Positions 1 through 38,090 of a stretch of DNA of 38,090 bases are shown here, one piece after another. The position numbers and the translations under genes were made by a program. Location of the stretch: assembly GCA_031291555.1 (NCBI GenBank), contig JARLIV010000171.1:1-38090 (forward strand). Reading direction: 5' to 3'. Within the stretch, counting starts at the first letter, position 1. Every line of letters starts with the position of its first letter. The notes below the pieces were generated by a model. That model was given only the letters and a program-made list of their open reading frames with translations, had not been told where the DNA came from and made no database searches. This stretch comes from Methylovirgula sp. (GTDB lineage Bacteria; Pseudomonadota; Alphaproteobacteria; Rhizobiales; Beijerinckiaceae).

Positions 1-134
1 ACCTGCGATGGCGTCAGGTCTCCCGCGTCAGCCTGCTCGCGCAGGCGGCGCTTCAGCTTGCCGACCAGCGCGCGAAGTTCGGCTGCCAGGGCGGAGGCGG
101 GTGTGCAATGGGGTTCGGGCAATGGTTCGCTCAT
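1..134 (-). CDS. MarR family transcriptional regulator, truncated at the window edge (N-terminal part only)
   Basis: Reverse-strand ATG at 132-134 gives MSEPLPEPHCTPASALAAELRALVGKLKRRLREQADAGDLTPSQV, which resembles a MarR N-terminus (LTPSQV). Confidence 0.6.
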   Translation of the reverse strand, partial: MSEPLPEPHCTPASALAAELRALVGKLKRRLREQADAGDLTPSQ

Positions 135-431
135 GGCAAAGCGATGCCATATATACAGGTAAACTGTAAAGTTAAACTTCATAGCCTGACGACGGGTCTG
201 ACCGTCGATGTGGCTTGTCCAAATCCACTTTGATCAGGCGGCGCAACCGTGACGGCCGGAACGCGGTCGCCGGCGCACAGCCACGATCCGGCGAATGCCC
301 GGCCCGGATCGATGCAAGTCAATGTGGGTAAGGTGGATTTTCCCGAAGGAAAATGGCTCCCTGAGTAGGATAACGAGTGATGATGTAACCATTTGTATTA
401 TCCTAATAAATAATTTGGGAGTTAGCTATAA

Positions 432-447
432 GGCCCCCTTTGGGGCC
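432..447 (-). terminator. Hairpin immediately after the alpA-like stop codon; weak candidate terminator of the left operon
   Basis: GGCCCC-CTTT-GGGGCC perfect stem abutting the stop at 448-450; no clear T-tract. Confidence 0.4.
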
Positions 448-651
448 CTATGCGGCGTGGCTGAAAGCCCCTGTGAGCGCCTGCTGTTTCCAGGTCTCGA
501 TCTCAGCTTCCGTCCACGCGACGCGGCCGCGGCTTATCGGACGGCCGCGGGGAAATTCGCCGCGTGCAATCATGCGGTAGATGGTGGCGCGATGCAGCGA
601 GACCTCGCGCGAGACGTCGCTCATTTTGAGCAAGCGGCCAGGCGCGGTCAT
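448..651 (-). CDS. AlpA-like helix-turn-helix regulator
   Basis: MSDVSREVSLHRATIYRMIARGEFPRGRPISRGRVAWTEAEIETW is the AlpA/MerR-like HTH pattern. Confidence 0.8.
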   Translation of the reverse strand: MTAPGRLLKMSDVSREVSLHRATIYRMIARGEFPRGRPISRGRVAWTEAEIETWKQQALTGAFSHAA

Positions 652-711
652 GGCTGCGTCACCATTTCGGCGACGATATGTCCTAAAGAACCTGCCATCG
701 GGCTTTCCAGA

Positions 712-2154
712 TCAGTAAAATTGAATACGAAAATCAGGCGCGGTGCGTTGGGCTGTCGCGCGAGTTAACTTGGGGGGGGGGGGGGCTGATTTTGGCTTTT
801 CGCCTGCCTCGAGATCGGCGGTTAATTCAGCCTTGAATTCGTTGAGCGCGAAACTGTGATCGAGGGACCGGTTTTCCTCGAACAGATCGTTGACGCTGCG
901 CAGAACGTCGGCGACCGTCACGCCGCGCGCGACGCCGGCCACCTTATCACGCGCGAAGGCATAGCGCTTCGCCCGTGACGGAATCGATGCAGCCATGGCG
1001 CCGCTAACAATGTGTTCGAGAAGAAAATGCCGGGCGCTTCGCGTTTTGATGTCGAGCTGATCATTTTTGAGCTCGATCCCGATCGTACGGAAATCTGCTA
1101 TTACCTTGAACGGGTCGAACAGGGCCTCGCAGGCGGCGACAACCAGGTTGTCGAGCGGATCCTGGCCGAGCAGGATCCCCGCGAAATTCTTGCGCAGGAT
1201 CGCCTCGATCGCCTCGGCGTTTGGCCGCTTGACGGTGATCTTGAAGTCGCAGCGGCCGTCGCGCAGGACGGCCTGGTCGATGACCTCAGGTCGGTTGGTA
1301 GCAAGCAGCACGAACGCGCCGCTTTCCTGCATGCCGTCCATTTCGGCGAGAAAGGTTGCGACCTGGCCTTCTTCCCAACTCGCGACTCTTCGCACGCGGC
1401 CCGTTCGATCGGGCAGCAGCACGTCGGCTTCATCCATGAAGACAAGCAGTGGATGTCCGTGGCGCGCCTTGTATTCTCGCGCGAACGTGAAAATGGCCTT
1501 GATGTGACCCTCGGTCACGCCGATGAACGGGCTTTGCAGCTCTGATCCGGAAATCGAGATGAACTCGAACTTACCGCCTTTGGCGTAGAGCCGCTTCATT
1601 TCGGAGGCGGCCGCGCGCGCGAACATCGTCTTGCCGCATCCGGGCGGTCCGGAGAGCAGCGCACCCTTGGGCATTTTCATGCCATAGGCATCATATAGTG
1701 ACTTGTGCTTGACGGGCGCCTCAATCGCATCCCGCAACCCCTCGAGCGCCTCGGCATTGCCGACGATGTCGTCGAAGGCCTGCTCGGGCGCGGTGCAGAG
1801 CCACTTTTCGACCCCTTTGCGCGCATCGCTATAGGATTCTGTTGGCGCGCCTGATGCGGAATTGTTAGGCGGCGGCATACCAAATGAATCTCGTATCGCG
1901 CGAAGCATTTCCGCACGGAGGCCTTCATAACTGTTGCCATTATTTGGGCTGATAGTTGTGAACACGGATGGTCCATTCGATGGAAATCCCCGGCCGGCCA
2001 AATCCGGATTGCACATCATGCAGTTGGGATCGCCGCAACCGCTTACCTTGCGCATTTCCTGTTCGCGCCGGTCCTGGTCACGCGGATCCAGCGAGCGGGG
2101 CATCTTCCCGCGATAATTCGGATCGTAGGGAGATCCGTATTTGTCCCAGCTCAT
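712..2154 (-). CDS. AAA family ATPase (CDC48/FtsH/proteasomal-ATPase-like)
   Basis: Walker A LLSGPPGCGKT, Walker B LLVFMDEAD, sensor LLATNRPEVID, and IVGNAEALEGLRDAIEAPVKH. Start assigned to MSWDKYGSPYD at 2154. C-terminus crosses a G14 run. Confidence 0.85.
   Translation of the reverse strand: MSWDKYGSPYDPNYRGKMPRSLDPRDQDRREQEMRKVSGCGDPNCMMCNPDLAGRGFPSNGPSVFTTISPNNGNSYEGLRAEMLRAIRDSFGMPPPNNSASGAPTESYSDARKGVEKWLCTAPEQAFDDIVGNAEALEGLRDAIEAPVKHKSLYDAYGMKMPKGALLSGPPGCGKTMFARAAASEMKRLYAKGGKFEFISISGSELQSPFIGVTEGHIKAIFTFAREYKARHGHPLLVFMDEADVLLPDRTGRVRRVASWEEGQVATFLAEMDGMQESGAFVLLATNRPEVIDQAVLRDGRCDFKITVKRPNAEAIEAILRKNFAGILLGQDPLDNLVVAACEALFDPFKVIADFRTIGIELKNDQLDIKTRSARHFLLEHIVSGAMAASIPSRAKRYAFARDKVAGVARGVTVADVLRSVNDLFEENRSLDHSFALNEFKAELTADLEAGEKPKSAPPPPKLTRATAQRTAPDFRIQFY
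772..785. repeat. Poly-G (poly-C on coding strand) homopolymer of 14 nt
   Basis: Direct reading of the sequence; encodes the PPPP tract near the ATPase C-terminus. Confidence 0.95.
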
Positions 2155-2176
2155 GCGCTTGCTACCCCTTCGATTG

Positions 2177-2455
2177 CTACGTGGTGGAAGTTGTGGGTGG
2201 AATCGGTGATATGGTGCGGGAGGCCTGGCGGCGCTTCCACGCGGCGGCATGTTCGGGACACAGGTCCTTGCCTGGTGCCGGGGCATGGGAGCATTTGGCG
2301 CAGATCGGGCGATCGCAGGTGCCGCTGCGGCGCGCGGGCACTTTCCAGTCGCAAAGGAGGCCGGCCACGCCACCGCAGACGCAGCGCTTCTTGGGGCTGG
2401 TGGTGCAGACGATCGCGCGCGTGCCGTTCGGAAGTGTGACGGAGTTGCAGGGCAT
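2177..2455 (-). CDS. Cys-rich putative zinc-binding phage protein
   Basis: CVCGGVAGLLCDW...GTCDRPICAKCSHAPAPGKDLCPEHAAAW; start overlaps the upstream stop as TGATG. Confidence 0.65.
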   Translation of the reverse strand: MPCNSVTLPNGTRAIVCTTSPKKRCVCGGVAGLLCDWKVPARRSGTCDRPICAKCSHAPAPGKDLCPEHAAAWKRRQASRTISPIPPTTSTT

Positions 2456-2607
2456 CACTGCCGCGTCGCTATGGCATTTGAAATTTCATGGACCAGCATC
2501 AGCGTAGCGGCGCCGACGCGCGGATTTTCGTCCGGCCAGACATCAGTGAACCAGGCCAAAAGCCGGACGGCGATCGCCACACGGATCGACCAGATAAGGC
2601 GCCTCAC
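2455..2607 (-). CDS. Small hypothetical protein (50 aa, GTG start, hydrophobic segment)
   Basis: VRRLIWSIRVAIAVRLLAWFTDVWPDENPRVGAATLMLVHEISNAIATRQ; GTGA overlap with the upstream gene and TGATG overlap with the downstream gene. Absent from the ORF track. Confidence 0.5.
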   Translation of the reverse strand: MRRLIWSIRVAIAVRLLAWFTDVWPDENPRVGAATLMLVHEISNAIATRQ

Positions 2608-3833
2608 GGTGCAATACTCTCCAGTTCAAGGATTTGATCGAGGCTCAATGCCGACTTCATTCGACGGCGGCGGCCGAAGTGGATTCCCAGCTTGTCGGTC
2701 GCGTATTTGCTGACCGTCATGGCATGGCGGTCGAGCGCAATCGCGAGGTCGGCAATTGCGATGCCGTTGGCGAACGCGATGCGGAATGCAGCCAGCTCGT
2801 CGGCGGTGTATGGGCGCCAGTAGCCATGCTTCAGCCCGAGGGTCCACGCGCGGTTCAGCACCGCCATGCGCGGCCGGCCCATAGCCGTCGCCAACTCGCG
2901 CGTGTTCATTTTGCCGTAGTGCTGGCGCAGAAATTTCTCTTCCTGAAGTGTCCAGATCGGAGCGATGCGCCATCCGGCAGTCTTTTCGTGCGTGCCCTGC
3001 AGGCCCAGCTCTTTCACTTTCCAACGGATAGAGGAGGGCGTGCGGCCGAGGCGCGTACGCAACGGCGTCAGGCTGGCGCCGGTGCGATATGCCTGGCGCA
3101 GTAACTGCTCTTCTTCGGGCAACCATGGGCGCCCCCAGCCACGGCCATAGCCAAGCTTGCGGATGCGCGATCCGAACCCCGCTTTGGTGCGACGCGGATG
3201 ACCCTCCGCGACGAGTGTTTCGATGATCGCAAGGTATTTGTGGCCCTGCTCAGCGAGTTCTAGCGCTCGATCGAGCTCGGAAACGGACCACCCGGGCGGG
3301 TGGTCAGGATGTGCGATGCAAAGCTTTGATGCTCTGCTGCGAACCGCTGCAATGCTTCGACCGATCAGCACACCGACCAGGCCGGGCGGCAACGCACGGC
3401 GATAGCCTTCGCGCAATTGCGCGTCTTCCCACGCCGACCATGCAGATTCTGCTAGCTCGGCCAGCCCGAGCAACTGCGCACGCGCATAGATCGAAGCGCA
3501 CGAGCGGCCGAGCTCCTGCGCAAGCACGGCGCAAGACGCGGAGCCGTAGCGCCCAACCAGCACGGCGTCTTCCAGATCGGTCCACGCGAGACGGGTCGAT
3601 CGACGCAGGCCGAGGCGCCACGCGCGATCGGCCACACCCGATACAGGCCGGCCGAGCACGCGCGCGATCTCGTCAAACGGCAGGGCTTTGCCGAACAGAT
3701 CGCGCAAGCGCTCGTCTTCGTCGGGCAGCCAGGCGTTGGCGCGGAACGCAATCTCTCGCAACGGATGCACCGTGTCGGCATCGGGCGAGCAAGGTACTAG
3801 CTCGACAAGATCGATATCGAGATCGTCTATCAT
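2604..3833 (-). CDS. Multi-domain DNA-binding protein with about seven tandem Myb/SANT-like (GcrA-like) HTH modules
   Basis: Repeated W-x(3-4)-E-x(2)-L ... (R/K)A-x-x-LGL units begin at WLPDEDERL, WTDLEDAVL, WSAWEDAQL, WSVSELDRA, WLPEEEQLL, WTLQEEKFL and YTADELAAF. Confidence 0.7.
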   Translation of the reverse strand: MIDDLDIDLVELVPCSPDADTVHPLREIAFRANAWLPDEDERLRDLFGKALPFDEIARVLGRPVSGVADRAWRLGLRRSTRLAWTDLEDAVLVGRYGSASCAVLAQELGRSCASIYARAQLLGLAELAESAWSAWEDAQLREGYRRALPPGLVGVLIGRSIAAVRSRASKLCIAHPDHPPGWSVSELDRALELAEQGHKYLAIIETLVAEGHPRRTKAGFGSRIRKLGYGRGWGRPWLPEEEQLLRQAYRTGASLTPLRTRLGRTPSSIRWKVKELGLQGTHEKTAGWRIAPIWTLQEEKFLRQHYGKMNTRELATAMGRPRMAVLNRAWTLGLKHGYWRPYTADELAAFRIAFANGIAIADLAIALDRHAMTVSKYATDKLGIHFGRRRRMKSALSLDQILELESIAP

Positions 3834-5044
3834 GACAGCGCCACGACCTTGATATCTGTGAGGCGCTGGCGCAGCCGGGCGTGTAACCGAGCAATGCGAC
3901 CGGGGCCGCGTGGCATTGTTTCGACCGCCGCCATTGCGGACAGGATATCCAGCGCGTCATCCACTTCGGACACCGGCGCGCCCAGGTGCAGCGCGAGATC
4001 TCCGCTGGTGGTCGCGCTTGGCGAGATCTTACGCAGCGCGGCAACGGTGCGAGCGGCGGTCGCAGCGTTGGGATCGAGCAGGAACGCATCGATCGCGCCG
4101 CGCCCCTTCGTAACCAGATGAACATCACGGCTTGTCGCGGCGCATGATCGCAAGGAATCGAGGTCGAGTAGCTCGCGCGCGCGGTCTGCGCCATGGGCTG
4201 CGGACTCGATGAGATCAGGCGTGCAACCCAGGTGTCGCGTGATCGACGGATCGATCTTGATGAGCTCGGGAACGTCGCAGAGCGCCGGCCCGAACGCAAA
4301 AAACATGCCGGGCGCCAGATTGCGAAATCGATCGGCGTTCGTGCGGTCGAAACCGAGCAAGTCTGCCGCGCGCGCGATATCGCGGTCGAACACGTTGATG
4401 CCGACGAGAAAGTTCTGCAGCTCGGAAACAACCGACGTTGCGAGCTTTGCCAGGCGCTGGGTCGCAATGACCGGCGCGACCCCGCGCTTGCGGCCGCGGG
4501 CGCACACATCGGTCAATGTAGCGACTCCGATGCGCCGCGTTTCTGCATCGCGCGCGCTGCCGGCGAGATGCGGGGCGAGCAAGTGACCTTCGTCGATCGC
4601 CAGCAGGACCGTATTCGCCCAATATTCGCGATCGACAGCGATCAGCCCCGATAGAAATGCCGATGCGCGCAAGATGCGGTCTTCGGGATCGAGGTCGGTC
4701 AGATCGACGTGGAGGTTGATCCGGTGCTGCCGGCCGCGAACCGCCGCAGCGGTCAACCCTTCGTTGGTAAGCTCGGCCGCGCGGATAGTGGTTGCGCCAA
4801 TGTGTTCCGCTAGATTGCCGAACTCGCCTTCCGGGTCGACGATCATCACGGTCAGATAATCGAATGCCTCTTCGACGATCTTGCGCAACGTGAAAGATTT
4901 GCCGGCGCCGGAACTGCCCTGGATCAAAAGACGACCCGCCATCAATTTGTCGAGATCGAGATTGATGACGAGCCCGCTGGTGTGGCCGATCGGCACGCGG
5001 TTTGCAGGCGGTACAACGCTGGCGACGGCAGAAAGGGCACTCAT
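3830..5044 (-). CDS. HerA/FtsK-like P-loop ATPase (DUF87-like)
   Basis: Walker A LLIQGSSGAGKSFTLRKI, MIVDPEGEFGNL, Walker B VLLAIDEGHLLAP, GRKRGVAPVIATQRLAKL. Confidence 0.8.
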   Translation of the reverse strand: MSALSAVASVVPPANRVPIGHTSGLVINLDLDKLMAGRLLIQGSSGAGKSFTLRKIVEEAFDYLTVMIVDPEGEFGNLAEHIGATTIRAAELTNEGLTAAAVRGRQHRINLHVDLTDLDPEDRILRASAFLSGLIAVDREYWANTVLLAIDEGHLLAPHLAGSARDAETRRIGVATLTDVCARGRKRGVAPVIATQRLAKLATSVVSELQNFLVGINVFDRDIARAADLLGFDRTNADRFRNLAPGMFFAFGPALCDVPELIKIDPSITRHLGCTPDLIESAAHGADRARELLDLDSLRSCAATSRDVHLVTKGRGAIDAFLLDPNAATAARTVAALRKISPSATTSGDLALHLGAPVSEVDDALDILSAMAAVETMPRGPGRIARLHARLRQRLTDIKVVALS

Positions 5045-5583
5045 GCGGCGGTACTTTCGATTTCGCCGCCCATGGGGGCGGCATGGCATTTGAAGGTGAG
5101 GACCAAGACAGCGGGGTCGTTTTCCCATTTCGGCGGCCGGATCGATCGCTGGTCAATGAAGCCGCGCAGGCCGGCGTTCCAGGCCTGGGCGAATTGATCA
5201 AGGGTAGTGAAGCCGGCATTGATTGCGTCTGCCGGGGTGATCGATTGCAGGTGGATGGTATCGATTGACGTGATGACAAGGTGCGCGCGATGCCAGGCCT
5301 TGGGGAGTTCGCGGGCAAAGCGCCGACGGCCGAGATCGCTGGTCGCATAATCCGGAAGGTCATGCTCGTCGGACGACATGACTGGGGTGGCGCCGCGATC
5401 AAGCGCCTGCAGGGGGCTGATATGGTCGTAATCGCGGTGAATCCGGAATTGCTCACGGATCCACAGGCGATCGCCCGCGCGACATGCCGCCAGCGCGCCG
5501 CGCGGGCGGCGCAGCGTGGTGCAGGTGCCGTCGAGCACACGGCTGATGGTGGGGGCGATGATCGTGATCGGGCGGTCAGGCAT
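5041..5583 (-). CDS. ASCH/PUA-like phage protein
   Basis: MPDRPITIIAPTISRVLDGTCTTLRRP...GDRLWIREQFRIH resembles phage ASCH-like proteins (RPI..........G.KT.TRR / LWVRE). Confidence 0.55.
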   Translation of the reverse strand: MPDRPITIIAPTISRVLDGTCTTLRRPRGALAACRAGDRLWIREQFRIHRDYDHISPLQALDRGATPVMSSDEHDLPDYATSDLGRRRFARELPKAWHRAHLVITSIDTIHLQSITPADAINAGFTTLDQFAQAWNAGLRGFIDQRSIRPPKWENDPAVLVLTFKCHAAPMGGEIESTAA

Positions 5584-6037
5584 GGCCAAGCAGCCCCGCG
5601 ACCGGGCCAAGTTTCTGCTCGCGATATTCCAGCGAGAGCGGCTCGGCGATGCGTTCGTACACTGTCTGGCCGCCGGGCGTGACGACATGGGCGAGAAAGG
5701 CTTCCTCGAATGTCTCAACCCCGCTTTCAATCGATTCAAGCTTGGCTTTGATCACCAGCAGAAGCGCCCGGCCGCGCTGGCGCTTGGACTGCTCCCAGCG
5801 GGCTTCACGTTGAACCCCGGTCAAAGATCGGCCACGTCCGTCGACTGTCGCAATATTGTCCATAGCCGTGAACGGCACGCGGAACCTGACGCGGCGGTCC
5901 TGCATTGTGAACTGGATCGCGAAATTATCGGCGTTTTCGAATTGCCCGATATCATTCGCGCCCACGCGCTTGATCAGGGTGATGATCTCGCTGATCGACT
6001 TTTCGAAGGCTACAGCCGTGTCTTTTGCATACGTCAT
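5576..6037 (-). CDS. Hypothetical phage protein
   Basis: Open frame MTYAKDTAVAFEKSISEIITLIKRVGANDIGQFENADNFAIQF; short overlaps with both neighbours. Confidence 0.7.
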   Translation of the reverse strand: MTYAKDTAVAFEKSISEIITLIKRVGANDIGQFENADNFAIQFTMQDRRVRFRVPFTAMDNIATVDGRGRSLTGVQREARWEQSKRQRGRALLLVIKAKLESIESGVETFEEAFLAHVVTPGGQTVYERIAEPLSLEYREQKLGPVAGLLGHA

Positions 6038-6345
6038 GACGCGGTCTCAGAAACCGGCGTGATACGATCCAACAAATAGCATCCTGAAATGCCGTCGATC
6101 CAAATGACGGCCGAATGCCCGGACAAGACTTCGGCCGGAGATCGTGTCACTGTCAAAATGCATTCGCCGTTGTCCCTGCGGACGGTCACCGCCTGTCCGA
6201 CGGGAAAACGCGAATTGAACTGGTCGCATTGTCGCGCCAGAGCGGCGAAAGGGGGCGGGGGGGGGATCAGCGCCAGCTGCTTACTGCGATCGCGCTTCGC
6301 AGATCTTTTGCATTCAGAGCATTGGCAAATGGAGGGCTGAGTCAT
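6034..6345 (-). CDS. Hypothetical protein
   Basis: 103 aa ORF with ATGA overlaps at both ends; CQCSECKRSAKRDRSKQLALIPPPPP. Confidence 0.55.
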   Translation of the reverse strand: MTQPSICQCSECKRSAKRDRSKQLALIPPPPPFAALARQCDQFNSRFPVGQAVTVRRDNGECILTVTRSPAEVLSGHSAVIWIDGISGCYLLDRITPVSETAS

Positions 6346-6557
6346 GGCCGCCTCATGTGCTTGCAGCCGACGCTCGAGCGGATCCCGCAGCGTTGGCAGG
6401 TGGTTTCTCCGGCTTGTGGCGGATGCACGCCGTCGCTGCGCGCGGTATTGGGGGGCACGACGTTGCCGGTGGTTTTTGCCGCGGTGGCGAAGCGCAGCGC
6501 GCGATCGAGCGCTTCGTTGCGTGCATGCTCGCGGAGCTGGGCGACGCGATCAGACAT
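6342..6557 (-). CDS. Small Cys-containing protein
   Basis: MSDRVAQLREHARNEALDRALRFATAAKT...CQRCGIRSSVGCKHMRRP; ATG at 6557 overlaps the upstream ORF end. Confidence 0.55.
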   Translation of the reverse strand: MSDRVAQLREHARNEALDRALRFATAAKTTGNVVPPNTARSDGVHPPQAGETTCQRCGIRSSVGCKHMRRP

Positions 6558-6765
6558 GGGCCGCGCTTCCAGCCAGGTGATCGGCGACATGCTTCTGCCA
6601 AAGACGGAGATCTGCATCGTAGCAATGCAGAATTGCTTGCGCTGGCATGGCGCAGCCGCGCGAAACCTTGTACGATTTCTCGACCTGTTCATCGAGCGCC
6701 TGCGCGCGGAGGGACAGTTCGGCCGCTTGGCGCAACAGATCGAGGCAGATGCGGCATTTAGGCAT
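6550..6765 (-). CDS. Hypothetical protein
   Basis: 71 aa MPKCRICLDLLRQAAELSLRAQALDEQVEKSYKVSR; overlaps neighbours in operon style. Confidence 0.55.
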   Translation of the reverse strand: MPKCRICLDLLRQAAELSLRAQALDEQVEKSYKVSRGCAMPAQAILHCYDADLRLWQKHVADHLAGSAAHV

Positions 6766-7279
6766 CGACCGCCTCCGTCGTCAGACTGAGCTCTTCCGGT
6801 GTCGGCCAATGCCAAAATCCCTGGGCACCCCGCATGGGGACAGACGCATCCCAGACCTCGATATCCAGCATGGGCCAACCCCAGTTGGCGTGTTCATCTC
6901 GATCGCTGTCGTTGGCGCGGGGGACGCTGAATTCTTCGGCAATTTCCGGGCCGGGGCGGGGTTCGCCGACGATTGCGGTGCCCAGGCCACAGGCCATGGG
7001 GAGCTCCCCTCCGATGGCCATGCCAAGTATTGGCAAAGCCTTTTCAGGTACAAGGCAGGTTTCCGCTGCATCGACACGATGATCGTCCGACCTGTCCCGC
7101 ATGGTGAGAACGCGAAACAGATCGAGTGTTTCGAGCAAATTCATCTTGCGCGCGGCGGCATGGATGACGATGCGCTGGCCGATGATTGAACGCGGCGCGC
7201 GCCAGCCACGGAATTCGTAGGGCTTTGCGCCCGCAATGATCAGGCTGGCCCAGGGCTGCCAGATGGTGAGCGCTTTCAT
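6758..7279 (-). CDS. ASCH domain-containing protein
   Basis: MKALTIWQPWASLIIAGAKPYEFRGW is a classic ASCH N-terminus. Confidence 0.85.
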   Translation of the reverse strand: MKALTIWQPWASLIIAGAKPYEFRGWRAPRSIIGQRIVIHAAARKMNLLETLDLFRVLTMRDRSDDHRVDAAETCLVPEKALPILGMAIGGELPMACGLGTAIVGEPRPGPEIAEEFSVPRANDSDRDEHANWGWPMLDIEVWDASVPMRGAQGFWHWPTPEELSLTTEAVDA

Positions 7280-8268
7280 GCCGCACCGCCCAGGCCGAAG
7301 GACTCGGTCAGCTTGGTGAATTGGACGGCGGGGAGGTTGATGCCGGTAGGGATAGCGTTGTGCTCGACGCCATCGAGCAGGCGGCCGGCGGCTTTCTTTC
7401 CGACGCGGGTGAGGCTGGCCAACTTGAATTGTCGCGCCAGCGCGCTATCAAACAAGTCAGGTGACTGGCATCGACCGTCCTGATCGATTACTTTGATATT
7501 GGCCCAAGAATTGCGAACATAGGGCGACCACTCACCCCACTGCTTAAAGAAATAGGCGATGCCTCGCGGCGCGCACCAATCCCGCGTGGCGCGTTGCCAG
7601 TCTGGATGCATCGGGCGCGCATTCGGGCCGGATTCTCCGCCACCGATTATCTGGTGGACAAAATCCCAGCCTTCCCAGTCGACGGGACCGAGCGCCGGCT
7701 CGTAACTGACGAATTTCACTGCGCCGGGCGTGGCGCGGAAATCCTCGCGGCGTTCATCGGCACGGGTCTGATCCTCAACGCTGACGCCGAGCCAGACATT
7801 CGGGAGGGGCCACTGCCAACGCGTCGGCAAACCGCCAAGGTATCGGCATTGATCGAGCACGCGCTCCGGCGTGGCGGGATCCTCGAAATAGCGACGCATG
7901 TGCGTGCTACGCTTGGTCAGGAACAAGTGGATATGCTGGAGCGTCAGCGCCGCGACGGCAAGTTCGCGATCGATCCATTCGACCGGTACGGATTCATGCC
8001 AGGCATCGCCGTGCGCGTTCCAGAATATCCGGCGCGGGCGTCGCCAGGACAGCGGGCGCCGGAGCCAGGTCTCGTTGAGCCGGACGGCGCCGGTCCAGAC
8101 ATGGCCCGCTTTGCTTTCCTGCGTCAGGCCGTTTGACGGGTGGTGGGGGCGCCCCATGCCGCCGGCGCGCATGGCGAAGCAATTGGCGCAGCCTGGCGAG
8201 ATCGGCGTGCACCCGCTGATCGCGTTGACGGTCGCATGACACCATTCGATGTTGCTGTTGTCAGCCAT
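7276..8268 (-). CDS. Phage Gp37/Gp68 family (DUF5131) protein
   Basis: NIEWCHATVNAISGCTPISPGCANCFAMR...HLFLTKRSTHMRRYF...NVWLGVSVEDQTRADER...IIGGGESGPNARPMHPDWQRATRDWC...FFKQWGEW. Confidence 0.92.
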   Translation of the reverse strand: MADNSNIEWCHATVNAISGCTPISPGCANCFAMRAGGMGRPHHPSNGLTQESKAGHVWTGAVRLNETWLRRPLSWRRPRRIFWNAHGDAWHESVPVEWIDRELAVAALTLQHIHLFLTKRSTHMRRYFEDPATPERVLDQCRYLGGLPTRWQWPLPNVWLGVSVEDQTRADERREDFRATPGAVKFVSYEPALGPVDWEGWDFVHQIIGGGESGPNARPMHPDWQRATRDWCAPRGIAYFFKQWGEWSPYVRNSWANIKVIDQDGRCQSPDLFDSALARQFKLASLTRVGKKAAGRLLDGVEHNAIPTGINLPAVQFTKLTESFGLGGAA

Positions 8269-8692
8269 TGTCGCGGGCCTCTGCGTAAGCCGTTAGGCGC
8301 TCGGCGGCATCGAGCAGGCGAGCGGCAGCCTCGATCAGTTTGCTGACCTTGAACGCGCAGCTTTCGAGGCGCTCGGCCTCGATTGCGTCTTGGTGCGCCA
8401 TGCTGATCTGCGTGTTGATGGAGATCTGCGACCATAGCGCGCGGCGCTGATCGAGCAGGTCGAGAGCAGCATGCTGGGTAAAGCTGACACCTTCCCGCAG
8501 ATCAGTTGCGTCCGGCAGCGCCGGAGCTGACGTCTGCCGTCCGGGTTCCGGAAATGCGCCAATAAACCAAGGCACTACTTCGCTAATATGATCGAAGCAT
8601 TCCAATTGACCCCGGCGGCTGAAATCCTCATTCAGCAGGGAGGCAACCAGATCACCGCGCTTGCTACGCTCGACCTTGACGATCAAAGTCAT
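8261..8692 (-). CDS. Hypothetical protein
   Basis: 143 aa ORF in the same operon with overlapping ends. Confidence 0.6.
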   Translation of the reverse strand: MTLIVKVERSKRGDLVASLLNEDFSRRGQLECFDHISEVVPWFIGAFPEPGRQTSAPALPDATDLREGVSFTQHAALDLLDQRRALWSQISINTQISMAHQDAIEAERLESCAFKVSKLIEAAARLLDAAERLTAYAEARDNG

Positions 8693-9075
8693 AGGTCACC
8701 TCCCTTGCTATCATCCTCGAAATCACTAGGCACCGAAAAGCCAAGGAAAGCGGGAAGCGCGTTGCCAAGGGGCGGGATCTCCGCGACAACGGCGGCTAAG
8801 CTGCTCGGCAGCTCGTATTCGTATTTCGGGCGCCGATCCCACGCTGCGGCGGCCGAGCATTCGGTTACCTGGTAGAGCGAGCCGCCCCCAACCCAGACCG
8901 GCCCGAGCATCCAGTTGGCAAAAAGCGGCTCAACCATCAGCATGGCCGTGCCGAACCGGTTGACCTCAGCGATGCGGCCGATCAACGTCCGGTGACCGAT
9001 CACTTCAACGATCGCGTATTGCCCGGCGGGCATTTTTTCGGGATCGACGGGAATAAAGGCTGATGTTTCAGTCAT
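8689..9075 (-). CDS. Hypothetical phage protein
   Basis: MPAGQYAIVEVIGHRTLIGRIAEVNRFGTAMLMVEPLF; ATGA overlap with the next gene. Confidence 0.65.
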   Translation of the reverse strand: MTETSAFIPVDPEKMPAGQYAIVEVIGHRTLIGRIAEVNRFGTAMLMVEPLFANWMLGPVWVGGGSLYQVTECSAAAAWDRRPKYEYELPSSLAAVVAEIPPLGNALPAFLGFSVPSDFEDDSKGGDL

Positions 9076-9078
9076 CGA

Positions 9079-9186
9079 TCAGGCTCCGAATAGGTCAATG
9101 GCGATGCCGATCAGAACGGCGACAGCCATCGCGATTGTGTAGGAAGCGTCAGGGTTGCGGCGGCAAAGGTCACGGATGCCCGCCAT
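9079..9186 (-). CDS. Small single-pass membrane protein (35 aa)
   Basis: MAGIRDLCRRNPDASYTIAMAVAVLIGIAIDLFGA; start overlaps the upstream stop (TGATG). Not in the ORF track. Confidence 0.45.
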   Translation of the reverse strand: MAGIRDLCRRNPDASYTIAMAVAVLIGIAIDLFGA

Positions 9187-9536
9187 CACAACCACCCGTT
9201 TCGCGCACAGGCGGCTGCCGCGCGCGCCAGCATGATCAGCATGGCCACCGCGCCGATCGCGAGCGCGGCGCGCGTGATCACGATCTCTGCGCGAAGCGCG
9301 GTGCGGGTCAGGCGAGTGAGCGAGCGCGCATCGCGCAGTTCATCATCGGTCCAGGTATCGATTTTGACATGGTAGATGCGGTCGGGTGTCGCGGTCCGGA
9401 TGGGATCCAGGGGAAAATCCCGATCCGGACCACGCTCCTGTGCCGGCGCCAGACCGGCAAATGCCGGGGGCGCCGGATGCGACCCGATCGGCTCAGGATC
9501 TCGGGGGCTAAATGGAAGGATGACGGCGGATTTCAT
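9186..9536 (-). CDS. Hypothetical protein with C-terminal hydrophobic segment
   Basis: MKSAVILPFSPRDPEPIG...ITRAALAIGAVAMLIMLARAAAACARNGWL; ATG overlaps the upstream stop. Confidence 0.55.
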   Translation of the reverse strand: MKSAVILPFSPRDPEPIGSHPAPPAFAGLAPAQERGPDRDFPLDPIRTATPDRIYHVKIDTWTDDELRDARSLTRLTRTALRAEIVITRAALAIGAVAMLIMLARAAAACARNGWL

Positions 9537-10012
9537 GCGGGCATCTCCTCGATCAGGCGACCGCGCCGGGGCAGGCGATAACGCTCCTGCTCGACACGCA
9601 GCCAATGTTCGCGTTCCGCACGCAGGCGCGCTTGATCGGCCTCTATGCGCGCCGCGAGATTTTCATCGCGCGACAGAGGGTCAGACGCGGAGGGCGGCTT
9701 TCCGAGGATACGCGCGGGCTTGGGCTGCCGCGGATCGGGGGCGCGATCGCGCCAGTGTGGCTCGGGAACCGGACCCGCAGTGCGACGGCCGCTCGCGACG
9801 ATCGTGACCAGGCGGCTGTTATTTCCGCGCGCAACCATGATCACGCCGCGCCGTTCCAGGCGGCGAAGGATATCGCTGGCTTGCACGGCGGAGCCATCGA
9901 TCCGCGCTCCGAGAGCGCTGTTCGATGGGCAGCATTCGCCGGCATCGGCCGCGGCGACCAGAATTTCATAGACGCGCTGGTCAACGGGGCGAAGCAGATC
10001 GGGGCTCAGCAC
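9533..10012 (-). CDS. Winged-helix / HTH protein, possible replication or regulatory protein
   Basis: VLSPDLLRPVDQRVYEILVAAADAGECCPSNSALGARIDGSAVQASDILRRLERRGVIMVARGNNSRLVTI. GTG start at 10012 overlaps the upstream stop; the ORF is also open to an ATG at 10081. Confidence 0.6.
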   Translation of the reverse strand: MLSPDLLRPVDQRVYEILVAAADAGECCPSNSALGARIDGSAVQASDILRRLERRGVIMVARGNNSRLVTIVASGRRTAGPVPEPHWRDRAPDPRQPKPARILGKPPSASDPLSRDENLAARIEADQARLRAEREHWLRVEQERYRLPRRGRLIEEMPA

Positions 10013-10383
10013 GGTGCACCCGATGTAGGTTCGAGCACGCGGACCGGCTTTAGCGTCGACAGAAACGCGGCATCGGCACATTCTGCGCGATCGGCGTGAG
10101 GCACGATCTTTCGGAAAGATCTGGAATCAAACCTTCGGCCAGGGAAGCGCGTGAAACACAAAACAATAAAGTCTTCGCCATTGAAGGGAACCAAAACCAC
10201 ATCAATGACAACGCGAATTTCGCCCTTAACCGGGCCCGGCGGCATTTGCTGAAAGGTGCCATTGCTGATCCACGACCCCTCGCCGATGCATTCGGCCATG
10301 TCACCGGCGGACCAAGACCGATCGAGCCCGATGCTATGTTGGGTGCAGCCAAGCATGCTGAGGAAAAACGACCGGATACCCAT
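10006..10383 (-). CDS. Hypothetical protein
   Basis: 125 aa ORF whose start touches the downstream end of the DUF2312 gene. Confidence 0.5.
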   Translation of the reverse strand: MGIRSFFLSMLGCTQHSIGLDRSWSAGDMAECIGEGSWISNGTFQQMPPGPVKGEIRVVIDVVLVPFNGEDFIVLCFTRFPGRRFDSRSFRKIVPHADRAECADAAFLSTLKPVRVLEPTSGAPC

Positions 10384-10619
10384 CAGTCGATCCCCAGCGC
10401 GTTTTTGTAGGTCTCGAGAATCGCTTCCATTTCGCGGCGATCGTCGGGCTTCATTTTGCGAAGGCGGACGATTTCGCGGACGATCTTGGCGTCATAGCCG
10501 GTGGCTTTCGCCTCGGCGTAGACGTCCTTGATATCGTCGCCGATACCCTTCTTTTCTTCCTCAAGGCGTTCGATGCGCTCGATCAACAGGCGCAGGCGAT
10601 CATCGGCGGCTTCAGGCAT
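10383..10619 (-). CDS. DUF2312 / GapR-like DNA-binding protein
   Basis: [69 protein letters not shown]. Confidence 0.93.
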
Positions 10620-10771
10620 CAGACATGGCCTCCAAAGGCGAGGGCAGAGATCAGGATGAGGATGGAGCCGAGCCCGGCCACGCCAGCGGCGAGACGCATG
10701 GCGCCTTCGCCGCGCGCCGATTTTTCGGCGGGCTTGCATCGCGCGGACTGAAAGCGGCCGGGCAGCGACAT
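10619..10771 (-). CDS. Small membrane protein
   Basis: [50 protein letters not shown]; overlaps the start of the next gene. Confidence 0.4.
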
Positions 10772-10930
10772 CGGGTATCTCCGGGCAGCAGAAACCCGCA
10801 TCCGAAAGCGCGGGAAAGCGCATCGGATCGCGGATGAAACATTGGGAAAATCGGGCGGAGCGCGGCCGGGGAATTTAGGGGCAACCGCGCTCCGCCCGAA
10901 GGCACCACCCATTGGCAGCGCCGCTCAGGG

Positions 10931-11467
10931 TTAGCGCGGCGGGCCGGTCTGGGTGGGCTGTCGTTCGGCAGGGGCAACGCCTGTCGGAGCGACATGCTCG
11001 GGAATGGGGAGGGAAGTTCGATCGCCCAGCATTAGGCGGGCGCGATTGAGCTCCACCATCGCCTCTTCGATTTCGCGGATGGCATCGCTGCGTTCGCGAA
11101 AGGTCGCGCCGGGCTGTGCCGCGATCACCAGCGCGGCCTCTGCCTCGCTGCATTCCTTGATCATGGTTGCGGCATGGCGCGCGAGCGCAATTCCTTCGGC
11201 AAACCAGTCCATGCCCTCAGCCTCGAGCATCGCGCGATAGGCCTCGAGGATCGGCGCGCCTTCACCGCCGGCGGCGCGAAAGGCCAGATCGAGCGTGATG
11301 CTGTCATCGATCGGCATGCGCTCGCGCCGTTCAGGATCGCCCCACGCACGCACCAGTCTTTCGGAGCGATCGAGCACACGCGCCATTTCGGCATAGCCGC
11401 CGGGGATATGGCCCGCGATGCGAGCCAGCGCGGCGTCGACGGACAAGGGCGCGCGCCGCTTGGTCAT
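10931..11467 (-). CDS. Phage early protein with N-terminal HTH-like region
   Basis: MTKRRAPLSVDAALARIAGHIPGGYAEMARVLDRSERLVRAWGDPERRERMPIDDSITLDLAFRAAGGEGAPI. Confidence 0.65.
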   Translation of the reverse strand: MTKRRAPLSVDAALARIAGHIPGGYAEMARVLDRSERLVRAWGDPERRERMPIDDSITLDLAFRAAGGEGAPILEAYRAMLEAEGMDWFAEGIALARHAATMIKECSEAEAALVIAAQPGATFRERSDAIREIEEAMVELNRARLMLGDRTSLPIPEHVAPTGVAPAERQPTQTGPPR

Positions 11468-11667
11468 ACGCGGGGCCCTCCGGGGCCAGCCCTTCGGCAG
11501 CTGGCCCCTTCGGCCATCGTGGGGGAACCATACCAGCCACGATGAACTTTGAGCGCAAAGATGATCCCTCCGCGCGCCGCGCGCCGCGCTGCTGCGGCAA
11601 TGCATCCATTTTGGAGCATATTCGCGCTGCGGCGCAGCATAAGGCGCGGGGCGGAGGAGACCGTCAT
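11464..11667 (-). CDS. Small hypothetical protein
   Basis: 67 aa ORF; ATGA overlaps with the Cro-like gene upstream and with the ATG at 11467 downstream. Confidence 0.4.
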   Translation of the reverse strand: MTVSSAPRLMLRRSANMLQNGCIAAAARRAARGGIIFALKVHRGWYGSPTMAEGASCRRAGPGGPRV

Positions 11668-11975
11668 GCGCGAGCGCTTTCAACAGGATCGACGCCGGAA
11701 GGGTGAACGGCGGACCCTCCCGGCGCCCCCGCTCCATCGGATGGAGGCGAGCGGGTTTCTTCGATCGGATAGATGTCGGGACGAAGGCGATAACGCGAGA
11801 TGCCAGTATCAGCCTCTGTCGCAAGAACGTGCTCGGCCGGCAGCCGCTTCATCCGGTTCAGCCAGTCGAAGACCGTGGGTTGGGACACGCCGCGCCGACG
11901 CGCGAATGCGGCCTGTGATCCCGCGACCTTTACCGCCTCCTGAAGCGCGATTCGCATGATGTCCGAGTCGTCCAT
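11664..11975 (-). CDS. Cro/YdaS-like HTH regulator, first gene of the leftward operon
   Basis: ALQEAVKVAGSQAAFARRRGVSQPTVFDWLNRMKRLPAEHVLATEADTGISRYRLRPDIYP. Confidence 0.85.
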   Translation of the reverse strand: MDDSDIMRIALQEAVKVAGSQAAFARRRGVSQPTVFDWLNRMKRLPAEHVLATEADTGISRYRLRPDIYPIEETRSPPSDGAGAPGGSAVHPSGVDPVESARA

Positions 11976-11993
11976 GGCTTGTGGTTATCGGAG

Positions 11994-12049
11994 TTCCTAT
12001 GATTCGACAATAGGAAAACCTTACAAGGCAAATTATAGGCAATCCTATA
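11994..12049. promoter_or_regulatory. Divergent control region with two palindromic operator candidates
   Basis: TTCCTAT-N9-ATAGGAA (11994-12016) and TATAGG-CAAT-CCTATA (12034-12049), between the cro-like and cI-like genes. Confidence 0.75.
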
Positions 12050-12062
12050 GGGTGGCCGGATC

Positions 12063-12467
12063 ATGATAGGGGCCCGGATCAAAGCGAGGCTGGCAGAGCT
12101 CAAACTAACGCAGAGCTACCTGGCAAGGCAGGTTGGGGTGAGTGCGCCGACCATTAGCGAACTTGTGCGTGGGGAATCTCGATCATCAACCCATCTGCAC
12201 GCGATCGCACGCGTGCTGCGCACGACACCTGCATATCTGACCGGTGAAACGGATGACCCATCAATAGACGCGGTGGCGCTTGCATTCTCGCCCGCTGACT
12301 TGGAGTGGCTTGACTTGCTGCGCTCGCTTTCACTGCGCGACCGCCATGCAGTGCGCGTTTTGGCAGAAACTCTTGCGGGAAAACCTCACGTTGCCGGCGA
12401 TCTTGACGAACCCCTATCTGTGCCGACGTTTCAGGATCTCAGGTTGGAATATAAGGGGGAAAAATGA
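12063..12467 (+). CDS. XRE-family CI-like repressor (no recognisable peptidase domain)
   Basis: MIGARIKARLAELKLTQSYLARQVGVSAPTISELVRGESRSSTHLHAIARVLRTTPAYLTGETDDP. Confidence 0.88.
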   Translation: MIGARIKARLAELKLTQSYLARQVGVSAPTISELVRGESRSSTHLHAIARVLRTTPAYLTGETDDPSIDAVALAFSPADLEWLDLLRSLSLRDRHAVRVLAETLAGKPHVAGDLDEPLSVPTFQDLRLEYKGEK

Positions 12468-12925
12468 ATCCCGATATTGGCCGCAAAACCGGCTTGGCTA
12501 TCGCCACAATCGCGGCGATCGGCGCAGCCGCGTATTACGCGCGGGATTTTTATTCGGCTCCGCTGCAGCGCGCATTCATGAGCCGCGAGGACATTGCCAA
12601 TGGCGATGCGTGCATCGATCTGTTTGATAATTCGGTGTATGGGCTTGTGCAGGCGGTCAAAGAACAGATGCCTGATCCGGCCAGTTTTTCGCATGTTGCA
12701 ACGTACCATGTGAATTATTCCGATAATATCGGCACGTCGTTTCTGATGAAGTACCGACAGCGCGGCGCCCAGGGCGGCATGGAGTTTGCTGCCGCGCTGG
12801 GCAAAGTCAATCCCATGACGTGCAAGGCGGTTGTGACAGATGCCGGGCCAGCAGGTGCGGCGATGACATATCTGCAAATGCAGGAAGAAGAGCAATTGAT
12901 GGTCGGAAGAACGCCTGCCCCCTAA
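12464..12925 (+). CDS. Hypothetical membrane-anchored or secreted protein in the lysogeny region
   Basis: ATGA overlap with the repressor; N-terminal hydrophobic stretch LAIATIAAIGAAAYYA then a soluble domain. Confidence 0.7.
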   Translation: MNPDIGRKTGLAIATIAAIGAAAYYARDFYSAPLQRAFMSREDIANGDACIDLFDNSVYGLVQAVKEQMPDPASFSHVATYHVNYSDNIGTSFLMKYRQRGAQGGMEFAAALGKVNPMTCKAVVTDAGPAGAAMTYLQMQEEEQLMVGRTPAP

Positions 12926-12979
12926 TCTGCCGAATCTGCAACTCTATCATTTGAAACCATTTCTCAGTATGTTCCGTTC

Positions 12980-13447
12980 ATGCCTGAGCCGATCAGCATG
13001 AACAGCAATGCGCCGGCGCTGCGCCTCGCGCCGGATATGGCGAGCCTGCGCCTGCAGGTGCTGGCCTTCGCGCGGGTCTATATCGCCCGGTGGGGCGAGG
13101 GGCCGAGCTATGGCGAAATCGCCTATGCCACAGGGTCGAATCGCAACAGCGTCAAAAAGATGGTCCGCCGCCTGATTGCACAGGGCCTGCTGCTGCGCGC
13201 GCCGGGCGCGCGGGGGCTGATCCTGCCCGATCGCCGCGATGAAGCGTTGCGCCTGTTGCGCGAGCTGGGCTGGAGCATCGATGCCGACGGCGCGCGGCTG
13301 ACGCCCCCGCGCGGCCAGGCCGTTACAAATCGGACCCTGCAGGCGATCGACGTGCTCGACTATGACGGCCACCGGTATGTGGCTGGCAAGGTCGGGGAAG
13401 ATGGCGCGCAAGAAACCCAAGGCTCCGACGATTCTGCAACAGCGTGA
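12980..13447 (+). CDS. Winged-helix (LexA-N-terminal-like) DNA-binding protein
   Basis: WGEGPSYGEIAYATGSNRNSVKKMVRRLIAQGLLLRAPGARGLILPD. Confidence 0.65.
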   Translation: MPEPISMNSNAPALRLAPDMASLRLQVLAFARVYIARWGEGPSYGEIAYATGSNRNSVKKMVRRLIAQGLLLRAPGARGLILPDRRDEALRLLRELGWSIDADGARLTPPRGQAVTNRTLQAIDVLDYDGHRYVAGKVGEDGAQETQGSDDSATA

Positions 13448-14045
13448 GACGCTGACCGAGCGCGCGCGGCGCGGCATTCATTCATCCTGGTGTCACCGTC
13501 ATCCACGCCTGGCGGCAGATGAGCGGGCGCTGCGCCTACGGCTGCGCGATGTCGAGGATCAGTTTGGCCATAAGCAGGGTACGGCGCCGACGCATGCGGC
13601 GGCGCAGCGCCGGCGCGAGGGCGCGTTGGCGCGGCTGTATCAATCCGGGCTGATCGATATCCACGAGCTGGGCGCCGCCGAAGAAATCGCGGTGGCGGCC
13701 GAGCGGATCGGCGCGGCCATGGGCGTGCGGACGATGAGCATGGAAACGCGCATCGACCAGGGGCGCGGGGGCGATGGCGCTTTCTGGGAAGGGCTGGGGC
13801 AGGTGCGGCGCGAGATCGCCTATCGCTGCTGGCGCAACAAGCTCGGCAACACGGCTGCCGCGATCGAGGATCTGATCGTTCGCGACATCGGCCTGGTCGA
13901 GACGGCGTCGAAGCATCGCATTGGCATACGACGGCTGCGCAAGCTGCTGGTCAACGCGCTTGACCTATGGCCAGCCCATTTGCGCTGGGCGCGCGATTGG
14001 GTTGACGAGGAGGATCTGGCGCACGCCCATGCGCGCTTGGCCTGA
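13401..14045 (+). CDS. Hypothetical phage protein with possible C-terminal HTH
   Basis: MARKKPKAPTILQQRETLTERARRGIHSSWCHRHPRL...KLGNTAAAIEDLIVRDIGLVETASKHRIGIRRLRKLLVNAL; overlaps the preceding ORF. Confidence 0.6.
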   Translation: MARKKPKAPTILQQRETLTERARRGIHSSWCHRHPRLAADERALRLRLRDVEDQFGHKQGTAPTHAAAQRRREGALARLYQSGLIDIHELGAAEEIAVAAERIGAAMGVRTMSMETRIDQGRGGDGAFWEGLGQVRREIAYRCWRNKLGNTAAAIEDLIVRDIGLVETASKHRIGIRRLRKLLVNALDLWPAHLRWARDWVDEEDLAHAHARLA

Positions 14046-14120
14046 AAAATGTGGGAGGTTACAAATCGTACCCTCCCGAAACGGTCACCGACATGGCAAA
14101 TCTGACCCCGCCACAATTGT

Positions 14121-14378
14121 ATGCGTCGCTCGTGGGCCTGGGCCGCATGCCTTGATCACGCGGAGGCTGCTTTGCGCTCACCCCGTCTTGGCGCCGCCTC
14201 TCGGCCGCTGCCCAGCCTCGAACTTCAGCTCGACCGGGCGGTTTCCAGCCTAGACAGCCTCGTCGGCGAAGTGCGCCTGGGTGTTCGCAGTCCGGCGCAC
14301 TTCGCCGACCTTGAGCAGCGCGCGCAAGCAATTTCGGCCAGGATTGTTGCCGCTTTTCGTGGAGAGCGCCGCGCATGA
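14121..14378 (+). CDS. Hypothetical protein (start uncertain)
   Basis: 85 aa ORF; C-terminus ELQLDRAVSSLDSLVGEVRLGVRSPAHFADLEQRAQAISARIVAAF; ATGA overlap with the next gene. Confidence 0.45.
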   Translation: MRRSWAWAACLDHAEAALRSPRLGAASRPLPSLELQLDRAVSSLDSLVGEVRLGVRSPAHFADLEQRAQAISARIVAAFRGERRA

Positions 14379-14566
14379 CCATCGATATTGCCCGCATGCG
14401 TGAGCTGTCAAAGGGCGATGATCAGGAGGCAGTACCAGTTACGCGCCGCATGCTGCGCGCGATCGTGGAGCAGCTCGACGCGTTTGACCGGCTGAAATCG
14501 CATATCGATTGGCGCGAGCGGGTCAACGCGGCGCTACGCGATCTTGCGGACGAGCGCGCGGCATGA
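14375..14566 (+). CDS. Hypothetical protein
   Basis: 63 aa ORF between overlapping neighbours. Confidence 0.5.
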   Translation: MTIDIARMRELSKGDDQEAVPVTRRMLRAIVEQLDAFDRLKSHIDWRERVNAALRDLADERAA

Positions 14567-15294
14567 CGGCGCCCCAACACCCCGATGCGATCGAGATCAG
14601 TGGCAAGGCCTATCTCCACAATGCGCGCGGCGATCTGGTACCGATGTCCAACATCCGGGCGATTGACCTTTTGCAGGATGATATGGTCCGCAAGGCGGCC
14701 GCCTATGCAGAAGACCTGTCGGCCGAACTCGCCCGGTTCCAAGCCCACTCCTATGCCGACATAGCCGCATTCGATGCTCTGCTGGATCAGGAATATGGGC
14801 TCAGGTCGGCGCGGTCGACCAAGGGAAACCGGAGCTTTACGTCGTTTGACGGCTCTCTGCAGGTCAAGGTCTGCATCGCCGATCAGATTGCATTCGGGCC
14901 AGAGCTGCAGTCGGCGAAGAAGCTGCTCGACGAGCTGATCATCGAAAAGGCGAAGGGCGCCGACAGCGTGCTGATCGCGCTCGTGAATCAGGCGTTCAAC
15001 GTCAACAAAGAGGGCAAGGTCGACACGGCCTCCATCCTTGCGCTGCGCCGCCTCGAGGTCGATGATCCGCGCTGGTCAGACATCGTGCGCGCCATCGATG
15101 ACAGCATCAAGGTCTTCGGATCGAAGTCGTACCTGCGATTCTATCGCAAGGGGGCGGATGGGCGCATGGTGATGATCCCGCTCGATCTGGCCAGCGTATC
15201 GCCCAGCGCTGCGGCGCTGGAGCGCAAGAGCTTGCGCCAGCGCGTGGCCGAGCTTGAGGCGGCATTGGCCGAGGCACAGGCGGCACGGGCATGA
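14563..15294 (+). CDS. DUF3164 family phage protein (Mu-like)
   Basis: MTAPQHPDAIEISGKAYLHNARGDLVPMSNIRAIDLLQDDMVRKAAAYAEDLSAELARFQAHSYADIAAFDALLDQEYG...LRFYRKGADGRMVMIPLDLASV. Confidence 0.88.
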   Translation: MTAPQHPDAIEISGKAYLHNARGDLVPMSNIRAIDLLQDDMVRKAAAYAEDLSAELARFQAHSYADIAAFDALLDQEYGLRSARSTKGNRSFTSFDGSLQVKVCIADQIAFGPELQSAKKLLDELIIEKAKGADSVLIALVNQAFNVNKEGKVDTASILALRRLEVDDPRWSDIVRAIDDSIKVFGSKSYLRFYRKGADGRMVMIPLDLASVSPSAAALERKSLRQRVAELEAALAEAQAARA

Positions 15295-15509
15295 AGCTCA
15301 GCAACTTTGCCATGGCGCGCCGTATCGTCGATGAGCGCATCAGGATTGCGACCAAGATCGAAACCGCACGCATTGGGGTGACGATCGATGGCACCTATCA
15401 GGACGATGCCATGGTCGAGCTTGTCCGGCCGCTCGTGCTTGGCGAACTGCGCGCGCAAGTCCGCAGACTGGATGCGGACCTGGCTGCGCTTGGCATAACG
15501 GTTGATTGA
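15291..15509 (+). CDS. Hypothetical protein
   Basis: 72 aa ORF, ATGA overlap upstream. Confidence 0.55.
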   Translation: MKLSNFAMARRIVDERIRIATKIETARIGVTIDGTYQDDAMVELVRPLVLGELRAQVRRLDADLAALGITVD

Positions 15510-16202
15510 GTGCTCAATCTCGATATCAAGGTCGACCTGAAGCCGATGCACCGCGCGTTGCTCGATCTCGGCAACAAGCAGGTGACGTTCGCTGCAGCGG
15601 CAGCGTTGACCAAGCTGGCACAGGGTGCCTCCGATCAGGAAACGATCGCCGTCAAGGAAACTTTTGATCGGCCAACCCCTTTCACCCAACGGGGCTTCCG
15701 GATCGTTCCCGCCACGAAGGGCACGCTTGCATCGTTCGTCTTGGCGAAGGACATTCAGGCGCAATATCTCGCGCCGTATGTGTTCGGCGGCCCACGCTTC
15801 CTCGGATCCAAGCGCGCGATGCTTGTGCCCAAACAGGTCGGCGTCAACCAGTACGGCAACCTGCCGCGCAATAAGCTGGCCCAGTTGAAAGGCAGATCCG
15901 ATATCTTCATCGGCCCGGTGAAGTTCAAAAGCGGCGAAACGATCAATGGCGTGTGGCAGCGCCCGGCAGTCGGCATTCGCCGCGACGGCGCGCGCGGCAC
16001 CAAGGGCGCAACGAAGGGCAGCAAGACCGCATCGGTCATCGCCAGCGCCAACACTGGCCTGAAGCTGCTGATACGCTTCGAGGACACATCGGATGCACCG
16101 AAGCACCTGCCGTTCATGGAGCGCGCCCGCGCATACGTCACGGCCAACGCGCGGCGCGAGTTCGAGGTCGCACTCAGGCGCGCGCTGGCCACGGCACGGT
16201 GA
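15510..16202 (+). CDS. Phage protein of unknown role (tail-completion/minor-tail-like)
   Basis: GTG start directly after the TGA; LNLDIKVDLKPMHRALLDLGNKQVTFAAAAALTKLAQ...FTQRGFRIVPATKGTLASFVLAKDIQAQYLAPYVFGG. Confidence 0.6.
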   Translation: MLNLDIKVDLKPMHRALLDLGNKQVTFAAAAALTKLAQGASDQETIAVKETFDRPTPFTQRGFRIVPATKGTLASFVLAKDIQAQYLAPYVFGGPRFLGSKRAMLVPKQVGVNQYGNLPRNKLAQLKGRSDIFIGPVKFKSGETINGVWQRPAVGIRRDGARGTKGATKGSKTASVIASANTGLKLLIRFEDTSDAPKHLPFMERARAYVTANARREFEVALRRALATAR

Positions 16203-16320
16203 GGGGGGGGAGGGGCTTTTGGGTCCTTCCGGGACCATCCTGAAACGTGGGTAATTGCGCACCTCGATGCGAGGCCAGCTACGTACCCCAAAACCTGGTT
16301 GACGGTTGACGGTTGACCCC
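16203..16320 (+). promoter_or_regulatory. Candidate cos/packaging-initiation region upstream of terS
   Basis: Non-coding gap before the Nu1-like gene with a G8 run, GGTCC-N5-GGACC, CCTCG-ATG-CGAGG and three tandem GGTTGAC copies (16297-16317). Confidence 0.45.
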
Positions 16321-16944
16321 ATGACTATCTGTTCGCTCACTGCATATGCCAAGCGCCACGGCGTGTCGAAGCAAGCGGCGACGAAATGGAAAACCCGAGG
16401 AGTTCTGGTCTTTTCGGGCGACTTGGTCGACGAGAAAGCCTCGGACCGGCGCATGCGCGACGCCGGCCTCGGGCTATACAAACGACCGTCAACCACGGTA
16501 CCTGAGGTTGACCGCCGGCCACCGAAGGTTGACACCAAGCCATCGGGAGTTGACCGCACTGCGGCACCAGCGCCAGCGCTCGAGGATGGCGAGATCGACC
16601 CCGGCGGGATCGAACAGTTCCTCGCCGATCTCAATATCGGCAAATATCGCAGCCAGGTCGACGCCCAGAAGATCAAGGAAAACGTCCTCGCCGCACGCCA
16701 TCTGATGAGCCTGCAAAAAGAGGCGGGCGAACTTATCGAGGTCGAGCGCGCGTCCACGCAGTTTTTCAAACTCGCCCGCGATGCGCGGGATGCCTGGATC
16801 ACCTGGCCCGCCCGGATCGGGCCATTGCTTGCCGCCGACCTGAAGGCGGACACCCCCACCGTCGTCGAGGCGCTCAACCGCTATGTCCAGGAGCAGCTCG
16901 AAAGGATCGGCGCGGCAGAACCGGACTTCGACGAAGAAGAATAG
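16321..16944 (+). CDS. Terminase small subunit (Nu1-like)
   Basis: MTICSLTAYAKRHGVSKQAATKWKTRGVLVFSGDLVDEKASDRRMRDAGLGLY...ENVLAARHLMSLQKEAGELIEVERASTQFFKLARDARDAWITWPARIGPLLAADL. Confidence 0.8.
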   Translation: MTICSLTAYAKRHGVSKQAATKWKTRGVLVFSGDLVDEKASDRRMRDAGLGLYKRPSTTVPEVDRRPPKVDTKPSGVDRTAAPAPALEDGEIDPGGIEQFLADLNIGKYRSQVDAQKIKENVLAARHLMSLQKEAGELIEVERASTQFFKLARDARDAWITWPARIGPLLAADLKADTPTVVEALNRYVQEQLERIGAAEPDFDEEE

Positions 16945-19036
16945 GGGGCAAGTTCAAAACCCAGCGACATTGCTGGCCCGATCGTTCGCCCGGGGCTGGC
17001 GGCCGCCACCGCGAATCAGCATACCAGACTGGGCCGACGACAAGCGGGTGAAACCGCGCGGCGCCGGCAGCACTGCGGGAAAGTGGCGCACGGCCGACGT
17101 CGAGATCGCACGCGGGCCCATGCTCGCCGGGACGGAACCGGGCGTGCGCACGATCTCAGCGATGGTCGCTACGCAATTGCTCAAGACCTCGCTGATCGAG
17201 AATGTGTTCGGCTTCCACGCCGATCTCGATCCGTGTCCAATGATGATCGTCCAGCCCAAGGACGACGCGGCGGAGCAGTTCAGCAAAGAGCGCATCGCGC
17301 CGTTCATCAGCGCGACGCCGGCGCTGCGGCTGATCGTCGGATCAGCGAAGACCCGCAGTGGCGACGACACGATCAATTACAAGGCCTTTCCGGGCGGCTT
17401 TCTGGCGCTGACCGGCGCCGGCAGCCCGGACAACCTGGCGCGCAGGCCGCTGCGCATCATCATGTATGACGAGGTCGACAAGTACGTCGTCACGCGGGAA
17501 GGGCTTGCCACCGATATCGGCGACGAGCGCCTCGCATCGTTTTCCGGCAATGCGCTTTCGATCCGCGTCTGCTCGCCTACCGTCAAGGGCGAGAGCGCGA
17601 TCGAGGCGAGCTACGATGAATCAGATCAGCGCCGGGCCAGCGTCACCTGCAAGGACTGCGGGCACCGCCAGTTCCTGGAATTCAGACACGTCGAGTGGGA
17701 CAGAGGAGAGGATGGCAAAAGCCACCGGCCCGAGACGGCCGCCATCCATTGCGAGGCCTGCGGCTCAGTATGGAGCGAAGCGCAGCGTCTTCGGTCATTG
17801 GCCACGATACGCTGGCATCAGACCCGCCGGCTTGAATGCTGCGGCGAATGGCAGTCTCCGCTCGACGTGTACGACGCCGCCTGGCGCGCCTCCGATCCCG
17901 ACCCGGTCGGCAAAGCCTGGGATTGGTGGCAGTCCGATCGCTGGGCCGTCTACCGCGCCAAATGCCAGCATTGCGGCGCATGGTCGGTGTCCAACGAACA
18001 TGCCGGCTTCAACGCCAGCAAGCTGTTCTCGCCGTGGGAGCGCGATAGCCCGGCGCTGATCGCGCGAAAATGGATCAATGCCCAGGGCTTCGAAGATCGG
18101 CTGCAAGTCTGGTGGAACACCCAGATGGCGCTGCCCTATCGCAAGAACACGGGCAAGGATGTCTCGGTCGACGCGCTGACAGAGCGGTGCGAGATCTGGG
18201 AAGCGCCGGTACCTGATGGCGTCGCGTTGATCACGCTGGGCATCGACGTCCAGGATTACCGGGTCGAGATCGAGGTCGTTGGCTGGGGGTGGAACGAGGA
18301 AAGCTGGTCGATCGATTACGAAGTGATCGACGGCGAATTTTCGCATCCCGCCACCCAGGCCGCGCTCGACCAGTACCTGCAGCGGATCTGGCATCGCGCC
18401 GACGGACGACCGTTTGCGATGCGCGCCGCGTGCATCGACACGGGCGGGCATCACACAGATGCCGTCTACGAGTATGCAAAGCAGCGCCTCGGCCGCAAGG
18501 TCTGGGGCATCAAGGGCGAAAGCGCGCGGACCGGCTTCACGAACCCGGTATGGCCGATCAAGCGCCCTAGCTCGCGCTCGAAGAAGACGTACCGGCCCGT
18601 GGTGATCGGGGTCAATGCCGCCAAAGATTTCATCCGGTTTTCACTCGCCAAAGCCGAGCCCGGGCCCGGCTACATGCACTTTTCGACGATGACCGATCGC
18701 GCGCGCTTCGATCAGCTGCTCGCCGAGGACATGGTCTACGAGGGGCACGGGTCGCAACGCCGGCGCAAATGGGTGGCCAAGAAAGGCCGCGCCAACGAGG
18801 CGCTTGACTGCCGGGTCTATGCCTATGCGGCGCTCCATGGGCTGATGCACATGGGGCTGAAGCTCAACAAACTTGCCGACGAGATCTACGGCGCGCGCGG
18901 GACCGAGGCCGCGCCGCCGGCAACCCCAGCGGCTCCTCCGATGGCAACAGTCGCGGCTGAGCCGCCGAACCTGACATCGCTGCCGAAAGACGGTGCCAAA
19001 CGCAAACCCGGGTTTACCCGGCGACTTGCCCGATAG
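16883..19036 (+). CDS. Terminase large subunit, GpA-like (true start probably near 16970)
   Basis: ARSFARGWRPPPRISIPDWADDKRVKPRGAGSTAGKWRT...PMMIVQPKDDAAEQFSKERIAPFI...LRIIMYDEVDKYV...CKDCGHRQFLEF...LGIDVQDYRVEIEVVGWG. Confidence 0.95.
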   Translation: MSRSSSKGSARQNRTSTKKNRGQVQNPATLLARSFARGWRPPPRISIPDWADDKRVKPRGAGSTAGKWRTADVEIARGPMLAGTEPGVRTISAMVATQLLKTSLIENVFGFHADLDPCPMMIVQPKDDAAEQFSKERIAPFISATPALRLIVGSAKTRSGDDTINYKAFPGGFLALTGAGSPDNLARRPLRIIMYDEVDKYVVTREGLATDIGDERLASFSGNALSIRVCSPTVKGESAIEASYDESDQRRASVTCKDCGHRQFLEFRHVEWDRGEDGKSHRPETAAIHCEACGSVWSEAQRLRSLATIRWHQTRRLECCGEWQSPLDVYDAAWRASDPDPVGKAWDWWQSDRWAVYRAKCQHCGAWSVSNEHAGFNASKLFSPWERDSPALIARKWINAQGFEDRLQVWWNTQMALPYRKNTGKDVSVDALTERCEIWEAPVPDGVALITLGIDVQDYRVEIEVVGWGWNEESWSIDYEVIDGEFSHPATQAALDQYLQRIWHRADGRPFAMRAACIDTGGHHTDAVYEYAKQRLGRKVWGIKGESARTGFTNPVWPIKRPSSRSKKTYRPVVIGVNAAKDFIRFSLAKAEPGPGYMHFSTMTDRARFDQLLAEDMVYEGHGSQRRRKWVAKKGRANEALDCRVYAYAALHGLMHMGLKLNKLADEIYGARGTEAAPPATPAAPPMATVAAEPPNLTSLPKDGAKRKPGFTRRLAR

Positions 19037-19045
19037 GAACTGCGC

Positions 19046-19309
19046 ATGTCGCTCGATCATCCCTCGATATTTGCCGGGGTCGCGCCGGCGACTCTGCAGG
19101 CGTGGCTGACGTCGGCTCAGACCGCACTATTCCAGCTCCAGTCGGGCGTTCAGGTTGCCAATGCCAGTTATACGCAGGGCGATGGCGCCAAATCAGTGAG
19201 TTACCGCGCGCCGGACATGGCTGCGCTCAATCTGCTGATCCGCCAGTTGCAACAGGAATTGGGCATAATCCGACGTGCGCGGCGCCCCTTGCGAGTATGG
19301 TTTCGATGA
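19046..19309 (+). CDS. gpW-like head-tail joining protein
   Basis: 87 aa between terL and portal: LQAWLTSAQTALFQLQSGVQVANASYTQGDGAKSVSYRAPDMAALNLLIRQLQQELG. Confidence 0.85.
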   Translation: MSLDHPSIFAGVAPATLQAWLTSAQTALFQLQSGVQVANASYTQGDGAKSVSYRAPDMAALNLLIRQLQQELGIIRRARRPLRVWFR

Positions 19310-20967
19310 GCACGCCCGCCGTGCTTGGGCCGAATGGCCAGCCCATCCCCTCAGGCACGATCCAGCGCATCCGCGAACGCGCGCGCGCGCCTCGTGGCGG
19401 CATGCGGGCGCTTAACGGCCAACAGCCGCAATGGTTTCCCTACGACGCTCAGGACTGGACGTCGCCCGACACCGGCGACTGGCTACCCCAGGTCAATTCG
19501 CCCGACCGCGAAATCAACCTCTATCGCGACCGGGTAACGGCGCGCTCGCGTGACCTGTACCGCAACGACAGTTGGGCAAAAGGCGCCATCGGGCGACTAC
19601 TCGATTCGACGATCGGCGGCCATCTACGCCTGGTGGCAAAGCCGGACTATCGCGCGCTCGGCTTCGACATGGTCTGGGCGGAGGAATACCGCGCCGCGGT
19701 CGAGGGGCATTGGCGTAACTGGTCGCAGGATATCCGCCGCCATAACGATCTTTCGCGCCGTCATACCATGACGCAGATGTTTCGGATCGCGCTGGGGCAC
19801 AAGCTGGTCGACGGTGAATCGCTGATCCTGTCGCATTGGCGCCAGGACCGTGTGCTGGCTGAAGGCGCGCCATTTGCCACGTGCTTTCAAGGCATCGATC
19901 CCGACCGGCTGTCGAACCCGTATCAAATGGTCGACACCAAATATCTGCGTGGTGGGGTGGAGATCGACGACGATGATGTCGCGATAGCTTATCACATTCG
20001 CAAGGCGCACCAGAACGACTGGTACAACGCGGTCGAAAGCATGGAATGGGAACGCGTCGATCGCGAAGACCCCGACGGGTGGCAGCGCGTATTCCACGAC
20101 TACGACCCAGACCGGTTCCAGCAGCACCGCGGCATGTCGGTATTTGCGCCAGTTCTCAGCCGCATGAAAATGCTGGCGAAGTATTACCAGGTCGAACTGC
20201 AGGCCGCGACTGTCGCCAGCGCCTTTGGTCTTTACGTCACATCGCCGTTTGACCAGGCCATGGTCCGCGAAGCGCTCGACGACGAGGATCGCGAGGGCGA
20301 AGCCTGGGGTTGGTACCAGGACATGCGGACAGATTTCCACCGCGACAGCGATCTTTCGCTGCAGGGTGCAAAGGTCGCGACGCTGGCGCCTGGCGAAGAG
20401 TTGAAAACGGTCACCGCCGAGCGTCCAAGCAGTGGCTTTTCGCCGTTCACGCATGAAATGCTTCGCTCGATGGGGCAGGTGATCGGCCTGTCGCCCGAAC
20501 AGGCGCACAACGATTATTCGGATTCGAGCTGGTCGAGCGCGAGGTCTGGCATCGTTCAGGCTGAGAAGATGTTCGACCGCCGGACTGCCGACTTTTATGC
20601 CAACAGCGCAACTCCAGTCTATGCGACCTGGCTTGAAGAACTGCACGACCGTCGCATGGTCCCGTTGCCCCGCAATGCTCCTCCGTTCCGGCAGATGCGC
20701 ACTGCCTATTCGCGTTGCCGTTGGCTTGGCGCACCGAAAAAGTGGGTCGATCCTGTGGCCGAACGCCAGGGCGCGGTGCTCGGCCTGGATGCCGCATTTG
20801 ATACGCTGGAAAACGTCTGCGCGACGCAGGGGTTCGATTGGGAAGAAAATCTCGACCAGCGCGCTCGCGAATTCAAGCGGATGAAGGAACTTGGTCTGCC
20901 GCGCCCGGAATGGATCGGCGCCGAACAGTCCGCCGGCGAGGTTTCCAAAAAGCCGGAGGCGCAATGA
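19306..20967 (+). CDS. Lambda gpB-type portal protein
   Basis: ATGA start at 19306; INLYRDRVTARSRDLYRNDSWAKGAIGRLLDSTIGGHLRLVAKPD...AYHIRKAHQND...GLSPEQAHNDYSDSSWSSARSG. Confidence 0.95.
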   Translation: MSTPAVLGPNGQPIPSGTIQRIRERARAPRGGMRALNGQQPQWFPYDAQDWTSPDTGDWLPQVNSPDREINLYRDRVTARSRDLYRNDSWAKGAIGRLLDSTIGGHLRLVAKPDYRALGFDMVWAEEYRAAVEGHWRNWSQDIRRHNDLSRRHTMTQMFRIALGHKLVDGESLILSHWRQDRVLAEGAPFATCFQGIDPDRLSNPYQMVDTKYLRGGVEIDDDDVAIAYHIRKAHQNDWYNAVESMEWERVDREDPDGWQRVFHDYDPDRFQQHRGMSVFAPVLSRMKMLAKYYQVELQAATVASAFGLYVTSPFDQAMVREALDDEDREGEAWGWYQDMRTDFHRDSDLSLQGAKVATLAPGEELKTVTAERPSSGFSPFTHEMLRSMGQVIGLSPEQAHNDYSDSSWSSARSGIVQAEKMFDRRTADFYANSATPVYATWLEELHDRRMVPLPRNAPPFRQMRTAYSRCRWLGAPKKWVDPVAERQGAVLGLDAAFDTLENVCATQGFDWEENLDQRAREFKRMKELGLPRPEWIGAEQSAGEVSKKPEAQ

Positions 20968-21227
20968 TCCCCGAATTTTTCACCGCGACGCTGTTCGGCG
21001 GGCGCGCCACCACGCGCATCAATGCCTGCGCGATCAGTCGGCTGAGTACGGCCCATGACGAGGGATGCATGATCTATTTGCAGGGCGGCGACTCGGTCCG
21101 GGTCAACCATTCGGTGCTCGAGGTCGAAAACATGATCGGTGCGCTTCGTCCGCAAACGCGGATTGAACCTCGGGTCGAGATCCGCGCGGTGCCAGAACCA
21201 CGCGGCCCACGCCGAAAGACTGCCTGA
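20964..21227 (+). CDS. Small hypothetical phage protein
   Basis: MIPEFFTATLFGGRATTRINACAISRLSTAHDEGCMIYLQGGDSVRVNHSVLEV; ATGA overlap with the portal gene. Confidence 0.7.
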   Translation: MIPEFFTATLFGGRATTRINACAISRLSTAHDEGCMIYLQGGDSVRVNHSVLEVENMIGALRPQTRIEPRVEIRAVPEPRGPRRKTA

Positions 21228-22075
21228 TGCACCAGTTTGCCCAGCTTTCGCAGCGGCTGTTCAACACGCCGCTGATGATCCTGCCGAACAAGGCAGAGGT
21301 CATCATGGCCAGCTTATCCGAGCGCCTGGGCATCACGGCGATCGTGCGTGCCGGCGGTGACGACTTCACGTGGCGGGACGAGCCCGATGCTGGCTATCGC
21401 GGGTACGATACCGTCGCCAATGTCGCGGTGATCGAGATCCGGGGCACGCTCGTGCAACGCACCGGGACACTGCGGCCCTACAGCGGCATGACTGGCTATG
21501 ACGGCATCCGGCAAAACCTGATTACCGCGCTGGCCGATCCCGATATCGACGCGATCGTGCTCGATATCGACAGCCCGGGCGGCGAAGTGTCTGGGTGTTT
21601 CGATCTGGTCGACACGATCTACCGGGCCCGATCCGTCAAGCCGATCTGGTCGATCTTGGGCGAAAATGCGTTTTCGGCCGCCTATGCGCTCGCCAGCGCG
21701 GCCGACGTCATAACTGTGCCGCGCACGGGGGGAACCGGGTCGATCGGCGTGATTGTCATGCACGTCAGCCTGCAGGAAGCCCTGAAAAAGCAGGGCATTG
21801 AGGTAACGCTCATCACGAAGGGCGATCTGAAGGGCGAAGGCTCGGAGATGTTTAATCTGACCGATGGCGCGTTTGCGCGGATCAAAGCCGACGTCGAGGA
21901 AGTCGGAGACCTGTTCGACCGCACCGTGGCGCGCAATCGCGGCCTGCCGCGCAAGAAGATCTTCGACACCCAGGCCGGCACATATCTGGGCGCCGCCGGC
22001 GTCGATTATGGCCTCGCTGACGCCGTCATGGCTCCTGACGAGGCATTCCGCGCCCTGCTCGAAACGCTGGACTGA
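21227..22075 (+). CDS. S49 / SppA-like head maturation protease (gpC-like)
   Basis: IEIRGTLVQRTGTLRPYSGMTGYDGIRQNLITALADPDIDAIVLDIDSPGGEVSGCFDLVDTI...GENAFSAAYALASAADVITVPRTGGTGSIGVI. Confidence 0.95.
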   Translation: MHQFAQLSQRLFNTPLMILPNKAEVIMASLSERLGITAIVRAGGDDFTWRDEPDAGYRGYDTVANVAVIEIRGTLVQRTGTLRPYSGMTGYDGIRQNLITALADPDIDAIVLDIDSPGGEVSGCFDLVDTIYRARSVKPIWSILGENAFSAAYALASAADVITVPRTGGTGSIGVIVMHVSLQEALKKQGIEVTLITKGDLKGEGSEMFNLTDGAFARIKADVEEVGDLFDRTVARNRGLPRKKIFDTQAGTYLGAAGVDYGLADAVMAPDEAFRALLETLD

Positions 22076-22120
22076 CACCGATCAACCTGGCGCACCGCGC
22101 CAATTCCCAAGGAAAGCTGC

Positions 22121-22891
22121 ATGACCAAACCCGGTTTGATGGCGGGTGCGTCCCGCTTTGCGCATTATGCAGGCCTCGGCCGCCGCCGTCGCGCCGCCGA
22201 TGGCAACGATGAAGGCGAAGAGTACGGCAACCGCAAGGACGGCCGCAAAGCCGAGGACGACGACGATCGCGACGGCGACGAAGACGAGACCGCCCGCCGC
22301 GGGCGCAAGTCGAAGCGCGCCGAAGATCGCGATGATGATGGCAAAGGCGACAAGGACGAGGATTCGGCGCGCCGCTCGAAGAAGTCGCGCGCCGACGATG
22401 ACGAAGGCGACGACGCCGATGATGGCGCCCGCAAGAGCCGCAAGTCCAAGGCCGCCGAAGATGACGAGGACGAGGATTACGATCGCCGTGATGCGCGGCG
22501 CTCGAAAAAGTCCCACGCGGACGATGATGACGGCGATGACGACGAAGACGAAGAACGCGAAATGAACGGCCGTTCCGCGGTCGCTTCGGGCCGCCGTCGT
22601 GAACGTCGACGCTGCTGCGCCATCCTCGAAGCGGCAGCCGATGCGATGGGCAACCCCGCGCTGCTCGAAAGCGCGTTGACCCAGATGGAAAGCACCCACG
22701 GCACCGGTTACGCCGTGCGCCGCATCCAGCGCGCTGCGCGTGCCGCCGAAACCAATGACCGGTCGGAATCGCGAGCGCGCCGCAATCCGAACGTCGGCAG
22801 CGATTCTCCGCCGTCGCGCGGGTCCGCTGCGGAGGCTGCCAAGGGCTGGGGCGCGGCGATCGCCAAAGTCGTGGGCCAGAACAAGGCCTGA
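22121..22891 (+). CDS. Highly charged low-complexity protein, putative scaffold
   Basis: AAGGAAA RBS; KSKRAEDRDDD / RRSKKSRADDDEGDD / RKSRKSKAAEDDEDED / RRSKKSHADDDDGDDDEDEE; lies between protease and decoration genes. Confidence 0.7.
   Translation: MTKPGLMAGASRFAHYAGLGRRRRAADGNDEGEEYGNRKDGRKAEDDDDRDGDEDETARRGRKSKRAEDRDDDGKGDKDEDSARRSKKSRADDDEGDDADDGARKSRKSKAAEDDEDEDYDRRDARRSKKSHADDDDGDDDEDEEREMNGRSAVASGRRRERRRCCAILEAAADAMGNPALLESALTQMESTHGTGYAVRRIQRAARAAETNDRSESRARRNPNVGSDSPPSRGSAAEAAKGWGAAIAKVVGQNKA
22292..22561 (+). repeat. Four degenerate in-frame repeats of about 20-25 codons (basic RRSKKS block plus acidic DDDEGDD block)
   Basis: Direct reading of the translated protein. Confidence 0.8.
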
Positions 22892-22918
22892 CGCCCCGCG
22901 CATATCCCTCCCAATCAC

Positions 22919-22944
22919 GGCGCCGATGATGGCGCCCTCTTTTT
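22919..22944 (+). terminator. Intrinsic terminator/attenuator between putative scaffold and decoration genes
   Basis: GGCGCC-GATGAT-GGCGCC-CTCTTTTT. Confidence 0.7.
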
Positions 22945-22958
22945 GAAAGATCACGACA

Positions 22959-23618
22959 ATGGGCAATCCCACTGTTACCCCGATCACCGAGAACTGGCAT
23001 GCGTTCGGCTTCATCATCCAGGAGCCGAGCAATGGCATGTACACTCGTCAGACGATCACGCTGAAGCAAGGCTTCGGCGTGCTGCTGGCGGGTACCGTGC
23101 TCGGTGCATTCCTGACCGGCGCCGCTGTCGCCGCGGCACTCGGCACCAACACCGGCAACGGCACGTTTGGCGCGATAACCGTGGGCGGCGCCGCTTCCAT
23201 CGGCAACTATGTCGTCGAGTTTGACAGCGCGACGACGTTCGTCGTTTCGGCCCCCAATGGCCAGGAAATCGGCCATGGTGCCACCGGCGTGGCATTCAGC
23301 GCCGGCGGCCTCGGCTTCACCATCACCGCTGGCGGCACGCCTTTTGCTGCGGCGGACAGCTTTACCATCGCGGTAACCGGCACGCTGCAATACGCGCCCT
23401 ACGATCCTACCGCGACGAATGGCCTGCAAAATGCCGTCGCCATTCTTGGCAGCGGTCGCCGAGACACCACTTCGGCAGCACAGGCGGCCGTTGCCGTCGT
23501 GCGTGGGCCGATCCGCGTCAATGTGGGCGAACTGGTGTGGGGTGCGAATGTCACCACCAACAACCAGCAGACCGCCGCTCTCGCGGCGCTGACCGCGCTG
23601 GGTATTCTGTCCAGCTAA
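22959..23618 (+). CDS. gpD-like head decoration protein with an inserted domain
   Basis: TRQTITLKQGFGVLLAGTVLG...GTLQYAPYDPTATNGLQNAVAILGSGRRDTTSAAQAAVAVVRGPIRVNVGELVW. Confidence 0.85.
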   Translation: MGNPTVTPITENWHAFGFIIQEPSNGMYTRQTITLKQGFGVLLAGTVLGAFLTGAAVAAALGTNTGNGTFGAITVGGAASIGNYVVEFDSATTFVVSAPNGQEIGHGATGVAFSAGGLGFTITAGGTPFAAADSFTIAVTGTLQYAPYDPTATNGLQNAVAILGSGRRDTTSAAQAAVAVVRGPIRVNVGELVWGANVTTNNQQTAALAALTALGILSS

Positions 23619-23706
23619 GTCGCGCATTTCGCCCCTTTTACCGGCCCTTGGGCAAGGCCGTTGGTCCCGCTGCGAAGCGGTTCCCTTCCCTTAGACGGAG
23701 CCCCCA

Positions 23707-24747
23707 ATGGTCTCGCTCGACATTTTCCATCAAGACCCTTTCTCGACGTTTCAGCTGACCGCTGCCGTCGAGCGCATCCCGCACAATCCCCAAATTCTGG
23801 GGGACATGAATATCTTCGAACCGTTCCCGATCCGCACGACCGCGCTCGGTATCGAAGAACGCACCGGCACGCTCAGCCTGATCAAGACCTCACAACGCGG
23901 CGCGCCGCCGTCGACCGACCGTACGACGGAGCAGCGCAAGCTGCGCTACTTCGACACCGTGCGCATCAGTCACGACGATACGGTTTCCGCCTCGGAGCTC
24001 CAGAATATCCGCGCCTTCGGCACCGAGACCGAGCTCATGCAGGTTCAGGCCGAAGTCGCTCGGCGCCTCGCAGGCCCTACCGGCCTGATCCCGCGCATCC
24101 AGTATACCTGGGAAAACATGCGCCTCGGCGCGATCCAGGGCGTGCTCACCGATGCCGACGGGAGCGTCCTGTACAACTGGTTCGATGAGTTCCAGATTTC
24201 GCAGCCCGCCGAGGTCGTGTTCGATCTGTCCGCGAACCTTGTCGGCACGCTGCGGCCTCTGATCAATCAGATCGTGCGCGGTATGCGGCGTGCGGCCAAG
24301 GGCGCGTTCTTGCCCTCCACTCAGATCATCGCGCTGTGCGGCGATACGTTCTGGGATGAATTCGTCGCGCACCCCGACGTTGTCGATACCTACAAGAACT
24401 GGCAGGAAGCAGCGGAGCTGCGCGGCGACTGGGCCTTCGGTACGTTCTATTTCGGCGGGATCACGTGGATCAACTACCGCGGATCGGACGATGCAAGCAC
24501 GATCTCGATCGCCGCCAACAAGGTGAAGTTCTTCCCCAAAGGCGCGCCGGGCATTTTCCGTCATGTCATGGCGCCGGGCGAAGCGTTCCAATGGGTAAAC
24601 ACGCCCGGGAAAGAATATTACGTGATTCCGATCCTCGACTGGGAACGCAACACGTTCTGGCGCATGGAAGCCTACTCCTATCCGCTGTTCATCTGCACCC
24701 GCCCCGAGGTGCTCTGGTCCGGCACCGCAGATAGCACTGCGGATTGA
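23707..24747 (+). CDS. Major capsid protein E (lambda gpE-like)
   Basis: DIFHQDPFSTFQLTAAVERIPHNPQILGDMNIFEPFPIRTTALGIEERTGTLSLIKTSQRGAPPS. Confidence 0.95.
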   Translation: MVSLDIFHQDPFSTFQLTAAVERIPHNPQILGDMNIFEPFPIRTTALGIEERTGTLSLIKTSQRGAPPSTDRTTEQRKLRYFDTVRISHDDTVSASELQNIRAFGTETELMQVQAEVARRLAGPTGLIPRIQYTWENMRLGAIQGVLTDADGSVLYNWFDEFQISQPAEVVFDLSANLVGTLRPLINQIVRGMRRAAKGAFLPSTQIIALCGDTFWDEFVAHPDVVDTYKNWQEAAELRGDWAFGTFYFGGITWINYRGSDDASTISIAANKVKFFPKGAPGIFRHVMAPGEAFQWVNTPGKEYYVIPILDWERNTFWRMEAYSYPLFICTRPEVLWSGTADSTAD

Positions 24748-24757
24748 TAGATCGGGC

Positions 24758-24803
24758 GACGGCCGGGGACATTGCCCCTCCACCCCGGCCGTCCGCCTTT
24801 TTC
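24758..24803 (+). terminator. Strong rho-independent terminator after the capsid gene
   Basis: GACGGCCGGGG ... CCCCGGCCGTC (11-bp perfect stem) followed by CGCCTTTTTC. Confidence 0.85.
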
Positions 24804-24827
24804 TAATCGGTTTTGAAAGCACCCGGC

Positions 24828-25163
24828 ATGGCGATCGACTGGGACGGCCTGGTGCTGAAGGGCGTCATGGACATTTTTGGCGAACCGATCAGCTATGTCC
24901 CGCGTGGAGGCGCGCCGATCGCGATCACCGACGCCGTCTTCGATGAGGAAAGCGCTGAGATTGCGGTCGGTGAGGATGGCCAGATGGCCACTCTGCGCAA
25001 GCCGACCTGTGGGATTCGTGTTGCCGCACTGGGTGGGGCGATTGCCTCGCAGAGCGATACAATGATTCGGATTGCGACCGGCCTCGCCTATATCGTCAAG
25101 GACGTCGTGCCCGATGGTCATGGGCACATTCGGCTGACGCTGATGACGAAGGGCGGCCAATGA
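24828..25163 (+). CDS. FII-like head-tail joining protein
   Basis: MAIDWDGLVLKGVMDIFGEPISYVPRGGAPIAITDAVFDEESAEI. Confidence 0.75.
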   Translation: MAIDWDGLVLKGVMDIFGEPISYVPRGGAPIAITDAVFDEESAEIAVGEDGQMATLRKPTCGIRVAALGGAIASQSDTMIRIATGLAYIVKDVVPDGHGHIRLTLMTKGGQ

Positions 25164-25717
25164 GCTCTGACCGCATCCTTTTTCTGTGCGACGCAGGGCT
25201 GAAAGCGGACGGCGCGACCGGTGCCGGCAGGCGCGTCTATTCCCCGGGTGATTGGCCGTCGCAAAAGGCCACATTGCCGCAGATCAAGCTGCGCATCTTG
25301 CGCGAGGTTCGGCAATCTCTTGGGCGCTCGGGCGCGCCGGAATTCACGACGACCACGACGATCCGGATCCTCGCAGAGGCGCAGGCCTATGCGCTTGAGG
25401 ATAACGCCGGCGCGACGGCGGCCGAGGCGGCGGCATGGGCGCTCAAGCGGCAGATCGAGGTCGCGATCATCAATTCGTATCCACTGTTTTCCGAGATCCA
25501 GCAGCTTGCCTCCATGCGGTCCGATCTCGCGTACACGTCGGAAGGCGACACGCATGTTGCGGGGATCCAGATGGATCTCGATTTTGATTTTTTCGAGGGC
25601 GCAGAATGCTTCGCGCCGATCGCCACCAGCGATCCGACCACCATTCGGATCGATCCCACCAATTATGCGCCGGCCTCGATCGACATCGACGTGCGCGGCC
25701 CGCTTGCATCCAGTTAG
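25160..25717 (+). CDS. Putative tail completion/terminator protein
   Basis: Position between FII-like and DUF2635 genes; ATGA overlap. Confidence 0.5.
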   Translation: MSSDRILFLCDAGLKADGATGAGRRVYSPGDWPSQKATLPQIKLRILREVRQSLGRSGAPEFTTTTTIRILAEAQAYALEDNAGATAAEAAAWALKRQIEVAIINSYPLFSEIQQLASMRSDLAYTSEGDTHVAGIQMDLDFDFFEGAECFAPIATSDPTTIRIDPTNYAPASIDIDVRGPLASS

Positions 25718-25726
25718 GAGACCGCC

Positions 25727-25933
25727 ATGCGTGTTGTCAGTGTCCCGGGGCGCACCGTGCGCCACTGGGTGACCGGTCGCGTCATCGATGACGCCGGGAT
25801 CGCCTATGACCCGCATTGCGTCACGACCGCCCACTATCTGGGCCATGGCGATCTGCAGTTGGTCGATCGCGATCCGGATGGACCGCTGGCCGACGCGCCG
25901 GCCCCCGCCATCGAACACGACGCAGCGGAGTAA
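25727..25933 (+). CDS. DUF2635 family (Mu gp38-like) protein
   Basis: MRVVSVPGRTVRHWVTGRVIDDAG upstream of the sheath gene, as in Mu. Confidence 0.7.
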   Translation: MRVVSVPGRTVRHWVTGRVIDDAGIAYDPHCVTTAHYLGHGDLQLVDRDPDGPLADAPAPAIEHDAAE

Positions 25934-25939
25934 CCGGAT

Positions 25940-27451
25940 ATGAGCGTGCCTTTCAACACGACGCCATCGAACCTGCGCACGCCGCTGTTCTTTGCGGAAA
26001 TCGATCCGTCGCGCGCCAACACCGCGCCGCAGGCGCAGCGCACGCTGCTGATCGGTCAGATCACGACCGCCGGTGCCTGGACCGCAAACATGCCCGTGCG
26101 CGTGCCGTCGCCGACGGCCGCTATCGCCGGCGCGGGCTTCGGATCGATCCTGGCCGGAATGGCCGCAATGTATCTGCTCAACGATCCGGCTGCGGACGTC
26201 CACGCGCTGCCGATCGCCGATGCCGCCGGGGCGATCGCCGCCACCGGCACGATCGTCATCACGGGTTCAGCGACCGCTGCGGGCACGATCGCGCTGTATG
26301 TGGCGGGTGTGCTCGTCCCCGTTGCAGTATCGATCGGGGACAACCCGACAGTGATCGCGGCCAATATCGCCGCAGCGATCAACGCCTCGACTGGCGCCGC
26401 CGTCACCACGATGGTCAATTGCGGCCTGCCTGTCACAGCATCGGCCGCCGCCGATACGGTGACGCTCACCGCGTGCAACGCAGGGCTTCTAGGTAACGAC
26501 ATCGATATCCGCGTCAACTTTCGCGGCACGGCGGCGGGCGAAGCCACACCGCACTGGGTGGCTATTGGCATCAACCCTATGTCGGGCGGGGCCACCAACC
26601 CCGCGATCACGACTGCGCTCGCCGCATTGTCGGACCAGGCCTATGACTTCATCGTCGTTGCGGCGAATGACAGCGCCACGCTCAATGCGCTGCAATCATT
26701 CCTGTCCGACACGGCCGGGCGCTGGTCGCCGCTGCAGCAGATCTATGGCCATGCGTTCACGGCCCTGCGCGCAACAGCGGGCGCACTCGCGACCGCAGGT
26801 TTGGCGCGAAACGATCAGCATCTCACGATCGAAGGGTTTTACGGTTCGCCGTCGCCATGCTGGTGGTGGGCTTGCTACTTCGCGGCGCTCGAGGCCGCGA
26901 GCCTGCGCAACGACCCGGCGCAGCCCGTCCAGTTCCTGAGCGGGCAGGGCCTCCTGGCACCTCCGTCGCAGTCACGCTTTCCGCTCACGGTGCGCAACAC
27001 GACGCTGCTCTATTCGGGCATTTCCACCTGGACGGTCGACGCGTCCGGCGCGGTGGTCGTCGAAAACACGATCACCACTTATGTCACCAATGCCCAGGGA
27101 TCGCCCGACAACTCGTATCTCGAGCTCGAGACGATGTTCACCCTGGTCCATGTCATCCGCGCTCTGAAGGGCGTCGTGCAGGCCAAATATTCGCGCGTGA
27201 AGCTGGCGGCCGACGGCACGCGTCTGCTGCCGAACAGCAACGTCGTCACGCCGACCACGATCAAGGCCGACATCATCGCGCAATACCGATCGATGGAGCC
27301 GGACTATGTGCAGCAGTCAGACCTCTTCGCGCAAAATCTGATCGTCGAAAAGAACGCAACCAACCCCAACCGCGTCGACGTGCTGTGGCCCGGCACCCTG
27401 ACCGATCAGCTGCGCACCTTCGCCACCCTGTTCCAGTTCCGCCTTCAGTAA
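25940..27451 (+). CDS. Tail sheath protein (Mu gpL-like)
   Basis: VPFNTTPSNLRTPLFFAEIDPSRANTAPQAQRTLLIGQI...WWWACYFAALEAASLRNDPAQPVQFLSGQGLLAPP. Confidence 0.93.
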   Translation: MSVPFNTTPSNLRTPLFFAEIDPSRANTAPQAQRTLLIGQITTAGAWTANMPVRVPSPTAAIAGAGFGSILAGMAAMYLLNDPAADVHALPIADAAGAIAATGTIVITGSATAAGTIALYVAGVLVPVAVSIGDNPTVIAANIAAAINASTGAAVTTMVNCGLPVTASAAADTVTLTACNAGLLGNDIDIRVNFRGTAAGEATPHWVAIGINPMSGGATNPAITTALAALSDQAYDFIVVAANDSATLNALQSFLSDTAGRWSPLQQIYGHAFTALRATAGALATAGLARNDQHLTIEGFYGSPSPCWWWACYFAALEAASLRNDPAQPVQFLSGQGLLAPPSQSRFPLTVRNTTLLYSGISTWTVDASGAVVVENTITTYVTNAQGSPDNSYLELETMFTLVHVIRALKGVVQAKYSRVKLAADGTRLLPNSNVVTPTTIKADIIAQYRSMEPDYVQQSDLFAQNLIVEKNATNPNRVDVLWPGTLTDQLRTFATLFQFRLQ

Positions 27452-27463
27452 GGATCCTCGATC

Positions 27464-27823
27464 ATGTCAGCACTTGCCGGCACCATCACGGTGACGATCG
27501 ACGGCGTTCCCTACGCAATTTCGGGAACGTGCAACTATCTGGTCAGCTCGACAGAGCGCGAGACCTTGAAAGGGCAGGACGGCGTCCACGGTTTCAAGGA
27601 AATGCCGAAGGAGGGCTGGATCTCCTTCCACGGCCGCGACAGCGGCGCGGTCTCGATGAAGAAGTTGAATGCAGTTGATAATTCGACCGTCGTCGCTGCG
27701 CTTGCCAATGGCAAAGTCATCATTGGCAACGGGATGTGGCGCGATGGCGATCCCGCCGAGGTCAACACGGAAGACGGCTCCTTCGATATCAAATTTGCGT
27801 CCGGCGACGTGACGGAGAACTGA
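27464..27823 (+). CDS. Tail tube protein (Mu gpM-like)
   Basis: LAGTITVTIDGVPYAISGTCNYLVSSTERETLKGQDGVHGFKEMPKEGWIS. Confidence 0.92.
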   Translation: MSALAGTITVTIDGVPYAISGTCNYLVSSTERETLKGQDGVHGFKEMPKEGWISFHGRDSGAVSMKKLNAVDNSTVVAALANGKVIIGNGMWRDGDPAEVNTEDGSFDIKFASGDVTEN

Positions 27824-27824
27824 C

Positions 27825-28118
27825 GTGATCACCATCGAAAACCTGCCGCCGATTGATATCGCGCAGATCGAGCAACCGTCCGACGAATTGCTGATTATGC
27901 TGAAAAAACCGGTCATACTGGGTGGCGAGACTTATACCGAGATGCGCCTGCGCGAGCCGACCGGCGCCGAGATGATCGCGTGTGATACCAAGCGCGGATG
28001 GGAACACGACGTGGCCGTGATCGCGTTGATTTCCGGAATTCCGGAGCCCGCCGCAATCAAGATCGGCGCTGGCGATCTCAACAGAGCGAGGAAATTCCTC
28101 GACCATTTTTTCGACTGA
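27825..28118 (+). CDS. Tail assembly chaperone (Mu gp41-like), zero-frame product
   Basis: LPPIDIAQIEQPSDELLIMLKKPVILGGETYTEMRLREPTGAEM. Confidence 0.88.
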   Translation: MITIENLPPIDIAQIEQPSDELLIMLKKPVILGGETYTEMRLREPTGAEMIACDTKRGWEHDVAVIALISGIPEPAAIKIGAGDLNRARKFLDHFFD

Positions 28119-28243
28119 GGCCGCCTGATTGGCGGCTACGCCTGGTCTCGCTTGCGCAGATGTTCGGGAAATTTCCGGACGAAGTAGCGACCAGGCCATG
28201 GTCAACGCTGAACGACTGGTGGGACGCGGCGCATGGCAAATGA
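27825..28243 (+). CDS. Frameshift-extended tail chaperone (-1 at 28106-28112)
   Basis: Zero frame through TTT TTC (28107-28112), then C28112 re-read as CGA, continuing RLRPPDWRLRLVSLAQMFGKFPDEVATRPWSTLNDWWDAAHGK to 28243. Confidence 0.8.
28106..28136 (+). promoter_or_regulatory. -1 programmed ribosomal frameshift signal
   Basis: T_TTT_TTC (28106-28112), 7-nt spacer, stem GCCGCC-TGATT-GGCGGC (28120-28136). Confidence 0.85.
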
Positions 28244-29837
28244 AGTCGCGCAAGTCGGGATCGGCATTACGGCCGATAATCGGACCGAGATCGGAGCGAA
28301 GGCGGCCGAGCGCCGTCTGGCGCAAGTGGCAAAGCGCACCTCGAGCGCAATGGCGAGCGCTGGAAACGACAATGATCGGATGGCTCGCAAGATGTCGAGC
28401 AGCATGATCGGTTCTTTCTCAAAGATCGAGCAAGCCGCATCTCGGGTATTCGGCACCCGGTCCATGACGTCAGGCCTGTCCGGCAAGATGTCGGCGATCA
28501 AGCAGGCAGCTTCGGCCATGGGTGACGGCATGGCAGGCGCGGCCACTGAAGGTGAGGGGTTTGCGGCTGTCATTGGCACAGTCGGCGTCGCCGCGGCAGC
28601 TACGGGCGGGATACTGCTCGCCGGCGCTTATGCCGGCTACAAGATGGCGGACGGGTGGGCGAAGTCTGCGGCGCAGATCGGGCGCACGGCGGAAATTATC
28701 GGCGTCTCCACCAAGACTTTGCAGGAGTTTACCGCGGCGGCCGAGCGCGTGGGGGTCGACAAAAGCACCGCGCAAGGCGCGATGGGAACGCTGTCGCAGA
28801 CGCTCAACGATGCGCGCTTTGGTCGTAATCCTGCAGCAATGGCAGCTCTTTCTCGGCTTGGCGTCGGGATCAAACTGAATAAGGACGGCACCGTCAACGT
28901 CGACGCCATGCTGCCGGGCATCGCCAGCGCGATCGGGCGCCAGAACAGCAGCGGTCGGCGCACAGCCGCCTCTCTGCTCGGTATCCCGCTCAACGCGCTT
29001 CCCGCATTCAGCCAGGGCGGCGGCGCGCTGAGCGTGGACATGAAGGATGCCTTAAAGACGGCGCCCATGGTCTCGGACAGCGACATCAAGAAGGGCCAGC
29101 GTTTCGTCCGCAAGGAAGCCCAGCTGGGTCAGCTGAAGGACAAGGCTGAAAATGCGATGGGCGCCGGCGCGGCCGGGCTGGCTGAACCTGTGCTCGACAA
29201 GCTGCTGAAGGGTGCCCTTTGGGTAAATGACGGCGGCTCGCTGATTTCGAAGGCTGGCAAAGCATTTGGAGAGGCCACCACCGGTATCGGCAAAGCGGCC
29301 GATCGGATGGGACAGGCCGCGGGCTATATCCTTTCCGGCGGCGGCATGAATGAAGCCCCGTACGCAGGCGATACAAGCCTTTATGGCCGCATCGAGCATG
29401 CCGAAGGATCGCGACAAAACCAGATCAGCCCGAAAGGGGCGATCGGCGTCATGCAACTTGAACCGGATACCGCGCGGCGCGTTGCGGCAGGGATGGGAAT
29501 CCCCTTCGACGAAGGCAAATTTCGCAACGATGAGCGGTACAACCGCATGCTCGGCCACGCCTATCTTGACACGCTCACCCGAAAATACGGCGGTGACGAT
29601 ACGTTGATCGCAGCCGCATACAACGCGGGCGAAGGAAATGCCGACAAGTGGATCCGTACCTACGGCGATCCGCGCAAGCGTCAGATCAGCGACGCCGATT
29701 TCGCCAACCGCATCCCGTTCAAAGAGACGCGTGATTACGTCCACAAGGTCGTCGTCGAATTCAAGAACGCGCCCAAAGGCACCTCTGCCATGGTTCACAA
29801 CCCGGGCGGTGCGGTCAGCTATTCGATTATTCACTGA
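28233..29837 (+). CDS. Tape measure protein with C-terminal lytic transglycosylase (SLT) domain
   Basis: N-terminal coiled/Ala-rich tape region; C-terminal IEHAEGSRQNQISPKGAIGVMQLEPDTARRVA...LIAAAYNAGEGNADKWI. Confidence 0.88.
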   Translation: MANEVAQVGIGITADNRTEIGAKAAERRLAQVAKRTSSAMASAGNDNDRMARKMSSSMIGSFSKIEQAASRVFGTRSMTSGLSGKMSAIKQAASAMGDGMAGAATEGEGFAAVIGTVGVAAAATGGILLAGAYAGYKMADGWAKSAAQIGRTAEIIGVSTKTLQEFTAAAERVGVDKSTAQGAMGTLSQTLNDARFGRNPAAMAALSRLGVGIKLNKDGTVNVDAMLPGIASAIGRQNSSGRRTAASLLGIPLNALPAFSQGGGALSVDMKDALKTAPMVSDSDIKKGQRFVRKEAQLGQLKDKAENAMGAGAAGLAEPVLDKLLKGALWVNDGGSLISKAGKAFGEATTGIGKAADRMGQAAGYILSGGGMNEAPYAGDTSLYGRIEHAEGSRQNQISPKGAIGVMQLEPDTARRVAAGMGIPFDEGKFRNDERYNRMLGHAYLDTLTRKYGGDDTLIAAAYNAGEGNADKWIRTYGDPRKRQISDADFANRIPFKETRDYVHKVVVEFKNAPKGTSAMVHNPGGAVSYSIIH

Positions 29838-29852
29838 GCGGGGCTGCGCGTC

Positions 29853-31280
29853 ATGGCACTGATTTCCGATATCGCGATGATCGCGCAGGGTCAGATTGCG
29901 CGCGGGTCGGCCGCCGCAACGGCATCGACCCTCATGCCGGCATCATGGCGCGGCGTGAAGTTCGCGGTCACCAGCAGCTCCGCCGGCGGCGGCAGGCGTC
30001 TCGCGCTGCATCAATACCCGGGCAAGGAATCGGGCTGGGCCGAAGACATGGGGCAGGGGCTGGTGCGGTATCCGCTTCGTGGCTTCGTGCTCGATGGCGA
30101 CAAGAAGATCGGTGGTCAGACCATCGCAATGCAGCGATCGGCCTTGATCAAAGCATGCATGCAAAAGGGATCGGGGACGCTCGTTCACCCTACTCTCGGC
30201 AACCTCACAGTCGCGCTGCCTCGCTGGAATATCGGCGAAGGGCTCGACGCATCGAATTATTCGGAAGTCGATTTCGAGTTCATCGACGCGGGCGCGCAGG
30301 CGTTTCCGACTGTTGGACAAAGCAAATCCGGCTCGGTCTCGGCAGCATCGAAACTGAAGACCGCACTGCTGAGCGATGCGGTGCTTGTCCTGGGCAAACT
30401 CGCGTCGGGACAGTCCATATCGGCGCTGACGCTCATGGGCATGGGCACCGGCCTCCTCGGCGTCGCCGGCGTCAGCGCCAACCTTGTCGCAACTGTTGCC
30501 GGTTGGTCGGCAAAGGCAATCCTTCTCGCGCAAGATGCAACTTCACTCGTTCGGCTGACTGCTGTTCTGCCAGGCAATTATGGTCGATTTTCAACTGGCG
30601 GAAACAGCGGCCTGACCGGCAGCAACGCATCAGCTTATTCATCCAGCACGACTGTCGCTGATCTGATTTCGGCTGCGTCCACACAGCGCGTAGCCGTGGC
30701 AGAGGCTGCCGCAGCTTTCGAAACCGTGGCGGCCAATACCGATCTGGCCAATGCAGTCGACCTGCAGCCCGCTGCGACTGCCTTGATGGACGCATTGGTC
30801 GCATCATGCGCCGACCCGGCGGACGCCATCCGCCTCTTGCTCCAGCTGATCGCGTCGACCGTCGACGGGCTGTCGACACAGGCCGGCTATGTCGTATCTC
30901 AACTCGTGCTTCGCGCTGCGGCTGCCGCACTGTGTGAGGCTGCCGCAGCCTATCAACCGCAAAGCGCGACGGACGCAGCAGCGCGCATAGCGCAGATTTG
31001 CCCGGTGCTTGACCAGCTCTCCGTAGCGGCTTCGGCAATGGGCGATGACGGAAGCTTCGCAACACTCAGCGCGTGCCGCGGCGCTGTCGCGCTCGATCTG
31101 CGCACGCGCGGCGCCACTTTGGCGCAAGTGGCCACATTTTCAACGTCAATGCCCATGCCGGCGCTGGCGCTCGCGCAGCGCCTATATGGTGACGCGACAC
31201 GCGCGGATCAGCTTGTCGCGCAGGCCGATCCGGCAAATCCGCTATTTTTTCCGACATCATTCCAGGCGCTGGCGTCATGA
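29853..31280 (+). CDS. Mu gpN-like DNA circularisation / tail protein
   Basis: SWRGVKFAVTSSSAGGGRRLALHQYPGKESGWAEDMGQGLVRYPLRGFVLDGD. Confidence 0.88.
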   Translation: MALISDIAMIAQGQIARGSAAATASTLMPASWRGVKFAVTSSSAGGGRRLALHQYPGKESGWAEDMGQGLVRYPLRGFVLDGDKKIGGQTIAMQRSALIKACMQKGSGTLVHPTLGNLTVALPRWNIGEGLDASNYSEVDFEFIDAGAQAFPTVGQSKSGSVSAASKLKTALLSDAVLVLGKLASGQSISALTLMGMGTGLLGVAGVSANLVATVAGWSAKAILLAQDATSLVRLTAVLPGNYGRFSTGGNSGLTGSNASAYSSSTTVADLISAASTQRVAVAEAAAAFETVAANTDLANAVDLQPAATALMDALVASCADPADAIRLLLQLIASTVDGLSTQAGYVVSQLVLRAAAAALCEAAAAYQPQSATDAAARIAQICPVLDQLSVAASAMGDDGSFATLSACRGAVALDLRTRGATLAQVATFSTSMPMPALALAQRLYGDATRADQLVAQADPANPLFFPTSFQALAS

Positions 31281-32386
31281 CCGCTGGTCAGTCGATCGTC
31301 GCGAACGGCATAACCAAGCCCGACGATGAATTGACGTTGCTGGTCGATGGTCAAGTCATCGGGGGCTTTGAGGATGTCAAGGTATCGTTGAGGGCCGAAG
31401 GTTTTCCGAACAGCTTTACTGTAAAGGCTTCGATGCAACCTGGCGATCAGTTGCCGATGCAGCCCGGTGACGATTGCGTGGTAAAGCTGGGCAATGATAC
31501 GGTGATCACCGGATGGGTCGATCGCTTGGCCGACGCGGGCGATGAAGAAGATCACCTGATCACGATCAGCGGTCGCGGGCTGACCGAGGATCTTGTCGAT
31601 TGCGGGGCTGAATGGCCGTCGCACCAGCTGATCGGCGGCAACGCCCTGACGATCGCGCAGCGCCTGGCGCAGCCCTACAACCTCGAAGTGGTTATGGGCA
31701 ACGGCGCGAGCCCGGGCGCCGATATATCGCAATGGGCGCTCAATTATGGGGAGACCGGCGCAGAGATTATCCAGCGCGTGGCTCGCAATGCCGGGCTGCT
31801 GGCCTATGAAGACAACATGGGCCGGCTGGTGCTGGCCAATGTCGGCGCGGCAACTGCGGCGAGCGGGATCGTGTATGGTCAGAACGTACAGGCCTGGTCG
31901 GTCGAACGGACGATGGACCAGCGCTTTTCCGATTACGTCTGCTGCATGTTTGCTTCGGACAGCTTCGGTGATCTTGCCGGCAGCGATTTCTACCATTCCG
32001 AGACCGATCCCAATGTCCCCCGCCATCGTTTGACGTACCTGGTGGTCGACGCTGTCGCTACCAACCCTCAGGATTTCACGATTCAGCGGGCCAAATGGGA
32101 GGCTGCGCGGCGCGCAGGACGCGCGTTCGTGGTCAACGCGACGGTCGACAGCTGGCGAGACAGTGCAGGCGGCCTTTGGCTGCCCAATACCCTGGTGCCA
32201 GTCGATGTGCCGGGTGCAACCGGCGGCAATATGCTGGTCATTTCCGAGGTAAACTTCATACGGAACGATGGGCGCGGCACGATCGCAGAAGTGATCGCCA
32301 TGCCCAAGGCTGCGTTCCAGCCCGAACCAATCGTGCTTGCCCCGGTCAATACCGCAGACATCGTACCGGCCGGAGCCGCAAAATGA
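31277..32386 (+). CDS. Baseplate hub protein (Mu gpP-like)
   Basis: DDELTLLVDGQVIGGFEDVKVSLRAEGFPNSFTVKAS...GRGLTEDLVDCGAEWPSHQ. Confidence 0.88.
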   Translation: MTAGQSIVANGITKPDDELTLLVDGQVIGGFEDVKVSLRAEGFPNSFTVKASMQPGDQLPMQPGDDCVVKLGNDTVITGWVDRLADAGDEEDHLITISGRGLTEDLVDCGAEWPSHQLIGGNALTIAQRLAQPYNLEVVMGNGASPGADISQWALNYGETGAEIIQRVARNAGLLAYEDNMGRLVLANVGAATAASGIVYGQNVQAWSVERTMDQRFSDYVCCMFASDSFGDLAGSDFYHSETDPNVPRHRLTYLVVDAVATNPQDFTIQRAKWEAARRAGRAFVVNATVDSWRDSAGGLWLPNTLVPVDVPGATGGNMLVISEVNFIRNDGRGTIAEVIAMPKAAFQPEPIVLAPVNTADIVPAGAAK

Positions 32387-32928
32387 AGCACATCCCTTCC
32401 AATCTTGTTGGCGCGGGCCGCGTTACAGGCGCCGATGACAGTGGCGAAGTCCAGAAATTGCAGGTCACGGAAAGCGCGTCTGGCTCCGGCTTCGCCGATC
32501 GCGTGCTCGACAAGGTCATGCGAATTTTCCAATTCGGCTTTACCAGCGTTCCTCCGCTCAATTCCGAAGTGCTCACCCTGCGCCGGAAAGGTGATCGGAC
32601 TTTGACGATGGTCATCGGCACAAGTCACCGCCCTTCGCGCCCGACCGGCCTGCAGCCAGGCGACGCCGCGATGTACGATGTGCGCGGGGTGATCATCAAG
32701 ATGACGGCGGCCGGGATCGAGATCGACTGTCAGGGCCTGCCGCTCGTGGTCCACAACACATCGGGGATGCATGTCGAAGGGCCGATCGTGGCCGATGGCG
32801 ATATCACCGGCCTGAATACTTCGGACGCGCTGGCGCTCAGCCAGATCCGCACGAAATTCAACGGGCATGACCATACAGGCGTGCAGCCCGGCAGCGGCAC
32901 GTCAGCGGGCCCGACAAACACGCTATGA
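32383..32928 (+). CDS. Baseplate assembly/spike protein (Mu gp45-like)
   Basis: ATGA start; SEVLTLRRKGDRTLTMVIGTSHRPSRPTGLQPGDAAMYDVRGVIIKM...HDHTGVQPG. Confidence 0.85.
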   Translation: MKHIPSNLVGAGRVTGADDSGEVQKLQVTESASGSGFADRVLDKVMRIFQFGFTSVPPLNSEVLTLRRKGDRTLTMVIGTSHRPSRPTGLQPGDAAMYDVRGVIIKMTAAGIEIDCQGLPLVVHNTSGMHVEGPIVADGDITGLNTSDALALSQIRTKFNGHDHTGVQPGSGTSAGPTNTL

Positions 32929-33380
32929 CCGACATTCAAACCGGGTGGAACCGGGCGAACGGCACCGCCGACTGGGTATTTCTGCGCGGCAACGCGCAGG
33001 AGCCCACCAGCAGTGACGTGAGCGTTGGCAACGACCTCGCCACTGCCGCGATGATCAGCCTTTTCACCGACGCGCAGGCCGACCCGTCGGACACCATTCC
33101 GGACAACACGACAGACCGCCGTGGATGGTGGGGCGGCCCGATCGGGTCAAAGATCTGGATCTATACCGAGCGCGGAAAGGCTACGCCGGAATTGCCAGGG
33201 CAGGTGCAGCAGGCGGCCGCCGATGCGTTGCAGTGGTTCGTCGATGATGGAGTGGCGACCTCGGTCGATACCGCGGCTGCATACGACGCCTCAGGCAAGC
33301 TGGTGCTGAATGTCGCGATCCATCGCGGCGACGGGTCATCGCTGGCTCTGCAATTTTCGAACTTCTGGGATTCGCTCTGA
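32925..33380 (+). CDS. Phage GP46 family baseplate protein (Mu gp46-like)
   Basis: DLATAAMISLFTDAQADPSDTIPDNTTDRRGWWGGPIGSKIW. Confidence 0.9.
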   Translation: MTDIQTGWNRANGTADWVFLRGNAQEPTSSDVSVGNDLATAAMISLFTDAQADPSDTIPDNTTDRRGWWGGPIGSKIWIYTERGKATPELPGQVQQAAADALQWFVDDGVATSVDTAAAYDASGKLVLNVAIHRGDGSSLALQFSNFWDSL

Positions 33381-34531
33381 TGCCCTTTCCGCGTCCCACC
33401 ATTGCCGACTTGCGTCAGCAGGCTTCGCAGAACATCGCGGCCGGTCTGTCCGGCGTCGACACGTTGCTGCGCTATGCCAATCTTCGTATCACGGGCGATG
33501 TCCAGGCCGCGCTTGCTGACGGCGTCTATGGCTATCAGGACTATATCGCAAAGCAGAGCGTGCCCTTCACGGCGTTTGACGAATACCTGGCCGCGTGGGC
33601 CGCGTTGCGCCGGGTCTATATCAAGGATGCCGCCGCCGCGACCGGCACCGTCACGTTCCCCTGGACGGCGGGGGCAATCGCCGCCGGGGTGCAGATCACC
33701 CGCAGCGATGGCGCCAGTTATACAACGACGGCCGCGGGGACAGTGGCAGGGGGCAACATCTCTGTGCCGGTGCTTGCGGACACGCCGGGCGCAGCTGGGA
33801 ACACTGCGATCGGCACGATGATGTTCCTGTCGATCGGGATCAGCGGGATCACGCCCCAGGGCGCGGTCATCACGGCAATTGCCGGGGGCGCCGATATCGA
33901 AACGCAGGATGATTTCAAGTCGCGGATGCTCCAGGCCTATCAAGCCCAGCTCCAGGGCGGTGCGGTTGCCGATTACATCACCTGGGCGCTTGAGGTTCCG
34001 GGCGTCACTCGCGCATGGTGCATTCCGCGCGGATATGGCCCGGGGACCGTGCAGGTCTATTTCATGATGGACGTGGTCGAGGCGGCCCATGGCGGATTTC
34101 CGCAAGGGTCGAACGGCCTGGCCGCGGGCGACGCGCGCGATGTGACGGCAACGGGTGATCAGCTGGTGTTGGCGAATTACATCGCCGATCTGCAACCTGT
34201 CTGCCCGCGCGTCTATGCCTGCACCCCAATTCCCAATACGGTCGCGCTCACGATCGCAGGGATTTCCGGCGTCAGCGCGGCGGTGAAGGCGCAGATCGCC
34301 TCAGCGTTTTCCGCCGCGCTTCAGGCGAATTCTTCGGTCGGGGGAAGCCCCGGCGGCGGCACGACTGATATCGATACAATCGAGGCGGCGATCGCGGCCG
34401 TCTCCGGCGCTGCCGGGTTTGTGATTACAGCGGTTACCGCTTCGGCGGGCACGGTCACGCCGGGGCCTGCCGGCAACATTGTTTCCAACATGGGCGCGCT
34501 CGCTGTGCCCGGCACAATTACGTACGTCTGA
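33380..34531 (+). CDS. Baseplate J-like protein (Mu gp47-like)
   Basis: Baseplate wedge pattern: FPWTAGAIAAGVQITRSDGASYTT...VLADTPGAAGNTAIGTMMFL...ETQDDFKSRMLQAYQ. Confidence 0.92.
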   Translation: MPFPRPTIADLRQQASQNIAAGLSGVDTLLRYANLRITGDVQAALADGVYGYQDYIAKQSVPFTAFDEYLAAWAALRRVYIKDAAAATGTVTFPWTAGAIAAGVQITRSDGASYTTTAAGTVAGGNISVPVLADTPGAAGNTAIGTMMFLSIGISGITPQGAVITAIAGGADIETQDDFKSRMLQAYQAQLQGGAVADYITWALEVPGVTRAWCIPRGYGPGTVQVYFMMDVVEAAHGGFPQGSNGLAAGDARDVTATGDQLVLANYIADLQPVCPRVYACTPIPNTVALTIAGISGVSAAVKAQIASAFSAALQANSSVGGSPGGGTTDIDTIEAAIAAVSGAAGFVITAVTASAGTVTPGPAGNIVSNMGALAVPGTITYV

Positions 34532-35064
34532 TGCCTCGCACAGCAGCTGACTATGCGGCCGCGACGGTCGCGCTGATGCCGCGCGGGCGCGCGTGGGTGG
34601 CCGCGGAGCCGGGGCTGGATCAGGCGGCCGTTGTCGGCGCTCTCGCGGTCCTGTGGGCAACGGTCGATGCATCGGCGGAAAACCTGCTCGAAAATTCTCT
34701 GCCTGGCGCAAACACCGACCTCCTGCCCGAATGGGAGGCGACGCTCGGTCTCACAGATTCAATCGCCGGGCTCACGACGCAACAGCGGTCTTCACAGGTT
34801 TTGGCGCGCTTCGTTGGCACGGGCGGCCAGAGCAAGCCCTATTTCATCGCATTTGCGGCAGCGCTTGGCTTTACGATCGCAATCACGACTTATGCGCCGT
34901 TTCGCGCAGGGATCTCCACTGCGATCGACCCGGTCTATACCGACGACTGGAGCTTTTCGTGGGGCGTTTCGGTGTCGGCAAACGCCAGCGGTCTCGCCAA
35001 TTCTGTGCTGATTGATCAGCTGCAAACGATGGCGCCTGCCGAAACCGCCGTTTTTATCGCCTAG
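34531..35064 (+). CDS. Mu gp48-like (YmfQ/DUF2313) tail protein
   Basis: ADYAAATVALMPRGRAWVAAEPG...ENLLENSLPGANTDLLPEWEATLGL. Confidence 0.88.
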   Translation: MPRTAADYAAATVALMPRGRAWVAAEPGLDQAAVVGALAVLWATVDASAENLLENSLPGANTDLLPEWEATLGLTDSIAGLTTQQRSSQVLARFVGTGGQSKPYFIAFAAALGFTIAITTYAPFRAGISTAIDPVYTDDWSFSWGVSVSANASGLANSVLIDQLQTMAPAETAVFIA

Positions 35065-35072
35065 GAGCACCC

Positions 35073-35627
35073 ATGTTCAGGATCGACACCGCGACCGCCG
35101 TGCCGGCATTGCCGGCGCCGGCCGCAGCCGGCGCGCCCGGGTATTTCACTGGCGGCGACCCAACGACCGGCACGCCGCCGACAACCGTTTCCCCCGACTG
35201 GTTCAACCAGGTGCAGGAAGAGCTGCTGTCTATTCTGGCCGCAGCGTCCATCGCCGAGAGCAAGGCTGTCAATAACCAGGTGCTGGCCGCGCTGCAGGCC
35301 ATGTTTGCGCCGCTGTCGGGATTTTCAAACAGCCTGGGGACGAACTGGTGGCAGCAATTGCCCGGCGGCCTGATCGTGCAATGCGCCACAACCAGTTTTT
35401 CGTTGTCCGCCGTCCATGGCACCGTTCCCATTTCTTGGCCAGTTGCGTTTCCAAACACATGCCTCAACGCCTTTTCGACGTCGATCGGCACCAACTCCTA
35501 TGGCGGATCGATCGGATCGAGCCTGGATGTGCCGCCGTCCAGCACCGGCGCGACGCTCATGATCGATGGCTATGGCAGCACGCCAGTCGGCGCCGGCAGC
35601 GTCCAGGTCCTCGCATTCGGCAAATAA
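35073..35627 (+). CDS. Tail fibre-like protein with C-terminal receptor-like domain
   Basis: FTGGDPTTGTPPTTVSPDWFNQVQEELLSILAAA then GLIVQCATTSFSLSAVHGTVPISWPVAFPNTC. Confidence 0.7.
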   Translation: MFRIDTATAVPALPAPAAAGAPGYFTGGDPTTGTPPTTVSPDWFNQVQEELLSILAAASIAESKAVNNQVLAALQAMFAPLSGFSNSLGTNWWQQLPGGLIVQCATTSFSLSAVHGTVPISWPVAFPNTCLNAFSTSIGTNSYGGSIGSSLDVPPSSTGATLMIDGYGSTPVGAGSVQVLAFGK

Positions 35628-35637
35628 GGGACAATCG

Positions 35638-36183
35638 ATGCTCCACAAATTCAGTCCATCGACCGGCTGTTTTTACCCGGCGGATATCGAATATCCCGTC
35701 GGCACGATTCCCGATGACGCGATCGACGCGACCGACGCGGAAATGTCCGCCGCGCATGCGCGGGGCGTCCGCGATGCGCTGGTCATTGTCGATGGCAAGG
35801 TAACCGTTGTGCCTTACGCTGGGCCGACCCTGGCCGAGGTGAAGGAAACTCAGATCCTGACACTGCGCAAGGCCTATCAGGCCGCGCTCAGCGCCCCGGT
35901 CAGCTTTTGCACGGCGGCGGGCGTAACCGCGCAATTTGCCCAGGATGCGCAGGCCAAGGCAAATCTTGGGATTATGATCGGCGAAGGTTCCGACAAATGG
36001 TCCGCGGATATCTGGCCTGATGCCAATGGCAATCCGATAACACCGTTTACCTATGCCGATCTGCAGGGCCTAAATACTGCGATCAACGCGGCAGATTCAC
36101 CCACGTATCATGATTTTCTGCTGAAAATCGCCGCAATCGGCTCTGCCAAAACCATCGCTGCTGTCGAAGCGGTCACATTCTGA
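35638..36183 (+). CDS. DUF4376-like tail fibre accessory protein
   Basis: VGTIPDDAIDATDAEMSAAHARG...LRKAYQAALSAPVSFCTAAGVTAQFAQDAQAKANL. Confidence 0.65.
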   Translation: MLHKFSPSTGCFYPADIEYPVGTIPDDAIDATDAEMSAAHARGVRDALVIVDGKVTVVPYAGPTLAEVKETQILTLRKAYQAALSAPVSFCTAAGVTAQFAQDAQAKANLGIMIGEGSDKWSADIWPDANGNPITPFTYADLQGLNTAINAADSPTYHDFLLKIAAIGSAKTIAAVEAVTF

Positions 36184-36539
36184 TGGCCGCCTGTTCGCTC
36201 GAGTCCGGCTCGACGATCCTGATCGGGATCGCCTGCGGTGGGGCATCCAACGATGATCTGATTGGCGCGACCTGCGCTGCTGTGCTCAAGGCAGCCGTGA
36301 TGACGATCGATGGCTTTGCCGTTCCGCCGTCCACCGCGCCGACCGTCGCTACATTCGCCGCTGCCGCGCGTGCAGCGGCGGCGGATGTCGGGCCCGGCTG
36401 GGATCTGTCGATCGATCCTGCCACATCGGCGGCGTTACCGATCGGGACGTACGTGTCGAACGCGGTGCTGACCCTGGCATCGGGCCTGGTCGTCAAGACC
36501 GCGCCGCTCTTCATCACCCTGGTCCAGGCTACGTCATGA
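36183..36539 (+). CDS. Hypothetical protein
   Basis: 118 aa ORF in a series of overlapping ORFs. Confidence 0.6.
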   Translation: MAACSLESGSTILIGIACGGASNDDLIGATCAAVLKAAVMTIDGFAVPPSTAPTVATFAAAARAAAADVGPGWDLSIDPATSAALPIGTYVSNAVLTLASGLVVKTAPLFITLVQATS

Positions 36540-36979
36540 CAGGTATTCAGGTTCAATGGCTGGTCCCTGGCGGCCCGGCGCCAGCTGCCGCACTGGGGAC
36601 GCCCGGCGCGACTTGGCCGCAGCAGCTTTTCGCCGCGGGCCTGATCGCCGATCCGACGATCGAGTCTGCGACTGCCCATCTGCTGGATGGATGGCAGGTT
36701 GTATCGGCCGATACCTTAGCTGTGTCTGGCCAGATGCTATCCGTCGATACGACGGGTGGCCCGGTGGTGATTACGTTGCCCGAGGGCGGCGGATTTGTTG
36801 CCCTACGCGACAATGCTGGCACCTGGGCGATGCATAACGTCACGGTCAATGGCGGCGGCTCGCTGATCGGCGGAAGCCCGACCTATGTCCTCGACACCAC
36901 GGGTTATCGCGTGGACTTTTCCCAGGTCGTGGGTGCCTGGCGCTATGCGCTTTCCTACAATTATGGGGCAAACTCATGA
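36536..36979 (+). CDS. Hypothetical virion-associated protein
   Basis: 147 aa ORF; repeating G/V/T beta pattern VVITLPEGGGFVALRDNAGTWAMHNVTVNGGGSLIGG. Confidence 0.6.
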   Translation: MTGIQVQWLVPGGPAPAAALGTPGATWPQQLFAAGLIADPTIESATAHLLDGWQVVSADTLAVSGQMLSVDTTGGPVVITLPEGGGFVALRDNAGTWAMHNVTVNGGGSLIGGSPTYVLDTTGYRVDFSQVVGAWRYALSYNYGANS

Positions 36980-37638
36980 CCAATCCGGCACTGAGCGCTA
37001 ACTTGCCAGCTACCGACGCAACGCTGCAACTGATCAAGACGCTCCTCGCCGGAGTGCTGACCATTGGCTTGCCGGTCGGAGCAGCGAAGGAGTCAGGCGG
37101 CAATCTCGACACGATCGCGGCAAAGATCAGCGCGGCTGCAACCGCGCTCGCGGGAACGCTGGAGGTCAGCGCGACCGCGTTGCCCCTGCCATCCGGAGCA
37201 GCCAAGGAAGCCGGTGGCAATCTCGATACGATCGCGGCGAAGATCAGCGCGACTGCCGCCGCCCAGGCGACCGGAAACGCTGCCCTGGGCGCAATTGCGA
37301 CACCCTTCGCCGCCGCGACATCGGCTGCTGTCAGCGGAACGCAAAGTGGCCCAGGCACTACGATCGTCGGCCCTTTTACGCCGAATTTGACCCGACCGAT
37401 CCATATCGAGGCAGTGGGATCCGGCGGCGCTGCGGGAACCGTCCAGGTCATGCGCTCGATCGACGGCGGTGTGACCAAGAACGGCCTAACTGCGGCAGGC
37501 GCCACATGGGCCAGTTTCACCGCCGCCAATGGCGTGATCGCCAATGAACCGGTCTGGTCGCCGACCAGCGCTCTCGAAATCTTCTATGTCGTCTTAACCC
37601 TGACTGCCGGCAGCGTGACGGCAGAGTTGTTCCAATGA
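36976..37638 (+). CDS. Hypothetical protein with internal duplication
   Basis: AAKESGGNLDTIAAKISAAA and AAKEAGGNLDTIAAKISATA. Confidence 0.65.
   Translation: MTNPALSANLPATDATLQLIKTLLAGVLTIGLPVGAAKESGGNLDTIAAKISAAATALAGTLEVSATALPLPSGAAKEAGGNLDTIAAKISATAAAQATGNAALGAIATPFAAATSAAVSGTQSGPGTTIVGPFTPNLTRPIHIEAVGSGGAAGTVQVMRSIDGGVTKNGLTAAGATWASFTAANGVIANEPVWSPTSALEIFYVVLTLTAGSVTAELFQ
37078..37251 (+). repeat. Two imperfect direct repeats of 57 bp (37078-37134 and 37195-37251)
   Basis: ggagcagcgaaggagtcaggcggcaatctcgacacgatcgcggcaaagatcagcgcg versus ggagcagccaaggaagccggtggcaatctcgatacgatcgcggcgaagatcagcgcg. Confidence 0.9.
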
Positions 37639-38090
37639 GGTCCGCCATGATCAACGTTCTTCGCGCGCTTGCCGCGCTCACGCTCATGCTGCTGGCGCTT
37701 CCGCCCACCGCGCTCGCCCAGATCGATACCACCGCGCGCGGTATTGCTTCCCAGGCCAAGGCCACAGCCGCGACCGCGCAAAGCACCGCGACCGCTGCGC
37801 AGAGCACCGCCGCGCTACCCGCCACAGTCACGATCTACGCCAAGGCCTATGGCGTGGTCGCCGATGGCGCCACCGCGAACGATACCCCGCTGGCCAACGC
37901 GATCACCGCCGCCGCCACAGCCGCCAGCACGTATGCCAATGCCCAGTTTTACGAGGTCGTGCTGCCCGCCGGACAGATCCGCATCACGCAACCGCTCGTG
38001 GTGATGCAGCCGATGACCAATGTCGGCTTCCGCCTGCGCGGCGCGGGCCGCAACGGCACCGTCATCCTGGCCGATTTTGCCAGCACACAG
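37635..38090 (+). CDS. Tailspike-like / pectate-lyase-superfamily-like beta-helix protein with N-terminal signal peptide, truncated at the window end
   Basis: MRSAMINVLRALAALTLMLLALPPTALAQ then AKAYGVVADGATANDTPLANAITAA...VVLPAGQIRITQPLVV...GFRLRGAGRNGTVIL. Confidence 0.7.
   Translation, partial: MRSAMINVLRALAALTLMLLALPPTALAQIDTTARGIASQAKATAATAQSTATAAQSTAALPATVTIYAKAYGVVADGATANDTPLANAITAAATAASTYANAQFYEVVLPAGQIRITQPLVVMQPMTNVGFRLRGAGRNGTVILADFASTQ

What the first reader, a model, noticed from the sequence alone, without database searches (positions are those of the whole stretch)
712..5044. Unusual early cassette: CDC48-like AAA ATPase, Cys-rich protein, TM-like micro-ORF, multi-SANT protein and HerA-like ATPase
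Five genes in one overlapping run pair two different ATPases with a modular DNA-binding protein. No helicase, primase, DnaC-like or transposase gene was recognised in the window, so this cassette could be the phage's replication, segregation or DNA-translocation machinery, or a defence/counter-defence island. HerA usually pairs with NurA or another nuclease; none is visible here.
Basis: inference. Interest (0 to 1): 0.7.

Follow-up and report, generated by a model that had tools for sequence, protein, structure and literature searches.

The report
Paired DNA motor and DNA-binding protein
A prophage in an alphaproteobacterium carries a strictly linked pair of genes, a HerA-type DNA motor and a protein made of seven Myb/SANT-like DNA-binding units, and the same pair occurs in many related plasmids and phages, so it is probably a shared two-part machine by which mobile elements handle their own DNA, while the other three genes of the proposed cassette are separate add-ons.

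Summary
The five ORFs exist as described (AAA start corrected to 2154), but they are not one cassette. They form the distal end of a ~12-kb minus-strand early operon just before an AlpA-type excisionase gene. The real unit is two genes: a HerA-type ATPase (3830-5044) and a protein of seven SANT/Myb-like units (2604-3833). In every full-length relative found (24/24 species-genome loci, 8/8 distinct viral contigs, 2/2 phage records, 23/23 plasmid records; overlapping sets) the SANT gene directly follows HerA, usually with a 1-4-bp overlap. The partnership persists when HerA falls to ~40% identity (3/3 loci). Both genes are under strong purifying selection and their distances track each other (r=0.94). 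AAA, Cys-rich and micro-ORF do not travel with the pair; AAA belongs to another module near AlpA. Conventional replication genes coexist with the pair in some phages, plasmids carry it too, and no nuclease partner is conserved. So replication-initiator and classic HerA-nuclease readings are weak; packaging is implausible (own terminase). Best reading: a two-subunit, SANT-targeted DNA translocase acting on the mobile element's own DNA during establishment or maintenance. Pairing is shown; the mechanism is inferred. No description was found in the literature searched. New variant of a known kind.

The parts
3830..5044 (-). HerA-type ATPase (404 aa): short N-terminus without HAS barrel, RecA-like motor core (about 11-280), C-terminal region with wHTH-like topology (about 327-390)
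   Evidence: Pfam DUF87 8.8e-12; invariant Walker A, Walker B D151/E152 and GRKRG arginine finger; AlphaFold model pLDDT 78.9; best HerA structures Z 28.8, chain 8xaw_D, 252 residues at 3.3 A
2604..3833 (-). Multi-SANT/Myb-like DNA-binding protein (409 aa), seven three-helix repeats plus C-terminal helix; start overlaps HerA stop by 4 bp
   Evidence: PHROG 323 2.2e-47; Pfam Myb_DNA-binding 1e-5 and GcrA 6e-4; seven helix triplets in the model; repeat alignment; Foldseek top rows Reb1 and c-Myb, weak
2455..2607 (-). 50-aa hydrophobic micro-ORF between SANT and Cys; coding status uncertain
   Evidence: overlaps both neighbours; weak positive codon score; no relative above chance
2177..2458 (-). 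Small Cys-rich, probably zinc-binding, phage protein; mobile, not bound to the pair
   Evidence: 50-61% relatives in phages with HerA-SANT (L002, L073, L075) and in phages with AAA only (L063, L064, L067)
712..2154 (-). Single-domain classical AAA ATPase (480 aa); separate module that lies near AlpA in other phages
   Evidence: Pfam AAA 8e-30; 56-67% relatives in L062-L067 and Brevundimonas phages Strzyga and Polewnik, none next to HerA-SANT in the stretches read
448..651 (-). AlpA-type excisionase/regulator, last gene of the early operon
   Evidence: Pfam Phage_AlpA 1.2e-13; PHROG excisionase 6.7e-14

Best explanation
The core is a two-gene unit, HerA-SANT. The HerA-type protein is a ring-forming P-loop motor of the FtsK-HerA superfamily that lacks the N-terminal HAS barrel used for nuclease docking. 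It appears to carry its own C-terminal winged-helix-like region. The SANT protein is a string of seven Myb-like units that binds DNA over a long stretch and, I infer, recruits or orients the motor on the mobile element's own DNA. The pair then moves along or pumps double-stranded DNA in an ATP-dependent way during establishment or maintenance of the element (keeping entering or replicated copies clear, separated or protected), not for virion packaging or replication initiation. Shown: gene linkage, overlap, selection, folds, absence of HAS barrel and of a conserved nuclease, co-existence with other replication genes. Inferred: ring form, physical complex, DNA targeting by SANT, translocation, and the stage of the life cycle.
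For: Linkage: SANT directly downstream in 24/24 species-genome loci, 8/8 distinct viral contigs with HerA >=59%, 2/2 phage records and 23/23 plasmid records. Overlap of 1 or 4 bp in about 33 of 37 distinct loci. HerA at 40-42% identity (L044, L076, L077) is still followed, overlapping, by a 275-281-aa protein with SANT-like segments that aligns to the SANT family by hhalign (Prob 96.7, E 3.8e-10). Distance correlation r 0.936, 0 of 2000 permutations as high; dN/dS 0.03-0.07 (HerA) and about 0.10-0.13 (SANT). Motor fold and intact active site. Single-gene HerA relatives carry DNA-binding-like domains in cis by sequence reading: paired C-terminal wHTH-like repeats in L005/L006/L079/L080, an HTH in a Piscinibacter plasmid. 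SANT is fused to a GHKL ATPase in Qipengyuania and precedes such a gene in L026, L033, L038, so it also tethers to another large ATPase. Plasmid neighbours include ParB, ArdC-like zincin, Mom, N6-methylase and toprim genes.
Against: No biochemical data. Oligomeric state, DNA binding and complex formation were not modelled (single chains only; SANT inter-domain pTM 0.27). No conserved DNA target repeat was found in the window. Linkage alone would also fit a defence or regulatory pair. Loci are partly related, so they are not fully independent.
Confidence: 0.45

Rival explanations
1. Counter-defence: the pair coats or clears the element's DNA on entry so that restriction or other host systems cannot act on it.
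For: Plasmid loci lie near ArdC-like zincin, Mom-family, N6-methylase and thermonuclease genes; phages and conjugative plasmids share entry as a common stage; work on polyvalent proteins places ArdC-type genes in this role (PMC5512222).
Against: Neighbours vary between loci; the window itself has none of these next to the pair; no PADLOC model matches SANT.
Confidence: 0.2
2. Defence: the element uses the pair against competing phages or plasmids, as in HerA-nuclease and HerA/FtsK capture systems.
For: The motor is closest by fold to HerA of anti-phage complexes; PADLOC models mad8 and HerA match weakly, and mad2 weakly matches the linked methylase of some plasmids.
Against: No HAS barrel, no conserved nuclease or other effector beside the pair; NYN, methylase and GHKL genes are only occasional neighbours.
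Confidence: 0.12
3. Replication or recombination module replacing the missing helicase/primase of this phage.
For: No clear replication gene in the window and none evident among the larger proteins of similar phages G964, G966, G968.
Against: G965 has a D5-like and a primase-like protein, G969 a large DUF927 protein and G963 a DUF1376 protein in addition to HerA-SANT; plasmids with their own replicons carry the pair; AAA-type phages without the pair exist.
Confidence: 0.1
4. SANT is an early transcription regulator (D5-like/GcrA-like) and HerA a loosely related passenger.
For: PHROG 323 is named a transcriptional regulator; units resemble GcrA's DNA-binding domain.
Against: Strict linkage with overlap, co-variation of distances and persistence of the pair at 40% HerA identity make a passenger unlikely.
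Confidence: 0.1

Closest known systems
HerA (HerA-NurA, SIR2-HerA, HerA-DUF4297)
   Same: P-loop motor core, Walker A/B and arginine finger; structures align over about 250 residues, Z 25-29
   Different: No HAS barrel (model residue 11 aligns to HerA residue 116), no nuclease partner, C-terminal wHTH-like region, SANT partner
Chromosomal HerA-like ATP-binding protein of Alphaproteobacteria
   Same: 41% identity over the motor; also without HAS barrel; found in about half of 298 genomes of the host family
   Different: About 480-500 aa with another C-terminal region, single gene, chromosome-type neighbours such as ppc, murI, rpsD
HerA/FtsK capture systems and related mobile operons (PMC10853773)
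   Same: HerA/FtsK motor with separate HTH proteins in mobile operons with recombinases
   Different: Those pair with nuclease, Orc/Cdc6 or D5 helicase; the words SANT and Myb do not occur in that paper
TrwB/TcpA coupling proteins, STIV2 B204 packaging NTPase, FtsK
   Same: Same motor superfamily, Z 19-21
   Different: No conjugation genes in the phage; the phage packs with its own terminase
PHROG 323 (D5-like) and GcrA
   Same: SANT/Myb-like units
   Different: Seven units here; GcrA matches only within single units

Membership tests
HerA family | HerA/FtsK P-loop motor core with Walker A, Walker B and arginine finger | tested here: met
   Pfam DUF87 46 bits against cut-off 23.2; invariant columns; Z 28.8
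HerA family | N-terminal HAS barrel | tested here: not met
   Walker A begins near residue 43; model residue 11 aligns to HerA residue 116
HerA family | Curated HerA equivalog score (NF040819) | tested here: not met
   27.5 bits against cut-off 970
HerA-nuclease defence systems | Adjacent NurA, SIR2, DUF4297 or other nuclease | tested here: not met
   None in the operon; no constant neighbour but SANT
HerA/FtsK capture systems | HerA motor plus separate DNA-binding HTH protein | tested here: met
   HerA-SANT linkage
HerA/FtsK capture systems | Linked nuclease or Orc/Cdc6 effector | tested here: not met
   Not among conserved neighbours
Viral packaging ATPase | Serves as the packaging motor of the virus | tested here: not met
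   The phage has a lambda-type large terminase, E 1.3e-184, and portal, E 1.7e-114
Conjugative coupling protein | Conjugation machinery in the same element | tested here: not met
   No such gene found in the prophage
PHROG 323 D5-like proteins (SANT protein) | Profile match over repeated HTH units | tested here: met
   E 2.2e-47, 4 stretches
GcrA (SANT protein) | Match above the curated Pfam score | tested here: not met
   20.6 bits against 26.9
CDC48 (AAA protein) | Two AAA domains and curated score | tested here: not met
   One AAA domain, residues 166-309; 133 bits against 803

The most novel reading that the evidence does not exclude
HerA-SANT, in some plasmids with a SANT-fused or adjacent GHKL ATPase, is an undescribed DNA-translocation machine shared by plasmids and temperate phages of Alphaproteobacteria, in which a multi-Myb protein loads a nuclease-free HerA ring onto the element's own DNA to secure establishment or inheritance.
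Probability: 0.35. Interest if true: 0.72.

Novelty: new variant of a known kind. Interest (0 to 1): 0.5.

Why it matters
HerA motors are known mainly with nucleases in repair and defence. A HerA-type motor strictly tied to a multi-Myb DNA-binding protein, without nuclease, and exchanged between plasmids and phages, would show a different use of this motor and gives a clean two-gene system for testing how a DNA pump is aimed at particular DNA.

Tried and rejected
Five-gene cassette: rejected, as AAA, Cys and micro-ORF do not follow the pair. Packaging role: rejected because of the phage's own terminase and portal. Conjugation: no such genes in the phage. Target-site repeats in the early region: only chance-like families, no tandem array near the pair. 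RNA elements in the first 13.5 kb: none. Near-identical phages or plasmids by DNA: none for the first 25 kb. Full-length SANT homologues in the host's own family, order and class samples: none but the window's, so the closest relatives are in Sphingomonadales although the host appears to belong to another order (inferred from this absence). Papers joining HerA with SANT or Myb-like and phage: none. MADS system: weak profile hits only and no open paper found on it. Whether the linked methylase is active was not tested. The C-terminal wHTH-like region of HerA was read from the model only, not searched alone.

Full report
What is there. The window is the whole contig C19 (38,090 bp) of a fragmented alphaproteobacterial genome. 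Minus-strand early genes run from about 12.0 kb to 0.45 kb, plus-strand genes from about 12.1 kb to the right end, with a lambda-type terminase and portal and contractile-tail genes. The finding covers the end of the early operon. The five ORFs are real reading frames with one correction: the AAA gene starts at ATG 2154, not at GTG 2373. HerA and the gene before it, HerA-SANT, SANT-micro and micro-Cys overlap by 4 bp; AAA follows Cys after about 22 bp and is followed by an AlpA-type gene at 448-651. Left of that, a MarR-like reading frame runs off the contig; a relative lies in a genome of the same family, so the prophage end lies between about 190 and 448, and no integrase was found on the contig.

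The pair. A scan of species genomes with the HerA protein found 24 relatives at 61-67% identity, nearly all in Sphingomonadales, and viral contigs gave more. Comparison of all window proteins with these loci shows that the SANT gene, and only it, is always next to HerA. Two of the 24 have a disrupted HerA frame and one ends inside SANT. On plasmids, the 23 records with a full HerA relative at 60% or more are the same records that have full SANT beside it; two further plasmids hold SANT fragments only. The junction overlaps by 1 or 4 bp in about 33 of 37 distinct loci; exceptions are L017, L018 and the two disrupted ones. In three loci with HerA at 40-42% identity, BLAST sees no SANT gene, but the next gene, overlapping by 4 bp, encodes 275-281 aa with SANT-like segments, and in two of the three there is a (weak in one) Pfam HTH_17 match at the C-terminal part; profile comparison with the SANT family gives probability 96.7 and E 3.8e-10 (only three sequences on one side). 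HerA and SANT distances correlate at r 0.936, with 0 of 2000 permutations as high (shared ancestry of the loci contributes). dN/dS is 0.03-0.07 for HerA and about 0.10-0.13 for SANT.

The proteins. The HerA-like model (pLDDT 78.9) matches HerA structures at Z up to 28.8 over 252 residues. The alignment starts at HerA residue 116, so the HAS barrel is missing. Walker A, Walker B and the GRKRG arginine finger are invariant in 26 relatives. Residues 327-390 have the helix-helix-helix-strand-strand order of a winged helix (my reading, not searched alone). The SANT model has seven helix triplets (37-73, 86-121, 134-170, 184-226, 239-275, 296-331, 344-382) and one last helix, well predicted singly but not relative to each other (pTM 0.27). 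The seven segments align on a common W..E...L......LA..LGR....RA..LGL pattern. PHROG 323 matches at 2.2e-47; Foldseek gives Reb1 and c-Myb first, at weak E-values.

The other three genes. AAA relatives at 56-67% in L062-L067 and two Brevundimonas phages lie without HerA-SANT in the stretches read, and in three of them (L063, L064, L067) near GapR-like, Cys-rich and AlpA genes. Cys-rich relatives occur in phages of either kind. The micro-ORF has no relative above chance. The early operon end is therefore a slot that holds different modules; this phage has both.

What it is for. Six HerA-SANT phage contigs were read end to end by larger genes. G965 has D5-like and primase-like proteins, G969 a large DUF927 protein, G963 a DUF1376 protein and a ParB-like protein whose gene overlaps HerA, while G964, G966 and G968 resemble the window in having no evident replication enzyme among proteins of 180 aa or more. 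Together with presence on many plasmids this makes a replication-initiator role unlikely. Packaging is done by the terminase. No nuclease is conserved, unlike HerA defence systems and the HerA/FtsK capture systems of PMC10853773. In plasmids the pair lies near ParB-like, ArdC-like zincin, thermonuclease, Mom-family, N6-methylase and NYN genes, none constant. SANT is fused to a GHKL ATPase in Qipengyuania and is followed by such a gene in L026, L033 and L038. HerA relatives that stand alone in other phages (L005, L006, L079, L080) have long C-terminal extensions with repeated wHTH-like segments (sequence reading). The common theme is a HerA-type motor with a DNA-binding part, in cis or as a separate gene. 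I therefore favour a SANT-targeted DNA translocase acting on the element's own DNA at establishment or maintenance. The linkage is shown; complex, target and stage are inferred.

Limits. Loci are partly related and were found by HerA similarity, so the linkage counts are not independent samples. The literature library holds open-licence papers only; absence there is not proof of novelty. The host's order was not named by any tool.

Noticed in passing
window 772-785: A run of 14 C (on the minus strand) near the 3' end of the AAA gene, the only run of 10 or more in the window (0.07 matches expected). The three frames after it give tails of different length: possible phase-variable tail or assembly error.
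   Followed up: partly
L113:16133-19084: SANT protein fused to a GHKL (HATPase_c) ATPase on a Qipengyuania plasmid; separate GHKL genes directly after SANT in L026, L033, L038.
   Followed up: partly
window 10383-10619: GapR-like DNA-binding protein (Pfam 7.3e-35), also in several related phages, 43-75% identity.
   Followed up: no
window 7276-8268: DUF5131 protein (5.6e-77) that matches PADLOC candidate defence models PDC-M41B and PDC-M30B.
   Followed up: no
window 1-135: Start of a MarR-like gene running off the contig; marks the chromosomal side of the prophage.
   Followed up: partly
L098:12091-14106: ParB-like gene (HTH_ParB 1.4e-8) overlapping the start of HerA in viral contig G963, giving a ParB-HerA-SANT run.
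   Followed up: no
L035:7968-9422 and L036:7983-9497: A chromosome-type HerA-like ATP-binding protein without HAS barrel, with relatives in about half of 298 genomes of the host family, with no function known to me.
   Followed up: partly

Follow-up and report, generated by a model that had tools for sequence, protein, structure and literature searches.

Organization of the locus

The window analysed here, that is, the whole stretch of 38,090 nucleotides of Methylovirgula sp. DNA, constitutes an entire contig of a genome assembly made up of 278 pieces. Its plus strand carries contractile-tail phage genes (large terminase, portal, tail sheath, baseplate hub and wedge), and a repressor-like gene is located at position 12063. 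On the opposite strand, and reading leftward, the genes follow the order DUF5131, ASCH, HerA-like ATPase, array, AAA ATPase, and AlpA-like excisionase, the array being a protein made up of seven tandem Myb/SANT-like modules (Table 1). The plus-strand frame across the array gene is broken by stops. The operon is oriented away from the repressor gene, which suggests early expression. Neither Rfam nor tRNA scans gave a match in the window. With regard to the other products of the operon, the AAA ATPase encoded downstream of the array resembles the proteasome ATPase/Cdc48 group, with scores below the curated cut-offs, and also IetA anti-phage ATPases, while the DUF5131 protein matches the PADLOC candidate defence models PDC-M41B and PDC-M30B.

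Table 1. Features of the array-ATPase locus and of its operon (positions in the window).
Feature	Position	Strand	Description and basis
Array gene	2604..3833	minus	ORF, 409 aa, ATG start; seven Myb/SANT-like three-helix modules
Module 1	3594..3737	minus	Residues 33-80; turn arginine R62
Module 2	3450..3590	minus	Residues 82-128; turn arginine R110
Module 3	3303..3446	minus	Residues 130-177; turn arginine R159
Module 4	3135..3296	minus	Residues 180-233; turn arginine R215; divergent, 6-residue insert before turn
Module 5	2988..3131	minus	Residues 235-282; turn arginine R264; most conserved module among orthologues
Module 6	2820..2960	minus	Residues 292-338; turn arginine R320
Module 7	2670..2816	minus	Residues 340-388; turn arginine R369
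HerA/FtsK-type ATPase (DUF87) with predicted C-terminal winged helix	3830..5128	minus	Pfam, motifs, AlphaFold2, Foldseek, adjacency in relatives
AAA ATPase	712-2373	minus
DUF5131 protein	7276-8268	minus

The array protein consists of seven Myb/SANT-like modules

Short linkers connect the modules of the array protein, which measure 46-54 aa each; the N-terminal tail has about 32 residues and the C-terminal tail about 20. A module-profile search returned seven domains (residues 34-79, 83-125, 131-176, 180-232, 235-282, 293-338, and 340-387). In a leave-one-out test, a profile built from six modules was used to score the held-out seventh, with 2000 shuffles of the held-out module as control. Scores for modules 1 to 7 were 51, 36, 30, 5, 40, 31, and 19 bits, respectively, and were reached by none of the 2000 shuffles except in the case of module 4 (14 of 2000), so that the repeats do align with one another. 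Module 4, whose helices 2 and 3 are separated by an insert, is supported yet divergent. The AlphaFold2 model, computed from an alignment of 31 sequences, shows 21 helices in seven sets of three and a further helix at the C terminus (mean pLDDT 76); its pTM of 0.32 indicates that the single modules are predicted, but not their mutual placement. Each module is thus predicted to contain three helices. Repeated modules of this kind, with a conserved Trp starting helix 1 and a helix-turn-helix (HTH), are characteristic of tandem Myb/SANT-like proteins, among which the array can be placed. The seven tandem modules put forward in the preliminary description were therefore borne out by the module profile, the leave-one-out test, AlphaFold2, and Foldseek, and the seven repeat motifs listed there were all found in the minus-strand translation.

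The top PDB matches of the array in Foldseek were the Myb subunit of SNAPc, c-Myb R1R2R3, and Reb1, all of which contain a series of three-helix Myb modules. With probabilities of 0.96-1.00 but weak E-values (0.003-0.03), these matches denote fold resemblance to tandem Myb proteins rather than family membership; eukaryotic tandem Myb binders carry fewer modules than the array. Pfam gave weak agreement, with Myb_DNA-binding barely above its cut-off and HTH_38, GcrA, HTH_23, and Sigma70_r4 all below theirs. A single module (residues 35-81) resembles the N-terminal HTH of GcrA. However, only the HTH part was matched, and the score of 20.6 bits against a curated Pfam cut-off of 26.9 falls short of membership in the GcrA family; in the array, moreover, the module is repeated seven times. 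The net charge of the array is modest (+12), module 2 being acidic. Its fold, together with basic segments in the turns, recognition helices, and tails, suggests that the protein binds DNA.

A HerA-like ATPase is the constant partner of the array

The most informative fact about the array, absent from the preliminary description, is its HerA-like ATPase partner. The ATPase gene lies directly upstream and shares 4 bp (ATGA) with the start of the array gene; judging from where the likeness to its relatives begins, its true start is probably an ATG near 5044. The product matched Pfam DUF87 above the cut-off, and Walker A, Walker B, TQRLAKL, and RGRKRG are invariant in 24 sequences, in agreement with the motifs expected of a HerA/FtsK ATPase (Walker A, Walker B with the catalytic Glu, and the downstream Gln and Arg motifs). 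AlphaFold2 and Foldseek predict a HerA-like fold with a C-terminal winged helix, HerA being the first Foldseek match, and the conjugation coupling protein TcpA and HerA defence motors also being retrieved.

Among the loci examined, the ATPase gene was found upstream of every intact array. Indeed, array and ATPase occur together in 54 out of the 56 loci holding either, the two exceptions being a truncated array and a contig end (L057 and L058, respectively). The 23 plasmids with a near-full array are the same records as the 23 with a close ATPase, and on viral contigs all eight close ATPases are accompanied by a seven-module array, so the pairing is, by computation, obligate. In most loci the junction between both genes is either a 4 bp overlap or a 12 bp gap, and the identity matrices of array and ATPase correlate at 0.97, as expected for two proteins inherited together as a unit. 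More distant relatives of the ATPase (33-44%) have no detectable array, and some of them look chromosomal, adjoining murI and rpsD. Two distant HerA relatives from phages (L079:5983-7809 and L082:5965-7668; about 570-610 aa) have longer C-terminal regions in which, by inspection, two repeated winged-helix-like units apparently replace the separate array.

Relatives of the array in phages and plasmids

Relatives of the array were found in two phage records from human faeces, in five viral contigs (none with a single-sequence query, five with a three-sequence alignment), in 49 loci of GTDB genomes, nearly all Sphingomonadales, and on 25 plasmids, most of them being 46-54% identical to the protein of the window. 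The initial designation as a phage protein is accurate for the window, with its terminase, portal, sheath, and baseplate genes, but most of the relatives found reside on plasmids or at other loci of alphaproteobacterial genomes. Within the order of one Sphingobium carrier, the array was present in 4 out of 301 genomes, the centre genome counted, which indicates an uncommon and patchy distribution; whole-genome searches in the order and class of the window found no second carrier. In the plasmid records examined, the array was annotated as "hypothetical protein" or was unlisted, with the exception of a fusion to a GHKL ATPase described below.

Gene clustering revealed that viral and plasmid loci have essentially only the array and the ATPase in common, and the pair is probably one DNA-handling unit common to phages and plasmids. 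Among 20 representative plasmid-type loci, a PAPS-reductase-like protein was found in 14 and a GHKL ATPase in 10, and an N6 methylase adjoins the pair in some plasmid loci. In a Qipengyuania plasmid (L063:11962-14913), array and GHKL (HSP90/MutL-like) ATPase form a single fused protein, whereas in many other plasmids this ATPase is encoded by a neighbouring gene of its own. Other individual loci showed further particularities. In the degenerate locus L057:6234-9119, which has no HerA gene, a C5-methyltransferase-like sequence runs into an array without its first module(s). Directly downstream of the array in L005:21215-23452, a 745-aa protein seems, by eye, to alternate other HTH units with Cys/His-rich segments, and gave no match to the Myb-type module profile. 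Eight loci (L044-L050 and L052) from different Sphingomonas/Rhizorhabdus genomes have an identical array core, suggesting a recently spread element, and an "Arthrobacter" contig (L016) whose array is identical to that of Sphingomonas hominis is probably mislabelled or contaminated.

This company of genes bears on whether the pair could be a conflict system, for defence or counter-defence, in which the array would tag DNA, either foreign or from the host, for action by the motor, perhaps with the GHKL ATPase or the methylase. We regard this as quite unlikely. The ATPase does match PADLOC HerA models and mad8 (E 1.5e-13, over nearly the whole mad8 profile), the N6 methylase and the GHKL ATPase occur nearby or, in one plasmid, in fusion, and the DUF5131 gene of the operon matches PADLOC candidates. 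Nevertheless, phage loci are devoid of GHKL and methylase neighbours, the array itself has no PADLOC match, and defence proteins usually diversify whereas the array is frozen, as described in the next section. In addition, the pair has no nuclease or NADase partner. HerA-NurA, SIR2-HerA, and DUF4297-HerA, which were among the fold matches, likewise join a HerA-type ATPase to one dedicated partner, but the partners in these systems are nucleases or NADases, also according to the fold-match entries, whereas here the partner is a DNA-binding array. Since this HTH array without a PADLOC match is the sole constant neighbour of the ATPase, assignment to the HerA defence pairs was rejected.

A frozen architecture

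The number of modules is exactly seven in each of the 53 intact arrays found at the loci. In 19 out of 19 divergent orthologues, and for all seven slots, the nearest neighbour of each module is the module in the same slot, orthologous modules being 46-67% identical and paralogous modules 18-36%. Identity between representative orthologues ranges over 37-87%. Every complete orthologue keeps, in each of its seven modules, an arginine in the turn that precedes the recognition helix. Successive arginines are spaced 48-49-56-49-56-49 in 41 of the 42 complete arrays, despite C-terminal tails that vary widely. Linkers are the most conserved parts of the array, above the helices. The preliminary description had proposed checking whether recognition-helix residues vary across homologues; they do differ between slots, but far less within a slot. 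The constant count, order, spacing, and slot identity imply that modules are not being shuffled or re-targeted. Thus, of the extended, modular DNA recognition initially suggested, the extension is plausible, whereas swappable, variable readers are contradicted. Sequence comparison argues against a modularity of the zinc-finger or TALE type and for an array acting as one fixed reading head, with one family-wide target or geometry.

Some of these features would also suit a protein that coats or condenses DNA in the manner of an extended nucleoid protein, binding through avidity and showing little sequence specificity. The invariant turn arginine of every module could contact phosphate, the linkers are the best conserved parts, and the T5 record gives D5, a protein with Myb-like modules that is described as a double-stranded DNA-binding protein, as DNA-binding and needed for replication and late transcription. 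However, avidity alone does not require recognition-helix positions that are slot-specific and conserved within each slot, and the modest net charge and the acidic module 2 also speak against coating, which we consider very unlikely.

Search for a DNA target

A search for long words shared near the genes in 18 loci retrieved only GC-rich words, with a crude shuffle control in which masked blocks broke up, and a conserved site upstream of the genes was not found in the same search. Within the coding DNA, synonymous-site conservation revealed nothing above the permutation limit. These searches covered DNA near and inside the two genes, and short degenerate sites would escape them. A chromosomal target would explain the lack of a shared site borne by the elements. 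As regards the targets proposed at the outset (an origin, a packaging site or host promoters), they find no support in these results, as no shared site was detected in the genes or in their vicinity and the prophage possesses an ordinary large terminase of its own; the presence of the pair on plasmids likewise fails to support a packaging role.

Comparison with T5 D5 and with transcription regulators

The best PHROG match of the array was phrog_323 (E 2e-47), named "transcriptional regulator, D5-like". T5 D5 (PHROG 323) has in common with the array a phage setting, tandem HTH modules of the Myb type, and DNA binding, which is predicted in the case of the array. Unlike the array, it has 255 aa, only two of its modules score clearly, and no HerA-like partner lies beside it in T5. 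Moreover, hhalign produced one partial alignment with a probability of 51%, and phrog_323 proved to be a generic HTH profile, with matches in 11 out of 14 control genomes. Membership was therefore rejected, and the D5-like family label should be dropped. A Foldseek search against viral models retrieved two unnamed proteins (447 and 462 aa) and, lower down, a Vibrio phage "D5 protein", indicating that viral proteins with multiple HTH are an already known kind.

The PHROG name is one of the reasons for considering that the array chiefly regulates transcription, in the element or in the host, and that the ATPase gene is a mere operon partner. Tandem Myb folds are those of classic transcription factors, and the early expression suggested by the orientation of the operon points in the same direction. 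This reading appears unlikely to us, because a plain operon neighbour is not expected to be the sole gene common to phages and plasmids, because the profile behind the name is generic, and because no conserved upstream site was found.

A putative guided DNA motor

We favour, tentatively and with somewhat less than even confidence, the reading in which the array is a fixed-register reader of seven modules and, in a complex with the HerA-like ATPase encoded upstream, the subunit in charge of recognition or anchoring. According to this proposal, the seven modules would bind successive major-groove segments, in which case the array would span a long sequence common to the entire family. The bound array would then form a complex with the ATPase ring, docking or orienting it on the DNA, and the ATPase would subsequently translocate or remodel DNA as FtsK or TraB do. 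FtsK acts after KOPS recognition and Streptomyces TraB after binding TRS repeats; in both FtsK gamma/KOPS and TraB/TRS, a DNA-recognition element is coupled to the motor. The pair shares with these systems a HerA/FtsK-type motor and a predicted C-terminal winged helix, but its large putative recognition element is a separate protein of seven modules. The pair may serve the element in its segregation, entry or establishment, or may displace other proteins from DNA. Two observations temper the guided-motor reading: tight adjacency equally fits two merely co-regulated genes, and distant HerA relatives occur without a detectable array.

A more specific version, which we see as possible though somewhat unlikely, is that of an undescribed two-gene machine, in which a HerA-like ring motor is addressed by a separate reader of seven Myb-like modules in invariant register to one very long, fixed, family-wide sequence, the cassette being passed between alphaproteobacterial phages and plasmids. 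The literature searchable here contained no account of an obligatory pair formed by a tandem Myb reader and a HerA motor, nor any description of a bacterial seven-module array in frozen register; on the biochemistry of T5 D5 and on MAD8, nothing useful was found. Tandem Myb readers and HerA motors are each already known. If the array does read one long family-wide target, the phages and plasmids of an entire bacterial order would have a common object of action, and the motor would be loadable at a chosen site.
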